From Bacillota bacterium (GTDB lineage Bacteria > Bacillota > Sulfobacillia > JAJZYS01 > JAJYTV01): a stretch of 64,000 nucleotides of DNA. Both the position numbers and the translations under genes were made by a program. Under the pieces are notes generated by a model. That model saw only the letters and a list, made by a program, of their open reading frames with translations. It did no database searches and had not been told where the DNA came from. Positions 1-64,000 of the stretch are shown here, in pieces; position 1 is the first letter of the stretch; the number at the start of each line of letters is the position of its first letter. The stretch is from the NCBI GenBank assembly GCA_021799275.1, contig JAJZAT010000018.1, positions 1 to 64,000 of the forward strand, in the 5' to 3' direction.

Positions 1-176
1 GGACAACCTTTCAGGTTTTCCCCCCTAACCCCCCTTTCCTCCGGATGTATACTCACGTATTCTCTCCGGACACAGCGCCTACGTCAATCATGACACGGAG
101 GGGACTTTGCCCGTAAGGGAAGGCACTGGGAATGGAAGAAACGCTTTACCAAGCGATCTGGGTTCGTCAACTCGTC

Positions 177-758
177 TCAGTATCTCTGCGCCAGCATCCT
201 TCGCACGCTCTGTTCCGACACGTGCAAGAGCCTCGCGGCCTCCCGCCGGCTGATCTCCCCGCTTTCAATCCGCTGCCGGACCATCGGCCAGTCGCGCTTC
301 ACCCTCTCGGTCTCCGCAACTCTCGGCCGCCCGAGGCGCTTGCCCTCTCGCCGGGCCCGCTCCATTCCCGCCTTCACGCGCTCTCGGAGGATGGCGCGCT
401 CCAACTGCGCCCAGACTGCCGTGATGCCGAACATGGCCTCACCGAAGGGCGAGGTCGTGTCGATCCACGGCTCCTGATAGCTGCGAATGCCCACCTTCCA
501 GCCGCGCAGCCGCTCCAGCGTCTGCGCCGCGTCCAGTAGGCTCCGAAACGCTCGATCGATCCTCCAGACCAGTAAGAGGTCGACCCTTCGTTTCGCCGCA
601 TCATCAAGCAGCCGCCGCCACTCCACACGCCGCGCGAGGTCCGTGGCCGGCGCTTGGTCGACGTATTCGCTGACGATCTCGAAGCCCTGCGCCGCTGCGA
701 ACTCGCGCAAGGGCAGCAGCTGCGTCTGCGGGTCCTGATTCTTATCTGCGGTCGAGAC
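177..758 (-). pseudogene. Serine recombinase (resolvase/invertase), 5' end lost
   Basis: The frame encodes a resolvase-type serine recombinase that would cut and rejoin DNA at a res-like site. The reading begins VSTADKNQDPQTQLL, which is the strand holding the catalytic serine of this family, and continues through an Arg-rich active-site region (LLVWRIDRAFRS), a helix E region and a C-terminal helix-turn-helix (ISRREAARLLHVSEQSVRR). An in-frame TAA (759-761) sits directly before the Val of VST, so the usual first 8-10 residues (M...YxR) are missing and no start codon precedes the serine. A TTG at 710 could start translation, but the product would lack the catalytic serine. I therefore read it as a 5'-truncated remnant. 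It is in the accessory region with two tyrosine recombinases. Confidence 0.7.
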
Positions 759-893
759 TTATCCGGCCAATCCGTGAGCAGGCTCGTGCATACCCACCCG
801 CACACCCATTCCGTCATCCAAAGGGGCTTACGTTGACAGTGATCAGGACACCCTGCGTGTCTTGCATGATCTATTTCGCCTGTGACAGGCACG

Positions 894-2066
894 TCATGGC
901 GAGACAATCAGCTCCCGAACTCCGTGCGACGTACCCAGGATCAGAACCTGGGCGCCGGTGATCTGCGACCAGCCTCTGTCAAGCGAGGCGGGCTCATTGA
1001 GCCTGTATGGGGGCGCGTCAAAGGTGCTGAGGTTGGCGTAGATGAGCTTGCGATGTTCAAGGGGGAAGTTCACGACCATCGTCGTAGGGTCGTCGTAGGG
1101 CAGGTAGGCGAAGAAGCCTGGTCCGACACCGAGCAGCGATCCATGGACGTACCATGTCGTGATCCGGCTTGACCCAGGCACCTCGCGCACTACGCGCCAG
1201 AAGTACTCGAGGTACGCCGTCGGCCTCGGCACCGACAGCCAAAGGCTACCATCTCCAGCGATGACCGGGCTACCCTCGGCGTCCCTCAGATAGGGTACAC
1301 GACCGAGAGGGACCCAACGGGCACTGGTCAGCGACCAGCGAAAGACGTCAGCCCATCTGCTGGAAGTGCCCGACGGAAAGTGCATCTCATAGAGGGTGTC
1401 GTCCTCGCCGGTCATCTCGACTGAGTAGTCATAGGGATAGTCATTTGAGACGGGTTGCACCTGCTGCTGGGGAGGCACGCTCTTCCCCGTGCGCAGGTCG
1501 ATAGTGCCCTCGCCGTAGTCGACAGGCGGCTCCGAATTCAGTGCGACGGACCAACTCAACTGGCCCTTGGTTCCTCCGATCTGCCCCGTCGATACGACTA
1601 CGCGAGCGAGCGGTACGGGGATCCGCACAGGCAGGGGTATTGCCTGAACGGCCCCCTGCGGGGTGACGAGGTCGAGCGCGTTCGCACGAGATCCTACGGG
1701 TCCTGCACAGACCAGGACCGCTTCCGGTCCGCGCGACTGCGCGAACAATGGTTGCTGCACACAAGGGAGCGTCTCGAGTGCCCTCCAGTCTGATCGGCCG
1801 AGCGTCTTCGTAGATAGCACGTAGGGTTTGTCGGTGGAGACGCGCAGCAAGGTGTCAGGACCCGAGAGCGCATAGGCACCAACCCTTGGGAAGGCCTGCC
1901 CGACGACGGCTGCCGGCAGGTTCGCCGCGCGCACTGTGAACGGTCCGACATGCGTCAGCTGCGACTCGCGTTCCCTGAGCCTATGTGGCGCAGGCGCCCC
2001 GCAAGCCGCGAGCAGCACCGCTACCAAAGTGACTGGTAGCCAGGGAACAGCACGAAGAGCTTGCAT
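894..2066 (-). CDS. Putative exported lipoprotein of unknown function
   Basis: The product is about 390 residues. It starts with a signal peptide ending in a lipobox-like LLAAC, so the mature protein is probably lipidated and held on the outer face of the membrane. I chose the ATG at 2066 because GAGGTGG lies about 8 bases upstream. The rest is rich in Gly, Pro, Trp and beta-prone segments with short blocks such as DGSLWLSVPRP, which suggests a beta-propeller-like fold, but I recognise no named family. It sits alone between the truncated serine recombinase and the rearranged secreted-protein locus. Function unknown. Confidence 0.6.
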   Translation of the reverse strand: MQALRAVPWLPVTLVAVLLAACGAPAPHRLRERESQLTHVGPFTVRAANLPAAVVGQAFPRVGAYALSGPDTLLRVSTDKPYVLSTKTLGRSDWRALETLPCVQQPLFAQSRGPEAVLVCAGPVGSRANALDLVTPQGAVQAIPLPVRIPVPLARVVVSTGQIGGTKGQLSWSVALNSEPPVDYGEGTIDLRTGKSVPPQQQVQPVSNDYPYDYSVEMTGEDDTLYEMHFPSGTSSRWADVFRWSLTSARWVPLGRVPYLRDAEGSPVIAGDGSLWLSVPRPTAYLEYFWRVVREVPGSSRITTWYVHGSLLGVGPGFFAYLPYDDPTTMVVNFPLEHRKLIYANLSTFDAPPYRLNEPASLDRGWSQITGAQVLILGTSHGVRELIVSP

Positions 2067-2211
2067 TAGCACGCCACCTCAATCCTTATGAATCAACAAC
2101 TCTACTGTGGAATAAGAGAACCTGTCGACTTAGCGCTAGGGAACCCATAAGTTGGTACGCTGCCTTGCGAGGCAGGCGAGTCGCCGGCCCAATGACGGTA
2201 CGGGTGACGGA

Positions 2212-2427
2212 ATGGTGTCAACCACAAATGTTTGGTCGGCGCAAAGTTCGGCAATCAACGACTACGTAGGCCAGTGGCAGACAAACCTCCAGACATACAT
2301 AACGACTCCGCACCCGATTCACGAGGAACTCAAGGTGACAGCAACCTTGAATTCTGACGGACAGATCGATCCCGGCTCGGTCCAAGTGTTTGAGCTGGCA
2401 GATGAGCTCGGCGATGGAGCCCCGTAG
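2212..2427 (+). pseudogene. Probable inverted C-terminal fragment of a secreted protein
   Basis: About 71 codons read as credible protein (for example NDYVGQWQTNLQTYITTP and KVTATLNSDGQIDPGSVQVF) but have no signal peptide and no convincing ribosome binding site. The end converges on, and overlaps, the 3' end of the minus-strand secreted-protein frame (2330-2737), where that frame stops looking like protein. The simplest reading is that this piece is the original C-terminal part of that gene, flipped by a local inversion with breakpoints near 2430 and between about 2140 and 2210. This is inference. A separate small gene is the alternative. Confidence 0.4.
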
Positions 2428-2737
2428 CCGCAGTGCTGGCGGCTAGCAAACCCTTCATGATGGGTACGTCGGCTGGCGTAGCATAGTTTAGGAGATGCGT
2501 TTGGGTCACTACGTACTCAGCCGTGATCGTGGTGGATGTCTGCGACAATGAGGTCTGAGCGAGTGACTGGCTGTCGATGGTCCAGTGGCGTACACCGGCC
2601 TCCTGCGCAAGGAAGTTGTCCGCCGCTGACTCCAATGCGGAAGTCGCCGGTGCAGCAGCGGTGGCCCCAACGGCTCCGATTGCGACCGACAGCACCAGGG
2701 ACAAAGCTCCTATGAGCGAGCCGAACTTCTTGTCCAC
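2330..2737 (-). pseudogene. Secreted protein, N-terminal part; 3' end probably rearranged
   Basis: A GTG start at 2737 is preceded by GAGGAGG with 7-base spacing. The first 29 residues form a clear signal peptide (MDKKF, then a hydrophobic core ending ATAAA). The next 70 or so residues look like a normal exported protein up to KGLLAAST. The last 30 residues, encoded by about 2330-2430, are Arg/Pro-rich and look like out-of-frame reading, while the opposite strand there carries protein-like sequence. I therefore regard the 3' end as disrupted. Family not recognised. The gene lies just downstream, on the same strand, of the small secreted peptide gene. Confidence 0.45.
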
Positions 2738-2823
2738 TGTAGTTCCTCCTCTACGTTTGGGCCACATGCACATACGGACGCAAGTTGCCACACCTCGGTG
2801 ATGAAACCACCTCTACGACCAAA

Positions 2824-3042
2824 TCATCCCTGGGGAATGAGCGGACCCGGACCCCCTGGCGCGTTGCCGCAGGGACCGACACCCCCAGTCGCCGTCACCG
2901 AACTCGGCGCCGCTCCGATGGCCTGCACCGCCGACGCCGTCTGCACCGGCAGCAGGAAGCTTGCAACCCAAAGAAGCGCCAACAGACTTGCCCGCCGCAC
3001 CCTTCCACCCGCCTTCCATGGAAATTCCTGCAGGGGAAGCAT
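2824..3042 (-). CDS. Small secreted peptide, possible signalling pro-peptide
   Basis: The frame has 72 codons from the ATG at 3042, or 58 residues if translation starts at the GTG at 3000. The GTG form begins MRRASLLALLWVASFLLPVQ and ends its signal peptide at TASA, so export and cleavage before VQA are likely. The predicted mature part is about 34 residues, Gly/Pro-rich, with one Cys and the C-terminus GPGPLIPQG. It is transcribed divergently from a helix-turn-helix/TPR regulator only 65 bases away. That layout matches peptide-pheromone pairs of the RNPP/Rap-Phr type, in which an exported pro-peptide is processed and re-imported to bind the TPR domain. The peptide role is inference; the sequence matches no pheromone I know. 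Confidence 0.5.
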   Translation of the reverse strand: MLPLQEFPWKAGGRVRRASLLALLWVASFLLPVQTASAVQAIGAAPSSVTATGGVGPCGNAPGGPGPLIPQG

Positions 3043-3107
3043 GGAGCCGCGGCGAAAGAATGTAAATCTTGTTAGCTCTCCAATTTGGTCACACTTGGAG
3101 GACTGCC

Positions 3108-4313
3108 ATGCTTGGGCGAGTTCTTCGAGACCACCGGGTCCGGACAGGGCTGAAAGTCGCCCAGCTTGCGGCTTTGGCGGGGATCCGGCGCGAGACCCTG
3201 TCCAGGATCGAAGCGGGTCGCACCCGGGTGGCTGCGGACACCCTCATTAAGCTCACCGATTTAATCACGGTTCCGCCAACGGAGTGGGTCAGGCCATGGG
3301 TGGAAGAAGAGACCAGTCTCCGCGCTCTACTCTTCATCACCAGGCATCTCATCGACCGGGGAGAACTTGGTAGCGTCCGCCTCATCTTCGACCGCGTCCG
3401 GACCTTGGCACGGCTCAGCCCCAATCACCTCCGCGGCGAGGTCTACCACCAATGGGGGCGGTACGCCTACGCAGTGGGCTCCTATGGGCGAGCGCTCCAC
3501 TGGATGAGGCTGGCGGAACGTTCGGCCACGCAATCGTCGGATCCCTATGAAAGGGCCGTTGCGACGTACAACCGTGCCCTCGCTCTAAGCAGGACGCGCA
3601 CCATCGCACAGACCGTCGCGAAGTTTGACGCGGCGAGCTCGGGGTTCCAGGACATTGCTCACCGGCGCGAACGTGCTTATGCCCAACTGGAACGGGCGAG
3701 CTTTCTCTTGAGGATGGGCTCCTATCGCGAGGCGCTGGCAGACTACCGCCACGCCGCCGGGGATCTGCGCGCCACGCCGTGGTTCTTCGACTGCCGACTT
3801 GGCCAAATCATCTGCATCTCCCAGGTCCGCTCTATCAAGACAGCGGCCGGGATTATGCCTGCGCTCAGTAGCTTGGCGAATGACCCCGAGCGGCAGGCGA
3901 TGTTTCATCACAACTTCGCAGTCTTCTGTCGACAGCTTGGGCTGCTCGACTGCGCATTGACGCATCTGTCCGCGGCGTTGGAAACTGGGACCTCAGACGC
4001 CTCGTCGACTGCAGCGACGTTGGCTGAGGCCTGCCTCTGCCGGATCATGGCCGGCGATCACCCCGGAGCGCTGCTCGCGTTGGCTCGTTTTGAGTCCCTT
4101 CAGGGTTCGAAGGATCCCCAGGACCTTTGGACGATGGCGGCCCTGTCGTTCGTCTTGCGAGGGGCTTCGCTGGCTATGCCCTCACTGCCCGAGTCACTAC
4201 GGGATGATCACGAGCACCGTTTAGGAACGGCACTATCGCTGCTGTTGTCCTTCGGTCATGCCAGTTCGCGAGCGAGTGACAAGGAACTTATCCATCAAGC
4301 TAGCAATCACTGA
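3108..4313 (+). CDS. XRE-type HTH regulator with C-terminal TPR domain (RNPP-like architecture)
   Basis: The product has 401 residues. The ATG at 3108 follows GGAGG with 7-base spacing. Residues about 5-60 are an XRE/Cro helix-turn-helix (LGRVLRDHRVRTGLKVAQLA, then RRETLSRIEAGRT). The remainder is almost entirely helical and repetitive, with TPR-like blocks such as VYHQWGRYAYAVGSYGRALH and LERASFLLRMGSYREALADY. In Gram-positives this combination is typical of RNPP/PlcR/Rgg-like regulators whose TPR groove binds short peptides, although many HTH-TPR proteins have unknown ligands. The divergent small secreted peptide at 2824-3042 is the obvious ligand candidate. The 3' end overlaps the convergent recombinase gene by 7 bases. 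Confidence 0.75.
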   Translation: MLGRVLRDHRVRTGLKVAQLAALAGIRRETLSRIEAGRTRVAADTLIKLTDLITVPPTEWVRPWVEEETSLRALLFITRHLIDRGELGSVRLIFDRVRTLARLSPNHLRGEVYHQWGRYAYAVGSYGRALHWMRLAERSATQSSDPYERAVATYNRALALSRTRTIAQTVAKFDAASSGFQDIAHRRERAYAQLERASFLLRMGSYREALADYRHAAGDLRATPWFFDCRLGQIICISQVRSIKTAAGIMPALSSLANDPERQAMFHHNFAVFCRQLGLLDCALTHLSAALETGTSDASSTAATLAEACLCRIMAGDHPGALLALARFESLQGSKDPQDLWTMAALSFVLRGASLAMPSLPESLRDDHEHRLGTALSLLLSFGHASSRASDKELIHQASNH

Positions 4314-6325
4314 TCGAGCAGGACCTTGTCACCATGATGCGCCGCTTCTGTTCCTGTAGGATCGGCCGGGCTCTTTAGAAGCGCCTGCAGATTGTCCGCC
4401 ACATTCTTGTGCCGCCGGACTTCCGTCTCCCAGCCACGCATCGTCGCGTCCCGGATGAGCAGCGTGACGTCTTCCAGCTGGCGCCGGATCGTCTCCTGCT
4501 CCTCCAACAGCGGCAAGAAGGCCGGACAGCGTTCGCAGACGTTGGCGACTGGACAGGCCTGCTGCGCTAGCTCGCGCAGGCAGTAGCCGTGGGCGAGTCG
4601 GGTCTTGAGCTTGCCGCTCTCAATCCAGTTGGAGTCCGGCTCCTCCTTGGATGCGGCCGCCGCAACCTCGACCATCGCCGGCGAGTACTGGCTCTTCGCT
4701 GCGCTGAGCGCTGCCTCGTACTGCTGGCGTACGGTCGCGTCGAAGAGGTTGCCGTAGCGCAGGCTCATCGTCGCGCTGACGTGTCCGAGCAGCCGCATCA
4801 GTGCCGGCAGGCTGATGCCGGCGTTGATCAGGGCCGTCGCGTAGGTGTGGCGGAACTGGTGGGGGCTGATGTGGATCGGCCGCCCCTTCGCGTCCACGAG
4901 GCCGGCAGTCAGCACTGCGCGCCGCAGGGTGTTTCGAATCAGGGCAACGCTGATGCGCCGGCCGTAGCGCATGAACAGAAACTCGGTGGGGCTGCCGGTC
5001 TCGGGGTGCGGCAGCGGCCGCACGGCGCCTCGTGCCTGCGCGACAGCGTCGAACATCGCCACCGTCTCCTCGTCGATCGGCACCATGCGCTCCGTGCGCA
5101 GCTTGCCGAGCGGCACCTTGAGCCAGGCTCCCTGGCCCGGCACCTGGTGCACGCAGTCGAGTTCGAGGTTTAGGAGTTCGCCGACGCGCAGTCCCGTGGC
5201 GCGCAGGATCTCCAGCGGGTAGCGCTGGAAGGGGGCCTGCAGCGTGTGGATCGCGGCCATCAGCCGCGCTTCCTGCTCATGCGGGATGAAGCGTGGCAGG
5301 GGCTTGTCCCGTTTCGGGACGTCGCTCGCGAAGAGCAGCCGCCTCTTGGGCGCCTCCGCCCAGCCCCATTCGGTGATGGTGTCGAGAAAGTACTTGACGT
5401 CCAGCACTGCGTGCTGACGGTCTCGCGCGCTGTAGCGCTGCGGCGCGCCGCCTGGCGGCGTCCACTCGCGCGTCGCGTTCCAGATGAGGTACGGCTCGAT
5501 GTGCGCGTCCCGGCGCAGATCACCGACGTTCTCCACCTCAGGGTGGTGCTCCGCGAGGTAGCGGGCGAACGGCACGAGCAAGTGGCAGTAGCCGATCACC
5601 GTCGAGGCGCGCCGCGTCGTGGCCATCTGTTCGACGTAGCGCAGCATCGTGGCCTTCAACCCCGGCTGCGGCACGCCTTGGAGGTAGCCGGCCCACGAGT
5701 GCTCACGCGCGTGGCCGTGGGGCGTGGGCTGCTCGAAGACTCCCAGGTGGTAGAGCACGGTCTCCGCCGCGAAGACGTGCAGGCGCCAGTAGCCGCCGTC
5801 GCGACCCGTCTCCCGCTCCCAGACCTCCGTGGCCCTGCGGAACTCCCGAAAGTCTTCGGGTGTCAACTCGCGCAGGCGCTTGCCGGTCTGCACCAGAACG
5901 CGCATCAGCACCTCAGTCAGCAGGCTTTGGATCAGAAAGGGGGTGAACCCGAGCTGCGGGGCGATCGCGGTCACCGCGGCGACGTCCTCCGCGTAGGGCG
6001 AGTGCGGCGCCAGCCGCACGAGCTGCGGATGGTGCGAGAAGAGGTAGGCGTAACCGGGCCTCAGGTGACTGTGCAGGAGCAGATAAGAGACGAACGAGTT
6101 CTCACTTTGTAGGAGGTCCCCAAGCGCCGTGGCCACCGTGGGGCTTTGCCAGTCGAGACCGTCGAGGCGGTCAAGCAGCGCCCTCGCGCCGCGCATGCGC
6201 TGGTACCTGGACTGGTACGAAAGGCCGAGCCTCAGGGTGAAGTCCGCGTAGTCTGCGAGTATCGCGGCGGCGTCCGGACGGGTTGGTACTTCCGTCTTGG
6301 CTCTACTCGCCGCCATGCTGTTCAC
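4307..6325 (-). CDS. Tyrosine recombinase, TnpB-like (Tn554 type)
   Basis: A 672-residue site-specific recombinase of the tyrosine integrase family, which cuts DNA through a 3'-phosphotyrosine. Catalytic landmarks are visible: Arg in RATGLRVGELLNLELDCV, the HxxR box in ISPHQFRHTYATAL, the second His in RLLGHVSATMSLRYG, and the nucleophile Tyr in that last block. After the catalytic domain comes a Cys-rich stretch (CLRELAQQACPVANVCERCP), as in TnpB of Tn554-family transposons, and a helical tail. It overlaps the upstream recombinase gene by 23 bases (start GTG 6325, or ATG 6316), which matches the coupled tnpA-tnpB arrangement of Tn554. No tnpC-like gene follows. Family assignment rests on length, Cys cluster and gene order. 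Confidence 0.75.
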   Translation of the reverse strand: MNSMAASRAKTEVPTRPDAAAILADYADFTLRLGLSYQSRYQRMRGARALLDRLDGLDWQSPTVATALGDLLQSENSFVSYLLLHSHLRPGYAYLFSHHPQLVRLAPHSPYAEDVAAVTAIAPQLGFTPFLIQSLLTEVLMRVLVQTGKRLRELTPEDFREFRRATEVWERETGRDGGYWRLHVFAAETVLYHLGVFEQPTPHGHAREHSWAGYLQGVPQPGLKATMLRYVEQMATTRRASTVIGYCHLLVPFARYLAEHHPEVENVGDLRRDAHIEPYLIWNATREWTPPGGAPQRYSARDRQHAVLDVKYFLDTITEWGWAEAPKRRLLFASDVPKRDKPLPRFIPHEQEARLMAAIHTLQAPFQRYPLEILRATGLRVGELLNLELDCVHQVPGQGAWLKVPLGKLRTERMVPIDEETVAMFDAVAQARGAVRPLPHPETGSPTEFLFMRYGRRISVALIRNTLRRAVLTAGLVDAKGRPIHISPHQFRHTYATALINAGISLPALMRLLGHVSATMSLRYGNLFDATVRQQYEAALSAAKSQYSPAMVEVAAAASKEEPDSNWIESGKLKTRLAHGYCLRELAQQACPVANVCERCPAFLPLLEEQETIRRQLEDVTLLIRDATMRGWETEVRRHKNVADNLQALLKSPADPTGTEAAHHGDKVLLDQ

Positions 6326-7394
6326 CCGCCTTCACGCGTTGGAGAGCCCGGTCGTACTCCTCGCGCAGGTGCTGTGCCGTGAGGTGGATGTAGACGAGGC
6401 TGCTCTCGATGTGGGCGTGGCCCATGAGGTCCCGCAGCACATGCGCGTCGACGCCGGCCTGCGCCAGATTGGTCGCGTAGGTGTGCCGCAGGCGATGAGG
6501 GTTCCCTGACGGCACGCCCGACCGCAGGCGGTGGTAGCGGAAGATCCGGCGCAGTCCCGCGGGCATCAGGGGCCTCCCACGGTGGGGACCCTTGGCAGCG
6601 AGGAAGATCTGGGGTTCCTCCGACTCCGGTCGCTCGTAGAGGATGTAGCGCTGCACGAGCCGCAGGGCATCTGCGTCCATCGGCACCACCCGCTCGCGTC
6701 CGCCCTTGCCCCAGACGCGCACCTTGCCGCCGGGGAGGTCGAGGTCCTCCATCTGCAGGCTCAGTAGTTCGCTCGAACGCAGGCCGCCGTACAGCATGAG
6801 GAGCGCGATGGCCTTGTCCCGCAGCGTGCGAAAGCTCCCAACGAGACGCTCCACCTCGGCCGGGCTGAGGCTTCGCGGCAGCCGCTGCGGGGCTTTCAGG
6901 CGCAGCTCGCTCCTCGTGACGCGCCGCCGGATGTGGCCGAGGAGCCCGTAGGGCGCTACCGCCCAGGCGCGGCTCACCTGCCCATGCGGCACCGGATTGC
7001 GAGGCATGCTCTCCGGATCGATGCGCAAAAGGTGCTCGTAGAAGCCGTAGATCGCCGCAAGGCGGCGGTTGATCGTCGCAACCGCGACGCCGCCGGCGCG
7101 GCCGTCCTGCAGGCGGTAGACGTTCCTGCCTGGCCGCTGCGGGTTCTCGCGCCGCTTCTCCCACTCGATGTACCCGAGGAGATCCTGGGTCGTGACCTCC
7201 TGGACCTCCTTGCCGGTCGCCTCGAGCCAGCGCCAGAAGGCGAGCAGGTCGTAGGCATAGGCGCGCACGGTGTGGCGCGAAAACCCGCGCGTCGCGACGT
7301 AGCGCAGGTATCCGGCGATGGCCTCGACCTCGTTGCCCACCTCGTCCACGACTGCCCAGAACGGCTCCTCTTCGCGTCCCACTACCCGGAGCAT
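6303..7394 (-). CDS. Tyrosine recombinase, TnpA-like (Tn554 type)
   Basis: The product is 363 residues from the ATG at 7394, chosen because a GAGGGGG ribosome binding site lies about 7 bases upstream and because this gives the TnpA-like length; longer open frame exists upstream but is not needed. An N-terminal SAM-like core-binding domain (YLRYVATRGFSRHTVRAYAY) precedes the catalytic domain, with Arg in LYGGLRSSELLSLQ, HxxR in NPHRLRHTYATNL, and His/Tyr in MGHAHIESSLVYIHL. All tyrosine-recombinase active-site residues are present, so the enzyme is probably active. It is translationally coupled to the larger recombinase downstream. Confidence 0.8.
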   Translation of the reverse strand: MLRVVGREEEPFWAVVDEVGNEVEAIAGYLRYVATRGFSRHTVRAYAYDLLAFWRWLEATGKEVQEVTTQDLLGYIEWEKRRENPQRPGRNVYRLQDGRAGGVAVATINRRLAAIYGFYEHLLRIDPESMPRNPVPHGQVSRAWAVAPYGLLGHIRRRVTRSELRLKAPQRLPRSLSPAEVERLVGSFRTLRDKAIALLMLYGGLRSSELLSLQMEDLDLPGGKVRVWGKGGRERVVPMDADALRLVQRYILYERPESEEPQIFLAAKGPHRGRPLMPAGLRRIFRYHRLRSGVPSGNPHRLRHTYATNLAQAGVDAHVLRDLMGHAHIESSLVYIHLTAQHLREEYDRALQRVKAGEQHGGE

Positions 7395-7681
7395 GACGCA
7401 CCCCCTCGCCCCCTGGTGCTTTCGGCCTACGGCCTCCGGCACCAGGGGAGCCTCCCGGAGCTCTCCCGAGGTCATGCTATCCGCCTTGGAAGGAAGCGTC
7501 AAAGTCCGGATTGGCCGGTTAACTGAACTCTCGCATAGATCGCGGTGCGCACTGCCATCCCTCCAAAAGAAGTCGCGCCAGAACTCGCTACGGGCTTTCT
7601 GGCGCGGGTGTGGCGCAACGGACATGCCAACGCACGCCGTCACCCCGGTTTGGGTGGCCCTCCACCCCGATTCGCCGTGGC

Positions 7682-7896
7682 TCACAGGGCGTAGAGCGCA
7701 CTCAGCATCACGAACAGGGCCAAGGCCACATGCTGGAGGGCGTCCTTGGCGGACTCCACAGGCCGCGATGCGTCATACCCCCCGTCGATCCGTTCGAGAA
7801 GGAACCGGAGGAGCGGCTCGTCCACCTCGGCAAGGCTAGATCGGGATGGCCCCGATACGCCGCCCTCGCGACCTCCAGAAGCGCCTCTTTCGTCAC
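7682..7896 (-). pseudogene. Small unknown gene with an internal frameshift
   Basis: The start MTKEALLEVARAAYRGHPD reads well in one frame, while the continuation LAEVDEPLLRFLLERIDG and a hydrophobic C-terminus (HVALALFVMLSALYAL) read well in the neighbouring frame, with the switch near 7840. Joined, they would make a protein of about 70 residues with an acidic helical middle. Either one base has been lost or gained in the sequence, or the gene is dead. Family not recognised. It lies between the Tn554-like pair and the ArdC-like fragment. Confidence 0.4.
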
Positions 7897-8025
7897 TCCT
7901 GCACAACCCCACTAAGACGACGAACGCCCCGCGTTGCCGCGGGGCGTCGTCGCGGTCGGCGCCAGGAAGGCCCGACGTTGCGGAAGAAGCCACCGGTACT
8001 TGGCATCCAGCCGAGCGCGCTCCCG

Positions 8026-8394
8026 TTACCTCTCCAATACGGCGACCTCCCGGTGCTCGCGCGCGGCCACGTGCGCCCGCACTGCCTCCATCCGATCGAT
8101 CATCTCGCCGGCGACCGCCTGGATCGCGGCACTCGCCTGCTTGACGAGCGCGGGCCCGCCTTCGTCCCGGCTCCAGTTGGCCACATAGCCGAAGCTGTAG
8201 TCCGACGTGTCGAGCCCGAAGCGGCTGCAAACCACGAAGGCCACACCCTCCGCCTCGGCCTCTTCCGTCGGGCGCCCTGGCTCCCGGCCGCGGCCGTGCT
8301 CCAGCAGGTGGTGCCCGAGTTCATGCGCGAGCGTCTTGGCCTGCTGGTCCGGCGCGATCGCGCTCTTGATCGTGCTGTGGGTGGTCATCACCAT
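8026..8394 (-). pseudogene. ArdC-like metallopeptidase C-terminal fragment
   Basis: About 122 residues show a zincin motif, KTLAHELGHHLLEH (HExxH), then EAEGVAFVVCSRFGLDTSDY, a block characteristic of the C-terminal domain of ArdC-type antirestriction proteins and ImmA/IrrE-like relatives. The third zinc ligand would be the Glu in EAEGVAF. Full ArdC proteins carry an N-terminal ssDNA-binding domain of roughly 150 residues, and nothing like it is readable upstream, where the next gene points the other way. The fragment is probably a remnant, although a stand-alone small peptidase cannot be excluded. ArdC proteins protect incoming conjugative DNA, which fits this region. Confidence 0.55.
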
Positions 8395-8646
8395 TCCAGG
8401 CTACGGCGTTGGCCTTGCGATGGTCGTCCTGAACCCGCTCCAAATCTGGGTCGGGGTCGTGCTTTCCTTCTCGGTGTGGGCGTCTCTCCATGGTCACACC
8501 TCGCCGGAGGAGTTTCATCTTCATCCAGCCGTGCTGGGGAGGCCAGGGGATGGCCGTGTGGTGGCCGTGCTGAAGCCGCTGACGATCCACGGAGAACCCG
8601 GCGCGATTGCAGGTCTCGGCGAAAATCTCAAAGGGTCCAGCCCAAG

Positions 8647-9087
8647 TTGAGCGTCTGGTGTTTTTGGACGATCTGGGCAGCGTTGCTGGCGGTCGGCGGA
8701 GTGGCGTCCTGGACGGACATTACGCGCCGGGTGATACCGAACCGCCTCCTGCTCGCCGGCGCACTCGCTGTCCTCGGCGTGGACGCGATCTCCGGGCGCA
8801 TCCTTCCGGCCCTTGAGGGCGGAGCGCTACTGGGGGTGCTTGGCGTCGTTCTATGGATGATGGGCTCTGGAGCGGGCGACGCGAAGTATCTGGCTCTTGT
8901 AGGCTTGGCGCTCGGACCTGTGATGGGGCTCGCGGCATGGTTTCTTGCCGCACTGACGGCGGTTCTCTGGCATCTGCCGACAGTCGTCCGCAAGGGCGTG
9001 AAGCTGGCAGTGGCCTTCGGTCCCTTCATCGCGTTCGGGTCAGTTCTGGCGCCTTTCCTCGTTCCGGTTCTCCTGCGAATGCCGTGA
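8647..9087 (+). CDS. Prepilin peptidase, A24 family (TadV/CpaA-like)
   Basis: A short membrane aspartyl protease of about 146 residues that would remove leader peptides from type IV pilin-like proteins. The two catalytic aspartates lie in the expected motifs: SWTDITRRVIPN near the N-terminus and GSGAGDAKYLALVGL in the middle. About five hydrophobic segments are visible. The TTG at 8647 is preceded by an AAAGGG ribosome binding site about 9 bases away; no ATG is available. The N-terminal methylase domain of long PilD proteins is absent, as in TadV/CpaA. No obvious type IV pilin is nearby, so its substrate in this element is unknown. Confidence 0.75.
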   Translation: MSVWCFWTIWAALLAVGGVASWTDITRRVIPNRLLLAGALAVLGVDAISGRILPALEGGALLGVLGVVLWMMGSGAGDAKYLALVGLALGPVMGLAAWFLAALTAVLWHLPTVVRKGVKLAVAFGPFIAFGSVLAPFLVPVLLRMP

Positions 9088-9129
9088 GGACGGTGTCGGC
9101 CGGGCTACTCAGCGTCGGGTCGAGCAAGC

Positions 9130-9669
9130 GTGCCCACGGCGCGCCAGAACGCACTGCCGAAGGGCCTGACCACGATGTGGGACATCGGCACCTCGAGCCA
9201 ACCATCCCGGGCTCGGCCCAACGTCACAGAGGGGCGCCGCGCACTCTCCCAGAGGGGGAACCATTGCTCCACCGGGGCCAAGAAGATGCTGTTCACCGGC
9301 CACCAGGCGACTGCCAGGAACTCGGTGCCGTGGGGCTCTCCACACAACAGCACCCCTACGAAGTCCACCACAACGCCGACCAATCCCACGTCCTCCACCG
9401 CTTCGAGCCAGGGAGGAACATCGATAGTCGCCCCTCCTGAGCCGCCTCCTCTCATCGACCCGCACCCTCCGCAGCACTACCAGCAGAACCTGCAAGGCCA
9501 GATGCAGACGGCGGCAGGCTCGGCGGGGACCTCGCACAGGAAGACAACGGCTCTCCCGTGGTGGCCGTGGGCGGCAGGTGTCCTCATCGTTCTGGTCGTC
9601 GCAGTATGGCAGTACCGCTCTTGGCAGCGGCGCAGGCTCTACAATCTCGGGCGACCTGGGAGGCAATGA
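9130..9669 (+). CDS. Pro/Thr/Ser-rich protein with C-terminal membrane anchor
   Basis: An open frame of 179 codons. The N-terminal two thirds are low in hydrophobicity and rich in Pro, Thr, Ser and Gln. A single membrane segment near the C-terminus (WAAGVLIVLVVAVWQY) is followed by a basic tail. Its stop overlaps the next gene's start (ATGA at 9666-9669), so the two are probably co-translated, which is the main reason to accept it. The true start may lie downstream of 9130. A protein-like frame also exists on the opposite strand (9105-9455), so this call is not firm. Function unknown. Confidence 0.45.
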   Translation: MPTARQNALPKGLTTMWDIGTSSQPSRARPNVTEGRRALSQRGNHCSTGAKKMLFTGHQATARNSVPWGSPHNSTPTKSTTTPTNPTSSTASSQGGTSIVAPPEPPPLIDPHPPQHYQQNLQGQMQTAAGSAGTSHRKTTALPWWPWAAGVLIVLVVAVWQYRSWQRRRLYNLGRPGRQ

Positions 9670-10829
9670 TGCGCTGGCGCTGGATATCCGCTCTCGGAGC
9701 GTTGGCCGCACTCGTGCTGGCGCTGCCGACCGCGCAAGCCCAAGACATTCCGATGTACGACGTGACCACGACGAGGCAACGGGTCGTGGTCGATCCGTCC
9801 GTAGGGCAGCACCAGTTGTACCTGTCGATGCCGCTCATCCTGGGCCACGAATCTGGCGAGGCCAGTCTTTCCACGCCCACCGTGATCGGCCAAGACCTCT
9901 ATCAGTACACCTACCAAGGCAGCACCGGCATCCTCCGTCAGTGGCAGTTACCGCAGGAGAATGCGGGTTCTCTCCTGCAACACTACGCGGGCGTGAATCT
10001 GCCGAGCAGCGTGTCAGCGAACGCCCAACTCCTGAACCATCTCCCCTTCTCGGTGGGCACCTACAGTGCGGCAGGGCAGGATTCCCTCGCGACCAACGCC
10101 GGCTGGCAGGCCATCGCGGTCGGCCAGTACCTCTATTGGTGGCGTGACGGAACGTGGCCGAGCAGCGCGAACGCCGCCGCCCATGTCCACATCTACGGCA
10201 ACCCGAACGACACGCTCAATCAGGTGGATATGAGCCCCCTGATAACGCCTCCTATCAAGGTCGACGTCCTCGACGCTGGCGGTAACGAGACCACCGTCAC
10301 CACGCCAGTCGCGGTCGCTTGTTCATGGAACGGCGGGTGTGCCATGCAGCCGCTTGGCTTGCCTGCGAGCGACTGGGTGCTCTACCAGAACTACTACACC
10401 ACCAGGGACTACTCGAACGATGGCGGTGCAGCGATCACCTCCGACCCCACCTACATCCCGTCCGAACCTCTCTTTGATGGGCATCCAGCCGTGGTCTTCG
10501 GGATCGCGTCGCCTTCGCACCCTCGGTTTGAGATGATCGACCTCACCACAGGGCAGTATCGCGCCGTGGGCGTCGGGACGATCAGCGGTCAGGTGGCCGA
10601 CACCGTCGTCTATGACCAGAGCGCTAACTTATTGATTGCCCAGGACATCTGGGGTGCGCTCTACGTGCTCAACCTTCACGGCGCACGCGAGGGAGTCTGG
10701 GGTGGCGCGGGTTGGATCAATGAGCCGAGTCCAATCCTGGGGCAGGATATGAGCTTTGACCCCAAAACCCAACGGATCCTTGCAATAGGTGGCGGGGGCA
10801 CCACTCTCGGCATGTTCACGGACATGTAG
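9666..10829 (+). CDS. Exported protein of unknown function
   Basis: The product has 387 residues. The ATG at 9666 lies 4 bases after GGGAGGC and overlaps the upstream stop. A signal peptide (MMRWRWISALGALAALVLAL, then PTAQAQ) predicts secretion. The mature part is rich in aromatic, Gly and Asp residues with many beta-prone segments, and the C-terminal half repeats blocks such as DTVVYDQSANLLIAQDI, which look propeller-like. I recognise no family. It is probably an exported accessory component of the element, made with the upstream anchored protein and perhaps the prepilin peptidase. Confidence 0.6.
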   Translation: MMRWRWISALGALAALVLALPTAQAQDIPMYDVTTTRQRVVVDPSVGQHQLYLSMPLILGHESGEASLSTPTVIGQDLYQYTYQGSTGILRQWQLPQENAGSLLQHYAGVNLPSSVSANAQLLNHLPFSVGTYSAAGQDSLATNAGWQAIAVGQYLYWWRDGTWPSSANAAAHVHIYGNPNDTLNQVDMSPLITPPIKVDVLDAGGNETTVTTPVAVACSWNGGCAMQPLGLPASDWVLYQNYYTTRDYSNDGGAAITSDPTYIPSEPLFDGHPAVVFGIASPSHPRFEMIDLTTGQYRAVGVGTISGQVADTVVYDQSANLLIAQDIWGALYVLNLHGAREGVWGGAGWINEPSPILGQDMSFDPKTQRILAIGGGGTTLGMFTDM

Positions 10830-10909
10830 CGGTCGCTCTCCGCGTCACTGTCAAACATCGGGTTCACTCCCTTCGCGACTTTCGTGGGGGATCGGTTTCA
10901 TGGGAGCCG

Positions 10910-11038
10910 TCACCTCCGTCGCGTGAGCAGCCGGCCACCGAGCCAGAGGACGCTCATCGCGACAAAGAACCATGCCCACGGCCTGCCCAGATGCGCGAGG
11001 TCGTAGACGAGCCAGCCGAGGTGGTAGAAGGTCCACAC
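10910..11038 (-). CDS. Very small membrane protein (42 residues)
   Basis: A GTG at 11038 follows GGAGGCGG from the end of the lytic transglycosylase gene, with the stop codon of that gene between them, so translation is probably coupled. The 42-residue product starts VWTFYHLGWLVYDLAHLG, has one hydrophobic helix (WAWFFVAMSVLWLGG) and a basic tail LLTRRR. It would be the last gene of the type IV secretion operon. No family is recognised. The good ribosome binding site and membrane-helix composition argue that it is real. Confidence 0.5.
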   Translation of the reverse strand: MWTFYHLGWLVYDLAHLGRPWAWFFVAMSVLWLGGRLLTRRR

Positions 11039-11041
11039 GGG

Positions 11042-12103
11042 CTAGCCGCCTCCCTTCTCGGGCTCGATCGTGATGCTGGCCGTGGCGCTGTGCCCGCCGG
11101 GCCACCTGGCGGTGACCCGGTAGGTGGCCGATCCTCGCACCCGGATGGCGAACGCCTGCTCACCCGGCCAGAGCGGCGCGTCTTGCGGGGACAGCGCCAT
11201 GGGGCGGCCGTTCGCGGTGACGGAAGCGGGCAGGGTTAGGTCGCGGCCGGTGAGCGGGTCATGCTGCCGAACGCAGGTGGTCACAGGCTTGCTGGTCTTC
11301 GGGTCTGTAGCGGTCTTGCAGACCGTCTTGCCAGGCTTCCACGGTACCGAGAACCTCGCGCCATAGGGGCCTGCCGCCGCGACGACGAGCCAGACCTGCT
11401 GACTCCTCCGCGCCTCCCACTGGTCGTTGCGGTAGTCCGCCGTGCTCCACACGGCGATGGTCGGGCCCGCCTCGTAGGCGGTGAGGTAGGATCGAACCGA
11501 CTCCGGGTAGGCGGCGTCGAACGAGGCCTGGCCGCCAGAGCCCGAATTGTACGCCTCCAAGGCGAACTTGAGGTACTTGTACTGCCGCAACTCGGCCTTC
11601 AGCTGGCCAACGCCGGCGGCGATGTTCTTGCCCGGGTCGAACGGATCTTGAGCGATGCCGAGGGACTGCCACTTCGCGGCCTTCTCGGGTGCGGGCCACC
11701 CTCCCGAGTTGATCTGCATGAGCCCCGCATCTTCGGAAAGCGTCTGCGTGCCGGGGTAGGCCTGGCCGCACTGCTCGCTGGCAGACAGCCCATCAGTGCA
11801 GTTGAAGTTCACGGCCAGCACCTGTCCACCGCTCTCGTGCGCCATGACGGCCATGACAAGCACGTTCGGCAGGCTTAAACCTGTGATCGCAGGCTTACCA
11901 AGCCAGAGCGCCGGCCTCGCCTCCGCCGTGCCGATCGGCGGCACCGTCGAGTCCGTGCCGGTTGCCCCACCGCCCAGGAAAACGGCGATCGCGGACATGA
12001 AGATCACGAACAGGACGATGAGCAGCAGCGGCAGCCCGAGCCCCGCACCGATCACCCAGCGCAGAGCCTTGTTGCCGCCGACCTGCAGGGCCTCCCTAGC
12101 CAA
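11042..12103 (-). CDS. VirB1-like lytic transglycosylase of the conjugation system
   Basis: About 353 residues. An N-terminal membrane helix (LPLLLIVLFVIFMSAIAVF) anchors a lytic transglycosylase domain that would cleave peptidoglycan to let the transfer channel pass. The catalytic Glu lies in MAVMAHESGGQVL, and later SLT blocks are visible as EDAGLMQINSGGW and ALEAYNSGSGG. A C-terminal Ig-like segment (YRVTARWPGGHSATASITI) follows. The start is unclear: TTG 12103 is in frame but has no strong ribosome binding site. It lies at the end of the element's minus-strand transfer genes, beyond the toxin-antitoxin cassette. Confidence 0.8.
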   Translation of the reverse strand: MAREALQVGGNKALRWVIGAGLGLPLLLIVLFVIFMSAIAVFLGGGATGTDSTVPPIGTAEARPALWLGKPAITGLSLPNVLVMAVMAHESGGQVLAVNFNCTDGLSASEQCGQAYPGTQTLSEDAGLMQINSGGWPAPEKAAKWQSLGIAQDPFDPGKNIAAGVGQLKAELRQYKYLKFALEAYNSGSGGQASFDAAYPESVRSYLTAYEAGPTIAVWSTADYRNDQWEARRSQQVWLVVAAAGPYGARFSVPWKPGKTVCKTATDPKTSKPVTTCVRQHDPLTGRDLTLPASVTANGRPMALSPQDAPLWPGEQAFAIRVRGSATYRVTARWPGGHSATASITIEPEKGGG

Positions 12104-12143
12104 GTCGCGCTGTTCGTCCGTGACGCGTCACCTCCTTCCATCG

Positions 12144-12176
12144 AAAAAGCCTCCCGGGCCAGAGGGCCCGAGAGGC
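12144..12176 (-). terminator. Rho-independent terminator after the AbiEii-type gene
   Basis: A 12-base stem (12149-12160 pairing with 12165-12176, one mismatch) with a 4-base loop is followed on the minus strand by five T (12144-12148). It would end transcription of the toxin cassette just before the lytic transglycosylase gene. Confidence 0.75.
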
Positions 12177-12213
12177 TCATGGGGTTTCTGCGCGAATCGT
12201 GGCTATTCTGTGG

Positions 12214-12987
12214 TCACAGTTCGAGATCCCCATCGCGCGCAGGCTTGCGAGGCGGAATACGGCCTGCTGGACGGTTGGGCGGCGCGGAAGATTCTCGCGC
12301 CGGGCTGCTACTGAGGACCCTGGAGACGACGCCCACTTCCGGGATGTGCCGCACCTCCGTCGACGCCCGTACCAGTGCAGCCCGCTCCGCAGACCCCACG
12401 GTGTCAAGGTTGCCGTCGCCGAAATAGGTCAGTGCCCGGAGACTCTCGGTGGGTTGGAAGGATACGCCGTAGAGCGCCCGCGCCGCACCGAGGCCCTCCG
12501 GGAGGTTCATGCCTGCCCGGAGCAGCGCAGCGAGATCCCGGTAGTCCTTTGCCTCGGCCCGTTGCGTGATGACCGCCAGCTTGGTTGCCATGAGATCGAG
12601 CAGCGACGCCACCTGCAACACGCCGTCGCTGCTGATGTCAGGCTCGCCGACGCGTCCGAACTGCATGCCGCCGAAGAATGAAAGGTTCACGGGCGCATCT
12701 GCTCCGGAGTCGGAGGTCGATTGCAGAGACACCGAGAGGGTGTCCGGCCGGTCCAGAAGGGTTGCAGCTGGACCCAAGGGCGCGAGGGCTGCCCGCAACG
12801 TAGCCTTGTCCAGTGGGCGGTCGCTGAAGAAATCGAAATCGACCGATTGGCGGTTGCCGAGTCTCAGGGCGATGGCCGTGCCTCCGTAGAGGACGAAGCC
12901 CAGACGGGTCACCGGTTGCAGTCCGGGCCACACACGCCGCTGCTGAGCGGGCAGCACCTCGAAATGCGGTGTGAACGGTGCACTCAT
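12214..12987 (-). CDS. AbiEii-type nucleotidyltransferase toxin
   Basis: 257 residues with the nucleotidyltransferase signature FVLYGGTAIALRLGNRQS followed by VDFDFFS, the GG...DxD active site of AbiEii/type IV toxins, which in characterised members transfer nucleotides to tRNA. The helical C-terminal domain (KDYRDLAALLRAGMNL) also fits. It overlaps the upstream gene by 4 bases (12984-12987), giving tight coupling with the DUF6922-like partner that usually accompanies such proteins. Such pairs stabilise mobile elements or act in phage defence. Toxin activity is inferred from family. The gene ends in a clear terminator. Confidence 0.8.
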   Translation of the reverse strand: MSAPFTPHFEVLPAQQRRVWPGLQPVTRLGFVLYGGTAIALRLGNRQSVDFDFFSDRPLDKATLRAALAPLGPAATLLDRPDTLSVSLQSTSDSGADAPVNLSFFGGMQFGRVGEPDISSDGVLQVASLLDLMATKLAVITQRAEAKDYRDLAALLRAGMNLPEGLGAARALYGVSFQPTESLRALTYFGDGNLDTVGSAERAALVRASTEVRHIPEVGVVSRVLSSSPARESSAPPNRPAGRIPPRKPARDGDLEL

Positions 12988-13397
12988 GCTAATGCCCGCC
13001 GTGGCAGCGGCGGGACGGCGCCGAGGTCACAGAGGCCGAGGCGATAGTGCCAGTAGTGCCAGGAGCGCTCGTCGAACCAGCCGGCTTGCGCATGGGTAAC
13101 CACGTCGCGCAGCATCGCGTCGCCCAGGAGCCGCGCGATCCGCTCGATGTCGTCGAAGTCGCCCATGTTCATCGTCCTGGCAATCACCCGTTCAGGGTAG
13201 ATAGCGGCTTCTTCCGGCGTCTCCCACCAGACGTAGCGCGCCACGATGGCCCGCCAGGTCTGGTCGTCGATGCGACCCCGGATGAACGCGAAGCTGGACG
13301 GTTTAGCCGTCTGTTCCAGTCGGGACACACGGGGCACCCCCTTGTGGCGAGTATAGCCTAAGAGAACCTGCCAGACCGGAAAATCCAAGAGTCTCAC
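12984..13397 (-). CDS. DUF6922-like partner (probable antitoxin) of the AbiEii protein
   Basis: 137 residues from the GTG at 13397, which overlaps the previous stop (GTGA). The C-terminal half has the pattern of proteins usually encoded before AbiEii nucleotidyltransferases: RYVWWETPEEA, then RTMNMGDFDDIERIARLLGD, and WHYWHYRLGL. An antitoxin role is inferred from this partnership rather than from a visible DNA-binding motif. An internal start near the RVSRLEQT segment is possible. Confidence 0.65.
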   Translation of the reverse strand: MRLLDFPVWQVLLGYTRHKGVPRVSRLEQTAKPSSFAFIRGRIDDQTWRAIVARYVWWETPEEAAIYPERVIARTMNMGDFDDIERIARLLGDAMLRDVVTHAQAGWFDERSWHYWHYRLGLCDLGAVPPLPRRALA

Positions 13398-13588
13398 GCT
13401 AGCTGCTGCACAGTCCGACTCCGGCGCCGCTGGGCCAGCGCGGCCCGCGCCGCACGGCGCCTCTGCAGAGCGGCAAGACGCCGCAGCGCGCCTTCGGCGG
13501 CTGCAAGCGAACGACTGCCGCGGCTGCGCAGCAGGCGCACACGGTCCTGAAGCGCCACGATGGCCTCCACGAGGTCGGCGTCCGTCAT
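13394..13588 (-). CDS. Small basic coiled-coil protein
   Basis: 64 residues, all predicted helical, with an acidic N-terminus (MTDADLVEAIVALQDRVRLL) and a very Arg-rich second half. It is the first gene of a three-gene unit whose members overlap by 4 bases each, leading into the AbiEii pair, so it is probably part of the same toxin-antitoxin cassette or a regulator of it. Family not recognised. Confidence 0.5.
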   Translation of the reverse strand: MTDADLVEAIVALQDRVRLLRSRGSRSLAAAEGALRRLAALQRRRAARAALAQRRRSRTVQQLA

Positions 13589-13612
13589 GCGATCACCCCC
13601 AGCAAAGGCAGC

Positions 13613-13645
13613 AGCCCTCCCCGGCCGTGTTGGCCTGGGAGGGCT
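13613..13645 (-). promoter_or_regulatory. Hairpin between virB4-like gene and toxin cassette
   Basis: Inverted repeats AGCCCTCCC (13613-13621) and GGGAGGGCT (13637-13645) form a 9-base stem, extended partly inside the loop. No T-run follows on either strand, so it is a weak terminator or an RNA-processing/attenuation structure in the gap between the virB4-like stop and the cassette start. Confidence 0.4.
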
Positions 13646-13751
13646 CAGTCTCGCTGTTCAGCGGTCGCGGCGCCAGGGATCGGCGCCCATAGAAGGGCAG
13701 TACGGTGGCTCCACGCGCCGACGCAACGAGGTAGCCATCCAACCGGATCGG

Positions 13752-15539
13752 TTAGCCGTACATGAGCGCCGTCTCGTGCGGCGCCGTGTCGATCTTGACC
13801 CACGCGCGGTGATTGCCGGCAATCAGGAGGCCCTCGCCGCGCCGTGCACCGCGCAGCTTCTCCTGCTCGGCCTCCGAGAGCCGGAAGAGCGCGGCGACAG
13901 TCGGCAGGTCCTTCGCCTCCTGGCGCAGGAGGATCTTCGTCGAGGCGTTAGCCAGCACAGGCTCGCCCTCACGAGCCACCTCGGGCGCCAGAAAGTCGAC
14001 GGCGTTCTGGGTGACGACATTCACCGAGCAGCCATACTTGCGCGCGCGCTTGGACATGCGCTTCAAAAACCCGAGCGCCTGCGGCACGTTCGGATCGACC
14101 AGCATCCACGCCTCGTCCACGACGAGCATCTTGCGCTCGCTGCGGTCCCGACGGATGAGATCCCAGGCAAAGCCGAGCACATTGGCGTACTGGGCGCGCT
14201 GCACGTTTTCGGGCGCGTTGTCGAGGTCATGGATGTCGAGCACCACGAGGTCGGCATCCGGCATGGCCACGCTCGGCCCGGCCCAAAGCCCGGCATCGGT
14301 GCCAATCGCGGCATCCTCCAAAAGTGCGGCCAAGCCCTGCCACTCCGCACCCTCCTGGCGCTCGGCGTAGGCATGGAGGTGACCGACATGCGGCCATGCG
14401 TCAGGTGCGATGGTGGCCGGGTCGGCATGGAGGGGAATCCCGGCCTCGTCGTACACGGCCCGAATGGCGCGGGCGAGCAGAGCCTTCTGCATCTCGGTGA
14501 GGCCGGGAAGGTAGAGGTCGAGCACGAGGCGCACGCGCTGGATGTGCTGTGCGATGGCCAGGACGTTCGCATCTTCGTCTTCGTCATCCTCTCGTGGAAG
14601 AGGCGGCGCCTGTAGCAGATTGATGCGCTGTCCGCCGCCGCCGGCGTTGACCCAGGCGCCGTGCAGCTCCCGGCAGAGGTGACGGTACTCGCGCTCGGGG
14701 TCGATAATCACGACCCGCACGCCCATGGCCCAGAGGCGCAGAATGAGGAGCTTCATCGCGTGCGACTTGCCGACGCCAGGCGTCGCAAGCACGGTTACGT
14801 GCTGGTTTGCGATCCCGGCATCCGGGGGCGGGGCAAAGGTGTCGAGCAGCACCAGGCCGCCCGAGGTGTCGTGCCCAAGCACGACGCCGTGGCCGTGGTT
14901 GATGCCGCCCGAGGAGAACGGGAAGCTCGCCGCGAGCGTCTCGGCGGGAAGCTGGAACGGCGCGGTGCCTTGCAGCTCCTTGGGGAAGAGGCCCCAGGGA
15001 CCGACCGCCCTCATGCCGTCCTCCTGCTTGAACGCGAGCGGCCGTGCGCGCATGCCAGCCGCGGCGAGCATGCCTTCGAGACGCTTGCAGCGCCGCAGGC
15101 CCGTCGCCTCATCGGGCGCCGTGACGAGGGCGAACACGCCGACGGTGAATACGCTCTGCTGCTCCTGGTCGATCTTGCGCAGCAGGCCCTGGGCGTCCTG
15201 GATCTGCTGCTCCATACGCTGCTGCGAGATGGCCGAGCCGCCCTGCGCGAGCTGTCCCGCGAGCAGGGAGATCGCGCGGCTCATGGCGAGGGTGATCTGC
15301 GTCGGGTCGGTCGGCAGGGCGTGGACGGAGAGCGTCACCCCTTCGAGGTTCGCCACCGTTGCGAGCCAGCCGGCGTCGACGCTCGGTGGGAAGCTCGCCA
15401 CGGTGTAGACGCGGCCCCACTGGGAACCGAGATCCACGGCCCTGCGCTCGAAGAGCAGGGCCTCGGGCGCGAAGGCGTTGCGCAGCGCGGCGCCCGGCGT
15501 TGCCGTGGTGGTCGCATGCTTCTTGGGCACGGTAGTCAC
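13752..15539 (-). CDS. VirB4-family conjugation ATPase
   Basis: 595 residues. This family forms hexameric ATPases that power type IV secretion in conjugation. Walker A is ATPGVGKSH at about residues 252-260, Walker B is KMLVVDEAWML near 460, and the C-terminal arginine-rich motif region (RMSKRARKYGCSVNVVTQN) is typical. The N-terminal part before Walker A is about 250 residues. Start choice is between two GTG codons 9 bases apart after GGAAGGAG. The gene follows PrgI and TraC-like genes in the same direction, as in other Gram-positive elements, with an intervening tRNA gene. Confidence 0.9.
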   Translation of the reverse strand: MTTVPKKHATTTATPGAALRNAFAPEALLFERRAVDLGSQWGRVYTVASFPPSVDAGWLATVANLEGVTLSVHALPTDPTQITLAMSRAISLLAGQLAQGGSAISQQRMEQQIQDAQGLLRKIDQEQQSVFTVGVFALVTAPDEATGLRRCKRLEGMLAAAGMRARPLAFKQEDGMRAVGPWGLFPKELQGTAPFQLPAETLAASFPFSSGGINHGHGVVLGHDTSGGLVLLDTFAPPPDAGIANQHVTVLATPGVGKSHAMKLLILRLWAMGVRVVIIDPEREYRHLCRELHGAWVNAGGGGQRINLLQAPPLPREDDEDEDANVLAIAQHIQRVRLVLDLYLPGLTEMQKALLARAIRAVYDEAGIPLHADPATIAPDAWPHVGHLHAYAERQEGAEWQGLAALLEDAAIGTDAGLWAGPSVAMPDADLVVLDIHDLDNAPENVQRAQYANVLGFAWDLIRRDRSERKMLVVDEAWMLVDPNVPQALGFLKRMSKRARKYGCSVNVVTQNAVDFLAPEVAREGEPVLANASTKILLRQEAKDLPTVAALFRLSEAEQEKLRGARRGEGLLIAGNHRAWVKIDTAPHETALMYG

Positions 15540-15575
15540 TCCTTCCTGATAATCACCGAGGGTTCAGCAACAGAG

Positions 15576-15596
15576 AAAGCCGCCCGTCTGGGCGGC
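15576..15596 (-). terminator. Rho-independent terminator directly after the tRNA-Trp
   Basis: A perfect 7-base GC stem (GCCGCCC at 15579-15585 with GGGCGGC at 15590-15596) has a 4-base loop and is followed on the minus strand by TTTC. It lies 11 bases past the encoded CCA of the tRNA gene, so the tRNA appears to have its own transcription end, upstream of the virB4-like gene. Confidence 0.65.
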
Positions 15597-15607
15597 CTCG
15601 TTGAATT

Positions 15608-15683
15608 TGGCAGGGCCGGAGGGAGTCTCACCCTCGTCCTCCGGAGTTGGAATCCGGCGCTCTGATAGCTGAGCTACGGCCCG
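15608..15683 (-). tRNA. tRNA-Trp (anticodon CCA), structurally unusual
   Basis: 76 bases fold as a tRNA: acceptor 15677-15683 with 15612-15618, D stem GCTC/GAGC, a perfect 5-pair anticodon stem with loop TTCCAAC, a 5-base variable loop, T stem GAGGG/CCCTC, discriminator G and encoded CCA. Anticodon CCA reads UGG (Trp), and G73 is the usual bacterial Trp identity base. Odd points: the D loop has A18-U19 instead of G18-G19; the T loop is TGAGACT with G55-A56 instead of T55-C56; positions 1 and 72 do not pair (C-U). The 19-56 contact could still pair as U-A. It lies inside the conjugation genes and has a terminator. It could be a decayed gene or an element-specific tRNA. Confidence 0.7.
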
Positions 15684-15750
15684 GCACGCCAGCTTACGAT
15701 CCGGCGCACCCTCAAGATATGGGCGAGCCGGGGCGGTGTCAACCAGGCGC

Positions 15751-16403
15751 TCATCCAGCCATCCCCCGTTTGAGCATGGGCGGCAGCCGCAGCCCGTCGG
15801 GCACGCTCTCGACGGCCGCCTGCCCGCCGTGGAAGGCAAGGAAGAGAAGCTCGCGCCAGTCGGCTTCCGACATGACGCGCGCCTGCATGCCGGGCGCGCG
15901 ACCGAGGTCGTCCGCGAGCGCCTGAAGAGACGTGCGGTGCTCGCGCACCGCATCGGGCCCAGTGCGTGTCACGAGGATGCAGTACTGGCGCTCCACGGCC
16001 TCCCCGGAGCGCATGAGCCCATGCACCCAGCCGAGATAGTCGCGCAGCACCGCCTTGCGGCGCGCGTCTGCGTTTGCGAGCATGCCGTCGAGCGCGGCAA
16101 GGTAGGCGTCGAGGTCGACGGGCCGGAAGAGCGAGAGAATCTGAAACGGAACCTCAACCCGTTCAGCGCCGCGTGGACGGCTCCGACGATGGCCCGCGTC
16201 TCGTTCTCGCTCTTGAGCTGCAGGCTCAGCGGCGACACGGCGATCCCCCCGACCGCCGCCTCGTCCGGCCGGATGAGGCAGCCCTCCCGCAGGTCCGCGA
16301 GGGGAAGCCAGTCTTGCGCGGCTTGACGGGACGGCAACGCCGCGTTGTCGGGTGCGGGGCCGGATGCCTTCTTGGCTCGCAGCAGTGCCGGGAGCTTCAT
16401 CAC
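15751..16403 (-). pseudogene. TraC-like conjugation protein, frameshifted
   Basis: The first part, read from GTG 16403, looks like the TraC-like domain that accompanies VirB4 in Gram-positive elements (QDWLPLADLREGCLIRPDEA, then LQLKSENETRAIVGAVHAAL). At about 16150-16163 the frame is lost, and the family pattern continues in the next frame as VEVPFQILSLFRPVDLDAYL to the stop at 15751. The joined product would be about 217 residues. One base seems to be missing near AACGGGTTGAGG, and no classic slippery heptamer is present. It is either an inactivating mutation or a sequencing error. The start overlaps the PrgI stop by 4 bases. Confidence 0.65.
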
Positions 16404-16720
16404 GCGTCATCCCTCCCGAAGTCGTAGGGGTAGAAGTGGCGGGTCCGGCCGTAGGCCCGCGCGCCCTGGAGCATGTCGAGCATGGAACCACCCGTCGCCA
16501 TGGGCATGGCCAGGCCGGCGCCGCCACCCGCGGGCAGCAAGAGGAGCAATGTCCTGCCCGCGATGCCCCAGCCCCCGCCGCTCGGCAGGAGAAGGGACAG
16601 GAGGAGCAGCACGACGCCGATCCCAAGGCCGACCCCGGCCGCGCCGAGTTCGCGCCAGCCCCAGCCGGGCAGGATCTCCCAGCGCTGCGTGATGCGGCGC
16701 GGGATGAGGTAGCGGCTCAC
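16400..16720 (-). CDS. PrgI-family membrane protein (VirB3-like)
   Basis: 106 residues. The N-terminus RYLIPRRITQRWEILPGWGW leads into two hydrophobic segments (LGIGVVLLLLSLLLP and a Gly/Leu-rich one), then a short basic C-terminus ending HFYPYDFGRDD. This matches the PrgI family of Gram-positive type IV secretion systems, thought to be the VirB3 equivalent and found directly upstream of TraC/VirB4-type genes, as here. It overlaps both neighbours by 4 bases, so the transfer genes are translationally coupled. Confidence 0.75.
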   Translation of the reverse strand: MSRYLIPRRITQRWEILPGWGWRELGAAGVGLGIGVVLLLLSLLLPSGGGWGIAGRTLLLLLPAGGGAGLAMPMATGGSMLDMLQGARAYGRTRHFYPYDFGRDDA

Positions 16721-17007
16721 CTGCCGTCACGCTCTTGCGGGTCGAGGGGTAAGCGCCGCCCATCTGCCCCGAACAGCCGGTAGAGCCGGGGGTTGCCCCG
16801 GCTGCCCTGGTAGCAGTCGGGGCAGTGGACCGTGCCGGAAAAGTCGCGGGCAAAGGCTGCCTCCGTGTCCGCAGAGGCCCGCCACTTCATGCCGCAGGAC
16901 GGGCAAGTACCGTGAATGCGTACGCGGCGCAGGCGGATCGCCTCGCCGATCGCGAGCGACTGTGACGCTGGAGACCGAGGATCTGCGAGGTCCTTCATCG
17001 ACGGCAT
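16717..17007 (-). CDS. Small zinc-ribbon protein of the transfer operon
   Basis: 96 residues with two Cys pairs, GTCPSCGMKWRAS and VHCPDCYQGS, spaced about 30 residues apart, a probable zinc ribbon. The C-terminus is basic and polar. No membrane segment is seen. It lies between the TrbL-like gene (3-base gap) and PrgI (4-base overlap), so it belongs to the transfer operon, but no specific function is known to me. Confidence 0.6.
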   Translation of the reverse strand: MPSMKDLADPRSPASQSLAIGEAIRLRRVRIHGTCPSCGMKWRASADTEAAFARDFSGTVHCPDCYQGSRGNPRLYRLFGADGRRLPLDPQERDGR

Positions 17008-17010
17008 AGC

Positions 17011-17934
17011 TCAACTGCCTCCCCGCCCGAACAGTCCCATGATCGCCCTGGCGCCGCCACCCTGGTTGAGCACGACGCCACCGACGTAGCCGCCGGCGCT
17101 CGCAAAGCCGCTGCGGTAGCTCCACTGCTGCAGCAGGTGCGGTCCACGCACAGTCGCCCAGGCCCAGCCGAGCATCAGCAGGATGACCAGGAACATCTCC
17201 GGCGTCGCGGCAGCCGCTGCTCCGGCCGAGGTGGCGATGCCGTCCATGAGCGGCTGGACCGAAGCCAGCATGCCTTTGAGGCCGAGCCACTGGACGGCCT
17301 GGGACAGGGAGAGTACGACGAGCCCTCGCCACCAACTGCTCCACACCCCGCCGTCGCGGTTGAACTGGCCTAGAGCCACAATCGGCGCAGCCACAACGTA
17401 GTACACGAGTTCCGCCGCCCGCACCGCCATCTGCAGGGTCACGATGATGATGGCGACGACCGCACCCACGACGCCGAACAGCAGAAAGAGCACTGTGCCG
17501 ATCACCACGCCTGGCGCGGATGCGATGTCCGTCACGAGCGCGTGCGCGACATGCACACTGGACGCCATTGGCGCGGACATGTAGGCAGCCGCCAACTCGA
17601 TCCCGAAGTTGAACACGCCATAGGCGAGGGTGGTGCCCGCCAGCCCGTAGAAGGCGACACGCATGAGCCCTTTGCCGAGCGTGCCGGTCACGTCGCTGGA
17701 TGATCCCTCATTCCACAGCACGTACTCCGTGAGCGCCCGATACGTGAGGTTCAAGAGCAAGAGCCCGCCCGTCACCGCCACGGAAACGTCGATAACCCCC
17801 TGTACCCAGGGCTGCTGCGCCACCGTGAGACTGTAGTGTGAGATGCCAGACAGCACCTGCGCCAGCAAGCCGAGGGCGCCCGAAAGAATGCCTTGGATCA
17901 TCGCTGAGAGGCCGCTCATCACGAGACCGCCCAC
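17011..17934 (-). CDS. TrbL/VirB6-like multi-spanning membrane protein
   Basis: 307 residues with about seven hydrophobic segments, for example VIDVSVAVTGGLLLLNLTYR, GVVIGTVLFLLFGVVGAVVAIIIV and EMFLVILLMLGWAWATV. It has the size, topology and position of the VirB6/TrbL inner-membrane channel component. I placed the start at GTG 17934 because GGAGG lies 7 bases upstream; the in-frame region before it overlaps that ribosome binding site. A Gly-rich C-terminus is typical. Assignment is by topology and context rather than a strong motif. Confidence 0.7.
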   Translation of the reverse strand: MGGLVMSGLSAMIQGILSGALGLLAQVLSGISHYSLTVAQQPWVQGVIDVSVAVTGGLLLLNLTYRALTEYVLWNEGSSSDVTGTLGKGLMRVAFYGLAGTTLAYGVFNFGIELAAAYMSAPMASSVHVAHALVTDIASAPGVVIGTVLFLLFGVVGAVVAIIIVTLQMAVRAAELVYYVVAAPIVALGQFNRDGGVWSSWWRGLVVLSLSQAVQWLGLKGMLASVQPLMDGIATSAGAAAAATPEMFLVILLMLGWAWATVRGPHLLQQWSYRSGFASAGGYVGGVVLNQGGGARAIMGLFGRGGS

Positions 17935-17957
17935 ATGATCACCTCCGTACAATGAGA

Positions 17958-17995
17958 AGGCCCGGCGAGGGACGCTATGTCCTCCCGCCGGGCCT
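17958..17995 (-). terminator. Hairpin after the pilin gene (partial terminator/attenuator)
   Basis: AGGCCCGGCG (17958-17967) pairs perfectly with CGCCGGGCCT (17986-17995), with further pairing inside. On the minus strand it is followed by a mixed T-rich stretch (TCTCATTGT). Such a hairpin between a pilin gene and the rest of the transfer genes would give high pilin expression and lower downstream expression. Confidence 0.5.
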
Positions 17996-18000
17996 GGCCG

Positions 18001-18345
18001 CTACAAGATGGAGCTGGCGACGGTGGTGAGCAGGCCCGCGCCGGCGATGATCGCGGTGCCGACGAGCACCTTCTTGATGCTCGCGGTGTGGTGTGCGACG
18101 CTCTGCGGGTCGTCGTTGAGGTTGCGGGCCAAGGCGTGGTAGGCCGTCATGAGCCCGCCGCCCGCCGTGCCGAGGCCGCCGACGGCGACCCCACCGCTCT
18201 TGAGCGTTGCAAGGATCGGCGAGGTGATCTGACTCACATCCGCCCCAGCGGCGAACGCCGGGGCGGCAGCCAGGAGCACCGGCACCGAGGCGGCAGCGGC
18301 CATGGTGGCGATGCTGCCCACGCGGGTCCAGTTGATCTTCCGCAC
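18001..18345 (-). CDS. Conjugative pilin, VirB2/TrbC-like
   Basis: 114 residues from GTG 18345, which follows GGGAGGGT with 6-base spacing. A signal-like N-terminus (MRKINWTRVGSIATMAAAAS, then a hydrophobic stretch ending AFAAGA) is followed by two hydrophobic helices separated by a short polar turn (HALARNLNDDPQSVAHHTAS), the layout of VirB2/TrbC pilins. The second helix is KKVLVGTAIIAGAGLLTTVASS. It is the first gene of the visible transfer operon. The family is recognised by layout, size and position. Confidence 0.75.
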   Translation of the reverse strand: MRKINWTRVGSIATMAAAASVPVLLAAAPAFAAGADVSQITSPILATLKSGGVAVGGLGTAGGGLMTAYHALARNLNDDPQSVAHHTASIKKVLVGTAIIAGAGLLTTVASSIL

Positions 18346-18464
18346 GTGAAACCCTCCCATGGATCGGATTCGGATCGGGGCAAGGTCCGGCCGCCCGCGG
18401 CGGCATTGGACGCGGCGACAAGGTTTGTGACCAACACCTCCTTTGGACCTCGCAACAAAGAACA

Positions 18465-18494
18465 AGGGAGGAGCCTCGCGTGAGGTTCCTCCCT
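18465..18494 (-). terminator. Rho-independent terminator upstream of the pilin gene
   Basis: AGGGAGGA...CCTC (18465-18477) pairs with GAGG...TCCTCCCT (18482-18494) around a GCGT loop. On the minus strand it is followed by TTGTTCTTTGTT. It would block read-through from the tRNA-Leu side into the transfer genes, unless it is part of an antitermination switch. Confidence 0.65.
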
Positions 18495-18621
18495 GAGGCG
18501 CAGCCTTGGCTAAAACCCGATATCCCGATCGGCGGCCGTCTGGCGAGTCATAAGCGTAGGCTCCTCTGCGTCGCCCGCCATGACTGTACCCGGATTGTAC
18601 CCCAACCTTGCCGAACTCATA

Positions 18622-18661
18622 TAAAATCGGACGGTCACAGGTGAACCCTGCTGAACCGTCC
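18622..18661 (-). terminator. Probable terminator of the tRNA-Leu gene
   Basis: GGACGGT (18629-18635) and ACCGTCC (18655-18661) form a 7-base stem with a 19-base loop. On the minus strand the stem is followed by GATTTTATA. It lies 35 bases past the 3' end of the tRNA-Leu gene. Confidence 0.45.
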
Positions 18662-18695
18662 AATTTTCGCAAACCGTGCTGTAGAGCCTTAAACT

Positions 18696-18781
18696 TGGTG
18701 CCGGGGGCGGGACTCGAACCCGCATGGTGTCGCCACCGGAGGATTTTAAGTCCCCTGCGTCTGCCATTTCGCCACCCCGGC
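18696..18781 (-). tRNA. tRNA-Leu (anticodon TAA)
   Basis: 86 bases with a perfect acceptor stem GCCGGGG/CCCCGGC, discriminator A, encoded CCA, the long variable arm of class II tRNAs, T loop TTCGAGT and anticodon loop CTTAAAA, giving anticodon TAA (reads UUA). Its 3' end faces the conjugative-element genes at lower coordinates, so it is the likely integration site, although I found no second copy of the 3' end in the window. Confidence 0.93.
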
Positions 18782-18822
18782 ACAGTTTGGATTATAGCAT
18801 CCGCGCTCTGGGCGAAATCGCC

Positions 18823-20919
18823 CTACACCTTCTCGCGCAGAAACTCGAGCGTGCGCTCCCAGACGAAGCGCCGCTGCTCGAAGCCGCGCACCATGTGGCG
18901 CGATTCCGGCAAGGTGGCGATATCGAAGGGCTTGCGCAGTTCGATGAGGCGCGCCAGCAGCCGCGCCGTGTGCCGAAAGTGCACGTTCTCGTCCACCATA
19001 CCGTGCACGATGAGCAGATCGCCCTTCAGCCCCTCGAGGTGCTCGAGGACGCTCGCCTCCTCGTAACCCTCGTGGTTGTCCGCGTCGGTGCCCATGTAGC
19101 GCTCGGTGTAGGCGGTGTCGTACCAGCGGAAGTCGGTCACGGGCGCACCGGCGACGCCCGCCTTGAACACGTCCGGCGCCTTCGTCAGCGCGGTAAGCGT
19201 CATGTAGCCGCCGTAGCTCCAGCCGAAGATGCCGACGCGCCCCGGATCCGCCAACCCCTGGTCGACCAGGGCCTTCACCCCGATGACCTGATCCTCCAGT
19301 TCCACGGTGCCGAAGGAGCGGTCTAGCGGCGCCTCGAACGCGAGGCCCCTCCCAGAGCTGCCGCGGCCGTCCAGCTTAAGGACGAGGTAGCCCCGCTGGG
19401 CGAGGTACTGCACGCGCAGATCCGTCGTCATGTCCCAGCTCTTCACCACCATCTGCGCGTGCGCGCCGCCGTAGACCGAGACGATCAGCGGCAGCGGCCC
19501 CTCGACGCCCTCCGGGCGGTAGAGGGCTCCGTGCAGCACGAGACCGTCCGGCCGCGTGACGTCGATGAACTCCGGCGGGCGGAGCCCGAGGGCCTCCGCG
19601 TCGAGTCCGGGGACATCGTGGATGGAGACGTCGGCGTCGCCTGCCGTGTCGTGCAGGCTGGTGCGCACCGGGTGCTGCGGCGTCGTCACCTGCAGGACGT
19701 AGCGACGGTGATCAGGCGAGAAGACGGCGTGGTTGACACCCTCCTCCGCGGTCAGCCGGGTAAGGCCGCGCGCGTCCAGTCCGCCCTCGTAGACATGGCG
19801 GACGGTGGGGTCCTCGGCGCTGCCCATGCAGCGGAAGACGCCGGTGTTCTGGTCGAAGTCCAGAAGCTCGTACATGAGATGGCCCTCGGGCGTCACGGCT
19901 TTGGTCTCGCCCTGGGCCGACTGCAGGTAAAGGCGCTGGTAGCCGTCCCGTTCGCTGCGGAACAGGATGGAGCCGTCATCAAGGAAGCGCGTCGCGTCGT
20001 TGACGTTGAACCAGGGGAGGCTCTCTTCCTGCCAGAGGATCTCACCGACGCGGTCCCCTTCGCGGTAGAGCCGCCAGTGGGCGTGCTGCTGCTCGCGGTC
20101 GCACCAGAGAACCATCAGGCCCCGCCCGGTCCAGGCGACACGCAGGATGTACTCGCCATGACCCTCGAGCCAGGCGATCTCGCCACCCGCCGCCGGCACG
20201 ACGCCCAGGGCGACCTTCGCGTTCTCCTGGCCGACAAACGCGTAATGGTGCTCTTCGAGCCAAGGATCGCCCGACCCCTGGTGCACGATCGTGTAGAGCG
20301 GGATGTGCCGCTCGTCCACACGGCAGAACGCGATCTGCTCTCCCCCGGGGGAGACCCAGAAACCCTCGTCGCGGTCGAGCTCCTCCTGGGCGGCGTATTC
20401 CGCGAGGCCGAAGCTGAGCCCGGGCTCCGCCTGCTGCGTCAGCTGGGTGACGGCGCCGCTGCCGAGGTCCAGCACCTTCAGGTTGCCTTCCTCGACGTAG
20501 GCCACCTTCCTGCCGTCCGGAAACAGCCTGGGGGCTTCGGCGTGGGCAAGCGCCGGGATGGCTTCCAGCGTGCCCCGCACCGGCCCTGCGAGCATCTCGT
20601 CGCCGCGCCGCACGAGCAGGGTGTCCTGCGCCACGTCGAAGAAGGTCACGCCCACATAGGCCTGCCGCATGCGTTCACGGCGCAGTTGCTCGGCAAGCGA
20701 CGTGGGCTGCGACTGGCCCTGGGCGGCGACCACGACACGGCCCTCGCGCCTCGGGATCTCATAGAGCCAGAGATCCTGGGCCAGTTCGCCCTGGCGCGGC
20801 TGCACATAGAGAACGCCGCTCCCATCCGGCAGGAAGCGGAGAGATCCTGGATTGCCCCAACCAGGGGGCGGCAGTTGCGCGATGTCGTCGAGCGTCACCG
20901 GGTCAAAGCGCCTTTGCAC
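18823..20919 (-). CDS. S9-family (prolyl oligopeptidase/DPP-IV-like) peptidase
   Basis: 698 residues. The first 430 or so form a beta-propeller with repeated WD-like blocks (GSLRFLPDGSGVLYVQ, FSPDHRRYVLQV). The C-terminal alpha/beta-hydrolase domain carries the catalytic triad: Ser568 in GWSYGG, Asp643 in VDENVH and His675 in SRHM. Such serine peptidases cleave short peptides, often after Pro or Ala. No signal peptide is visible, so it is probably cytoplasmic. The GTG start at 20919 follows AAGGAGG with 11-base spacing. A stand-alone gene beside tRNA-Leu. Confidence 0.9.
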   Translation of the reverse strand: MQRRFDPVTLDDIAQLPPPGWGNPGSLRFLPDGSGVLYVQPRQGELAQDLWLYEIPRREGRVVVAAQGQSQPTSLAEQLRRERMRQAYVGVTFFDVAQDTLLVRRGDEMLAGPVRGTLEAIPALAHAEAPRLFPDGRKVAYVEEGNLKVLDLGSGAVTQLTQQAEPGLSFGLAEYAAQEELDRDEGFWVSPGGEQIAFCRVDERHIPLYTIVHQGSGDPWLEEHHYAFVGQENAKVALGVVPAAGGEIAWLEGHGEYILRVAWTGRGLMVLWCDREQQHAHWRLYREGDRVGEILWQEESLPWFNVNDATRFLDDGSILFRSERDGYQRLYLQSAQGETKAVTPEGHLMYELLDFDQNTGVFRCMGSAEDPTVRHVYEGGLDARGLTRLTAEEGVNHAVFSPDHRRYVLQVTTPQHPVRTSLHDTAGDADVSIHDVPGLDAEALGLRPPEFIDVTRPDGLVLHGALYRPEGVEGPLPLIVSVYGGAHAQMVVKSWDMTTDLRVQYLAQRGYLVLKLDGRGSSGRGLAFEAPLDRSFGTVELEDQVIGVKALVDQGLADPGRVGIFGWSYGGYMTLTALTKAPDVFKAGVAGAPVTDFRWYDTAYTERYMGTDADNHEGYEEASVLEHLEGLKGDLLIVHGMVDENVHFRHTARLLARLIELRKPFDIATLPESRHMVRGFEQRRFVWERTLEFLREKV

Positions 20920-21061
20920 GGGGCGATATGCCTCCTTATTTGCTTACAGGAGGCACTTCGCCGGTCCAGGATGGATCCCTGTCCTCTGACCAGTGCGAGG
21001 ACCGTTCGGTCGGGCGCTGAGGCCTTGTGGAACGGAGCCTGCCGTCCCGGAGGAAGGCTTC

Positions 21062-22333
21062 TCAGGCCGGGTCCAGTTCCGCCAGGATAAGACTCTCTTC
21101 GGCGAGCACCGCGGGGCTGTGTCGCAGCGCGAGCCTCGCCTCCTCGAGTCGCGCCCGGCGCGTCGGCGCCGTCACGAGCGAGATCGTCGCGGGCCCGCCG
21201 AGGTGCATCGGCTGCCGCACCGAACGCAGGGCAACTCCCGCCGCCGCGAAAGCTTGGGCCACCCGCGCCAGCGCGTCCGGCTCGTCGCGCAGCCGCAGCC
21301 GCAGGTAGTACGAGTGGGCGTGCTGACCGAGCGGTACGAGCGGGGCGGGCTCACGCGGCAGGGCCACGCTGCGGCCGCCCACGCGGCGCGAGCGGGCGGC
21401 GTCGATGATGTCGCCGATCACCGCCGAGCTGGTCGCGGGGCCACCGGCGCCGGGTCCCTGAAAGATCAGTTCGCCGATCGGCTCGCCTCGCACATAGATT
21501 GCGTTCTGCGCCCCCTGGACGTCCGCGAGCGGATGACCGAGCGGGATCAGCGTCGGGGAGACGCCCAGCGTCAGCCCATCCGGCGTCGCCTCGGCCCGGG
21601 CGATCAGCTTGATGACGCCGCCCAGGCTCCTCGCCTCGGCGACGTCGAGCTCGCTCAGGCCGCGGATGCCCTCCTTCGCCACGGCGTCGACGTCGACCCA
21701 GCCGCCGAAGGCGAGCGACGCGAGGATCGCGATCTTGCGCACCGCATCCACGGCGTCGAGATCGTCGCCCGGCTCCGCCTCCGCGTAACCGAGCCGCGTC
21801 GCCTCCTCGAGCGCCTCCTCGAGGCTCCCGCCCTGCTGCTGCATGCGGCAGAGGATGTAGTTCGTGGTGCCGTTGACGATGCCGTAGATCGCCTTGAGCC
21901 GGTTGCCCGCCAGGGACTCCTGGAGCGAGCGGATGATCGGGATGCCGCCAGCGACCGCCGCCTCGAAGAGGAAGTCCGCACCCGGCTGCGCCGTCAGCGA
22001 AAGCAGTGGGCCGGACCTCGCCACAACCTCCTTGTTCGCGGTGACGACGGACTTGCCGGCCCTGAGGGCCGCCTCGATCAAGCTCCTCGCCGGCTCGAAC
22101 CCCCCCACCAGCTCGACGACGATCTCGATGTCGGGATCTCCAAGAATGTCCTCCGCGACGAACGTGATGCGGCTCTGCATGCCGACCGGGCGCTGCTTAT
22201 GCTGGTCTCGCACCAGGATGCGCGACACCTCGACGTCTTCGCCGAGCCTGGAGCGGAACAGTTCGCGCTCGCCGTCGAGCGCCTCCACGACATGCCGCCC
22301 CACCGTTCCCAGGCCGACCACCGCTATGCGCAT
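21062..22333 (-). CDS. hom: Homoserine dehydrogenase
   Basis: 423 residues. It reduces aspartate semialdehyde to homoserine with NAD(P)H, the branch toward threonine and methionine. The N-terminal Rossmann motif is VVGLGTVGRHV, the substrate region has KSVVTANKEVVARSG with the conserved Asn-Lys, and the family signature GIVNGTTNYILCRM and the EAEPGDDLDAVDAVRK block are clear. The last 70 residues are an ACT domain (YYLRLRLRDEPDALARVAQAF), the site of threonine feedback control in relatives. ATG 22333 follows GGAGG with 6-base spacing. The usual thrB/thrC neighbours are absent. Confidence 0.95.
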   Translation of the reverse strand: MRIAVVGLGTVGRHVVEALDGERELFRSRLGEDVEVSRILVRDQHKQRPVGMQSRITFVAEDILGDPDIEIVVELVGGFEPARSLIEAALRAGKSVVTANKEVVARSGPLLSLTAQPGADFLFEAAVAGGIPIIRSLQESLAGNRLKAIYGIVNGTTNYILCRMQQQGGSLEEALEEATRLGYAEAEPGDDLDAVDAVRKIAILASLAFGGWVDVDAVAKEGIRGLSELDVAEARSLGGVIKLIARAEATPDGLTLGVSPTLIPLGHPLADVQGAQNAIYVRGEPIGELIFQGPGAGGPATSSAVIGDIIDAARSRRVGGRSVALPREPAPLVPLGQHAHSYYLRLRLRDEPDALARVAQAFAAAGVALRSVRQPMHLGGPATISLVTAPTRRARLEEARLALRHSPAVLAEESLILAELDPA

Positions 22334-22445
22334 CTCAGACCTCCGCTTCCCGTTCTCGCGGCTATTGTAGCGGATCGCCCCCAGGCCAGGTAGCCAAGCC
22401 ACCGGCGGAACGGAATGCTAGGATGGCATGGGAGGTGTTGGCCTC

Positions 22446-23408
22446 TTGGCACGACTGATACGGGAAGCGGAAGTGGATGCTCTCCTGACCATGGACGAGG
22501 CGATCGCCGCCGTCCGCGAACTGGCGAAGGTACAGGGCGAGGTGGGCCTGCAGGAGGAACCGCGCAGGCGCCTGCGCACGTCGGGAGCGATCCTCTCGGA
22601 CCTCTTCGCGGGGCACCCTGCGCTCGGCCTCATCGGCGGCAAAGTCTACGTGGTGGCGAAGGAGGGCGGCGTGCGCTTTCTGGTGCAAGTCTTCTCGGAG
22701 CGGGACGGCAGGCTGCTCGGCCTGATCGAAGGTAATCGCCTGGGCCAGCTTAGGACCGGAGCCGCCTCGGCCGTCGCCACGGACGCGCTCGCCAATCCGG
22801 ACGCGAGCCGTTTCGGCATGGTAGGCGCCGGTTACCAGGCCGAGACCCAGCTCGAGGCGATCGCGCGCGTGCGCCGTCTCAAGGAGGCCCAGGTGTACGC
22901 CCGCAACCGGGACCGGCTGGAGGACTTCTGCCGGCGCATGAGCGAGCGTATCGGCCTTGACGTGACACCTGCGGCCAGCCTCGACGAGGCGGTGGCAGGC
23001 AAGGACATCGTCGTGACCGCCACGTCCGCGCACGAACCCGTCCTGTTCGGGCGCCAGATCGAGCCCGGGCAGCACATCAACGCGGTCGGCTCGAACCGCC
23101 TGCACGAGCGCGAGCTCGACGGACCGGCCGTGCTGCGCGCGGCGGTCGTGGTGGTGGACTCGCGTCCCACGGCGAAGGCCGAGGCCGGAGATCTCACGCC
23201 GCTCGCCGCGCGCGGCGAGATCGACGCGGAGGAGCTCCCGAACCTCGGCGAAGTGGTGGCCGGCAAGCGCCCTGGACGCCGGCATCCGGACGACGTCACC
23301 CTCTTCCTCTCGCAGGGCATCGCCGCCTGGGACCTCGCGGTGGCCGCCGTGGTGCTGCGTCGCGCCGAGGCCGCGGGCATCGGCCAGGAGGTGGACCTCC
23401 TCTCGTGA
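22446..23408 (+). CDS. Ornithine cyclodeaminase / mu-crystallin family enzyme
   Basis: 320 residues with an NAD(P)-binding fold. Characteristic segments are GNRLGQLRTGAASAVATDAL, the Rossmann motif GMVGAGYQAETQLEAIARV, and INAVGSNRLHERELD. Members deaminate or reduce amino-acid-like substrates (ornithine cyclodeaminase, alanine dehydrogenase, ketimine reductase); I cannot pick the substrate. I prefer TTG 22446 because GGAGGT lies 9 bases upstream and the product then begins MARLIREAEVDALL, as in homologues; ATG 22428 is the alternative. It overlaps the next gene by 4 bases, so the two form an operon. Confidence 0.85.
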   Translation: MARLIREAEVDALLTMDEAIAAVRELAKVQGEVGLQEEPRRRLRTSGAILSDLFAGHPALGLIGGKVYVVAKEGGVRFLVQVFSERDGRLLGLIEGNRLGQLRTGAASAVATDALANPDASRFGMVGAGYQAETQLEAIARVRRLKEAQVYARNRDRLEDFCRRMSERIGLDVTPAASLDEAVAGKDIVVTATSAHEPVLFGRQIEPGQHINAVGSNRLHERELDGPAVLRAAVVVVDSRPTAKAEAGDLTPLAARGEIDAEELPNLGEVVAGKRPGRRHPDDVTLFLSQGIAAWDLAVAAVVLRRAEAAGIGQEVDLLS

Positions 23409-24223
23409 GCAGCCATCTCGAAGCGGACCTGGGGGGCGGCAGGCGGGCAAGCCTGCAGGAGTTCGGGCACGAAGGCGAGGTGGTGCTGCTCCTGCCCGGC
23501 GCCGGCGCCGATCGCATGGCATTGGGCCTACAGGGTCGCGCGCTGCAGGCCGCGGGCTACCGCGCCCTCTCGCTCGACTACCCCGGCCTCGGGCTCGCCG
23601 AGGGACCGCTGCCGCGGGACGTCCCCGATCTCGCCCGCTACGCCTTCGCGGCGCTCGACGCCTTGGGCGTTCACCGCTGCCACATTCTCGGCCAATCCCT
23701 CGGATCCGCTGTCGCCCAGGAGATGGCCCTGCTGGAGCCCTCGCGCGCCGCATCCTTGATGCTGCTCGCGACCTGGGGCCGCCAGGACGGCTTTCTCGAG
23801 CTGCGCGGCCGCATCGTCGCGCTGATCGTGCGCCAGCCGATCGAGGAGCGCCTCGCCATGCTGCCATACTTCATGGCGTCGCGCACCCTGCTCGCGAGCC
23901 TGGGCCAGAGCGGCGGGGCCAGCCTCGGTCTGCGCGGCAGCCAGGCGGTCAGCGACGAGACCATGGCGCGCTACCTCGAACTCGCCCGCGACACGGACAG
24001 GCTCCAAAGACTCGCCGGGCTGCGCCTGCCCTGCCTCGTGCTGGGAGGCGAGCGCGACCTCATGACCCCCTGGGACTACGGCAAGGAGGTGGCGGACGCC
24101 ATCCCCGACGCGCGCTTCCACCTGCTCGAGGGCCCCCGCTCCTCGCACCTCTTCCACTACGAGCTCGCCGAGGAGACGAACCGGGAGATCCTGAACTTCC
24201 TCCACCGTGTCGCCACGTCCTGA
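23405..24223 (+). CDS. Alpha/beta-hydrolase family protein
   Basis: 272 residues. The fold is clear: oxyanion region VVLLLPGAGADRMALG, nucleophile elbow ILGQSLGSAVAQ with Ser, acid residue region LGGERDLMTPWDYG, and a likely catalytic His in PRSSHLFHYE. It resembles 3-oxoadipate-enol-lactonase-like and esterase-like hydrolases, but the substrate is unknown. Its GTG start overlaps the ornithine-cyclodeaminase-like stop, which suggests the two act on linked substrates. Confidence 0.8.
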   Translation: MSSHLEADLGGGRRASLQEFGHEGEVVLLLPGAGADRMALGLQGRALQAAGYRALSLDYPGLGLAEGPLPRDVPDLARYAFAALDALGVHRCHILGQSLGSAVAQEMALLEPSRAASLMLLATWGRQDGFLELRGRIVALIVRQPIEERLAMLPYFMASRTLLASLGQSGGASLGLRGSQAVSDETMARYLELARDTDRLQRLAGLRLPCLVLGGERDLMTPWDYGKEVADAIPDARFHLLEGPRSSHLFHYELAEETNREILNFLHRVATS

Positions 24224-24238
24224 AAGGGGGCCGGTCGG

Positions 24239-24472
24239 TTGGCATCGCTGTCGGAACTTCCCGAGAAGGAACGCCGCTTCGCCCTGAAACTCGCCTACTG
24301 GTCCTGGTTCTCGCTCTTCCTTGGCGCCCTCGGCATCATCCTGTGGCTGCGCAAGGTGCTGCCGACGGGCCTGCTGCCGATCGCCTTCGTCTTCGTGCTC
24401 CTCTTTGTCGCGCAGGAGATCTGGCAATCGTTCTACATCCGCCGGGTGCTCAGGCGAACGAAGGGCAAGTAA
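24239..24472 (+). CDS. Small two-helix membrane protein
   Basis: 77 residues, TTG start after AAAGGGGGC. Two hydrophobic helices (SWFSLFLGALGIILWL and LLPIAFVFVLLFVAQEIW) are joined by a short basic loop, and the C-terminus is strongly basic (RRVLRRTKGK). It follows the hydrolase gene by 15 bases and is followed by a terminator hairpin, so it is probably the last gene of that operon. Function unknown. Confidence 0.6.
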   Translation: MASLSELPEKERRFALKLAYWSWFSLFLGALGIILWLRKVLPTGLLPIAFVFVLLFVAQEIWQSFYIRRVLRRTKGK

Positions 24473-24474
24473 GA

Positions 24475-24500
24475 ATGCCCCCGCCAGCGGCAGGGGGCAT
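24475..24500. terminator. Convergent terminator hairpin
   Basis: ATGCCCCC (24475-24482) and GGGGGCAT (24493-24500) form a perfect 8-base stem between two convergent genes. Neither side has a long T-run, so it is probably a weak bidirectional terminator. Confidence 0.5.
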
Positions 24501-24513
24501 CACCTTGGTCGTC

Positions 24514-25611
24514 TCAGGCGCTGGTCGAGTGGCGCAGGCGGCGTTCGGCCGCCTCGCGGATCGCGTCGATCTCCTCTTCCGGAATCGCATGCTCAAAGCG
24601 CCTGAATCCCGCCACCGAGAAGCCGTTGCGCCTCGCCATCTCACGGATCTCCCGCACCCGCTCCGGGCGGATGTCGAGTCCGAGCGTGTACGGCTCGTAG
24701 CGCCGCTCGAGCGTCAGAATCATCGTCTCCGCGATGCAGGCCTCGGCATAGCCCGGCGGGAAGCCGAAGTCGAAATGGAAATCCACCTTGCCCGGCACCG
24801 CGATGACGCCGCCGTCGATGACCAGGACGTCGCGGCGGCGCTCGTACACCTTCTCCGACACGTTGCGCGGCCTTGCCACGTCGCAGACGACCGACCCCGG
24901 TCGCAGGTCCTCGGGCTCAAGCAGGACGCCGGTGGCCGACGAGACGGTGAGGACGACGTCGGCGGTCTTGGCCGCCACCCGTGCGTCGGTGCCGATCGTG
25001 ACGTCGGTGTAGGTGCCAAGGTCGTCGATGCTGCGCTTGATGGCCTGAAGCTTGTCGACGCGCCGGCCGATCAGGCTCAGGCGGCGCACCGATCCCGCCA
25101 TCGCCGCGGCGACGGCCTGCCCGATGGCACCGGTCGCGCCCACGACGCACGCCTCCGCTTCCTGCGCCGGGATGCCCATGCGCTCCGCGGCGAGCAGGGC
25201 GCCGTCGACGGCCGATGCGGCCGTATAGGAGTTGCCGGTCGTGACGGGGATGTCGAGAGACTTCGCCACCGAGACGCCGCGATCGCCCACCACCTTCGTG
25301 AAGGCGCCGAGCCCGACGATGCCTGCGCCGAGATCCTCGGCGAGCCTGCCTGCGCGAACGAGGCGCGGCAGGATCTCCTCGCGGAACGACATCTTCACCA
25401 TGAGGTTGGCCGACACGGGCACGACGATGAACCAGCCCTCGGCCTCCACCCCGGTGGGCGAGCGCAAACCGGTGATGTGCGACGCCTTGTAGGGCGGCAG
25501 ATGGCTGAAGCTCTTCTCGACGAACGATTCGGAGAAGAGCCGGAGCGCAGGGTACTTGCGGGTGAAGTCATCGAAGCGCAGTGGATGAAGAACGAACGCG
25601 AAGCGCTCCAA
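24514..25611 (-). CDS. Acyl-ACP-reductase-like dehydrogenase (COG5322 family)
   Basis: 365 residues with a central Rossmann motif ACVVGATGAIGQAVAAAMAG (about 155-173). The preceding block GAGIVGLGAFTKVVGDRGV and TTGNSYTAASAV match the family that includes cyanobacterial acyl-ACP reductase, which makes fatty aldehydes. The catalytic Cys of that enzyme (in the pattern ACFAES) appears here as Cys292 in EACIAETMILTLE. Others of this COG are annotated as shikimate- or amino-acid-dehydrogenase-like, so the substrate is open. No aldehyde deformylating oxygenase lies nearby. A repeated TGTGCACA motif sits about 20 bases upstream of the start. Confidence 0.7.
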   Translation of the reverse strand: MERFAFVLHPLRFDDFTRKYPALRLFSESFVEKSFSHLPPYKASHITGLRSPTGVEAEGWFIVVPVSANLMVKMSFREEILPRLVRAGRLAEDLGAGIVGLGAFTKVVGDRGVSVAKSLDIPVTTGNSYTAASAVDGALLAAERMGIPAQEAEACVVGATGAIGQAVAAAMAGSVRRLSLIGRRVDKLQAIKRSIDDLGTYTDVTIGTDARVAAKTADVVLTVSSATGVLLEPEDLRPGSVVCDVARPRNVSEKVYERRRDVLVIDGGVIAVPGKVDFHFDFGFPPGYAEACIAETMILTLERRYEPYTLGLDIRPERVREIREMARRNGFSVAGFRRFEHAIPEEEIDAIREAAERRLRHSTSA

Positions 25612-25630
25612 CGGTCTACCTCTCCCGTCG

Positions 25631-25650
25631 TGTGCACAAATCTGTGCACA
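25631..25650. promoter_or_regulatory. Operator-like pair of palindromes TGTGCACA
   Basis: TGTGCACA occurs at 25631-25638 and again at 25643-25650, separated by AATC. Each copy is itself a palindrome, and their centres are 12 bases apart. It lies just upstream of the acyl-ACP-reductase-like start (25611) and could be a repressor or activator site for that gene. The binding protein is unknown. Confidence 0.5.
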
Positions 25651-25682
25651 TGGTACCAGAAGCGAGCCGTCCGTGCAAAGCG

Positions 25683-26015
25683 CTACGCCTCGAGCAACTG
25701 TCCCGTCATGGGGTCGAGCGCGACGGTGCGCCCGTCCGCCAGGGATACCAAAAGCGTGTCGCCCTCTGCGGCCAAGGCGCTGCAGACGGAGCCCGCGAGC
25801 CGCTGGTCAACCCGCCACATCTCCCGCGCGGCGTCCGGGACGCCGAAGACGTTGCGGTCCTGCATCGTATAGGGATCTGGCTCGCAGCGGATGGCCACGA
25901 CCTCCCTGAACCCGACCACTTGCGCGATCCCGGTCGGGAAGGTGACGGTCCGCTTGGCCCCGCCTGGCAGAGCCACGCGCAGAGTCCGCTCCTGCACTCG
26001 AACCTTGGTCAACAT
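25683..26015 (-). CDS. Conserved-looking small beta-rich protein, unknown
   Basis: 110 residues from ATG 26015 with a weak AAAGGG ribosome binding site. Almost all predicted beta strands (RTVTFPTGIAQVVGFREVVA, DTLLVSLADGRTVALDPMTG). The C-terminal block resembles a single blade of a PQQ-like propeller. No signal peptide or membrane helix. It follows the yabR-type gene on the same strand, after its terminator. Function unknown. Confidence 0.5.
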   Translation of the reverse strand: MLTKVRVQERTLRVALPGGAKRTVTFPTGIAQVVGFREVVAIRCEPDPYTMQDRNVFGVPDAAREMWRVDQRLAGSVCSALAAEGDTLLVSLADGRTVALDPMTGQLLEA

Positions 26016-26101
26016 GCGCAGCAGGGCCCTTTCTGTCGACTGGCATACTTAATTTGCCATCTGGACCAGGGTTGCGCAAGCCTCCGGCGCTCTCAGGCCA
26101 T

Positions 26102-26128
26102 AAAAAGGGCGTCCCACTCGGGACGCCC
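26102..26128 (-). terminator. Rho-independent terminator of the S1-domain gene
   Basis: A perfect 9-base stem GGGCGTCCC (26107-26115) / GGGACGCCC (26120-26128) with loop ACTC is followed on the minus strand by five T (26102-26106). A strong terminator ending the divIC-side operon. Confidence 0.85.
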
Positions 26129-26146
26129 GCAATGTTCGGATGTGGA

Positions 26147-26620
26147 TCAGAGCGAGCCCTCGCCGCGGCCCCGGTGACCGCCCCGCCGCGAGTCGTGATG
26201 GCGACGCAGATCTGCCTGCTTGTCCTCGCTCTCCTTCATGAACCGGGCCAGCCGGTCCTCGAAGTTCTGCGGACGAGCCGGTCCGCGTCCATGACCGCCG
26301 CCACCGCCGCCGCCGCCACCGCCGAATCCTCCGCTGCGCGGACGAACCGCGGAAGCCCCGGGCTTGGCTTGGCGAATGGAGAGAGCGATCTTCTGGTTGC
26401 CATCGTAGGACAGGATCTTGACCTTGACCTGATCCTGCTCCTTGACGAAATCCTTGATGTCGTTGACATAGGAGTCCGCCACCTCGGAGATGTGGACAAG
26501 TCCCGTCTTGCCGCCTGGCAGCAACACGAAAGCGCCGAAGCGCGTGATGCCGGTCACCACGCCATCGACTACGGAACCGACGACGATCTCTTCCTCCGCC
26601 AAAGTCTCCCCGCTTTCCAA
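26147..26620 (-). CDS. yabR: S1-domain RNA-binding protein (YabR-type)
   Basis: 157 residues. Residues about 10-82 are an S1 RNA-binding domain (VVDGVVTGITRFGAFVLLPG, then GLVHISEVADSYVNDIKDFV and KVKILSYDGNQKIALSIRQ). A run of Gly and then an Arg/Gly/His-rich basic tail follows, a common RNA-binding extension. Position downstream of divIC and yabP/yabQ matches yabR of Bacillus. Relatives bind the ribosome or mRNA. It is followed by a strong terminator. Confidence 0.85.
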   Translation of the reverse strand: MESGETLAEEEIVVGSVVDGVVTGITRFGAFVLLPGGKTGLVHISEVADSYVNDIKDFVKEQDQVKVKILSYDGNQKIALSIRQAKPGASAVRPRSGGFGGGGGGGGGGHGRGPARPQNFEDRLARFMKESEDKQADLRRHHDSRRGGHRGRGEGSL

Positions 26621-26765
26621 GCTGGGCTGATGCGCCCAATACCTCTGATACGAAGTTTAGCGAGGTTCCGCTCGTCCAGTCAAGCAAGCAGGTCCATAGC
26701 GCCCGCCGCACAGCGAGTAGACCGGACGCGAGCATCGCGGATTGGGACCGCCGCCGCCGCGGCAC

Positions 26766-27083
26766 TTAGAACGTGATGACCTGATAGCCTTCATTTACTA
26801 GGCGGACGATGTCCTCGCCGACATGCTTCAAGGTGACCGGGGCCCTGCTCAGCTCATCCTTGATCCGCTTCTGCTCGGCGTGCGCCTGGCAAGCCAGCGG
26901 AAGGATGCCCCGAGCGGTGAACGGCTGTGCGCCCTCCACGTGGCCCGGGTCGGTCGGCAGTTCCACGGCGCTGCCGAAGAAGATCAGGGCGACCTTCTCG
27001 ACTTCCGGCAGGTTGCTCGCACCCGACGCGACCCCGCGCGCGGATTGCACGCGTGTCGGATCTTCCTTGCCGGCGTTCAGCAA
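26766..27083 (-). CDS. DsrE/DsrF-like small protein
   Basis: About 105 residues. LPEVEKVALIFFGSAVELP, LACQAHAEQKRIKDEL and a C-terminal VNEGYQVITF match the DsrE/F-like fold, a family often linked to sulfur transfer; a Cys lies in the LACQA loop. The start is uncertain. In-frame reading extends upstream as ERILVLLNAGKEDPTR, the family's usual first strand, with GGGGGAGG before it but no ATG, GTG or TTG at the right place. The TTG at 27083 is the only standard start and is far from that ribosome binding site. It lies between divIC and the S1-domain gene. Confidence 0.65.
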   Translation of the reverse strand: MLNAGKEDPTRVQSARGVASGASNLPEVEKVALIFFGSAVELPTDPGHVEGAQPFTARGILPLACQAHAEQKRIKDELSRAPVTLKHVGEDIVRLVNEGYQVITF

Positions 27084-27146
27084 GACCAGGATGCGCTCAC
27101 CTGGCCTCCCCCTGCAGACATTGGCGTAACCCGAATTCGGGCGCCG

Positions 27147-27536
27147 TCACTTCTGTACGGTGATCACCACAGGCGTGCCGCTCTTGGGCGCGTAGTGCAG
27201 GACCTGGCGCACCGCCTGAGCCTCGCCGGTCTGGGTCTTGAGCTGCCTGAGTTCGCTCTTCAGCTGCGCGGCGTGTCCGTTGACCGCATGCAGCCTCTGC
27301 AGCATCTGGCTCTCCTGGGCCTGGACGTGCAGCAACTGCAGCTCACCGATCGCCCCCGCTCCCACCAGATAGGCGATCGCGGCCGCAAACATCAGGCGGC
27401 CGAAGCGCAAGCGCACGCGGCGTCTGGCCTTGCGTCGCGGCCGGCTCTGCCTCTCCTCCTTCTCCACCGGCGCCTTGCGCGTCGGCGCAGGTGCACGAAG
27501 GACCGCGAGGCCGATCGCGTCAGCTGCCTTCGCCAA
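27147..27536 (-). CDS. divIC: Septum formation initiator, DivIC/FtsB-like
   Basis: 129 residues: a basic cytoplasmic N-terminus (RPRRKARRRVRLRFGR), one membrane helix (LMFAAAIAYLVGAGAIG) and an external coiled coil (QLLHVQAQESQMLQRLHAV, QLKSELRQLKTQ). This is the topology of DivIC/FtsB/FtsL proteins that assemble the division machinery. Position after yabP-yabQ matches divIC. Its start overlaps the upstream HTH gene by 17 bases. Confidence 0.8.
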   Translation of the reverse strand: MAKAADAIGLAVLRAPAPTRKAPVEKEERQSRPRRKARRRVRLRFGRLMFAAAIAYLVGAGAIGELQLLHVQAQESQMLQRLHAVNGHAAQLKSELRQLKTQTGEAQAVRQVLHYAPKSGTPVVITVQK

Positions 27537-27795
27537 TCTCCTCTTCCTCCTCCAGGCTGTCGTTCTGCAAGGCGAGAGGGTCCCCGTCGATGACGATGAC
27601 GACCTGGTAGCCCTTCGTCTTGGCGCGATGGAGCAGGGTGGCGACCGTGGACTCGCTCAGGGAGAGCTGACGCGCGATGACGTCCTGACGTACCCCTGTC
27701 TCCTTCAGGGTGACGACCTGCCGCTCCCGGAAGCTGAGGCGCTCCGCTCCCCTGATTTCCAGGTGCACCCGCGCCTCGCCTCCTTGCTTGTCCAC
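27520..27795 (-). CDS. Small LuxR/sigma-4-type HTH protein between yabQ and divIC
   Basis: 91 residues. The central block LSFRERQVVTLKETGVRQDV followed by IARQLSLSESTVATLLHRAK is a GerE/LuxR or sigma-region-4-type helix-turn-helix. An acidic C-terminus (SLEEEEEIGEGS) overlaps divIC. There is no receiver or sensor domain. A regulator at this point of the yabP-yabQ-divIC locus is not part of the classic arrangement I know. It may control the surrounding sporulation/division genes or be a remodelled sigma-like protein. Confidence 0.7.
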   Translation of the reverse strand: MDKQGGEARVHLEIRGAERLSFRERQVVTLKETGVRQDVIARQLSLSESTVATLLHRAKTKGYQVVIVIDGDPLALQNDSLEEEEEIGEGS

Positions 27796-27828
27796 ATTTT
27801 GTCCACATTTTGTGGATAGAATGTCGGA

Positions 27829-28140
27829 TTAGATTCTGTGCCTGCGCCCGGACTCCTGCCAAGGCGCTCGCAGAATGTGCAGCAGGCCCGCCGCCAGCGC
27901 GCCGCCCGCGGCAAAGCCGACAGGCACGTAGGCCCTGAGATCGCCCAAGGTACCCAGGAACAGCGCGGCGGCGGCGGCGATGCTCAGGATGCCGATCAAA
28001 GCGAACTCCAGCAGGGCACGCCAGAAGCCTCGCCGGCCGCAGGTGCGGGCGACGAGGAACCAGAGCGGCACAAGGCAGAGGCCGACGGCGGCGGCCCACA
28101 GCAGGCGATCGAACTGCTCCGGCAAGGGCAGGTCGATCAT
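27829..28140 (-). CDS. yabQ: Spore cortex protein YabQ
   Basis: 103 residues with about three hydrophobic helices (LLWAAAVGLCLVPLWFLVA, ALLEFALIGILSIAAAAALF, VGFAAGGALAAGLLHIL). Size, membrane layout and direct 4-base overlap with yabP identify YabQ, a membrane protein needed for spore cortex formation in Bacillus. Sequence similarity in this family is low, so the call leans on gene order. Confidence 0.7.
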   Translation of the reverse strand: MIDLPLPEQFDRLLWAAAVGLCLVPLWFLVARTCGRRGFWRALLEFALIGILSIAAAAALFLGTLGDLRAYVPVGFAAGGALAAGLLHILRAPWQESGRRHRI

Positions 28141-28409
28141 CTGATCAGCCTGCCGAGCCGCCCCTTGCGCCGGCTTTCCTGCTGGTAGCTGAGCGTCACG
28201 ATGCTGCCGTCCAGCTGGAGGTCCCCGTTCTCCAGGTCGAGATGCTTGATGTGGAGGTTCTCGCCCTTGACGGACAGCGTGCCCAGCTGCGTCGTAACGG
28301 CGATCTCGTGCTCGTCGAACGATTCCACCTTGGTCACGCCGGTCAGTTCCATGAGATGGCGGTCACGCAGGGTCAGGGCATGGTGCTTCTCGTCGGCGGC
28401 GCCGGCCAT
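28137..28409 (-). CDS. yabP: Sporulation protein YabP
   Basis: 90 residues. The pattern HHALTLRDRHLMELTGVTKV, VESFDEHEIAVTTQLGTLSV and KGENLHIKHLDLENGDLQL is typical of the YabP/YqfC family, a small beta-rich protein required for spore cortex or coat assembly. It is followed with 4-base overlap by yabQ. The start ATG 28409 has GGGGGTGA upstream. Its presence indicates an endospore-forming host. Confidence 0.88.
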   Translation of the reverse strand: MAGAADEKHHALTLRDRHLMELTGVTKVESFDEHEIAVTTQLGTLSVKGENLHIKHLDLENGDLQLDGSIVTLSYQQESRRKGRLGRLIR

Positions 28410-28548
28410 TGGGTCACCCCCTGATACGAGATGCTATGCGTGAGGAGGTCGGATGCTGCCTCGAAGGAGCGTCGGACCCACTGGCGAACTCAGGAGTGAT
28501 CCCGGGCGCAGCGCCGCGGGACGGCCTTATGCATGAAGGAGTGGTCGG

Positions 28549-29334
28549 ATGTCCCCGATCTTCGCCCTCTGGGGCCGGATCTTGCGCACCAGGGCCGACG
28601 TCTACGTCCAGATGCTGCTGACGGTCGTGGGCGCGGCGCTCCTCGTGGGGCTCGTGGGACTGATGGCCGTCGCCGCGCATGGACAGGGTTACGGGCTCGT
28701 CATCCTCATCGGCGTGGTGGCCGTGGTCGCCGAGCTCGCGTTCGGCTACGGGGCTGCCCTCGGCGCCCTTGGCGAGGCCGCGCGCGGCGATGCGCCGACC
28801 TCCTTCTGGGTGCGGGGCTACCGCCTCTGGGGACGCACGCTCGGCCTCTTCGGCGTCGATCTTCTGGTTGGCATCGTGCTGACGATCGTCATCCTGATCC
28901 TGCTCGCCGCCACCGGCTCCTTCTCTGGCCTCAGCCACATCGTGACGTCTCCGGCCACAGTGAGCGTGGCGGCCGTCCGCCGGCTGTCTGCCGTCGTCGG
29001 CATCATCGTCTTCGTGCTGGTGATCGTCGTCGGCCCTTACATGCAGGCCGCCCAAGCGATCGTCTACGTCAGCGAGGTTCCCGTGCTGCCGGCCTTCGGG
29101 CAGGCGTTCACGGAGGCCTACGGCCGCGGCCGCTTCGGCCACTGGCTTCTGGCGCTCCTGATCGCCGTGGTCCTGGACCTCGTCGCCAGCCTGATCGAAC
29201 AGCTCCTTGGCACGCCCGGCCAGCTCCTGGGCATCCTCCTGAGCCCTGCCGTCCTGTGGGTCTCGACGGCCCTGGCCTTCGCCGTCTACCGCACGCACAG
29301 CCTTGGCTCCGCGCCGGCCGACATCATCTCCTGA
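28549..29334 (+). CDS. Multi-spanning membrane protein, unknown
   Basis: 261 residues with about six membrane helices (for example GYGLVILIGVVAVVAELAFG, LLVGIVLTIVILILLAATG, VVGIIVFVLVIVVGPYMQA). The final helices resemble DUF-type integral membrane proteins that are often uncharacterised in Bacillota. ATG 28549 follows AAGGAG with 8-base spacing. It starts a three-gene plus-strand block inserted between yabP and the GH18/rqcP genes. No function assigned. Confidence 0.65.
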   Translation: MSPIFALWGRILRTRADVYVQMLLTVVGAALLVGLVGLMAVAAHGQGYGLVILIGVVAVVAELAFGYGAALGALGEAARGDAPTSFWVRGYRLWGRTLGLFGVDLLVGIVLTIVILILLAATGSFSGLSHIVTSPATVSVAAVRRLSAVVGIIVFVLVIVVGPYMQAAQAIVYVSEVPVLPAFGQAFTEAYGRGRFGHWLLALLIAVVLDLVASLIEQLLGTPGQLLGILLSPAVLWVSTALAFAVYRTHSLGSAPADIIS

Positions 29335-29346
29335 GGAGGTACCTCC

Positions 29347-29649
29347 ATGCTCCGTCACGTCTTGCTGCTGAGGTTCAAGGATGGTGTGGCCCCGAACGAG
29401 ATCGCGGCGCTGGACAGCGCGTTCCGGGCGCTCATCCGGGAGATTCCGGCGGTCGCGGAAGGACACGTCGGGACGAAGCTCGGCCTGCCGGGCAGCTCGG
29501 GCGTGCCTGCCGACTACGCGGTCACGCTGGACTTCCGCTCGCCCGATGATTTCACCGCCTATATCGAGGACCCGAGGCATCAGAAGTTTGTGCGCGAGAT
29601 CCTGAGCCCCTTGCGCGAAGCGGGCTGGTCGGCACAGATCGAGCTCTAG
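29347..29649 (+). CDS. Dabb-domain (stress-responsive A/B barrel) protein
   Basis: 100 residues, one Dabb domain: MLRHVLLLRFKDGVAPNEIA, FRALIREIPAVAEGHVGTKL, and a C-terminal HQKFVREILSPLREAGWSAQ. The family forms dimeric alpha/beta barrels; functions range from stress proteins to small-molecule binding. It starts 12 bases after the membrane protein stop, with GGAGG upstream, so the two are co-transcribed. Confidence 0.8.
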   Translation: MLRHVLLLRFKDGVAPNEIAALDSAFRALIREIPAVAEGHVGTKLGLPGSSGVPADYAVTLDFRSPDDFTAYIEDPRHQKFVREILSPLREAGWSAQIEL

Positions 29650-29758
29650 CAGCCGCTCGAGTCATCGCTGCTCCGGGCGATGCGATCAGGCGCGACACCG
29701 ATCGGCGATCATCCCGGACCTCTGAAGACGTCGGAGCGCCGCGAAGTGGGGTGGTCGC

Positions 29759-30562
29759 GTGTCGCAAGCGGCTCTCCTCCTGGCGCTCGGCTCCGCCGTG
29801 CTGCACGTGCTCTGGAACGCGGCCGCGCGGCAGGAGAGCGGGCGCCTTCGCTTTATGTGGCTTCTCGCCGGCTCGTCCGCCGTCCTGGCGCTCCTCCTGT
29901 CCGTGGGGCTCTGGCGGGAAGCCGCCTGGCCCGATCTCTGGCCGTACCTGATCGCCACCGCCGTGGTGCACGCCCTCTACTTCACGTCGCTGGCCGCCGC
30001 GTACCGCACCGGCGAGCTGCATTGGGCCTACACGCTTTCGCGCGCCGGTGGGGTGCTGCTCGCGTCCCTCGCCGCCCTCTGGCTGCTCGGGCAGACCGTC
30101 CGCCCCCTGAGCTGGGCCGCCATCGCGCTCGTGCTCCTTGGCAGCGTGCTCGTATCGGGCAGGCCCCAGCGGCCGCGGGACCTCCTGCGCGTCGCCTGGA
30201 TCGGCCTCCTGATCGCGGCGTACACCTTCATCGACAGCCGCGGCGTGCAGTACGCGCCGCCGCTCCTCTACATCGCCCTCCTGTACACCGGCGCCACCTT
30301 GCTGACGGCGCCATTCGCCCTGCGGGCCGAGCCCGGTCCCGGCGACCGCCTCGCGCCGATCTTCGGCGCCCTCAGCCTCGCGTCGTACCTGCTGCTGCTC
30401 TACGCCTACCGGCTGGGTCCGCTGGCGCCCACGGTGGCCATCCGCCAGACGGCGCCGCTGTTCGCGGCGGGGCTCGGCTACCTCAGGCTGCGCGAGCGCC
30501 CGACGCCTCTCGCGTGGGCCGGCACCGTGCTCGTCGTCGTCGGTGCGATCCTCCTTGCCTGA
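29759..30562 (+). CDS. EamA-family (DMT superfamily) transporter
   Basis: 267 residues with about ten membrane helices in two EamA repeats. The N-terminal half has VLHVLWNAAARQESGRL and the second ends LRLRERPTPLAWAGTVLVVV, the usual repeat end. Such proteins export metabolites such as amino acids or other small molecules. The substrate is unknown. GTG 29759 is preceded by a GGGGTGG site. It converges on the GH18 gene with a 3-base gap. Confidence 0.8.
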   Translation: MSQAALLLALGSAVLHVLWNAAARQESGRLRFMWLLAGSSAVLALLLSVGLWREAAWPDLWPYLIATAVVHALYFTSLAAAYRTGELHWAYTLSRAGGVLLASLAALWLLGQTVRPLSWAAIALVLLGSVLVSGRPQRPRDLLRVAWIGLLIAAYTFIDSRGVQYAPPLLYIALLYTGATLLTAPFALRAEPGPGDRLAPIFGALSLASYLLLLYAYRLGPLAPTVAIRQTAPLFAAGLGYLRLRERPTPLAWAGTVLVVVGAILLA

Positions 30563-30565
30563 ACC

Positions 30566-31630
30566 CTAGAAGATGCTCGTGTGCCGGAGCTGCGTCCAGA
30601 TGTCCGGGTTTTCGCCGCCAAGCTCCCAGAGGGCGATGCCGCCCAGGCGCGAGGCCTTGGCCAGCGCGAGTTTCTGGCCGAACGAGCGCTGGTCCTCATA
30701 CCAGACGTCGTGGTGCACGCCGCCGTCCGTGTAGCTGAAGTGGTATTCCTGCGACGCCGCATCCCAGGTGGGCGAGATGCCGTACTTCTTCAGGAGCGCC
30801 TGGGCCTGCAGCGTTGTGACCGTAGTCGTCTGGCCCGAGCTCCTCCAGTCGTAGCCGTAGGTGGCGACACCGAGGTAGATCCTCTCGCTGCGGATGTGCC
30901 CAAGCGCGAAGTTCACGTTGTTGCGCACCCAGGGCAGCGGCGCGACAGGGCCGGGAGGACCGCCCTGGTAATGGTGGTCGTAGGCCATGATGACGACCGC
31001 GTCCGTGACCTTGCCGAGCGCCGGGTAATCGTACGGATAGCTCATGTCCTTGGTGATCCCCACCTTGGGGAATACGGCGACGCCGAGCCCCTTGCCCTCG
31101 CGGTGCAGGGCCTTGCCAAGGTCGTTCAGGAAGGTGGAGAGGTCGTCCCGGGAGTAGGGCGCGAGCAGTTCGAAGTCGATCAGCACGCCGTCGTAGCCGT
31201 GGCGCTTCACCAGGCTCTCGATCGTGCCGATCATCCGGGTCCGTGTCGAGGTGCTGTACATGGGATCGGTGCCGGAATTGCCGATCAGCGGCCAGACGAA
31301 GCTGCGGTGGCTGTGCGCGAACTTCGTCACCTGCGGCGCCGCCATGTCGTTCGTCAGGTTGCCTGAAGCGTTGATGCGGTACCAGTACGGACTCGTGATC
31401 TGGATCTGCTTGGCGTGAGCCACAAGGGAAGCCCAGGCTGTGCCCGGACCGGTGCCCTGGTTCTCGTAGAAGCCGATCACCATCGGGCGCCAGAACAGCG
31501 AGAATGCCGTGCGGGGCACGGATGTATGGTGGGGCGACTTGGCCGGCCTCGCAAACAGGAAGATCAGCAGCACCAGAAAGAGCGCCCCAACCAGCGCGGG
31601 ATAACGCCAGCGGCGCAGGAGCTCGTCCAT
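30566..31630 (-). CDS. GH18-family glycosidase, membrane-anchored
   Basis: 354 residues. One N-terminal membrane helix (YPALVGALFLVLLIFLFA) anchors an outside-facing GH18 domain of the type found in spore cortex or cell-wall hydrolases. The active-site DxxDxE appears in HGYDGVLIDFELLAPYS, with Glu intact, and later strands VVIMAYDHHYQ and IALWELGGENPD are typical. ATG 31630 follows GGGAGGGG. It lies 91 bases after rqcP on the same strand. Confidence 0.85.
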   Translation of the reverse strand: MDELLRRWRYPALVGALFLVLLIFLFARPAKSPHHTSVPRTAFSLFWRPMVIGFYENQGTGPGTAWASLVAHAKQIQITSPYWYRINASGNLTNDMAAPQVTKFAHSHRSFVWPLIGNSGTDPMYSTSTRTRMIGTIESLVKRHGYDGVLIDFELLAPYSRDDLSTFLNDLGKALHREGKGLGVAVFPKVGITKDMSYPYDYPALGKVTDAVVIMAYDHHYQGGPPGPVAPLPWVRNNVNFALGHIRSERIYLGVATYGYDWRSSGQTTTVTTLQAQALLKKYGISPTWDAASQEYHFSYTDGGVHHDVWYEDQRSFGQKLALAKASRLGGIALWELGGENPDIWTQLRHTSIF

Positions 31631-31691
31631 GGCTCCCCTCCCTCCGCTTCCTAGGCTGGCCGATGGCTCTTCAGCGATGCATGGCAAGAAG

Positions 31692-31715
31692 CGGGCGGGG
31701 CATCGCCCCGCCCGC
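31692..31715 (-). terminator. GC-rich terminator hairpin after rqcP
   Basis: CGGGCGGGGC and GCCCCGCCCG form a perfect 10-base stem around ATC. On the minus strand it is followed by CTTCTTGCC. It lies 7 bases past the rqcP stop, a probable terminator with a short U-stretch. Confidence 0.55.
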
Positions 31716-31721
31716 CCAACC

Positions 31722-31994
31722 TCACTCGATCGCGCCAGGTCCCTTCTGGCGCACCCAGAGCACCTCGTAAAGTTCGTCCGATCCACGCGGCACGGGTCGA
31801 TCGGGCACCATGAGCACGCGCAGGGCCGTCTCCCTGCCGCCGATGTCGACCACCATCTCGTCGCCAACGCGGACCTCAGAAGCCGGCTTCGCGGGCTTGC
31901 CGTTCAGCGTGACACGGCCTGTTTCCGCGGCGTCGTGCGCGATGGTCCGACGCTTGATCACACGCGCCACCTTGAGCCACTTGTCGAGGCGCAG
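31722..31994 (-). CDS. rqcP: S4-domain RNA-binding protein RqcP (YabO/HslR)
   Basis: 90 residues from CTG 31994. The product begins MRLDKWLKVARVIKRRTIAH, the exact start of the RqcP/Hsp15 family, and continues through VTLNGKPAKPASEVRVGDE, the S4 RNA-binding motif. RqcP works with RqcH to add alanine tails on stalled ribosomes. The codon aligned with Met1 is CTG, preceded by GGGAGGTGA with 7-base spacing. An ATG at 32033 is in frame but lies inside the hairpin that ends hup, so CTG is the better start. Confidence 0.85.
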   Translation of the reverse strand: MRLDKWLKVARVIKRRTIAHDAAETGRVTLNGKPAKPASEVRVGDEMVVDIGGRETALRVLMVPDRPVPRGSDELYEVLWVRQKGPGAIE

Positions 31995-32019
31995 GACGTC
32001 ACCTCCCTCGAAGCGCGAA

Positions 32020-32054
32020 GGGAGCCGGGGCATCCTGAGGATGTCCCGGCTCCC
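32020..32054 (-). terminator. Long hairpin between hup and rqcP
   Basis: A 16-base stem (32020-32035 with 32039-32054, one G-T pair) with loop TGA lies 12 bases past the hup stop. On the minus strand only a short TTC follows, so termination may be partial, allowing some read-through to rqcP. Confidence 0.6.
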
Positions 32055-32066
32055 CGCAGTGCGCCC

Positions 32067-32342
32067 TTACTTGGCGACCGAGTCCTTGAGAGCCTTGCCG
32101 GCCTTGAAGGCGGGCACGCGGCTCGCGGGAATCTTGATCTCCTTCTTGGTCTGCGGGTTCAGGCCCTTGCGCGCAGCGCGCGACCGAACCTCGAAGGTAC
32201 CGAAGCCAACGAGCGACACCTTGTCTCCACCGGTCAGAGCTTCCTCGACCGCTTCAACGAAGGCGGTGACCGCCTTGTCCGCGTCCTTCTTGCTCATCCC
32301 GGCGCGTTCGGCGACCTTCGCAACCAGCTCGGTCTTGTTCGT
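32067..32342 (-). CDS. hup: DNA-binding protein HU, probable ACG start
   Basis: The mature pattern [44 protein letters not shown] and [13 protein letters not shown] is a standard HU, a nucleoid protein that bends DNA. Counting from the codon aligned with Met1 gives 91 residues, the usual HU length. That codon is ACG (32340-32342), with GGGAGGGG 5 bases upstream. The only in-frame ATG (32399) is inside the mazG coding end and would add 19 residues without a ribosome binding site. I therefore infer an ACG start. The mazG-hup-rqcP order is known in other Bacillota. Confidence 0.88.
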
Positions 32343-32373
32343 AGGTACCCCTCCCTGTGCCGATTGTCGACGC

Positions 32374-33585
32374 CTAAGATTCGTCAATTGGCCACCCATT
32401 CCTGCTTTGCTCGCCCATAATCTGCGCAGATTGTGCTATTTTCCACGCCTGCGAGGCCTTTTCCGACCCCGCGGCGGACAGGCGCTGGCCAAGCAGTGCC
32501 TCGGCACGCCTGCAGCGCGCCTTCAGCGCAGAGAGCGAGCGGCGCGCCTCGAGTTCCAGATCCTCTCCGGCGGCCACGCGCCCCTCGAAAAGTGCGGTGT
32601 AGCCGCCCTCTCCAAATTCCTGAATGCCACAGCGCATGAGTTTGCGCATGGCCTTCTCAAGCGCTGCAAGAGAGGATAATGAGGCGGGTATGCCGTCAAG
32701 TTCGCTTTGCCGACGCGTCCCCTCCTCCGTCTTGAGCTGCTCCCAGCGCGGCAGGAAGTCCTGCGCGCTTGCGTAGTGCTCGTCGCCGAACACGTGCGGG
32801 TGGCGGCGCACGAGTTTGCGCCACAGACCGTCCGTGATGTCGCTGAGGGTAAAGGTCCCCTCTTCGCGACCGAGCTCGCCATGGAACAGCACTTGCAGCA
32901 GCAAGTCTCCCAGTTCTTCCACAATCCCATGCAGATCGGCGTCGGAAAGCGCGTCATATGCCTCCGCGGCTTCCTCCAGCAGATAGGGCAGGAGGCTCAG
33001 GTGCGTCTGCTCACGATCCCAAGGGCAGCCGTCCGGCGCGCGCAGGATGGCCATGACGGCCGCCGCGGCGGCAAAAGGCAGCGCCGTGTCGCCGCCAAAC
33101 GGCGGCACATAGAGGACGTCCCCCGGCTCGCGCAATGCCGCGAGCTCCGCAAGCGGCCCATCCCGCCGTCGCCCGCTGCCGATCAGCAGACCCCGGCTCA
33201 GCGTCAAAAGCGCGTCGGGCAGGCCCGGATCGCCGTCACCGTACACGACAACGCCCTGACCGGCCGGCCAGGGATCCCGGCGGCTCGCATGCCGGCTGAC
33301 GCTGGCCCCGGGCAGCCCGAGCTCCAGGACCAGCGGCCGCGCGAACTGCACCGCAGCGCCCTGCCTGAGTCCCGCGTGTAGCCAGGGGTCGTCCACCTCC
33401 GGCCCACCGGGAAGCAACATGACATCATCCGCAGCGAAGCGCTCCGGAAGCTCGGTTGTGGCCCTGAGCCCCCTGGGTGCGAGGACGGTCCGATCGATGC
33501 CTGCCGGCGCGAACAGCCGGCCGGACGTCAAGGGCGGCAGATCCTGCCCGAAGCCGATGCCGAAGATCCGCACGTGCGCCATCAT
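32374..33585 (-). CDS. mazG: MazG nucleotide pyrophosphohydrolase (YabN-like)
   Basis: 403 residues. An N-terminal half (about 1-170) is a degenerate tetrapyrrole-methylase-like domain, as in YabN. The second half holds the MazG fold, with metal-binding [20 protein letters not shown] and the start motif [20 protein letters not shown], plus [15 protein letters not shown]. MazG hydrolyses non-canonical or excess NTPs. The start overlaps the spoVB-like stop by 4 bases. Gene order fits the yabM-yabN-hup-yabO locus. Confidence 0.88.
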
Positions 33586-35108
33586 CTCCTGCCCAGCAGC
33601 ATGCTCCGCAGCCGCTGCACCATGCTGCGAAGGGCTTCCCGCTCACCCGGGCCGAACCCTCCCAGGACTCCCAGCAGGATGAGGTACGTCACGCCGCCGG
33701 CCCCGATCGCGACCAGAGTGCCGAGCCCCGTGGAGGGGGCCATTAGGCGCAAGACGACGGCCATTCCCAGCACCGCGGCGATCGGTGGCAGGGCCCAACT
33801 GCCGAGCATCGGCTGCCGCGTGAGGCGGCTCGCGGACGACACGTTCAGGCCGGCCCAGACGAGGTAGGCCGTACTCGTGGCCAGCGCGGCGCCGATGATG
33901 CCGACCTGCCGAACCAGCACGACGCTCAGCAGGAGCTTCGCGAGCGTGGCGATGCCGAGGTTCGCGAGCGGCCGCCAGGTGTGCCCCTGTCCCTGCAGGG
34001 CGGCCGCCGCCACCTGGCCGAAACCGAACAGCAGCGCGCTCGGCGCGAGCGCCGTCAGGGTGGGGGCGGCCGCAGGGCTGCCGAAGAAGAGCCGGACGAT
34101 CGGCCCGCTCAGCATGAAGAGACCCACCGCGGCCGGCAGCAGCCAGCGGAAGGCCGCCGCCAGCGCGTCGCGCGTCAGGGTCCTTGCCGCAGCCCCGTCG
34201 CCCCTGGCCGTCGCCGTGGACACGGCCGGCACCAGCGCCACCGCGATGGCGCCGCTGAGGATGGCCGGCAAGGCCACGAGCGGCATCGCGTAGCCGCTTA
34301 GGACCCCGTAGGCCCCGGTGCGCATGTGGGCGCCGTAGCCGCGCTGCTGCAGGGCCGACGGCACGATGACAAGGTCGACGAGTTGCATCATCGGCACGCC
34401 AAGCCCTGTCACCGTGATCGGCAGGGCGAGGCCGAGCAGTTCCGTGAGAATCCGCCTGGTCGGCATGCCGCGGCGTCCCCCGCGCGGCGGCGGCCTGAGG
34501 CGCCTCAGGAGCACCAGTACGGCGAGGCCCGCCAGCGCGCCGAGGCCCGCGGCACCGGCCGCACCGGCGGCTGCCCACGCGACACCCAAGGGACGCAGCA
34601 CATAGGCGAGGACGATAATGCCGACCACGCGGACGAGCTGCTCCAGCACCTGCGAGATCGCCGTCGGCGCCATCTGCTGATAGCCCTGGAAGTAGCCTCT
34701 CAAGGCCGACATCGCCGCAACCAGCAGCACAGCGGGCGCCACGGCCGCGATCGCGAGCGCCGCGCGGGGGTCTCGCGCGACGTTCTGAGCCAGCCAGGGA
34801 GCCGCGAGAAGCAGTCCTGTGGCGCCCAGGATGCCGAGCACCAGCAGCACGGTCGTGGCGACGCGCAGGATGCGCTCGGCTTCGCGATGCGCCCCCCGCG
34901 CGACGCTCTGGGCGACGAGACGCGAAACGGCCACCGGCAGACCGCCGGTGGCGATGGCCAGGGTCAGGGCGTAAGCGGGGTAGGCCATGTGGTAGAGGCC
35001 AACGCCCTCCGGGCCGAGGAGCCGTGGCAGAAGCAGCCGGTAGAGTCCGAGGAGGCGGCTGAGGATGCCCCCGAGCAGGAGAAGTCCGGTACCCTGCCAG
35101 AACGCCAA
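33582..35108 (-). CDS. spoVB: SpoVB-like polysaccharide/lipid II flippase (MOP superfamily)
   Basis: 508 residues and about 14 membrane helices of the MVF/PST flippase type. The N-terminus GTGLLLLGGILSRLLGLYRL and the block SALRGYFQGYQQMAPTAISQ followed by QVLEQLVRVVG are characteristic of SpoVB/YabM proteins, which move cell-wall precursors across the membrane, often for spore cortex synthesis. It is the first gene of the conserved mazG/hup/rqcP locus. Whether it is the spoVB or yabM paralogue cannot be settled from this window. Confidence 0.85.
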   Translation of the reverse strand: MAFWQGTGLLLLGGILSRLLGLYRLLLPRLLGPEGVGLYHMAYPAYALTLAIATGGLPVAVSRLVAQSVARGAHREAERILRVATTVLLVLGILGATGLLLAAPWLAQNVARDPRAALAIAAVAPAVLLVAAMSALRGYFQGYQQMAPTAISQVLEQLVRVVGIIVLAYVLRPLGVAWAAAGAAGAAGLGALAGLAVLVLLRRLRPPPRGGRRGMPTRRILTELLGLALPITVTGLGVPMMQLVDLVIVPSALQQRGYGAHMRTGAYGVLSGYAMPLVALPAILSGAIAVALVPAVSTATARGDGAAARTLTRDALAAAFRWLLPAAVGLFMLSGPIVRLFFGSPAAAPTLTALAPSALLFGFGQVAAAALQGQGHTWRPLANLGIATLAKLLLSVVLVRQVGIIGAALATSTAYLVWAGLNVSSASRLTRQPMLGSWALPPIAAVLGMAVVLRLMAPSTGLGTLVAIGAGGVTYLILLGVLGGFGPGEREALRSMVQRLRSMLLGRR

Positions 35109-35158
35109 GGGCCGACACCCCCATACAGTTCATGCGGGCGTCGCCGGCATATGCAGAA

Positions 35159-35187
35159 GGGCCGCCGCTCACGAGGAGCGGCGGCCC
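35159..35187 (-). terminator. Terminator at the end of the nuo operon
   Basis: A perfect 12-base stem GGGCCGCCGCTC (35159-35170) / GAGCGGCGGCCC (35176-35187) with a 5-base loop lies 15 bases past the nuoN stop, followed by TTCTGC on the minus strand. A strong hairpin with a weak U-tract. Confidence 0.65.
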
Positions 35188-35201
35188 GGGAGGTTTTCGG
35201 T

Positions 35202-36647
35202 CTAGAGCCCGTACATGGCGTGCGCCGCGTGCTGCAGCACCGTCGTCACGAGGGACGGCAGCAGGCCGAGCACCAGCGTGCCGACGAGCATAGCGCCCAC
35301 GGCGAACTGCTGGGCCCAGTGCGCCTTCTCGGCCACGGGAGCCTCGGCCTCGGCGTGCTGGAACATGTATGCGATCGGCCTCAGGTAGTAGTAGAGGCTG
35401 ATCATCGTTCCCACAAGGATCGCGATGGCGAGCAGCAGGCCGCCCGACGCGACGGCGGCGCGCAGGATGTAGAACTTGCCCGGGAAGCCCACGAGCGGCG
35501 GAATCGAGGCGAGCGAGAGCAGGAAGAGCGTCATGGCGCTCGCTAGCCACGGCCGGCGGTAGAAGAGCCCGCGGTAGGCGGGAAGCTCCGCGCCCTCCTC
35601 GTTCTCGCCCGAGAGTGCGCCGACGACGGCGAACGCGCCGAGGTTCATGAAGGCGTATGCCACGATGTAGAACATGCCCGAACCGATGCCGGTCTGGCTG
35701 TTCGCGACGATGGCGACGACGAGGTAGCCGGCCTGGGCGATACCGGAGTAGGCCAGCATGCGCTTCATGTTGGTCTGGCGCAGCGCTGCCAGGTTGCCGT
35801 AGAGGAGGGTCAGCACCGCGATGAAGCTGAGGACTGGTTGCCAGTGCACCAGCGCGGCAGGCAGCGCCACGGTGAGCAGGCGCGCCAGCACGCCGAACGC
35901 GGCGGCCTTCGTCCCGACCGACATGAAGGCGGTGACCGGCGTCGGTGCGCCTTCGTAGACGTCGGGAACCCAGTTCTGGAACGGCACCAGGGCGAGCTTG
36001 AACGCGAGTCCGGCCATCACGAGGCCGGCGCCAAGTTCGAGGTAGAGCGGCTGGGTGCCGACGTTCTGCAGGAGCGCCGTCTGAATGCCCTGCAGCGTGA
36101 CCGACCCTGTCGCGCCGTAGAGGAAGGCTAGGCCGTAGAGGAAGATGCCGGAGGAGAAGGCCCCGATCAAGAGGTACTTCATCGCGGCCTCGCCGGACTT
36201 CTCGCGGTGGCGGCGGAAGCCCGAGAGGATGTAGAGCGGCAGCGACAACACCTCGAGGCCGAGGAAGATGGAGAGGAGTTCGACGGCGGACGTCATCACT
36301 ATCATGCCGATCGCCGCCCAGAGCACGAGCGCCACGTAATCCGAGCCCGGCTCCACCTCGCGCAGGCCGAGGAGAAGTCCGGCGAAAGCGGAGATCAGGA
36401 TGGCGGCATCCATGGCGATGGAGAAGTGATCGGCGACGATGGCGCCGCCGAACGACGCCTGCACCGGACCCTGCCAGAGGATCGGCAGGGTGCCGAGGGC
36501 CACGAGGACACCGATGGCCCCGAGGTAGTTGAGCGCGGGACTGTGCCGCTCGCGCATGAAGAGCGCGATCAGCAGCACCAGCACGGACGTGACGAGCAGC
36601 ACGATCTCCGGCAGGATGCCCAGCGGGTTGATGACAGGGAAGTTCAC
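35202..36647 (-). CDS. nuoN: NADH-quinone oxidoreductase subunit N
   Basis: 481 residues and about 14 membrane helices of the Mrp/antiporter family. Conserved proton-channel blocks are visible: LVMAGLAFKLALVPFQNWVP with the Lys, followed by DVYEGAPTPVTAFMSVGTKA. It is one of three antiporter-like proton-pumping subunits. GTG 36647 overlaps the nuoM stop (GTGA), so translation is coupled. Last gene of the operon. Confidence 0.95.
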   Translation of the reverse strand: MNFPVINPLGILPEIVLLVTSVLVLLIALFMRERHSPALNYLGAIGVLVALGTLPILWQGPVQASFGGAIVADHFSIAMDAAILISAFAGLLLGLREVEPGSDYVALVLWAAIGMIVMTSAVELLSIFLGLEVLSLPLYILSGFRRHREKSGEAAMKYLLIGAFSSGIFLYGLAFLYGATGSVTLQGIQTALLQNVGTQPLYLELGAGLVMAGLAFKLALVPFQNWVPDVYEGAPTPVTAFMSVGTKAAAFGVLARLLTVALPAALVHWQPVLSFIAVLTLLYGNLAALRQTNMKRMLAYSGIAQAGYLVVAIVANSQTGIGSGMFYIVAYAFMNLGAFAVVGALSGENEEGAELPAYRGLFYRRPWLASAMTLFLLSLASIPPLVGFPGKFYILRAAVASGGLLLAIAILVGTMISLYYYLRPIAYMFQHAEAEAPVAEKAHWAQQFAVGAMLVGTLVLGLLPSLVTTVLQHAAHAMYGL

Positions 36648-38143
36648 TTGACCTGCACCTCCGACGTCACGGCGGACGGCCCCTGTGCCGTCGCCCGGAC
36701 CGATTGCGAGACATGCGTGAGGGCAGGTCCGATGGTCTTGGTGATGGCCTTCGGGTAGAGGCCGAAGAATACCATCGCCAGGATCAGCGGCGCGATCAGG
36801 GCGATCTGCCCGCCCCTGATCTCGGGCCGCTCGCCAGTGGCCCCTTCCAGCGCCCTGGGCGTGCCGTGCGCGACCTTCTGGAACAGGCGAACGAAGTAGG
36901 CCGCCGAGAGGATCACCGCGACGACCGCGATCCACGCCCAGACGGCGTGCGTCATGTAGATACCGGTCAGCAGCGTGATCTCCCCTGCGAAGCCTTGCAG
37001 ACCGGGCAGGCCCAGGCCCGTCAGCACGGCGATCAGGAAGAGGCCGGCCAGGATCGGTCCGCGTGCCTCGAGTCCGCCGAGCGCCTCGAGGTCCCGCGTG
37101 CCGAGCCGCTCCTCGACGAGACCGAAGAGCAGGAAGAGGCCGGAGGCGTAGATGCCGTGGTTGAACATCTGGAGCACGGCGCCCTGCAGGCCCGTGTAAC
37201 TGAGGGCGGCGATACCTAGAAGGACGAGGCCGAGGTGCGAGAGCGAGGAGTACCCGATGACGAGCTTGCCGTCACGCTGCGCCAGGGCGACGAACGCACC
37301 GTAGAGGATGCTGATCAGGGCGAGCACCCCGAGCACGGGCGCAAAGCGCTGCGCGGCGGTGGGCAGGATCGGCATCGCAATGCGCAGGAAGGCGTAGAGG
37401 GCCGTCTTGGACAGCACCGACGAAAGCATCGTCGTCACCGGCGCGGGAGCCTCGGCGTAGGCCTCAGGCATCCAGCTGTGGAACGGGAAGGTCGGGATCT
37501 TCACCATGAAGGCGAAGGCGAATGCGGCGAAGAGCCACATCTGCGTCGAGACCGGCAGGCTCAGGTGACTGAGCGCCGTGATGGAGAAGCTCCAGTGGCC
37601 CAGCTGCAGGAACGCCTCGTAACCGAGCACCACGACTGCAGCCAGCATCAGGAGACTGGGGACCAGGGAGTAGATCAGGAACTTGATCGCCGCCCGCTGC
37701 CGCCTGGGTCCGCCGTAGCTGGCGATCAGGATGTAGGCGGGGATGATCATGGCCTCCCAGAAGACGTAGAACACGAAGAGGTCCGCCGCGAGGAACACGC
37801 CGATGGCGGTCGCCTCGAGCAGCAGGAAGAGGACGTAGTACGTGCGGTCCCGCACCGGTGTCCAGGCGATGGCCACCGCCGAGACCACGGTTGTCAGGAT
37901 CAGCAGCACGAGCGAGAGTCCGTCGAGTCCCAGCGACCAGTTCACGCCCCAGGCCCCGATCCACGGCACGCTGATCAATGTGCCGTAGCCGCTGCCGTGG
38001 CCGTAGGCCGCCGGGATCACGTAGAGCGTCACGAGGAAGGTCAGGACGGCCACTCCGAACGCCGTCCAGCGTGCGGCCTTGGCGGGCAGCAGGAGCAGGA
38101 GGAGAGCGCCCAGGACCGGCAGGAAAAACAAGACTTCCAGCAT
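36644..38143 (-). CDS. nuoM: NADH-quinone oxidoreductase subunit M
   Basis: 499 residues and about 14 helices. Family blocks include AFAFAFMVKIPTFPFHSWMP, then AYAEAPAPVTTMLSSVLSKT, and the early Glu-containing block FYVFWEAMIIPAYILIASYG. An antiporter-like proton-pumping subunit of complex I. ATG 38143 follows AGGAGGTG with 7-base spacing. It overlaps nuoN by 4 bases. Confidence 0.95.
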   Translation of the reverse strand: MLEVLFFLPVLGALLLLLLPAKAARWTAFGVAVLTFLVTLYVIPAAYGHGSGYGTLISVPWIGAWGVNWSLGLDGLSLVLLILTTVVSAVAIAWTPVRDRTYYVLFLLLEATAIGVFLAADLFVFYVFWEAMIIPAYILIASYGGPRRQRAAIKFLIYSLVPSLLMLAAVVVLGYEAFLQLGHWSFSITALSHLSLPVSTQMWLFAAFAFAFMVKIPTFPFHSWMPEAYAEAPAPVTTMLSSVLSKTALYAFLRIAMPILPTAAQRFAPVLGVLALISILYGAFVALAQRDGKLVIGYSSLSHLGLVLLGIAALSYTGLQGAVLQMFNHGIYASGLFLLFGLVEERLGTRDLEALGGLEARGPILAGLFLIAVLTGLGLPGLQGFAGEITLLTGIYMTHAVWAWIAVVAVILSAAYFVRLFQKVAHGTPRALEGATGERPEIRGGQIALIAPLILAMVFFGLYPKAITKTIGPALTHVSQSVRATAQGPSAVTSEVQVK

Positions 38144-38155
38144 TCCCAGCACCTC

Positions 38156-40033
38156 CTACTGCACCAGAGTGAGGTAGGCCACGATGGCCACACCGCCGAT
38201 GAGCACCGCCAGGCCGTAGCGCCGCAGGAAGCCGTCCTGGAGCGGCGCCAAGGCCTCGCCCCAGGCCTTGACCAGTGCCGCGATACCCATCACGATGCCG
38301 TCCATCACGATTCGGTCGAACAGGTCGAGCGCAATGCCGAGGTGGTCGGTCGTCCAGACGAGGGCCGCGTGGCCGATCTCGTCGATGTAGTACTTGTTGT
38401 AGAGCACCTTGTGCACGCCGCGCACGCCCTCGGGCAGCTCCGTGCGTACCTCGCCGCGGCCGAAAAACAGCCACGCGACGTAGATGCCCACCAGGACCAG
38501 CACCGCTGTGAGCGCCATAGCGCCCCAGTTCGGCGCCGCCGAGGCGGCTGCGATCGTGCCGCCGGGGTAGCGGGCGAACACGGGAGCGAGCCAGTCGTCG
38601 AAGACGCTCCAGGCGCCCGGCACATTGAGGTACCCGCCGAACAGCGCGCCGACCGCGAGGACGATCAAGGGGATCGTCATGACCTTCGGCGATTCGTGCG
38701 GGTGGCCGTCGCCACGATACTTGCCGTGGAAGGTGAGGAAGATCAGGCGGAAGATGTAGAGCGCCGTGAAGAACGCCGTGACGACGCCGACGAGCCAGAG
38801 CCAAAAGTGGCCAGAGGCCAAGGCCTGGCCGAGGATCTCATCCTTCGAGAAGAAGCCCGCGAAGAGCGGCACGCCCGCGTTCGATGCCGCACCGATCAGC
38901 ATCGTCCAGTAGGTGATGGGCAGCAGTTTCTTCAGTCCGCCCATCTTGCGCATGTCCTGCTCGCCGCTCACCGCGTGGATCACGGAGCCGGCGGCAAGGA
39001 AGAGGAGCGCCTTGAAAAAGGCGTGCATCGTCAGGTGGAAGATGCCCGCGGCGTAAGCCCCGATGCCCACCGCCAGGAACATGTAGCCCAGCTGCGACAC
39101 CGTCGAGTAGGCGATGACGCGCTTGATGTCGTTCTGCGTGATGGCGATCGTCGCGGCGAACAGCGCCGTGAAGGCGCCGATGCCGGCGATCCACTCGGCC
39201 GCGACCGGCGCGGCGTGGAAGATCGGGTACGCGCGCGCCACGAGGTAGACGCCCGCCGTCACCATCGTGGCCGCGTGGATCAGGGCGGAGACCGGTGTCG
39301 GGCCTTCCATGGCGTCCGGCAGCCAGACGTGCAGCGGGAACTGCGCCGACTTGGCCGCGGCTCCGAGGTAGAGGAGGAAGGCGATCAGCTCGACCTGGAA
39401 GGCCGAGAGCGAGCTCACGTGGCTGAACACGCCGGCGTAGTTCAGGCGGCCGAGGGTCGTGACCAGGATGAAGATCGCCAGCATGATGCCGACGTCACCA
39501 GCGACGTTGAGGACCAACGCCTTGCGGGCCGCCTGCACGGCGCTCGGGCGGGTGTGCCAGAAGCCGATCAGGAGGTAAGACGCCAGACCGACGCCGCCCC
39601 AGCCGACGAGGAGGAAGACGAAGTTGTCCGCCGACACGAGCAGCAGCATCGCGAGGGCAAAGAGGTTCAGGTAGCTGAAGAAGCGCTGGAAGTTGTCGTC
39701 GTCGTGCATGTAGCCGACCGAGTACAGGTGGATCAGGAAACCGACGAACGTAACGATCAGGAAGAACGTCGTCGACAGCGGGTCGATCAGGAGGCCGAAC
39801 TGCAGCTTCAGGGCACCGGCGTGAATCCACTGCCAGTACACCGGGTCGAAGCTGCGCTGCGCCGGCGGCAGCTGCAGCAGGCGCCAGAACACGGACAGGG
39901 TCCAGAGGAACGCGGCGCCCATGGCACCCACCGTGACGTACGCGGTTGCCTTACGCCCGATGCTCTTGCCGAAGATGGCGGCGATCAGGCTGCCGAGCGC
40001 CGGCAGGAGGAGGATAACGATTGCGTCTTGCAT
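38156..40033 (-). CDS. nuoL: NADH-quinone oxidoreductase subunit L
   Basis: 625 residues with about 16 helices. Family blocks: VGWGGVGLASYLLIGFWHTR, GAAAKSAQFPLHVWLPDAME followed by GPTPVSALIHAATMVTAGVY, and HAFFKALLFLAAGSVIHAVS. The long amphipathic C-terminal helix region is present. It is the distal proton-pumping subunit of complex I. Starts 3 bases after nuoK. Confidence 0.96.
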   Translation of the reverse strand: MQDAIVILLLPALGSLIAAIFGKSIGRKATAYVTVGAMGAAFLWTLSVFWRLLQLPPAQRSFDPVYWQWIHAGALKLQFGLLIDPLSTTFFLIVTFVGFLIHLYSVGYMHDDDNFQRFFSYLNLFALAMLLLVSADNFVFLLVGWGGVGLASYLLIGFWHTRPSAVQAARKALVLNVAGDVGIMLAIFILVTTLGRLNYAGVFSHVSSLSAFQVELIAFLLYLGAAAKSAQFPLHVWLPDAMEGPTPVSALIHAATMVTAGVYLVARAYPIFHAAPVAAEWIAGIGAFTALFAATIAITQNDIKRVIAYSTVSQLGYMFLAVGIGAYAAGIFHLTMHAFFKALLFLAAGSVIHAVSGEQDMRKMGGLKKLLPITYWTMLIGAASNAGVPLFAGFFSKDEILGQALASGHFWLWLVGVVTAFFTALYIFRLIFLTFHGKYRGDGHPHESPKVMTIPLIVLAVGALFGGYLNVPGAWSVFDDWLAPVFARYPGGTIAAASAAPNWGAMALTAVLVLVGIYVAWLFFGRGEVRTELPEGVRGVHKVLYNKYYIDEIGHAALVWTTDHLGIALDLFDRIVMDGIVMGIAALVKAWGEALAPLQDGFLRRYGLAVLIGGVAIVAYLTLVQ

Positions 40034-40036
40034 GTC

Positions 40037-40339
40037 CTACCCCTTCATCAGCGAGAGGTCGTCGACGTCCACGTGCTCGCGCTTGCGGAACACCATGACG
40101 ATGATCGCCAGGCCGATCGCGACTTCCGCCGCGGCGACCGTGATCACCAGGAACACGAAGATGTGCCCCGCCATGTCGAGATACTGGCGTGCGAACGCCA
40201 CGAAGCTGAGGTTTACCGCGTTCCACATCAGCTCGACCGCCATGAACATCTGCAGCGGGTTGCGCCGTGACAGGACGCCTACGCCGCCGATGACGAACAG
40301 CACGGCGGAGAGGACAAGATAGTAGCCGATCGGCACCAT
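40037..40339 (-). CDS. nuoK: NADH-quinone oxidoreductase subunit K
   Basis: 100 residues, the usual NuoK length, from ATG 40339 (MVPIGYYLVLSAVLFVIGGV). Three helices; the conserved Glu residues lie in MFMAVELMWNAVNLSFVAFA and ITVAAAEVAIGLAIIVMVF, both needed for proton coupling in other species. Between nuoJ and nuoL. Confidence 0.95.
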   Translation of the reverse strand: MVPIGYYLVLSAVLFVIGGVGVLSRRNPLQMFMAVELMWNAVNLSFVAFARQYLDMAGHIFVFLVITVAAAEVAIGLAIIVMVFRKREHVDVDDLSLMKG

Positions 40340-40352
40340 GAGCTTCCCTCCC

Positions 40353-40865
40353 CTACTCCTGCTCGCGTCCGAGTACGACGACGCCGATGACTGCGACAAG
40401 CAGCACGACGGCCGTCAGCTCGAAGGGCAGGAGGTATCGCGTAAAGAGCGCCGTGCCGAACGAGGCAATCGTGCCGAAGCTCCCGCCTTGCGGGCCGGCA
40501 AGCGTCCCGACCCACCCCGCGCCGACGAGGGAGTGCAGAACCAGCACGAAGAGGATGAGACCGAAGAGTCCGGCGATCAGGGTCTGGTAGGCGAGGCGCA
40601 GGTGGTGCTCCTCCCTCGGCGGTTTGACGCCCGCCATGAGGAGCGTCACCACGAAGAGGAAGAGAACCATGACCGCCCCTGCGTAGACCAGCACCTCGAC
40701 CACGGCGAGGAACTCGGCGTGAAGCAGCAGGAAGAGGACACCGAGCGACAGCATGGTGAGCACGAGCGACAAGGCCGTGTGCACGGGGTTGCGCAGCGTC
40801 ACGACGCCGATGGCGCCCGCGACGGCCAGCACGGCTGCGATCCAGAAGACGACGGTGCTCAGCAT
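40353..40865 (-). CDS. nuoJ: NADH-quinone oxidoreductase subunit J
   Basis: 170 residues with five helices; the block HTALSLVLTMLSLGVLFLLL and AEFLAVVEVLVYAGAVMVLF match NuoJ. ATG 40865 is followed by LSTVVFWIAAVLAVAGA. It starts 45 bases after nuoH, where nuoI would normally lie; that gap is too small for any gene. Confidence 0.94.
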   Translation of the reverse strand: MLSTVVFWIAAVLAVAGAIGVVTLRNPVHTALSLVLTMLSLGVLFLLLHAEFLAVVEVLVYAGAVMVLFLFVVTLLMAGVKPPREEHHLRLAYQTLIAGLFGLILFVLVLHSLVGAGWVGTLAGPQGGSFGTIASFGTALFTRYLLPFELTAVVLLVAVIGVVVLGREQE

Positions 40866-40910
40866 CGGAAGACCCCCTTGAGAAGGCCGGGGCACAGCGC
40901 CCCGGCCCCC

Positions 40911-41891
40911 TTAGCGTGCAACGGCCACCCAGACGGCGGTCGCGAGCGTGTTGAGAAGGGCCACCGGCAGAAGCACCTTCCAGCCGAAGGCCATGAGGCG
41001 ATCGTAGCGCAGCCGGGGCAGCGTCGCCCGCAGCCAGATGAAGAAGTACATGAACGCCGCGACCTTGATCAGGAACCAGAGCTCCGGCGGCAGCCAGGGT
41101 CCGTGCCAGCCGCCGAGGAAGAGGGTCGTGGCAAGGCCGGACACCGTGATCATGTTGATGTACTCCGCCATCATGTACATGGCCCATTTGAGGCCCGTGT
41201 ACTCCGTATGGTAACCAGCCACAAGCTCGTTCTCGGCTTCCGGCAAGTCGAACGGCGTGCGGTTCGTCTCGGCGACCATGGTGATCACATAGATGATGAA
41301 GCCGAGGATCTCGGGCACGATGTACCAGAGGTGGTACTGCCGCGCGATGATCGTGTTGAGGTCGGTGGAGCCCGCGAGGAGCAGAACGCCGGTCACCGCG
41401 AGGCCCATCGCGAGTTCGTAGGAGATGATCTGTGCCGTCGAGCGCAGGCCACCGAGCAGGCTGTACTTGTTCGACGAGGCCCAACCGCCGAGGATGATGC
41501 CGTACACGCCCAGGGCGGTGATGGCGAAGATGAACAGGATGCCGATGTCCGGCCCGCCGATCTCCATCGGAACGGTCCGGCCGAAGATGTGGAGCGGTGG
41601 TCCCCAGGGGATGACCGCGAACGCCACAATGGCCGCCGTGAGGGAGATGAACGGAGCCAGGAGGTAGATGGCGCGGTCCGCCGCGGTCGGGATGATCTCC
41701 TCTTTGAAGACCAGCTTGAGTCCGTCGGCCACGAACTGCATCACCCCGGCCGGGCCGAGGCGGTTCGGCCCCGGCCGGAACTGGAAGCGCGCGAGCACCT
41801 TGCGCTCCAGCCAGGTCATCACGCCGAATGCCGCAAGCAGCAGCACGGCTGTGATGAGACCCTTGACGATGATGAGAATGACTGTGAGCAT
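40911..41891 (-). CDS. nuoH: NADH-quinone oxidoreductase subunit H
   Basis: 326 residues and about eight helices. Quinone-site loop blocks include FGVMTWLERKVLARFQFRPG, NRLGPAGVMQFVADGLKLVF, and AETNRTPFDLPEAENELVAG, all diagnostic. NuoH links the quinone chamber to the proton channels. Starts immediately after nuoG, with the nuoG stop forming part of its leader. Confidence 0.96.
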   Translation of the reverse strand: MLTVILIIVKGLITAVLLLAAFGVMTWLERKVLARFQFRPGPNRLGPAGVMQFVADGLKLVFKEEIIPTAADRAIYLLAPFISLTAAIVAFAVIPWGPPLHIFGRTVPMEIGGPDIGILFIFAITALGVYGIILGGWASSNKYSLLGGLRSTAQIISYELAMGLAVTGVLLLAGSTDLNTIIARQYHLWYIVPEILGFIIYVITMVAETNRTPFDLPEAENELVAGYHTEYTGLKWAMYMMAEYINMITVSGLATTLFLGGWHGPWLPPELWFLIKVAAFMYFFIWLRATLPRLRYDRLMAFGWKVLLPVALLNTLATAVWVAVAR

Positions 41892-41892
41892 C

Positions 41893-43890
41893 CTACTCCG
41901 CCCTCCCAGCGAGCTCCGCCTGCGGCACGAGCGAGCGCAGGAACGGATCGGGTGTTACGCCCTTCTTGTAGATGCTTGGCTTGACTTCGGCGCCGCGCTT
42001 GGCCGCGTAGCCGCCCTTGGGCAGAGGTCCGCCCTCGCGCCGGTGGGACTCGAACAGCACGGGCAGTTCGGCCTTCACGGCCGCCTCCGTCTCCTCCTGG
42101 CCCCAGTCGAGGCCGAGGAGGCGCGCCATCAGCTGCCAGTCGTCGTAGACGCCGCTCGGCCTGCTGGCACCGGAGTAGTAGCGCTGCGCGCGTCCTTCCA
42201 TGTTCACGAAGTGGCCATCGGACTCCGCCCAGCCCGCGAGAGGCAGCACCACGTCCGCGCGCTCGGTCGCCGCGCTCGGCACGACGGCCGCGACCGCGAG
42301 GAACGGCAGGCGGTTCAAGCCTTCGGCGACGAGGTCCTGGTCGGTGAACTCGCCGAGATCCTCCGCAAGGAGGAACATCGCGTCGAGTTCGCCCTTGCCG
42401 GCAGCCTCGAGCATTCCCTTGGTGTCGAGCCCGCCGTCGCCTGGCACAAGCCCGACCGCCTGGGCGCCGAACGAGTTTGCGAGGCCGCCGACCACCATGG
42501 TGTAGGTCTCTCCGGACCTCGCCTTGACGGCAGCCTCGATCGCCGAGGCGACGTCCTCGCCGCGGCCGCTCCAGATCATGAGCACCTTGCGGGCCTTGAG
42601 GAACGCCTCGCCGAGCTCGCCGCCGCCTTGGGCGATCTCTGTCAGGGTCTTTGCGACGTCGTCCGTCTGTAGGTCCTCATGCGGCATGTCGAGCAGGTCC
42701 GCACGCCGGCCGATGCTGACGATGCGCAGTCCCTTGCGCTCGAACCGGCGCAGTCTGAGGCCGAAGACGGGCGCCTCCTCGATCAGCTCGGCGTCCAGCG
42801 CAAGCACCAGATCCGCGTCGTTCACGTCGTCGATCCGCCCCACAGGTCCCGGCGCGATCGCCGTGGTGAGCGGCATGACGCGGTGGTCGAGGTTCTGCGA
42901 GCCAAGCTTCTCCTGCATCCAGCGCCGCATCAGGTACTGGGCTTCGAGCGAGCTGCGGCCGCCGCCGAGCGCGCCTACCCGGCCCTTCATGCCGCTCTCG
43001 AGGGCCGCGATCGCCTCGGACCACGATACGGGCACCAGTTGCCCGCTCCGGCGGACCATAGGCTCCGTGATCCGCTCACCCTCGTGCAGGAAGCCGTAGC
43101 CAAAGCGGCCACGGTCGCAGAGCCAACCCCAGTCGATCTCCTCGTTGTCGCGAGACAGGATGCGCTTGACCTCGCCGCGCCGCAGCGACAGCCGGATATT
43201 GCAGCCGACCGGGCAGTGCGGGCAGATCGACTCGACCTCGTCGAGGTCCCAGGGACGCGCCTTGAAGCGGAACGGACGCGACGTGAGGGCGCCGACGGGG
43301 CAGATCTCGATGGTGTTGCCGGAGAAGATCGAGTCGAAGGTGCGCCCTTCGGCGACGTCGACCACGGCGTGGCCACCACGGTCGTGCAGCGTCAGCACAG
43401 GGTCGCCGGCGACGTCCTGCATGAAGCGCACGCAGCGCATGCACTGGATGCAGCGCTCCTGGTCGAGCTCGACGATCGGTCCCAGGGGGCGCGCCTTGTC
43501 GAGGTGGCGCTTGTGGTCGGCGAACCGCGTCAGGTTCGGGCCGTAGCGGATCGAGTTGTCCTGCAGGTCGCACTCGCCGCCCTTGTCGCAGATCGGGCAG
43601 TCGAGCGGGTGGTTCGCCAGGATGAACTCGAGCACGCCGGCGTGCGACTTCCTGACGTCATCGGTGTCGGTGTAGACAACCATGCCTTCCGCGACCGGTG
43701 TGGCACAGGCCGGCTGCAGCTTCGGCATCTTCTCGATGCGCACGAGACACATGCGGCAGGCCGCCACCGGATCCATGCGCGGATGGTAGCAGAAGACGGG
43801 GATCTCGATACCCGCCTGCTTGGCGGCGTCGAGGATCAAGGTTCCGGGCTCGACCTGCACCTCGCGGCCGTCGATCGTGAGGGTAATCAA
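41893..43890 (-). CDS. nuoG: NADH-quinone oxidoreductase subunit G
   Basis: 665 residues. N-terminal ferredoxin-like 2Fe-2S domain (PVFCYHPRMDPVAACRMCLV), a His/Cys cluster around CDKGGECDLQDNSIRYGP, the 4Fe-4S motif RCIQCMRCVRFMQDVAGDPV, a second in IEICPVGALTSRPF, and a molybdopterin-oxidoreductase-type 4Fe-4S motif CPHCPVGCNIRLSL. The C-terminal part is a degenerate molybdopterin-fold domain, shorter than in E. coli NuoG. TTG 43890 overlaps the nuoF stop and follows GGGGGAGG with good spacing. Electron-transfer subunit carrying most of the iron-sulfur chain. Confidence 0.95.
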   Translation of the reverse strand: MITLTIDGREVQVEPGTLILDAAKQAGIEIPVFCYHPRMDPVAACRMCLVRIEKMPKLQPACATPVAEGMVVYTDTDDVRKSHAGVLEFILANHPLDCPICDKGGECDLQDNSIRYGPNLTRFADHKRHLDKARPLGPIVELDQERCIQCMRCVRFMQDVAGDPVLTLHDRGGHAVVDVAEGRTFDSIFSGNTIEICPVGALTSRPFRFKARPWDLDEVESICPHCPVGCNIRLSLRRGEVKRILSRDNEEIDWGWLCDRGRFGYGFLHEGERITEPMVRRSGQLVPVSWSEAIAALESGMKGRVGALGGGRSSLEAQYLMRRWMQEKLGSQNLDHRVMPLTTAIAPGPVGRIDDVNDADLVLALDAELIEEAPVFGLRLRRFERKGLRIVSIGRRADLLDMPHEDLQTDDVAKTLTEIAQGGGELGEAFLKARKVLMIWSGRGEDVASAIEAAVKARSGETYTMVVGGLANSFGAQAVGLVPGDGGLDTKGMLEAAGKGELDAMFLLAEDLGEFTDQDLVAEGLNRLPFLAVAAVVPSAATERADVVLPLAGWAESDGHFVNMEGRAQRYYSGASRPSGVYDDWQLMARLLGLDWGQEETEAAVKAELPVLFESHRREGGPLPKGGYAAKRGAEVKPSIYKKGVTPDPFLRSLVPQAELAGRAE

Positions 43891-45167
43891 CGCACTACCT
43901 CCCCCATCGGGCAGCCGCCCTTGGTGATGTGCGCCTCGAATTCGTCGTGGAAGAGCTTCAGGCCCGACCTGAGGGCGCCAATGGCGGCGTCGCCGAGCGG
44001 GCAGAAGGTCTGACCGTCGATGTTGCTGCACAGGTCCTCGAGCGTCTCGAGATCGCCCGGGCGACCCCCGCCCGACTCGATGCGCTGGAGGATCTGGTTC
44101 AGCCACATGGTGCCTTCCCGGCAGGGCGTGCACTTGCCGCAGGACTCATGCCGGTAGAACTCCATCAGGCGCAGGGTGGAACCGGCGATGCAGGCCCGAT
44201 CGTCGAGCACGATGACACCGCCGGAGCCGAGCATGGTTCCGGCAGCCTGCAGCGACTCGTAGTCGAGCGGCGTGTCGAACTTATCGGGCGTCAGGAACGG
44301 CACCGAGGAGCCACCAGGGATGATGGCCTTGAATTCGTGGCCTTCGGGCGGCCCGCCGGCGATGTCGTAGAGGAGTTCCCGCAGGGTTACCTTGCCGAGC
44401 TCCACCTCGTAGTTGCCGGGCCTCTTGACGTTGCCCGAGACCGAGAAGAGCTTGGTGCCGGCGCTCCGCTCCGTGCCGAGCTTGGCGTATTCGGCGCCGC
44501 CCATCTCGATGATCGGTACGACGGCCGATAGCGTCTCGACGTTGTTCACGACGGTCGGCATGCTGTAGAGACCTGCCGTCGCGGGGAACGGCGGCTTGAG
44601 GCGCGGGTTGCCGCGCTTGCCCTCAAGGCTCTCCAGGAGAGCTGTCTCCTCGCCGCAGATATAGGCGCCGGCGCCCAGATAGAGCGTGATCTCGATCTTC
44701 TTCCCGGACCCCAGCACGTTGTCTCCGACATAGCCCTTGGCGCGGGCCTCCGCGATGGCCCGCTCGAGGATCGCGTAGCCGGTCTTGAACTCGCCGCGCA
44801 GGTAGATGAACGCGTCCTCGGCACCGATCGCGTAGGCGCTCGCGAGAACGCCCTCGATCAGGAGGTGCGGAATGCGGTAGATGATCTCCTGGTCCTTGCA
44901 GGTGCCCGGCTCGGACTCGTCGCCGTTGCAAACGAGGTAGCGGGTCCGCCCGTCCTTCGGGAGGAAGCTCCACTTGCGGCCGGTTGGGAATCCTGCGCCG
45001 CCACGACCCCTGAGGTTCGAGGTCATGACCTCCTGCAGGACCGCGTCGGGCGTCATGTCGAGGACGGCCTTGCGCAGCGACTGATAGCCGCCGTGCTGCT
45101 CGTAGACCTCGATTCCGTCGATGCCCGGGACGTCGATATTCTTGAAGAGAAGCCGCTTCTCAGGCAC
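43887..45167 (-). CDS. nuoF: NADH-quinone oxidoreductase subunit F
   Basis: 426 residues. NADH- and FMN-binding motifs: NLRGRGGAGFPTGRKWSFLP, AGAYICGEETALLESLEGKR and a 4Fe-4S motif HESCGKCTPCREGTMWLNQI with a later Cys. This is the NADH-oxidising subunit, so this complex I is the full NADH-linked type rather than a ferredoxin-only form. It overlaps nuoE and nuoG at its ends. Confidence 0.97.
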   Translation of the reverse strand: MPEKRLLFKNIDVPGIDGIEVYEQHGGYQSLRKAVLDMTPDAVLQEVMTSNLRGRGGAGFPTGRKWSFLPKDGRTRYLVCNGDESEPGTCKDQEIIYRIPHLLIEGVLASAYAIGAEDAFIYLRGEFKTGYAILERAIAEARAKGYVGDNVLGSGKKIEITLYLGAGAYICGEETALLESLEGKRGNPRLKPPFPATAGLYSMPTVVNNVETLSAVVPIIEMGGAEYAKLGTERSAGTKLFSVSGNVKRPGNYEVELGKVTLRELLYDIAGGPPEGHEFKAIIPGGSSVPFLTPDKFDTPLDYESLQAAGTMLGSGGVIVLDDRACIAGSTLRLMEFYRHESCGKCTPCREGTMWLNQILQRIESGGGRPGDLETLEDLCSNIDGQTFCPLGDAAIGALRSGLKLFHDEFEAHITKGGCPMGEVVR

Positions 45168-45642
45168 CGCTCCGGACCTCCTTCGCGGCCTTGTCGAGGA
45201 AGGAGCGCAACTGCTCCTTGGTCACGTTGGGATAGAAGTCGAGGTTGATCTGCACCGCGGGCGCATTCTTGCAGAGCGCGATGCACTCGACCTCTTCCAC
45301 GGTGAAGAGACCGTCCGGCGTCGTGCCGTTGCGCTGCACGCCGAGCTCCTCATAGAGGAACCGCGAGAGCTCGTCGGCGCCGTTGAGCTGGCAGCTCAGC
45401 CCGCGGCAGACCTGGATCAGGTACTTGCCGGTGGGCTGACGGTGAAACAGCGTGTAGAACGTCAGCACGCCCTCGACGTAGGCCGGCGTCACACCCATCA
45501 GGTCCGCGACAACCTGCACCTCGGCCTCGGGAATGTAGCCGAACTCGTCCTCGACGAGGTGGAGCAGCGGGATCAGCGCCGACGACTTCTTGGGGAAGCG
45601 ATGTAGCAGATCGTTCGCTTTGGCGAGGTTTTCCGCGTTCAT
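45160..45642 (-). CDS. nuoE: NADH-quinone oxidoreductase subunit E
   Basis: 160 residues, thioredoxin-like 2Fe-2S protein. Ligand motifs are IQVCRGLSCQLNGADEL and EVECIALCKNAPAVQINLDF; helical N-terminus as usual. Part of the NADH-dehydrogenase module with NuoF and NuoG. ATG 45642 overlaps the nuoD stop by 4 bases. Confidence 0.95.
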   Translation of the reverse strand: MNAENLAKANDLLHRFPKKSSALIPLLHLVEDEFGYIPEAEVQVVADLMGVTPAYVEGVLTFYTLFHRQPTGKYLIQVCRGLSCQLNGADELSRFLYEELGVQRNGTTPDGLFTVEEVECIALCKNAPAVQINLDFYPNVTKEQLRSFLDKAAKEVRSGA

Positions 45643-46850
45643 CGGTCCACCTCCCCGAGCACGATGTCGATCGAGCCGATCGCCGCGACGACGTCGGCGA
45701 GCATCTTGTCCTGCACGAGTACGGGCAGGGCGGCGATGTTGTAGAACGAAGGTCCCCTGACCCGCACGCGGTAGGGCTTGCCCGAGCCGTCCGACACGAT
45801 GAAGTAGCCGATCTCGCCCTTCGGCCCCTCGACTGCCGAGTAGACCTCGCCGGCCGGAACCCTGATTCCCTCCGTGAAGAGCTTGAAGTGGTAGATGAGC
45901 GCCTCCATGTTGCGCCCGATCTCCTGCTTGTTCGGCGGGTAGATCTTCCAGCCGGGGACGTGCCAGTCGCCTTCGGGCAGGTTGTCGATCGCCTGGCGGA
46001 CGATCTTGAGGCTCTCCTGCATCTCGCGCATGCGCACGTGGTACCGCGCGTAGACGTCGCCGTCCGTCTCGGTGATGACGTCGAAGTCGAATTCCTCGTA
46101 GGACGAGTAGGGGTTCGTCTGCCGCAGGTCCCGCGGAACTCCGCACGCCCGCAGCAGCGGGCCGGTCCAGCCGTAGTCCAGGGCCTTCTCGGCCGTGATC
46201 GGCGCAGTGCCCTTGAGGCGCTCGATCCAGATCGGGTTGCGGTCAAGCAGCGCGTAGTACTCCTGCAGCCAGTGCGGGAAGCCGTCGAGGAAGGCGCGCA
46301 GCTTCTCCTCGAACCCTGGCGGCAGGTCGTTGAGGAGCCCGCCGACGCGGAAGTAGCTCGGGTTCATGCGCGTGCCGGCGGACATCTCGATCATGTCGAG
46401 GATCTGCTCCCGCTGCTGCATGGTGTAGAAGAAGGGCGACATCGCGCCCATGTCCATCGCGGCCGTGCCCAGCCAGACGAGGTGGCTCGCGATACGTGAG
46501 AGTTCCGCGAACATGACGCGAATGTACTGGCAGCGCTTGGGCACCTCGACGCCGAGCAGCTTCTCCACACCAAGCACGTAGCCGAAGTTGTTCGTGATCG
46601 GCGAGAGGTAGTCCATGCGGTCCGTCAGGGTGATCGCCTGGTTGAACGTGAGATCCTCGCAATTCTTCTCGATCCCCGTGTGCAGGTAGCCGATGATCGG
46701 CTCGCAGGCCCGGATCTGCTCGCCGTCCAGGGCCACACGCACGCGCAGCACGCCGTGGGTGGCCGGGTGCTGCGGTCCGAGGTTGATCACCATGGGCTTG
46801 AGGCCAGTCTCGGGGTCGACCTGGCCGATGGTCGTCTCGATGTCTGCCAT
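45639..46850 (-). CDS. nuoD: NADH-quinone oxidoreductase subunit D
   Basis: 403 residues, 49-kDa-type subunit. Diagnostic segments: NLGPQHPATHGVLRVRVALD, GYLHTGIEKNCEDLTFNQAI, LTDRMDYLSPITNNFGYVLG, and the C-terminal SFYNIAALPVLVQDKMLADV, DVVAAIGSIDIVLGEVDR. It forms part of the quinone-binding pocket with NuoB. Separate from nuoC here, not fused. Confidence 0.97.
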   Translation of the reverse strand: MADIETTIGQVDPETGLKPMVINLGPQHPATHGVLRVRVALDGEQIRACEPIIGYLHTGIEKNCEDLTFNQAITLTDRMDYLSPITNNFGYVLGVEKLLGVEVPKRCQYIRVMFAELSRIASHLVWLGTAAMDMGAMSPFFYTMQQREQILDMIEMSAGTRMNPSYFRVGGLLNDLPPGFEEKLRAFLDGFPHWLQEYYALLDRNPIWIERLKGTAPITAEKALDYGWTGPLLRACGVPRDLRQTNPYSSYEEFDFDVITETDGDVYARYHVRMREMQESLKIVRQAIDNLPEGDWHVPGWKIYPPNKQEIGRNMEALIYHFKLFTEGIRVPAGEVYSAVEGPKGEIGYFIVSDGSGKPYRVRVRGPSFYNIAALPVLVQDKMLADVVAAIGSIDIVLGEVDR

Positions 46851-46863
46851 GCCGATTCCCCCC

Positions 46864-47331
46864 TTACTCGCGCACCAGCGGCGGCAAGGGGTCCAGCCCC
46901 GTGAGGGGGTAGTCCTTGCGCAGCGGGTTGCCCTTCCAGTCGTCGGGCATGAGAATTCGCCTCAGGTCCGGGTGCCCGCGGAAGCGGATGCCGAACATGT
47001 CGTAGCACTCGCGCTCCGCCCAGTTCGCCGAGGCGTACACGTGCGCGATGCTCGGCACCGTCGGCTCGTCTCCGCCTACCTGGACCTTGAGGCGCAGCCA
47101 CGCCTTCTCGTCCAGGTGGTACAGGTGGTAGACAACATCAAAACGCGGCTCGCGCCCGAGGCGGTCCACCGCGGTGACATCGATCAGCATGTTGAAGCCC
47201 TGGGACTTCAGGAATGTGACAACGCTCACGATCTCGGCCGCGGGCAACTGGACGACGGTCTGTCCAAGCGGCTCCGACACCGTCACGCGGTCGCCGAACG
47301 ACTCCTGGAGGGCGTCGAGAATCTCCTTCAC
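46864..47331 (-). CDS. nuoC: NADH-quinone oxidoreductase subunit C
   Basis: 155 residues from GTG 47331, which overlaps the nuoB stop. The 30-kDa-subunit signature is seen in [20 protein letters not shown] followed by [20 protein letters not shown]. Peripheral-arm scaffold subunit. N-terminal part is helical ([15 protein letters not shown]). Confidence 0.95.
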
Positions 47332-47834
47332 GCCTGGGCCACCTCCTCGGGTGACGGCATCGCCGGCGCCATCGGGCGCCCACCCATGCGGATCTTCTTC
47401 TGCAGCTGCATGACGGCCTCGAGCAGTCCCTCCGGTGTCGGCGGGCAGCCCGGGACGTAGATGTCCACCGGCACGACGCGGTCCACGCCCTGCACGATGG
47501 CATAGTTGTTGAACACGCCACCGACGGACGCGCAGGCGCCCATGGCGATGACCCACTTCGGCTCAGGCATCTGGTCGTAGAGCTCACGCACGATCGGCGC
47601 CATCTTCTGCGAGACGCGCCCGGCGACGATCATGACATCCGCCTGCCTGGGCGACGCGCGCATCACCTCGGCACCGAAGCGCGACAGGTCGAACCGGGAG
47701 GCAGCCGTCGCCATCATCTCGATGGCGCAGCATGCCAGCCCGAACTGCGCCGGCCACAGAGAGCCGGACTGTGCCCACTGCGCGAGCTTCTTCACGCTCG
47801 CAAAAAGGATGGGGCGATCCTCTACTCCTGCCAC
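47328..47834 (-). CDS. nuoB: NADH-quinone oxidoreductase subunit B
   Basis: 168 residues from GTG 47834, chosen because AGGAGG lies 6 bases upstream. Ligands for cluster N2 are visible: [38 protein letters not shown] and [20 protein letters not shown]2 passes electrons to quinone. It overlaps nuoA by 13 bases. In other complexes, NuoI clusters deliver electrons to N2; no nuoI is present in this operon. Confidence 0.96.
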
Positions 47835-48181
47835 TGGAATCCTCCTCTCTTCCACACGTACGCATAGCCGATGGCCAGCACGATGATGAAGAGGACCATC
47901 TCCATGAGGCCGAAGAGGCGGAGCTTGTGCATCATCACGGCCCAGGGGTAAAACGACACCGCCTCGACGTCGAAGATCATGAAGAGCATCGCGACGAGGT
48001 AAAACTTGACGGAGAACCGGGGACCGACCGACGTCTCAGGAATGATGCCGCACTCGTACGTCGCCAGCTTCTTGGCCGACGGCTTGCGCGGTCCGAGCAT
48101 GCGGGACGCGCCGAGCACACCTGCCGTTATGACAAGTGCGATGGCAATGTACAAAGCGATCGGAAAGTATTGCGAGAGCAT
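47822..48181 (-). CDS. nuoA: NADH-quinone oxidoreductase subunit A
   Basis: 119 residues, three helices. The family blocks [20 protein letters not shown] and [20 protein letters not shown] with the conserved acid residues are clear. First gene of the nuo operon; a promoter-like sequence lies about 35 bases upstream (48215-48243). Confidence 0.95.
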
Positions 48182-48214
48182 GCGCCCACCCCCACCGTTC
48201 GGAGTCCAACGGAC

Positions 48215-48243
48215 AGTGTATCACACGGCCAGAAGTGTGGGAA
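48215..48243 (-). promoter_or_regulatory. Putative sigma-A promoter of the nuo operon
   Basis: On the minus strand TTCCCA (48238-48243) and TACACT (48215-48220) are 17 bases apart, each matching four of six consensus bases, 34 bases upstream of the nuoA start. It is the best promoter-like pair I see before the operon. Confidence 0.5.
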
Positions 48244-48415
48244 CGCTAAGTGCTTGCCCCGAAAAGTGACCATTACCGCTGCCTGCGCGGTCGTGCCAAT
48301 CGATGGGCCTGCGGATCGCCAGCCGCATACCCAACCAATATATGACTTATTTACTGATGATTCTTGGGGCTATATCGGGGGACCCACGACACCCCTAGTA
48401 CAGACCGATCGTATA

Positions 48416-48432
48416 GGACGGACTGTCCGTCC
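48416..48432. promoter_or_regulatory. Perfect palindrome, possible operator
   Basis: GGACGGAC-T-GTCCGTCC is an 8+1+8 perfect inverted repeat lying roughly midway between nuoA and the divergent LysR gene. It could bind a dimeric regulator or form a hairpin. No T-run follows, so it is unlikely to be a terminator. Confidence 0.45.
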
Positions 48433-48919
48433 GCCTGCAAGTCGCCGCCGCCGTCTCGCGATGAGCCGCCGGCGCCGCTGAAATGCGTTCCCAAAACGGG
48501 GCGGCCCGAAAGACAAAAACGACCCTAGTACAAGTCTATCACGGACAACAAGCAGTCCTGCCGACAGACTATGGTCGGGCATGGTCCTTGACCGTATCGA
48601 ATTCTCGCAGGCCGGGAACCATCGCACATCTTCGCGCATGTCCTGCATGCGACGCATCCCGCATCTTTTTGGGCAAGGCACGAATCGGCGGTCGCATTTC
48701 CGTATTAAAGGGATGTTGCATGGCGGACGCTGCGGCGCAAGGACGGTCAGTCGATGGTTTCGTCATGGACGCCAGCCAAGGAGTGCTGCGGTCACGCCGG
48801 ATCGGCGTCTTGTGCCACGATCCGGCGCGCACCGCAGATATGGGTCGACGCGTAGCCATACGTCTGCAAGAATGTCATCTGGGTCATACCATACCCGCAC
48901 CGCATGGGAGGGCGGATGT

Positions 48920-49837
48920 TTGGACCTGCTCGATCTCAGGCTCTTCAGCGCGGCCATGCGCAACGGCAGCCTGAGTCAGGCCGCCCGCGAGGCGCACTGC
49001 TCCCAGCCCACGGTCTCGCGCCGCATCCAGGCCCTCGAAGCCGAACTGGGCGCACAGCTCCTCGTGCGCGGCTCGCGCACGGTGAGTCCCACCCCTGCGG
49101 GGCTTGAGTTCCTCCATTTTGCCGAGACGGCACTCGCCGCCGAGGCCGACCTGCGGGCCAAGATCGAGCGGCCTTGGCTCCTGCGCGGCAACCTCCACGT
49201 GGCCGCCAGCACGACACCTGGCGAAGGGTTCGTGCCGGGCCTGCTGGCGGAATTCTCCCAGGGCCAGCCGGAGTTGCGGACTCAGCTTCACATCATGGAT
49301 TCCCGCGCAGTGGAGGAATGCGTCCTGCTGGGTCACTGCGACGTCGGCTTCACCGGTCATCCGCCCGCGCCGGGACTGCTCGGCTCGGAGGTGGTCGGGA
49401 CCGACGAGATCGTGCTCGTGGTGGGTGGCGGCCACCCGTGGTACGACCGGGACGAGATGCCGGTCGACGTGCTCTGCCGGCAGGATTTCGTGGAACGTGG
49501 CGAGGGGTCCGGCACCCGCCGCACCGTCGAGGAAGCGTTGACGTCCGTCGCTCCGGCGTTCAAGGACCGCCGTGTCGTGCTCACCGTGTCCTCCGCCCAG
49601 GCCCTCTTGGCATCGGTGCGTTCCGGGGTCGGCTGCGGCTTCGTATCGCGCGCAAGCCTGGCCGGTTCGGCGGCGCCGGGTCTGCACGCGCTCAGGGTCG
49701 CAGGCGTACCGCTGCACCGCAGCATTCATCTCATCCTGCCGCCGCAGCCTACCGCCAAGGCTCTGGCCTTCGCCGCCTCCGTCCGTTTGCGCGCCTCGGG
49801 CCGCAAAAACCTTGGCGCGCCGCCCGTCGTCCTATAA
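48920..49837 (+). CDS. LysR-type transcriptional regulator
   Basis: 305 residues. The N-terminal winged HTH is clear (LDLRLFSAAMRNGSLSQAAR, then CSQPTVSRRIQALEAELGAQ and LLVRGSRTVSPTPAGLEF). The C-terminal substrate-binding domain has the usual periplasmic-protein-like pattern (VGFTGHPPAPGLLGSEVVGT). TTG 48920 follows GGGAGGG with 8-base spacing. It is divergent from the nuo operon across 738 bases and may control it or the ferredoxin gene downstream. Confidence 0.85.
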   Translation: MDLLDLRLFSAAMRNGSLSQAAREAHCSQPTVSRRIQALEAELGAQLLVRGSRTVSPTPAGLEFLHFAETALAAEADLRAKIERPWLLRGNLHVAASTTPGEGFVPGLLAEFSQGQPELRTQLHIMDSRAVEECVLLGHCDVGFTGHPPAPGLLGSEVVGTDEIVLVVGGGHPWYDRDEMPVDVLCRQDFVERGEGSGTRRTVEEALTSVAPAFKDRRVVLTVSSAQALLASVRSGVGCGFVSRASLAGSAAPGLHALRVAGVPLHRSIHLILPPQPTAKALAFAASVRLRASGRKNLGAPPVVL

Positions 49838-49862
49838 CCTTGTCGCAGGAGGGATCGCTCGA

Positions 49863-50105
49863 ATGGCCTACGTGATCGCGGAACCTTGCATCGGCACCAA
49901 GGACAAGTCCTGCGTCGACGTCTGCCCTGTCGATTGCATTCACGGCAAGGACGACGACCCGCAGCTTTACATCGATCCGGACGAATGCATCAATTGCGGT
50001 GCCTGCGAGGCGGTCTGCCCGGTCCAGGCCATCTTTGAGGAAGGAATGCTGCCGCCGCAGTGGGAGTCCTTCATCGAGGTCAACCGAGACTACTTCAAGA
50101 AGTAG
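49863..50105 (+). CDS. fdxA: Ferredoxin, two-cluster (7Fe/8Fe type)
   Basis: 80 residues. Two cluster-binding regions are visible: CIGTKDKSCVDVCPVDCIHG, in which the long first spacing is typical of the [3Fe-4S]/[4Fe-4S] FdxA type, and CINCGACEAVCPVQAIFEEG, a classical 4Fe-4S motif. ATG 49863 follows AGGAGGG. A cytoplasmic electron carrier. It lies 25 bases after the LysR gene and is followed by a strong terminator. It is not a substitute for NuoI, which needs two 4Fe-4S motifs plus docking segments. Confidence 0.92.
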   Translation: MAYVIAEPCIGTKDKSCVDVCPVDCIHGKDDDPQLYIDPDECINCGACEAVCPVQAIFEEGMLPPQWESFIEVNRDYFKK

Positions 50106-50140
50106 GGAACCGGGCACGGCAAAAGTCCGTGCCCGGTTCC
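50106..50140. terminator. Strong bidirectional terminator
   Basis: A perfect 14-base stem (50106-50119 with 50127-50140) around CAAAAGT lies between the ferredoxin stop and a convergent gene. TTC follows on the plus side. Likely ends both transcripts. Confidence 0.75.
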
Positions 50141-50153
50141 TTCAAGGTCGAAT

Positions 50154-50951
50154 TCAGATGTCCCGGCCCGCCATGGCTACGCGCAGGAAGCCTTCGGCTC
50201 CCGCGTGGCCGAGCACCTCGTCGAAACCCTCCGCGCCGCGGCGCTCGAGACCCTTCGCGAAGTAGCGCAGCACCTTGGACTTGACCGTCATGGGCCCCGC
50301 GCCGAACGCCTCCATCTCCGCGACGCCGAGACGCACCTGGCTCGCGCCTTCGGGCAGCCAGCCGAGCCCGTGCGTACCCGTCAGGTAGATGCGCTTGCCC
50401 GGCAGGGGTTCATCGCCCGGCAGGTCGGCGGCGGCGCGGTAGCTCTTGCCGAGCAGGGAGAGCACGAGCGGGTAGTCGGCGCTCGCGGCGCGCACCGCCG
50501 CGGGCAGGCCAAGGTGCTCCCCGCGCCAGCGCGCCTCCTCCGGGCTGACATCACCGAACGAGACGTCGTACGGCACGACCTCGAAGTCCTCGGAGATCAC
50601 GCCGTAGGCCGCGGAAACAATCAGGACGCCCACCGCGTCCTGGCCAAACGTCGCGCGCAGATTTGCCACCGCCTCGAATGCCTCGAGAAAGAGCGGCGAG
50701 GTGAACATGTCCCGGGCCGGCCGCTTGTGGGCCTTCAGTTCATCGGTGCGACGCCCGAGGCGCCCCTGGTCCAGGAAGTCCTGCCATGTCAGCGGGTCTT
50801 GCGGCGTCTCGGCCTTCTGCCGCGTGCAACCCAGGAGCAGGAGCATCCTCGGGCCCTGCGGCCCGCCAGCGCCGACGGCGTCGGCTTGCGGCAGCATCCT
50901 GCCGCACCGGAGCTCCCCCGGGACATCACCGGCAGTGTCCAGCTTTACCAT
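50154..50951 (-). CDS. DUF6884-like protein
   Basis: 265 residues from ATG 50951, which follows AAGGAGG with 8-base spacing. The core begins MLLLLGCTRQKAETPQDPL after an unusual N-terminal extension of about 35 residues. Motifs such as ARDMFTSPLFLEAFEAV, VLIVSAAYGVISEDFEVVPY and DYPLVLSLLGKSYRAA match DUF6884, a Rossmann-like family related by fold to nucleotide or tRNA-modifying enzymes. Its reaction is not known to me. Confidence 0.65.
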   Translation of the reverse strand: MVKLDTAGDVPGELRCGRMLPQADAVGAGGPQGPRMLLLLGCTRQKAETPQDPLTWQDFLDQGRLGRRTDELKAHKRPARDMFTSPLFLEAFEAVANLRATFGQDAVGVLIVSAAYGVISEDFEVVPYDVSFGDVSPEEARWRGEHLGLPAAVRAASADYPLVLSLLGKSYRAAADLPGDEPLPGKRIYLTGTHGLGWLPEGASQVRLGVAEMEAFGAGPMTVKSKVLRYFAKGLERRGAEGFDEVLGHAGAEGFLRVAMAGRDI

Positions 50952-51057
50952 TGGACGTGCCTCCTTCACCCAAATCGCGCGGGTGACTTGTCTTGGCGTT
51001 CGCCATCGGCACCTCAGTACCTTTCGCATGACGGCAACTTTCAGGGAGGTACCCATT

Positions 51058-51561
51058 GTGGACCCAGGCGACGTCCTTCCGGACGTACTGAGCCCCGGTC
51101 TGAAGGTCGTGTTCTGCGGCAGCGCCGCGGGTACCCGTTCGGCGGCGGTCGGCGCCTATTACGCCGGACCGGGCAACCGCTTCTGGCCGCTCCTGCACGA
51201 ACTCGGCCTGACGCCGCGCCGGCTGCGGCCCGAGGAGTTTCGGGACGTGCTCCAGTATGGCATCGGCCTGACCGATCTGGCCAAGAAGGTGTGGGGCGCC
51301 GACGTCGTCCTGCCGAAGGGCAGCGATGACCCGGCCGGTCTGCGCGAGCGCATCCTCGCCGCACGCCCAGGGGTGCTCGCCTTCAATGGCAAGCGCCCGG
51401 CGCAGGCCTTCCTCGGGTGCAGGGCCACGTGCGGGCTGCAGCCGGAAACCCTCGGCGAAACAAGGATCTTCGTGCTGCCGTCGACAAGCCGCGCCAACGT
51501 CCACTTCGCCACGGACGAACCTGCCTGGCGCGACCTCGCCCGGTACCTCGAGCGACCTTGA
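51058..51561 (+). CDS. mug: Mismatch-specific uracil/thymine-DNA glycosylase (MUG family)
   Basis: 167 residues from GTG 51058 (GGGAGGT 7 bases upstream). The uracil-glycosylase fold shows KVVFCGSAAGTRSAAVGAYY followed by AGPGNRFWPLLHELGL, with the active-site Asn in PGNRFW, and the second loop FVLPSTSRANVHFATDEPA. Members remove uracil or thymine from U:G or T:G mismatches in base-excision repair. Stand-alone gene, convergent with the anti-sigma-like gene. Confidence 0.88.
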   Translation: MDPGDVLPDVLSPGLKVVFCGSAAGTRSAAVGAYYAGPGNRFWPLLHELGLTPRRLRPEEFRDVLQYGIGLTDLAKKVWGADVVLPKGSDDPAGLRERILAARPGVLAFNGKRPAQAFLGCRATCGLQPETLGETRIFVLPSTSRANVHFATDEPAWRDLARYLERP

Positions 51562-51582
51562 TCACTGGCGACCTTGCGGACG

Positions 51583-51624
51583 CGAAGGGAGTTCCCGCGG
51601 CCCATGCCGCGGGGACTCCCTTCG
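51583..51624. terminator. Convergent terminator between mug and the anti-sigma-like gene
   Basis: CGAAGGGAGT...CCCGCGG and CCGCGGG...ACTCCCTTCG form an 18-base nearly perfect stem around CCCATG, directly between two convergent genes. Confidence 0.7.
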
Positions 51625-51634
51625 TCGCGTGCCG

Positions 51635-53884
51635 TCAGGGCATCTGCTGCCAGGTCCGGCCGCCATCGGTGGTGCGATAGAGGCTGCCGATGCCCATCAG
51701 CCAGCCGTCGCTGGCCGTCGGGAACTGCATCCCTAGTTGCGTCGAGAAGTCCTGGAGGGTCATCCGCGTCGTGGAGGCGGTCCAAGTCTTGCCGCCGTCC
51801 CGCGTGGCGTACACGACCGTCGTCGCGTTCTGGCTGTACGGGTTTTCCTGCATCGCGACCCAGCCCACCTGGCTGCTGAGGAAGTAGACGGCCGCCCCCT
51901 GACCGCTGCTCTGCCAGGTGTGGACGACGTCGTAGCTCTTGCCGCCGTCGATGGTTCGCGCGAGGGTCACCGTGCTGGGCTCGGACGAGCTGGCGGCAGG
52001 TACCGTCAGGAGCCTGAAGCCTTCGCCCTTCAGGAACGCGAACTGCTGGAACGTCCCCGGCGTGGCCGGCTGGCTCGAAAGCGTGGTCCAGGTCTTGCCG
52101 CCGTCCTGCGTCGCTGAGAGCGCCACGTTCGGGTAGGTCTCGGTCTGCATGATGCCCTGCTGGGCGCTCGAGAAGCCGAGGTATTCGTTCGGTCCGAGCA
52201 GGGCCCCGTTTGCAAGCGGCTGGCTCGACTGCGTCCGCCACGTGCGTCCTCCGTCCGTCGTCTTCACGAGCGTGACCGACTGCCCGTTCTGCGCCGCGAG
52301 GAGCATGTAGCCGACCTTTGGGCTGACGAACGACATCGCCTGCACGGGCTCCTTCGCGCGGTAGACCTCATGCCAGCTGTTGCCGCCGTCCGTCGTCGCC
52401 AGCACGGCTTGCGGGTCCGAGGTCAGGCCGACGCCGAAGCCGTGCCGGGCGTTCGGAAAGTCCACCTGCTGCGTCGGCGCCAGGGAGGGCAGGAGCTGCG
52501 TCCAGGTCTTGCCCCCGTCCGTCGTCTTGACGAGGAACCCGGCCTGCACCGAGCCGCCGCCCCCCACCGCGTAGCCCACCTCGGGCGACACCATCGAGAC
52601 GCCGTTCAGGCTCCAGTTCAGGTTCTCCGCCGATTGCGACCACGTCCTGCCGCCGTCGCGCGTGATCATCAGGCCGCCGGGATAGGGCGCAGCGCCCTCG
52701 TTGATCGGCAGCCAGCCCACCTTCGTCGTGATGAACGTGGGCGGTCCGTAGACGGTGCGTCCCTGCGCGAAGTTGTTCGTGCCGGACTGCGTGCCCTGCT
52801 CGAGCGTCCAGTGCTGGCCGCCGTCGGTCGTCTGGTAGAGGTAGCCGCCGAAGGTCGCGGAGTCCTTGAAGAAGAACCAGCCTTCCTGGGCGCTTGCGAA
52901 GCTGACCGCGTCCGAGTAGGTCCAGTAGTTCTGGTCGGGCGCCGTGAACGACGTCTGCCACGTCTGGCCGCCGTCCTGCGTCCCGATGAGCTCGGCCCGG
53001 CACCCGGCGCCGCCCGCGGTGCCCGGCTGAGGCGTCGTCTGGCAGACCTGCCCCGCCACAAAGCCGGTGCGCGGCGTCAGGAAGTCCATGTGCACCGGCG
53101 CGAAGCCTTGCGGCAGGGTGAGCGCCGCGAAACTCTTGCCGCCGCTCGTGGAGCTCAGGATCTTGTCACCGACGTAGGCGTAGACCTGGCCGCCGAAGAC
53201 CTGGAAGGCCACCCGCATCTGGACGGTGCCGTTGAGGATCGCCTGCGGCCCCGGCTCGCTCCAGGCGACGCGCCAGCTCTTCCCGCCGTCCTGGGTCGTG
53301 AGGATGGCAAGCGGCACCACCTGGGACGCGGCGCCGGTCTGGCCGAGCCCCGTCTGCTGCGCGAGTACGTAGCCCGTGCCCTGGTGATCCCCCGTAAACC
53401 TCAACGCCAAGGCCGTGTAGTCCTTGGGCAGCATCCGTTCCACCCACGACTTTCCGCCGTCGCTTGTTGTGAGAAGGGCGTTGCGTGATCCGTAGCCGCC
53501 GGTCGCCGCCACCACCCAGCCGCGCTGCGCGCTGACGAAGTCGACCGCCTCGGCGCCGCCGATCACGATCGGCTTGCCGGTGCCGCTGCTGCGCAGCACT
53601 GTCTGCCCCTTGTGGTGGTGCGACGCCTGCTGCGGCTTCCCGGCGAGATGCGCGGCGAACGGGATGGCCACCAGGACGACGAGCAAGACCGCCGCCCAGT
53701 AGAACCAGCGCGTCTGTCCGCCGTGGCCCCTTGGGCGTCTCCTTGCCCCGCGCCGCCCACCCTCGCTGCGCTCCAGCATCAGCTTCGAGAGCAGCTTCGG
53801 ATCGCTCGGCCCGACCTCGTGGTCGATCGCCCCGCCAAGACCCCTAAGGCGCTCCTCGAAGCGCTCGTCGTCTCTAGCGTCCAT
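51635..53884 (-). CDS. Membrane anti-sigma-like protein with extracellular Asp-box (BNR/Ycf48-like) propeller
   Basis: 749 residues from ATG 53884 (GAGGAGGGT 7 bases upstream). Residues 1-58 are a charged cytoplasmic segment (FEERLRGLGGAIDHEVGPSD), followed by one membrane helix at about 59-81 (WFYWAAVLLVVLVAIPFAAH). The remaining 660 residues outside carry about 13 Asp-box motifs of the form DGGKTW/DGGRTW (SDGGKSW, QDGGKSW, TDGGQHW, RDGGRTW and others), as in BNR, sortilin and Ycf48-like propellers. The gene overlaps the ECF sigma gene by 11 bases, so it is probably its sensor/anti-sigma partner. No classic zinc anti-sigma motif is visible in the short cytoplasmic part. Confidence 0.75.
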   Translation of the reverse strand: MDARDDERFEERLRGLGGAIDHEVGPSDPKLLSKLMLERSEGGRRGARRRPRGHGGQTRWFYWAAVLLVVLVAIPFAAHLAGKPQQASHHHKGQTVLRSSGTGKPIVIGGAEAVDFVSAQRGWVVAATGGYGSRNALLTTSDGGKSWVERMLPKDYTALALRFTGDHQGTGYVLAQQTGLGQTGAASQVVPLAILTTQDGGKSWRVAWSEPGPQAILNGTVQMRVAFQVFGGQVYAYVGDKILSSTSGGKSFAALTLPQGFAPVHMDFLTPRTGFVAGQVCQTTPQPGTAGGAGCRAELIGTQDGGQTWQTSFTAPDQNYWTYSDAVSFASAQEGWFFFKDSATFGGYLYQTTDGGQHWTLEQGTQSGTNNFAQGRTVYGPPTFITTKVGWLPINEGAAPYPGGLMITRDGGRTWSQSAENLNWSLNGVSMVSPEVGYAVGGGGSVQAGFLVKTTDGGKTWTQLLPSLAPTQQVDFPNARHGFGVGLTSDPQAVLATTDGGNSWHEVYRAKEPVQAMSFVSPKVGYMLLAAQNGQSVTLVKTTDGGRTWRTQSSQPLANGALLGPNEYLGFSSAQQGIMQTETYPNVALSATQDGGKTWTTLSSQPATPGTFQQFAFLKGEGFRLLTVPAASSSEPSTVTLARTIDGGKSYDVVHTWQSSGQGAAVYFLSSQVGWVAMQENPYSQNATTVVYATRDGGKTWTASTTRMTLQDFSTQLGMQFPTASDGWLMGIGSLYRTTDGGRTWQQMP

Positions 53885-54374
53885 TCGAGATACCCTCCTC
53901 GGTCTGGAGAAGCGACCTGAGATGTGCACGGCCGCGATGCAGGATGCTCTTCACGGCCCCCGTACGCTTTTGCAGCACGCGCGCGATGTCGACGAGCGGC
54001 AGATCGAGTCCATAATGAAGAAGGATGGCTTCGCGTTCCGGGTCGGGCAGGCGCCTGAGGGCGTTCATCAGATCCGGGTCGCCTGCCGCCGCGGGCGGCG
54101 CCGGGCGGTCCGGCACGTCGTCCCGCAGTTCCTCGAGGCGCCTCGAACGCCTGCGTTGCCAGTCGCGTGCCGCATTGAGCGCGATTGTCACGAGGAGCGG
54201 CACCGAATATTCCGGACGCTCGCCGTCGATATAACGCAGATAGCGGAGCCACGCCTCCTGCGCCGCATCGCGCGCGAGCTCCGAGTCGCCCAGCACGCCG
54301 TAGCACAGGCGCAGCACGCGACGCTCCTCGCTGCGGTAGAAGCGTTCGAACTCCTCGCCGCGGTTTTCGTGCAC
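53874..54374 (-). CDS. ECF-type RNA polymerase sigma factor
   Basis: 166 residues from GTG 54374 (GGGGGACA upstream). Region 2 is FERFYRSEERRVLRLCYGVL, with ARDAAQEAWLRYLRYI, and region 4 is ALRRLPDPEREAILLHYGLD followed by LPLVDIARVLQKRTGAVKSI. A two-domain extracytoplasmic-function sigma factor that would direct a specific regulon. It is followed, with overlap, by the propeller-type membrane protein. Divergent from moxR across about 125 bases. Confidence 0.88.
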   Translation of the reverse strand: MHENRGEEFERFYRSEERRVLRLCYGVLGDSELARDAAQEAWLRYLRYIDGERPEYSVPLLVTIALNAARDWQRRRSRRLEELRDDVPDRPAPPAAAGDPDLMNALRRLPDPEREAILLHYGLDLPLVDIARVLQKRTGAVKSILHRGRAHLRSLLQTEEGISNGR

Positions 54375-54499
54375 GTTTGTCCCCCCGCTCCAACCCTCGG
54401 GCACAAGGTAGAACGCCCGGGCGATCCCTATGGTTGCACGGCATGCGCCCGACGCCACGCTATGCTATCGTCGAAGCCAACAAATCCGTTGGAGGAACC

Positions 54500-55453
54500 A
54501 TGAGCGAAAGACCGCTGACCGCCGCGCGGGGCTTTGATCCGCGCATTGCCCTGGTCCTCGAGGAGGTGGGGCGCCGCGTCGTCGGCAAGGAGGATGCGGC
54601 GCTCGCCATCGTCTGCGCCATCCTGGCCGGCGGGCACATCCTGATCGAGGACGTGCCCGGCGTCGGCAAGACGCTGCTCGCGAAGAGCGTGGCCGAGGCC
54701 CTCGACCTCCGCTTCCATCGCGTCCAGGCGACCTCGGACCTCTTGCCGGCCGACGTCGTCGGCGTGCACATCTATGATCCCGAGCAGCGGTCCTTCACGT
54801 TCCGCCCTGGCCCCATCTTCGCCGAACTGCTGCTCGTCGACGAGCTCAATCGCGCTTCGCCGCGCGCGCAGTCCGCCTTGCTCGAGGCGATGGAAGAGGG
54901 ACAGGCCACGGTGGAGGGGCATTCCTACCCGCTGCCGGAGCCATTCACCGTGCTTGCGACGCAGAACCCCGCCGAGCACGAAGGCACATTCCCGCTGCCG
55001 CTCTCGGAACTGGACCGCTTCCTCTTCCGCATCCACCTCGACTACCCGAGCGCGGAGGAGGAGGACCTCCTGCTCGAACGCATGGGCGCAGAGATCCGGC
55101 CGCAGCCGCTCAAGGCCGTCCTCGGCAGGGGCGAGATCCTCGATCTGCGGCGGGCGGCTTTCGCGACGCACGTCGCGCCGTCGGTGCGCGGCTACGTCCA
55201 GGCGCTCGTCCGCGCGACGCGCGTCCATCCCGAAGTGGTGCTCGGCGCGAGTCCGCGCGCGGGTGTCGCGCTGTTGCGCGCGGCGCGGGTCTGGGCCTTC
55301 CTGCATGGACGCGGCCATGTGCTGCCCGACGACGTGCGCGCCCTCTCGCCATGGGTGCTCGGCCACCGCCTGCGCTGCCGCTCGGGCAGCGCAGGCGCGT
55401 GCCTGCGCGAGATCATCGCCGCCCTGCCCCTGCCCCGCAGCCTGCAACCGTGA
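54500..55453 (+). CDS. moxR: MoxR-family AAA ATPase
   Basis: 317 residues. Walker A is IEDVPGVGKTLLAKSVAE at about 50-66 and Walker B is LLLVDELNRASPRAQSALLE, with sensor 1 in FTVLATQNPAEHEGTFPLPL. MoxR proteins act as chaperone-like ATPases, usually with DUF58 and transglutaminase partners as here. ATG 54500 follows GGAGG with 4-base spacing. First gene of a three-gene operon with 4-base overlaps. Confidence 0.93.
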   Translation: MSERPLTAARGFDPRIALVLEEVGRRVVGKEDAALAIVCAILAGGHILIEDVPGVGKTLLAKSVAEALDLRFHRVQATSDLLPADVVGVHIYDPEQRSFTFRPGPIFAELLLVDELNRASPRAQSALLEAMEEGQATVEGHSYPLPEPFTVLATQNPAEHEGTFPLPLSELDRFLFRIHLDYPSAEEEDLLLERMGAEIRPQPLKAVLGRGEILDLRRAAFATHVAPSVRGYVQALVRATRVHPEVVLGASPRAGVALLRAARVWAFLHGRGHVLPDDVRALSPWVLGHRLRCRSGSAGACLREIIAALPLPRSLQP

Positions 55454-56502
55454 GGTTCCCGCGTCTGCGCGGTCCCGGCATCTGGCCGTGGCTGGCTCTG
55501 CTGGCGGCGGGCTTCCTGGCCGGCGGCAGGCTTGGCGCCGGCATCGTCGCCGTAACCGGCATCGCGGGAGTGCTTGCGGTGAGTGCCGCCCTGGCTCCCG
55601 GCCGCGACCCGCAAGCGAACCTGCGCCGCATCCTGCCGTCCGACCCGCCGACCGCCGGCGACGACGTCAAGGTTCGTCTCGAGGGGCGCCTCAGTCTAGG
55701 CTGGCCTCTCGCCCTTCTGCGCCTCGCGGACGCGCCACCCCCGCCGCTGCACGGCGCGCACGGGCCATGGCTGCTCGGCGGGAACCTGAGCGTCGCCTAC
55801 ACCCTGAGAGCCGTACCCCGCGGCGTTTACCGCTTCCGCCGCTGTCAGGCCACGTTGCGCGATGGACTCGGCCTCCTTGAGCGCAGCATCGACCTCGCGC
55901 TGCCGGGCCAGCTCGTCGTCTATCCCGCCCGCATCACCCTGCCAGCGCCCCGGCGGCAGACGCAGGCGTCCGGTTCGGAGGAGGTGGCGCGAGGCACCCG
56001 GGACTTCCTGCCCGGCGACCGTCCGAGCAGGCTGCACGCGGCCCGCACCGCCCAGCGCGGCTACCCGCAGGTACGGGAGTCGACCCCACCGCCCGAGCAG
56101 GCGCGCACCTTGCAGATCTACTGCCCCGACGCGACGGCGGGCGACATCGAGCTTGCCATCTCGGTCGCCGCTTCGCTTGCGGAAGCCCTGCTCGACTCCG
56201 GCCTGCGCGTCGGTCTCTGCCTGAAGGACTCGAGCCTGCCTCCCGCGCGTGGCCCCGAACAGCGAAGCCGCATCCTTCTCGAACTGTCGAGAACCTCCGC
56301 CGCGGACCTGGCCGGCGCCGAAGCGCCACCGCCCCTGCCTGACGCTCACGGCGAGCCATGGCTGATCCTGGGCGGCAGCGCCGCCCTGCGGCCCGACCCA
56401 CCGGCGCCGGGCACGGTCCTGCGCGTCGGAGCGCAGCTTGGTCCGGGAGCCGTGACAAGCCTGGACGATCTCGTTACGTGGGCAGGGAGGGCGGAATCGT
56501 GA
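55450..56502 (+). CDS. DUF58 domain protein
   Basis: 350 residues from GTG 55450, overlapping the moxR stop. Two N-terminal membrane helices (WPWLALLAAGFLAGGRLGAG and IVAVTGIAGVLAVSAALAP) precede the DUF58 domain, whose signature appears as GTRDFLPGDRPSRLHAARTA. A degenerate von-Willebrand-A-like part follows. It is normally membrane-bound and works with MoxR; function is not established. Confidence 0.85.
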   Translation: MRFPRLRGPGIWPWLALLAAGFLAGGRLGAGIVAVTGIAGVLAVSAALAPGRDPQANLRRILPSDPPTAGDDVKVRLEGRLSLGWPLALLRLADAPPPPLHGAHGPWLLGGNLSVAYTLRAVPRGVYRFRRCQATLRDGLGLLERSIDLALPGQLVVYPARITLPAPRRQTQASGSEEVARGTRDFLPGDRPSRLHAARTAQRGYPQVRESTPPPEQARTLQIYCPDATAGDIELAISVAASLAEALLDSGLRVGLCLKDSSLPPARGPEQRSRILLELSRTSAADLAGAEAPPPLPDAHGEPWLILGGSAALRPDPPAPGTVLRVGAQLGPGAVTSLDDLVTWAGRAES

Positions 56503-58391
56503 GCCGCCAGAGCAGCCTGCTCGTCCTGCGCGGAGTCTGGCTCGGGCTGCTCGTCTGGCCCTACGCCGTCGCTAGCGGCATGCCGCGTCCCCTGCTCCTG
56601 GCCATGCTGCCCGCCGTTCTGGCGCTCCTGGCCGGGCCCGGCGTCCCGCGCTACCTGCTGCGCTGGGCGGCGTCGCTCCTGCTCGGCCTCGCCGCGGCGT
56701 TGCCCACCCTGCTGCCGTCGCAGATCCTGAAGGTGCTGCTTGCGGGTGGCCCGCACGTCATCGCCGTCACCGTCACGGGGCTGCTGCTTTGGCTGACGTC
56801 CCTGCTCGGCTGGCAGGTGTTCGGCGAGGCGACCGCCAGGTCGCGTCTCGTCTGGCTCTGGCTGATGGGCACGCTCGTGCTGGCGCTCAACCGCCGCATC
56901 TGGGCCATCGGTGCGGACCTGCCGACGCTCCTTTTCCTCGGTCTCGGCGTGCTCCTGCTCGCGATCGGCGGCGATGAGGAGAGGGTGCCCTGGTCGGCCG
57001 TTCCCCTTGGGCTCATCCCGCTCGTCGGCCTTGTCCTGATCGCCTTTTGGCCGCAGTCGCCCACGCTGACCGTCCCAACACCCGGCAGCGTCGTCCGCGG
57101 CCTGGCGGGCCTGCGCATCGCCGTAAGCGGCGCGGCGCTGCCGCAAAAGGTCAACGTGAACCAGCCGGTCGCGCTCTCCCCCGCCCCGCTCCTCGTCGTG
57201 CGCGGCGCGCCGCATCCCGCGTACTGGCAGGAAGCCACGTTCGACACGTTCAACGGCGTGGACTGGCTCGAGCCGCCGGGGCCTCGCGAGGCCCTCGCGG
57301 CGCACAGTCTGCCGTCTCCGCTCTGGACGCCCGAGACGACCAAGCTGCCCCTGAGCCTCTGGCACATCACGGTGCAGGAGGTTCTGCCGGGCAGCGTGAC
57401 GCCGCTCGTCTATACCGGCACCCCCATCGGCCTGACCGTCGAGGCGACCGCGACGGGCGGCACGTTCCTGCCGGCCGCGCACGCCCTCCTGCTCCCCGGC
57501 ACCACGAGCTACACGTGGCAGCTCTCCGTGCCGTCCGAGTCTTCGAGCCTTCTGCCGTCGGCCAGCTTCCTGCCCACCGGCGAGGCGCCGGCCCAGGACC
57601 TCGCGGTGCCGGAGGCGCTGCGCCGCGAGCTCCTGCCACTGGCGGAGCGGCTGAAGCGCGGCGGAGGCGGGCCGTGGGCGCTCGCGACGCGCATCAGGGA
57701 GTATCTCGACACGCACGAGGTGTACAACCCCGCGTTCGTGCCGAGCCGCCATGGCGATCCGATCGGGCGCTTCCTCCTGCGCAGCCACGAGGGCTACTGC
57801 GACCAGTTCTCCACCGCCTTCGTCATGCTGGCGAGACTCGACGGCCTGCCGGCACGCTGGGTGGTCGGCTTCGCGCCGGGCGTCTGGGACGCCACGGCGA
57901 AGACCGAGACGCTGAGGGCGGAAGACGCCCACTCCTGGGCGCAGATCGACGTGGCGCCCTACGGCTGGATCCGGATCGACCCGACGCCGGCCGGTGGCAT
58001 CCCGGCCACCCCGAAGCCGAGCACATCGCGGGGCGCCGCCGCGGCGCGGCAAAGCGGACCCTCCGCCTGGCTGGCCGTCCTTGGGCTGCTCTTGCTCCTG
58101 GTCGCCGCCTCGCTCTGGCGCCTCCTCAGCCGGCGCAGCGGGCAGGCCTGGCGCCTCGTGCGCATCGAGCGGCAGCTCGGCCGCTTGGCGCATGGCCGCT
58201 GCGAGGGGCGCCCCACCTGGCGCGAACAGGTGCTGTCGCTGCCACGGGCGGCGCAAGACGCCGCCTGGCCGGCACTCGAGGTGCTGGAAGCGGCGCACTA
58301 TGGCAAGGTCCCGCCGGAGACCGCGCAGTTGCATGAAGCGGAGGAGGCCCTGCGCAAGGCGAAACGCGCCATGCGCGACATCGCCGGTTGA
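56499..58391 (+). CDS. Transglutaminase-like membrane protein
   Basis: 630 residues from GTG 56499. About six N-terminal membrane helices precede an extracellular transglutaminase-like domain with the Cys-His-Asp triad: Cys in HEGYCDQFSTAFVMLARLDG, His in AEDAHSWAQIDVAPYG and Asp in WIRIDPTPAGG. One more membrane helix (WLAVLGLLLLLVAASLW) and a cytoplasmic tail follow. This is the usual third partner of moxR-DUF58 operons. Likely a protease or cross-linking enzyme at the cell surface. Confidence 0.85.
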   Translation: MSRQSSLLVLRGVWLGLLVWPYAVASGMPRPLLLAMLPAVLALLAGPGVPRYLLRWAASLLLGLAAALPTLLPSQILKVLLAGGPHVIAVTVTGLLLWLTSLLGWQVFGEATARSRLVWLWLMGTLVLALNRRIWAIGADLPTLLFLGLGVLLLAIGGDEERVPWSAVPLGLIPLVGLVLIAFWPQSPTLTVPTPGSVVRGLAGLRIAVSGAALPQKVNVNQPVALSPAPLLVVRGAPHPAYWQEATFDTFNGVDWLEPPGPREALAAHSLPSPLWTPETTKLPLSLWHITVQEVLPGSVTPLVYTGTPIGLTVEATATGGTFLPAAHALLLPGTTSYTWQLSVPSESSSLLPSASFLPTGEAPAQDLAVPEALRRELLPLAERLKRGGGGPWALATRIREYLDTHEVYNPAFVPSRHGDPIGRFLLRSHEGYCDQFSTAFVMLARLDGLPARWVVGFAPGVWDATAKTETLRAEDAHSWAQIDVAPYGWIRIDPTPAGGIPATPKPSTSRGAAAARQSGPSAWLAVLGLLLLLVAASLWRLLSRRSGQAWRLVRIERQLGRLAHGRCEGRPTWREQVLSLPRAAQDAAWPALEVLEAAHYGKVPPETAQLHEAEEALRKAKRAMRDIAG

Positions 58392-59297
58392 TCAGACCAG
58401 AAGATCGCCCAGGTGGAGCGTCGCGCGCAGGGCTTCGAGGAACGCCCTGGCCGGCTCCATGAGCGGGTCTTGTGAAAGGATCAGGAAGATCGGGGCGGTG
58501 GGCAACGCGAGGCCCGGCGCCGGCACCTCCATCAGGCGCCCCTCGAGCAGTTCCCGCCGCACGGAACGTTCCGGCAGGAACGAGACGCCGATGCCTTCCT
58601 CGACGAGGCGCTTGGTGAGCTCGACCTGCGTCACGCGCATCATGCGCGGGTGGATGCCCGTATGTTCGAGCGACTGCAAAAGGTCTGGCCAGTAGGCCGG
58701 GTGGCCGTGGCTCAGCAGGCGCTGCTCCTGCAGCAGGTGGCGCCAGTAGGCAGGGGCCTGGTCGTGGTCCAGTCCGTCGTGGCGCGCCACCAGCACCACG
58801 CGGTCGTGCAGCAGTTCGCGGCAGCGGACGGCGTAGCGGTCCGGATCCGCAGCGATCTGCCCGATGCCGATGTCGGCCGCGCCACTGTCAAGGAGCGCCG
58901 CGATCTGCACGGACGGCAGCACCTCCACGGACACGCGCGCATCGGGGTAGAGGTCCGAGTAGCGGTGCAGAGCGCGCGGCAAAAGCGTGCGGGCTGGCTC
59001 CGGCGAGATCGCGATGGTGAGGTGGTCGGTGGCGAGCTTCTGGTGCTCGCGGACCGCCTGGCGGCCCAGGTCGTAGGCCCTCAGGGCCTCCTCGGCCTGC
59101 GGCAGGAAGACCTGACCCGCCTGGTTCAGGCGGACCCGACGGCCGGTGCGGTCGAAGAGCGGCTCGCCGAGTTCGAGCTCGAGCTCGCGGATCTGCGCCG
59201 ACACGGTCGGCTGGCTGAGGCCAAGCCGCTCGGCCGTCTCGCGGAAGTTCTCGAGCCGCGCCGCGGCCTGGAACGTCCGCAGCACGCGCAGGTCCAT
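58392..59297 (-). CDS. LysR-type transcriptional regulator
   Basis: 301 residues from ATG 59297 (AGGAGG upstream). Winged HTH: MDLRVLRTFQAAARLENFRE, then RLGLSQPTVSAQIRELELEL. The effector domain follows (HLTIAISPEPARTLLPRALH). Its stop lies directly after the transglutaminase gene on the opposite strand. It has a standard substrate-binding domain without a specific marker for the ligand. Its target may be its own promoter region or the FemAB-like gene that follows in the other direction of the locus. Confidence 0.85.
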   Translation of the reverse strand: MDLRVLRTFQAAARLENFRETAERLGLSQPTVSAQIRELELELGEPLFDRTGRRVRLNQAGQVFLPQAEEALRAYDLGRQAVREHQKLATDHLTIAISPEPARTLLPRALHRYSDLYPDARVSVEVLPSVQIAALLDSGAADIGIGQIAADPDRYAVRCRELLHDRVVLVARHDGLDHDQAPAYWRHLLQEQRLLSHGHPAYWPDLLQSLEHTGIHPRMMRVTQVELTKRLVEEGIGVSFLPERSVRRELLEGRLMEVPAPGLALPTAPIFLILSQDPLMEPARAFLEALRATLHLGDLLV

Positions 59298-59404
59298 CCT
59301 CGTCGCCTCCTGGTCTGACTGATCGGGAAAACCGATAAGCTTGCAGCTCCATCTTATCACGCCGGCTCAGCCCGCGCCGCCGGGGGTGCCGTCGACCGGG
59401 CGGC

Positions 59405-59438
59405 AAAAATCGAGGGCCGCCCAACCGGACGGCCCTCG
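59405..59438 (-). terminator. Rho-independent terminator of the FemAB-like gene
   Basis: A perfect 9-base stem CGAGGGCCG (59411-59419) / CGGCCCTCG (59430-59438) is followed on the minus strand by ATTTTTG (59404-59410). Strong terminator 20 bases past the stop. Confidence 0.85.
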
Positions 59439-59458
59439 AGCATCTTGCGGATCTGGCC

Positions 59459-60481
59459 TCAGGGCGCGTGCGCAGCCTCCACCGCCATCCTGGCACCGCC
59501 CATGCCCAAGGGAAGCACCCGGTAACCGAGGTACGGCCCGATGCGCAGCGGCACCTCCAGCAGGGCATATCGCCGCTCGACCCCGCCCCAGCGGCGGGCC
59601 AGATCGTGCAGCGACACGTCCTCGGGCGCGCGGAATCCGGTGATGTCGCAGCGCTCGGCGCCTTGCGTCTCGGCCCAGGCGATGGCCGCCCACTGCGCGG
59701 CGTAGGCCGCCTGTCGATATCGACCCGAAGCATCCTGGCCGAGATGCTGGCAGAGCGCATGCCTGCCGAGGCGCAGCGCGACCGCACCGGCCCGGACCTC
59801 TCCCCGCGCCTCCGCAAGGAAGACCTGCGCCTGTCCGCGGGTCTGGAACGCCTTGACGACGTGGGCGAAGTCGCTCGGGGTCGCGGCGATGCCCGGCGCC
59901 TCCCACGTGCTTCGGTTCCAGAGAGCGAGCAGGGCCCCGAGTTCGTCCTCGCCGGCCTGGCGCACCAGCACGCCGTGCGCGGTCGCGCGGCGGACCCGAA
60001 CGCGGCAGCGCCGCTGCACGCGCGTAAAGTCGCTCTCGGGATCGCCGCTCAGGGGAATCTCCACCGTCGACCGCGGCATCCGCGGCGGCACCGGCTGCGA
60101 TGCCCGCTGCAGGTACCCCGGCGGCCGCGGCAGACGATCGTCGAGGCGCGGCGCGCAGAAGAAGGCGAACGCCTGGGGGAACCTTTCGCGCAGTTCCTGT
60201 GCCAGACGTCGCCAGACCACGCGCTGGCCCGGGTCCAGCACCGGTCCCCTGGGGGCGTAGAGAAGCAGGCCCAGCCGTCCCAGGTCGACGGCGATCAGGC
60301 TCAGGCTGCCGATCGGCCTGCCCTGCTCCATGAGATAGAAGCGATGGGGCGCCCGGCCCCTGCCCGCCTGCAGGTCGGCGAACCCCCAGCCCTGCAGCGG
60401 GTCGCCGTGCACATGCCTGCCGACGAAGCCGTCGAAGTCGTCGCTTTCCTCGGATCGCACCGGTCTCAGCAGCAACGGCAT
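59459..60481 (-). CDS. FemAB/MurM-like peptidoglycan aminoacyltransferase
   Basis: 340 residues from ATG 60481. The two-domain GNAT-like FemX fold is suggested by the N-terminal DPLQGWGFADLQAGRGRAPH and GSLSLIAVDLGRLGLLLYAP, and by the C-terminal half, with RVQRRCRVRVRRATAHGVLV and CDITGFRAPEDVSLHDLARR. Members add amino acids from aminoacyl-tRNA to the lipid II peptide to form cross-bridges. Which amino acid is unknown. Divergent from the marR-type gene with about 125 bases between. Confidence 0.8.
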   Translation of the reverse strand: MPLLLRPVRSEESDDFDGFVGRHVHGDPLQGWGFADLQAGRGRAPHRFYLMEQGRPIGSLSLIAVDLGRLGLLLYAPRGPVLDPGQRVVWRRLAQELRERFPQAFAFFCAPRLDDRLPRPPGYLQRASQPVPPRMPRSTVEIPLSGDPESDFTRVQRRCRVRVRRATAHGVLVRQAGEDELGALLALWNRSTWEAPGIAATPSDFAHVVKAFQTRGQAQVFLAEARGEVRAGAVALRLGRHALCQHLGQDASGRYRQAAYAAQWAAIAWAETQGAERCDITGFRAPEDVSLHDLARRWGGVERRYALLEVPLRIGPYLGYRVLPLGMGGARMAVEAAHAP

Positions 60482-60542
60482 GGCCCCCCCAGTCAGGCAC
60501 AGTCTGGCCGAAGCCCGAGGCGGCGATGCGGAAACCTGGCTG

Positions 60543-60571
60543 TTCACCGTTAGATTGCATAGCGATATATT
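60543..60571 (+). promoter_or_regulatory. Putative promoter with operator-like repeat before marR
   Basis: TTCACC (60543-60548) and TATATT (60566-60571) are 17 bases apart, matching sigma-A spacing. An inverted repeat TTGCAT...ATGCAA (60555-60585) overlaps the -10 region, a plausible MarR binding site for autoregulation. Confidence 0.5.
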
Positions 60572-60605
60572 TGAGCTGGCATGCAAGGCAAAGGGGTGTG
60601 GCCCT

Positions 60606-61046
60606 GTGGCCAACGAACCGCTGGTCGAGGAACTCATCGCCGTGCTACGCGCGCTGCGCCAGATCACGAACCCCGTCCGGCGCGGCGAGATCACGGCCCA
60701 GCAGTATTGGCTGCTGCGCCTCCTGCACAGCGACGGACCGCTCAGGGTCTCCCAACTCGCGGCTCAGCTCGGCATCGGCCAGAGCGCTGCGACCACCGCC
60801 TGTCAGAGGCTGGCGAGGCAGGGCCTCGTCACGCGCACCAGGCTGCCAGCGGATGAGCGGGTCGTCCTGGTGACCCTGACGGATGCCGGTCGTCGGCGTG
60901 TGGAGGCGTGGCTCGAAACGCGGCGGGCCGTCCTCGCGGACGTCGTCGGGCCGCTGACGCCCGCCGAACGTCAGGACCTTGCGGCACTGCTCGCGAAGGT
61001 CAGGCAGTCGGCCGAGGGCGTCCGCCGCCGGCCCAACCAGCCCTGA
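60606..61046 (+). CDS. MarR-family transcriptional regulator
   Basis: 146 residues from GTG 60606, with AAAGGGG upstream. Winged HTH typical of MarR: RGEITAQQYWLLRLLHSDGP, VSQLAAQLGIGQSAATTACQ and a wing LPADERVVLVTLTDAGRRRV. It probably represses the MFS exporter gene that follows 43 bases later. An inverted repeat lies over its promoter. Confidence 0.88.
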   Translation: MANEPLVEELIAVLRALRQITNPVRRGEITAQQYWLLRLLHSDGPLRVSQLAAQLGIGQSAATTACQRLARQGLVTRTRLPADERVVLVTLTDAGRRRVEAWLETRRAVLADVVGPLTPAERQDLAALLAKVRQSAEGVRRRPNQP

Positions 61047-61089
61047 AGCGCAGCCCCGTACGATCTCTCGCCCATGGGGGGATTCCTGC

Positions 61090-62796
61090 ATGCAGAGGCC
61101 GGCCGCGGCCCCTCCCGGGCCGCACTACAAATGGATAGCCCTTTCGAACACCACCCTCGGCATCTTCATGTCCCTGCTCAATGCCTCGAGCCTGATCATC
61201 GCGCTGCCGGCGGTGTTTCGCGCCATCCACCTCAACCCGCTCGACGCCGCGAACTTCGACTATCTGCTCTGGATCCTGATGGGCTACATGCTCGTGACGG
61301 CGGTGTTCGTCGTGAGCTTCGGGCGCATCGGCGACATGTTCGGGCGCGTGCGCATGTACAACCTGGGCTTCGCCATCTTCACCGCGGCCTCGATCCTGCT
61401 CTCGATCACCTGGAGCCAGGGCACCCAAGGGGCCATGGAACTCATCATCTTCCGCATGCTGCAGGCGATGGGCGGCGCGCTGCTCATGGCCAACTCGGCC
61501 GCCATCCTCACCGACGCCTTCCCGGCCGACCAGCGCGGCATGGCGATGGGCATCAACCAGATGGCCGGTCTCGCGGGCCAGTTCGTCGGCCTCATCCTGG
61601 GCGGCGTGCTGGTGACGATCGACTGGCGCTGGGTCTTCCTGATCAACGTCCCGATCGGACTCTTCGGCACCATCTGGGCGTATGTGCAGCTTCGGGAGAC
61701 GGGCGAGCGGCACCCTGCCCGCATCGACTGGTGGGGCAACCTGCTCTTCGCCGCCGGGCTCACCTTGCTGCTCGTCGGCGTCACCTACGGCATTCGCCCG
61801 TACGGCAGCTCGAACATGGCCTGGCTGAGTCCCTTCGTCATGACGACCATCGCCGCGGGGCTCGTCCTGCTCGGCGTGTTCGTCCTGGTTGAGTATCGCG
61901 TGCCCCAGCCGATGTTCGAGATGCATCTCTTCAGCATCCGGGCGTTCTCCGCGGGCAACATCGCCGGCCTCACGTCGTCGATCGGCCGTGGCGGGCTGCA
62001 GTTCCTGCTGATCATCTGGCTGCAAGGCATCTGGTTACCCATCCATGGCTACGACTTCGCCGAGACGCCACTCTGGGCGGGCATCTACATGTTGCCGCTG
62101 ACCCTCGGTTTCCTCCTGGCGGGACCGCTCTCCGGCTATCTCTCGGACCGCTACGGCGCACGCCCCTTCGCCACCGGCGGCATGGTGCTCGCCGCCGCAT
62201 CCTTCCTGCTGCTCATGGCCCTGCCCGCCGACTTCGCCTATCCGCTCTTCGCCGTCATCCTGTTCGTGAACGGCATCAGCTTCGGTCTCTTCGGCGCGCC
62301 GAACACGACGGGCATCATGAACAGCGTGCCCGCCCGCTACCGCGGTGCCGCGTCCGGCATGCGGGCGACGTTCCAGAACACGGGCATGCCGCTTTCGATC
62401 GGCGTCTTCTTTTCGTTCATGATTCTCGGACTCAGCGCCCACGTGCCTTCCGTCATGCTGCGCGGCCTGACGGCGGAGGGCGTGCCCGCCGCCCTCGCGG
62501 CGCGCCTCTCGCACCTTCCGCCCGTCAGTTACCTATTCGCAGCATTCCTGGGCGAGAATCCGCTCGCGACGCTGCTTGGACCGAAGATCCTGCACGCCCT
62601 GCCGCACGCTTCCGCGGCGCGTCTCGTCGGCCGCTCGTTCTTCCCCTCGCTGATCGCGGGTCCGTTCCACAGCGGCCTTGTGGTGACGCTCACGTTCGCG
62701 ATCGTGATGTGTCTCATCGCGGCCGGCGCATCGTGGCTGCGCGGCGGACGTTTCGTCTACGAAGAGCAGGCCAGCGAGGGCCATCACCGCGCCTGA
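61090..62796 (+). CDS. MFS drug exporter, DHA2 (14-helix) family
   Basis: 568 residues and about 14 membrane helices. Family motifs: motif A GRIGDMFGRVRMYNLG, SLLNASSLIIALPAVFRAIH near the N-terminus and the Gly-rich DHA2 motif GGALLMANSAAILTDAFPAD. Such exporters use proton antiport to remove drugs or toxic metabolites. It is probably controlled by the adjacent marR-type gene. ATG 61090 follows GGGGGGATT. Confidence 0.88.
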   Translation: MQRPAAAPPGPHYKWIALSNTTLGIFMSLLNASSLIIALPAVFRAIHLNPLDAANFDYLLWILMGYMLVTAVFVVSFGRIGDMFGRVRMYNLGFAIFTAASILLSITWSQGTQGAMELIIFRMLQAMGGALLMANSAAILTDAFPADQRGMAMGINQMAGLAGQFVGLILGGVLVTIDWRWVFLINVPIGLFGTIWAYVQLRETGERHPARIDWWGNLLFAAGLTLLLVGVTYGIRPYGSSNMAWLSPFVMTTIAAGLVLLGVFVLVEYRVPQPMFEMHLFSIRAFSAGNIAGLTSSIGRGGLQFLLIIWLQGIWLPIHGYDFAETPLWAGIYMLPLTLGFLLAGPLSGYLSDRYGARPFATGGMVLAAASFLLLMALPADFAYPLFAVILFVNGISFGLFGAPNTTGIMNSVPARYRGAASGMRATFQNTGMPLSIGVFFSFMILGLSAHVPSVMLRGLTAEGVPAALAARLSHLPPVSYLFAAFLGENPLATLLGPKILHALPHASAARLVGRSFFPSLIAGPFHSGLVVTLTFAIVMCLIAAGASWLRGGRFVYEEQASEGHHRA

Positions 62797-62899
62797 AGCC
62801 GACTTGCCGCATCGCGCCTTTGATGCCAGCAATCCCTTGTCTAGCGCGCCATGCCTCGGCAGACCGTAACTTCGACCGCAACTAGGGAGGAGTGACGGC

Positions 62900-64000
62900 A
62901 TGTCAGGGCGATGGACGAAGGCGGCAGCCCTGGGGCTGCTCGTGGTCACGCTGGCCGGATGCTCGACGACGGCCGCGCCGAAGAAGAAGGGGACCGCCGC
63001 GGAGCCGGTGCGCAACGCGACGGCGCACGTCACGCGCGGCACGGACCGCATGATCCGCGGCGCGACGGGACGGGGCTCAGGCAGCATGGGCACCTGGTTC
63101 AGCGGCCTTTGGGGAGGATCGAACCGGGGTACCGCGTACGGTACCGGATCCACCAGCACCCGGATGGGCGCAGGCATGACACGCGGCACCTACCCGACGC
63201 CGGTGACGGGGACGGGTGGCGCCAGGACCGGCGGCACCGGCGCCAGCTTCGGCGCTTCTAGCACCAGGAGGGGCCCCGGCGGCACAGGGCTGCTCGGCGG
63301 CACGGGCAACACGGGACTCACCGGCGCGGCCGGCACCCGCAGGGGCACGAGCGGCGCAAGCATGGGCGGCATGGGCGGTTACGGCATGGGCGGTACGGGC
63401 ACCGTTCGCGGCATGACCGGAGCCAGCAGCACGCGAACGGGCAGCAAGGGAACCACGAGCGCAGCCGGCACAATCGGAAAGCCGCTCCGCGTGGTCGGCT
63501 TCTTCACCGAGGACGCCTCGAAGAAGGGACTCGTCGCGATCGGCCGCGACCCCAAGGCCCTGTCGGACCTCTCGCCGTGGTGGTACACCGTGCAATCGGA
63601 CGGCAGCATCAAGGACACCTCGACGCCCGCCACGCGGGCCTGGGCGGCCAACCACAAGATGCCGCTCATCCCGCTGGTCACAAACGGTGGCGAGTACAAG
63701 GTGCTCACAGACGACACCGCGATGCGCACGGCGGTCGAGAACCTGACGCAGATTGCCCACAAGAACAACTACGCCGGACTCAACGTTGACTTCCAGGGAC
63801 TTCCGTCTTCGGCCCGCAACGGACTCAACGCGTTCGTCGACGACCTCGCCCACAACCTGCACGCGATGAACAAGACCATCTCGGTGGACATCATCCCGAC
63901 CCAGGCCCAGACGGGCAGCGGCGGAGCCTACGACGAGGTGACCCTGAGCCACTACGCCGACTACCTCGTCCTCATGACCTACGACCGCCACGACAACACG
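62900..64000 (+). CDS. GH18-like lipoprotein, incomplete at window end
   Basis: ATG 62900 follows AGGGAGGAG. A lipoprotein signal (WTKAAALGLLVVTLAGCSTT) is followed by a long Gly/Thr/Arg-rich repeat region (about residues 40-185, many GGTG, GTSGAS and GMGG units), then a GH18-like barrel: KPLRVVGFFTEDASKKGLVA, KMPLIPLVTNGGEYKVL, YAGLNVDFQGLPSSARNGLN and SHYADYLVLMTYDRHDNT. The active-site motif DxxDxE of GH18 appears as NVDFQ, so the catalytic Glu is replaced by Gln. It may bind rather than cleave its polysaccharide, unless the alignment is misplaced. The 3' end lies outside the window. Confidence 0.75.
   Translation, partial: MSGRWTKAAALGLLVVTLAGCSTTAAPKKKGTAAEPVRNATAHVTRGTDRMIRGATGRGSGSMGTWFSGLWGGSNRGTAYGTGSTSTRMGAGMTRGTYPTPVTGTGGARTGGTGASFGASSTRRGPGGTGLLGGTGNTGLTGAAGTRRGTSGASMGGMGGYGMGGTGTVRGMTGASSTRTGSKGTTSAAGTIGKPLRVVGFFTEDASKKGLVAIGRDPKALSDLSPWWYTVQSDGSIKDTSTPATRAWAANHKMPLIPLVTNGGEYKVLTDDTAMRTAVENLTQIAHKNNYAGLNVDFQGLPSSARNGLNAFVDDLAHNLHAMNKTISVDIIPTQAQTGSGGAYDEVTLSHYADYLVLMTYDRHDNT

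Follow-up and report, generated by a model that had tools for sequence, protein, structure and literature searches.

Does the tRNA-Trp-like gene that lies among the conjugation genes of a Bacillota contig (JAJZAT010000018.1) encode an ordinary elongator tRNA, a decaying copy, or an RNA kept for another purpose? The whole stretch of DNA that was analysed (64,000 nt) is referred to below as the window.

A predicted transcription unit between two conjugation genes

A cloverleaf RNA was read at window positions 15683-15608 (-) and was identified as tRNA-Trp(CCA) by ARAGORN (called 15608-15683 (-)). Its body matched Rfam RF00005 with 55.2 bits against a gathering score of 29, and none of the other Rfam families was above its gathering threshold (Tymo_tRNA-like, 21.9 vs 40). 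The parts of the unit and the genes around it are as follows.

15714..15742 (-), sigma-70-like promoter TTGACA-17-TATCTT (10/12 match, spacer 17; 0/50 region shuffles)
15684..15709 (-), 5′ leader hairpin GUGCGCCGG-AUCGUAAG-CUGGCGUGC, 26 nt, abutting the tRNA-like body
15608..15683 (-), tRNA-Trp(CCA)-like body with CCA encoded at 15610-15608 (direct reading, ARAGORN, Rfam and folding)
15663..15670 (-), D loop AGCUAUCA (positions 14-21), A18 U19 replacing G18 G19 (sequence)
15624..15630 (-), T loop UGAGACU (positions 54-60), G55 A56 replacing U55 C56 (the same in the related genome G001)
15576..15599 (-), terminator-like hairpin with a short T-run (folding of the transcript)
17011..17952 (-), upstream conjugation gene, TrbL (PF19597; Pfam)
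13752..15539 (-), downstream neighbour, virB4-type conjugation ATPase (Pfam AAA_10/TraG P-loop)
12214..12987 (-), gene for an AbiEii nucleotidyltransferase, slot 3′ of virB4 (PF08843, 66 bits)

The promoter ends a few bases 5′ of the leader hairpin, so the RNA is predicted to start at or near the hairpin foot. The whole transcript was predicted to fold into the 5′ hairpin, the cloverleaf and a GC-rich terminator-like hairpin (z = -3.6), and the tRNA part folded alone gave a modest gain over shuffles (z = -1.8). In the initial annotation, the locus was described as a tRNA followed by its own terminator. The unit proved to be larger, as the promoter and the leader hairpin had been overlooked. 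The downstream hairpin folds, and in G001 the RNA is likewise followed by a hairpin that shares this GC-rich stem, but the T-run in the window is short and the pattern scanner gave it no terminator score. Promoter, leader hairpin, tRNA-like body and terminator-like hairpin by prediction form one small transcription unit, and we infer that this promoter drives its transcription.

A rewired elbow on a tRNA-Trp core

The body is laid out as CGGGCCG-UA-GCUC-AGCUAUCA-GAGC-G-CCGGA-UUCCAAC-UCCGG-AGGAC-GAGGG-UGAGACU-CCCUC-CGGCCCU-G-CCA. Nearly all tRNAs have GG at 18-19 and UC at 55-56, and the elbow is among the most constant tRNA features. Here it consists of A18-U19 and G55-A56, with both G18-U55 and G19-C56 absent, and C1 stands unpaired opposite U72. 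Direct reading bore out all of these bases, together with anticodon CCA, G73 and the encoded CCA, as first annotated. The remaining core was normal (U8-A14, U54-A58, G73, encoded CCA and a five-base variable loop), and the anticodon, U33 and the cloverleaf are features of elongator tRNA-Trp. The T-stem pairs 49-65 and 51-63 are G49-C65 and G51-C63, so the pairs that weaken EF-Tu binding in the Staphylococcus aureus class of non-proteinogenic tRNAs are absent, which counts against a non-elongator role.

The elbow was compared with 76 tRNAs called by ARAGORN in the host and collected region by region. The window RNA alone lacked both the D-loop GG and the TTC start of the T loop, aside from tRNA-Sec, whose T loop was misread by the simple slice used. 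Judged against these 76 tRNAs, the odd elbow is not due to chance. The UCA at 19-21 is complementary to the UGA at 54-56 in the window and in G001 (U19-A56, C20-G55, A21-U54), and a D-loop triplet complementary to 54-56 was found in 3 of the 76 host tRNAs. All three pairs may not coexist, because U54 normally pairs with A58; U19-A56 appears to be the best supported of them.

Conservation in a diverged element

A second intact copy was found in another species of the same genus (G001; record JAJYSZ010000086.1, Bacillota MAG DX1.bin73). There, too, the unit is flanked by virB4 and the same conjugation gene upstream, with one more small ORF preceding it. Across the RNA, 98 of 102 bases were identical. 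All stem bases of the tRNA body were unchanged, as were the entire T loop, D-loop positions 18-21 and the CCA; of the three differences in the body, two fall in the D loop, which reads AACCAUCA in G001 and retains A18 U19 C20 A21. The VirB4 proteins of the two elements are 90% identical, with a dS of 0.50 for virB4 and differences at 34% of four-fold-degenerate sites. The probability of four or fewer differences in the RNA was about 1e-13 at the four-fold rate and 8e-4 at the overall rate of virB4. The G001 promoter (TTGACA-17-TACGTT) stands at the same distance with a heavily changed spacer between its boxes, so promoter and distances were retained amid diverged flanks.

The combination U19-A56, which the initial annotation had proposed to look for in related elements, thus recurred without change in G001, whose element is diverged from that of the window. 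A normal tRNA-Trp at the same place was seen in none of the related elements examined. In these two intact copies, which belong to one genus and one element lineage, the pattern is strong evidence that the RNA is under purifying selection, short of proof since local exchange between elements is possible.

Decayed copies in another family

Copies were also found in two sister genomes from another family of the order (G012, JAJZLY010000029.1; G013, JAJZLH010000074.1). Both genomes carry 84%-identical copies, hairpin included, which lie near toxin-antitoxin-like ORFs, away from conjugation genes. Their D, anticodon and T stems are broken and ARAGORN rejects both. They appear to be decayed on account of the broken stems; silence of ARAGORN alone is no proof of decay, because the G001 copy also went unreported with all its stems intact.

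Both decayed copies have A18, and their elbow carries G-C at 19-56 where the intact copies have U-A, and G-U at 21-54 where the intact copies have A-U. Shuffles of the four sequences reached the observed covariation in 15 of 500 cases. This covariation is suggestive only, since one compensatory change may be coincidence and the G012 and G013 copies are not independent of each other. For the elbow as first annotated, U-A at 19-56 stood and covaries with the relatives (UA vs GC), whereas A18-G55 is not the sole option for the neighbouring contact, as C20-G55 is possible.

These copies bear on whether the window RNA is itself a decaying tRNA retained by chance. Broken, ARAGORN-rejected relatives would fit such a history, as would the placing of two of the three body differences between window and G001 in the D loop. 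However, identity at 98 of 102 positions stands against the dS of 0.50 in the adjacent gene, and the two intact copies show no change in stems, T loop, positions 18-21 or CCA. Chance retention is therefore improbable. The earlier view of a specialised tRNA-like RNA held up, in that the variant elbow is the same in diverged G001 and 19-56 covaries with the decayed relatives; recent decay seems unlikely from these comparisons.

Partial tRNA-Tyr repeats were seen near the decayed copies (L011, about 9287-9586; L010, about 6026-6206; in G012 and G013), which suggests a small integrated element beside a tRNA-Tyr gene in these genomes.

The 5′ leader hairpin

Homology among the relatives begins 26 bases 5′ of the tRNA body, and the leader hairpin is present in 4/4 copies with a constant loop, AUYGUAAG. 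The stems differ among copies yet still pair, with one two-sided change. The G013 leader has a different but still paired stem (GCGCGGCG/CGCCGUGC) and the loop AUUGUAAG; that of G012 has the same loop type and one stem mismatch. No such hairpin was found before the canonical tRNA-Trp genes of the host and its relatives, and an origin from the leader of a host tRNA-Trp gene was dropped on this ground. The conserved hairpin with its fixed loop suggests a partner, and makes the RNA look like a dedicated small RNA beyond an odd tRNA.

Distribution

The RNA was found in four genomes only (the window host, G001, G012 and G013). A covariance model built from the four copies was run on 154 genomes from within the class and on a phylum-wide sample of 398. 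It gave four matches above 100 bits; all others scored 67 bits or less, and those inspected were ordinary tRNAs. In the 398 sampled phylum genomes, the hairpin-plus-acceptor pattern matched G012 and G013 only. DNA patterns run on one genome per species (~85,000 species) matched 31 contigs, among which only G001, G012 and G013 scored as the tRNA-Trp-like RNA; some of these patterns are tied to the GGGCCG acceptor, so that relatives with another acceptor escape them. Among viral contigs, the hairpin-plus-acceptor pattern gave 45 matches, 0 of them with a tRNA-like body after it, and the body and T-loop patterns gave none; phages likewise gave no match to the RNA. Plasmid matches in Thermus and Miltoncostaea were rejected as tRNAs with a normal elbow.

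The slot before virB4 and the AbiEii gene

The conjugation genes of the window resemble those of the Sulfobacillus thermotolerans plasmids pY0017 and pL15, and VirB4 matched VirB4 of pY0017 at 54%. In pY0017, pL15 and the element G001:C2, no tRNA-like RNA precedes virB4, and the preceding gene abuts or overlaps it; in genomes G009 and G030, other small genes occupy this slot. The slot is thus variable in content, which points to a cargo slot and counts against a core control device. A cis-acting, tRNA-shaped attenuator of virB4 and the downstream conjugation genes would suit an RNA that lies on the coding strand amid these genes and has a terminator-like hairpin after it. Against it, virB4 is not preceded by such an RNA in sister elements or in the Sulfobacillus plasmids, the RNA has a predicted promoter of its own, and the decayed copies are not beside conjugation genes. 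We rank this account a little below chance retention.

An AbiEii-type gene 2.6 kb from the RNA had been noted as a possible link, and its presence was confirmed (PF08843). AbiEii genes follow virB4 in both RNA-bearing elements and are lacking in G001:C2, the third copy of the slot that is visible in full, which also lacks the RNA. MenT relatives extend tRNA acceptor ends (PMC10435456), so the RNA could serve the AbiEii tRNA nucleotidyltransferase as an antitoxin-like partner or divert it as a decoy. However, the two AbiEii proteins are only 23% identical, their small partner genes are unrelated, and no AbiEii gene lies on the contigs of the decayed copies. With two cases only, the co-occurrence is no evidence of a system, and we consider such a partnership the least probable of the explanations weighed. 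Downstream of virB4, AbiEii-type pairs unrelated to each other occupy the slot in the two related elements (window 12214-13397 (-); L009 813-1818 (-)), and G001:C2 has none there.

The conjugation gene upstream of the RNA (window 15751-16403 (-)) is frameshifted near 16,110 relative to the intact G001 frame, by assembly error or in reality. A tRNA-Leu(UAA) at 18696-18781 (-), bordering the run of conjugation genes, is a possible integration site; integration there was not retained, as a second copy of its end was not found in the window.

Translation or another use

The position-specific features of the RNA bear on whether it serves in translation. The identity set of tRNA-Trp for Bacillus-type TrpRS includes G73, G2-C71, G3-C70, G4-C69 and CCA (PMC9976931), and all of these are present. 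The minor element A1-U72 and a closed acceptor end are absent (C1 in the window and U1 in the other three copies, each opposite U72), so that position 1 is without pairing to U72 in 4/4 copies. Charging with Trp is plausible because these identity positions are mostly kept (PMC9976931). A second TrpRS dedicated to the RNA was discarded as a candidate, with one trpS per genome in six genomes, and no consuming non-ribosomal ligase was found among ten proteins scanned around the RNA in two elements.

The open 1-72 end and the lost G18-U55 contact would be expected to weaken use in elongation. General background on initiator tRNAs and the S. aureus cell-wall tRNAs (PMC4052509) form the basis of this expectation. 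The RNA has probably been retained because it serves some purpose, which most likely lies outside ordinary protein synthesis.

With gene structure, predicted fold, conservation and distribution established, we tentatively place first a dedicated non-elongator tRNA or tRNA mimic, encoded by a self-contained small-RNA gene that serves as accessory cargo; this role is our inference. The gene lies in the slot between two conjugation genes, and its product would consist of a 5′ hairpin with a fixed loop and a tRNA-Trp-like domain. This domain retains the core fold, along with most of the positions that TrpRS recognises, and lacks the 1-72 pair and the G18-U55 contact, its elbow being rebuilt by Watson-Crick pairs, 19-56 and possibly, in intact copies, 20-55 and 21-54. 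Open 1-72 and altered elbow would bar the RNA from normal elongation. In the preferred form, it would engage a tRNA-binding enzyme as a decoy or as a substrate, and so protect the element or tune the host. A more specific proposal is a new small-RNA class on conjugative elements. Its members would join an AUYGUAAG-loop hairpin to a tRNA-Trp mimic, with the elbow closed by a kissing contact of three pairs between 19-21 and 54-56, and would act outside translation by targeting a tRNA-handling enzyme as decoy, substrate or regulator. This class as a whole seems doubtful.

Next after the non-elongator reading, and rather unlikely, comes an extra translation-competent tRNA-Trp that replaces the host copy, its altered elbow and ends sparing it from a nuclease or toxin that attacks host tRNA-Trp. 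The anticodon CCA, U33, G73 and the GGG/CCC acceptor are kept, as this would need. Altered elbows in the host also fall on mobile DNA, in 4 of 33 tRNAs there against 0 of 42 others (P = 0.03), and tRNA arrays are regarded as putative anti-defence (PMC12803027). A lone tRNA-Trp(CCA) lies before a helicase gene at the same place in the Thermus plasmids pTTJL1802 (L190 2497-2572) and pTHEOS02 (L191 2497-2572), so single plasmid-borne tRNA-Trp genes may recur; however, these have a normal elbow. Moreover, the 1-72 position is unpaired in all copies of the element-borne RNA and a conserved hairpin abuts position 1, neither of which a translation tRNA needs.

Relation to known tRNAs

Like canonical bacterial tRNA-Trp, the RNA has the cloverleaf, CCA anticodon, G73, G2-C71/G3-C70/G4-C69, U8-A14 and U54-A58; unlike it, it is without G18/G19/U55/C56 and A1-U72 and has a 5′ hairpin. 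The non-proteinogenic tRNA-Gly of the Staphylococcus aureus cell wall has UU or CU in place of G18G19 and offers a precedent for an altered elbow (PMC4052509). As in that tRNA-Gly, G18-G19 are replaced while cloverleaf, anticodon and discriminator are intact (PMC4052509). In contrast, the window RNA has a Trp anticodon, 49-65 and 51-63 pairs that are not weakened, a place on a conjugative element, a 5′ hairpin and an open 1-72. tRNA-Pyl and type II mitochondrial tRNAs likewise lack G18, G19 and TPsiC (PMC7609411), but their D loops are short or their cores altered in other ways, whereas the window RNA has standard arm lengths.

Like phage, plasmid and ICE tRNAs and the units of tRNA arrays, the RNA is encoded by mobile DNA and has diverged from the copies of the host (PMC12803027; 32-gene array of the host). 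Unlike the arrays, it is a single gene with its own promoter, leader and terminator-like hairpins, between conjugation genes; a dense tRNA cluster is absent at the window locus, where the next tRNA is 3 kb away. Element-borne and non-elongator tRNAs are already known, and what is new is the variant with a rewired elbow and a 5′ hairpin. A conserved tRNA-Trp variant with 19-56 swapped, G18-U55 and 1-72 lost and a hairpin of its own is a natural experiment on the role of the elbow, and points to a mobile-element RNA that may imitate tRNA to handle host or rival enzymes.

The 32-gene array lies on a prophage-like contig (L163, G000:C49:15000-32745, tRNAs at 8612-14219), assigned to prophage by reading ORFs (serine recombinase-like, RecT-like) rather than by profile search. 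One tRNA-Arg(UCG) of the array has G18-A19 with U55-U56, so 19-56 is A-U, and its tRNA-Trp is without GG in the D loop.
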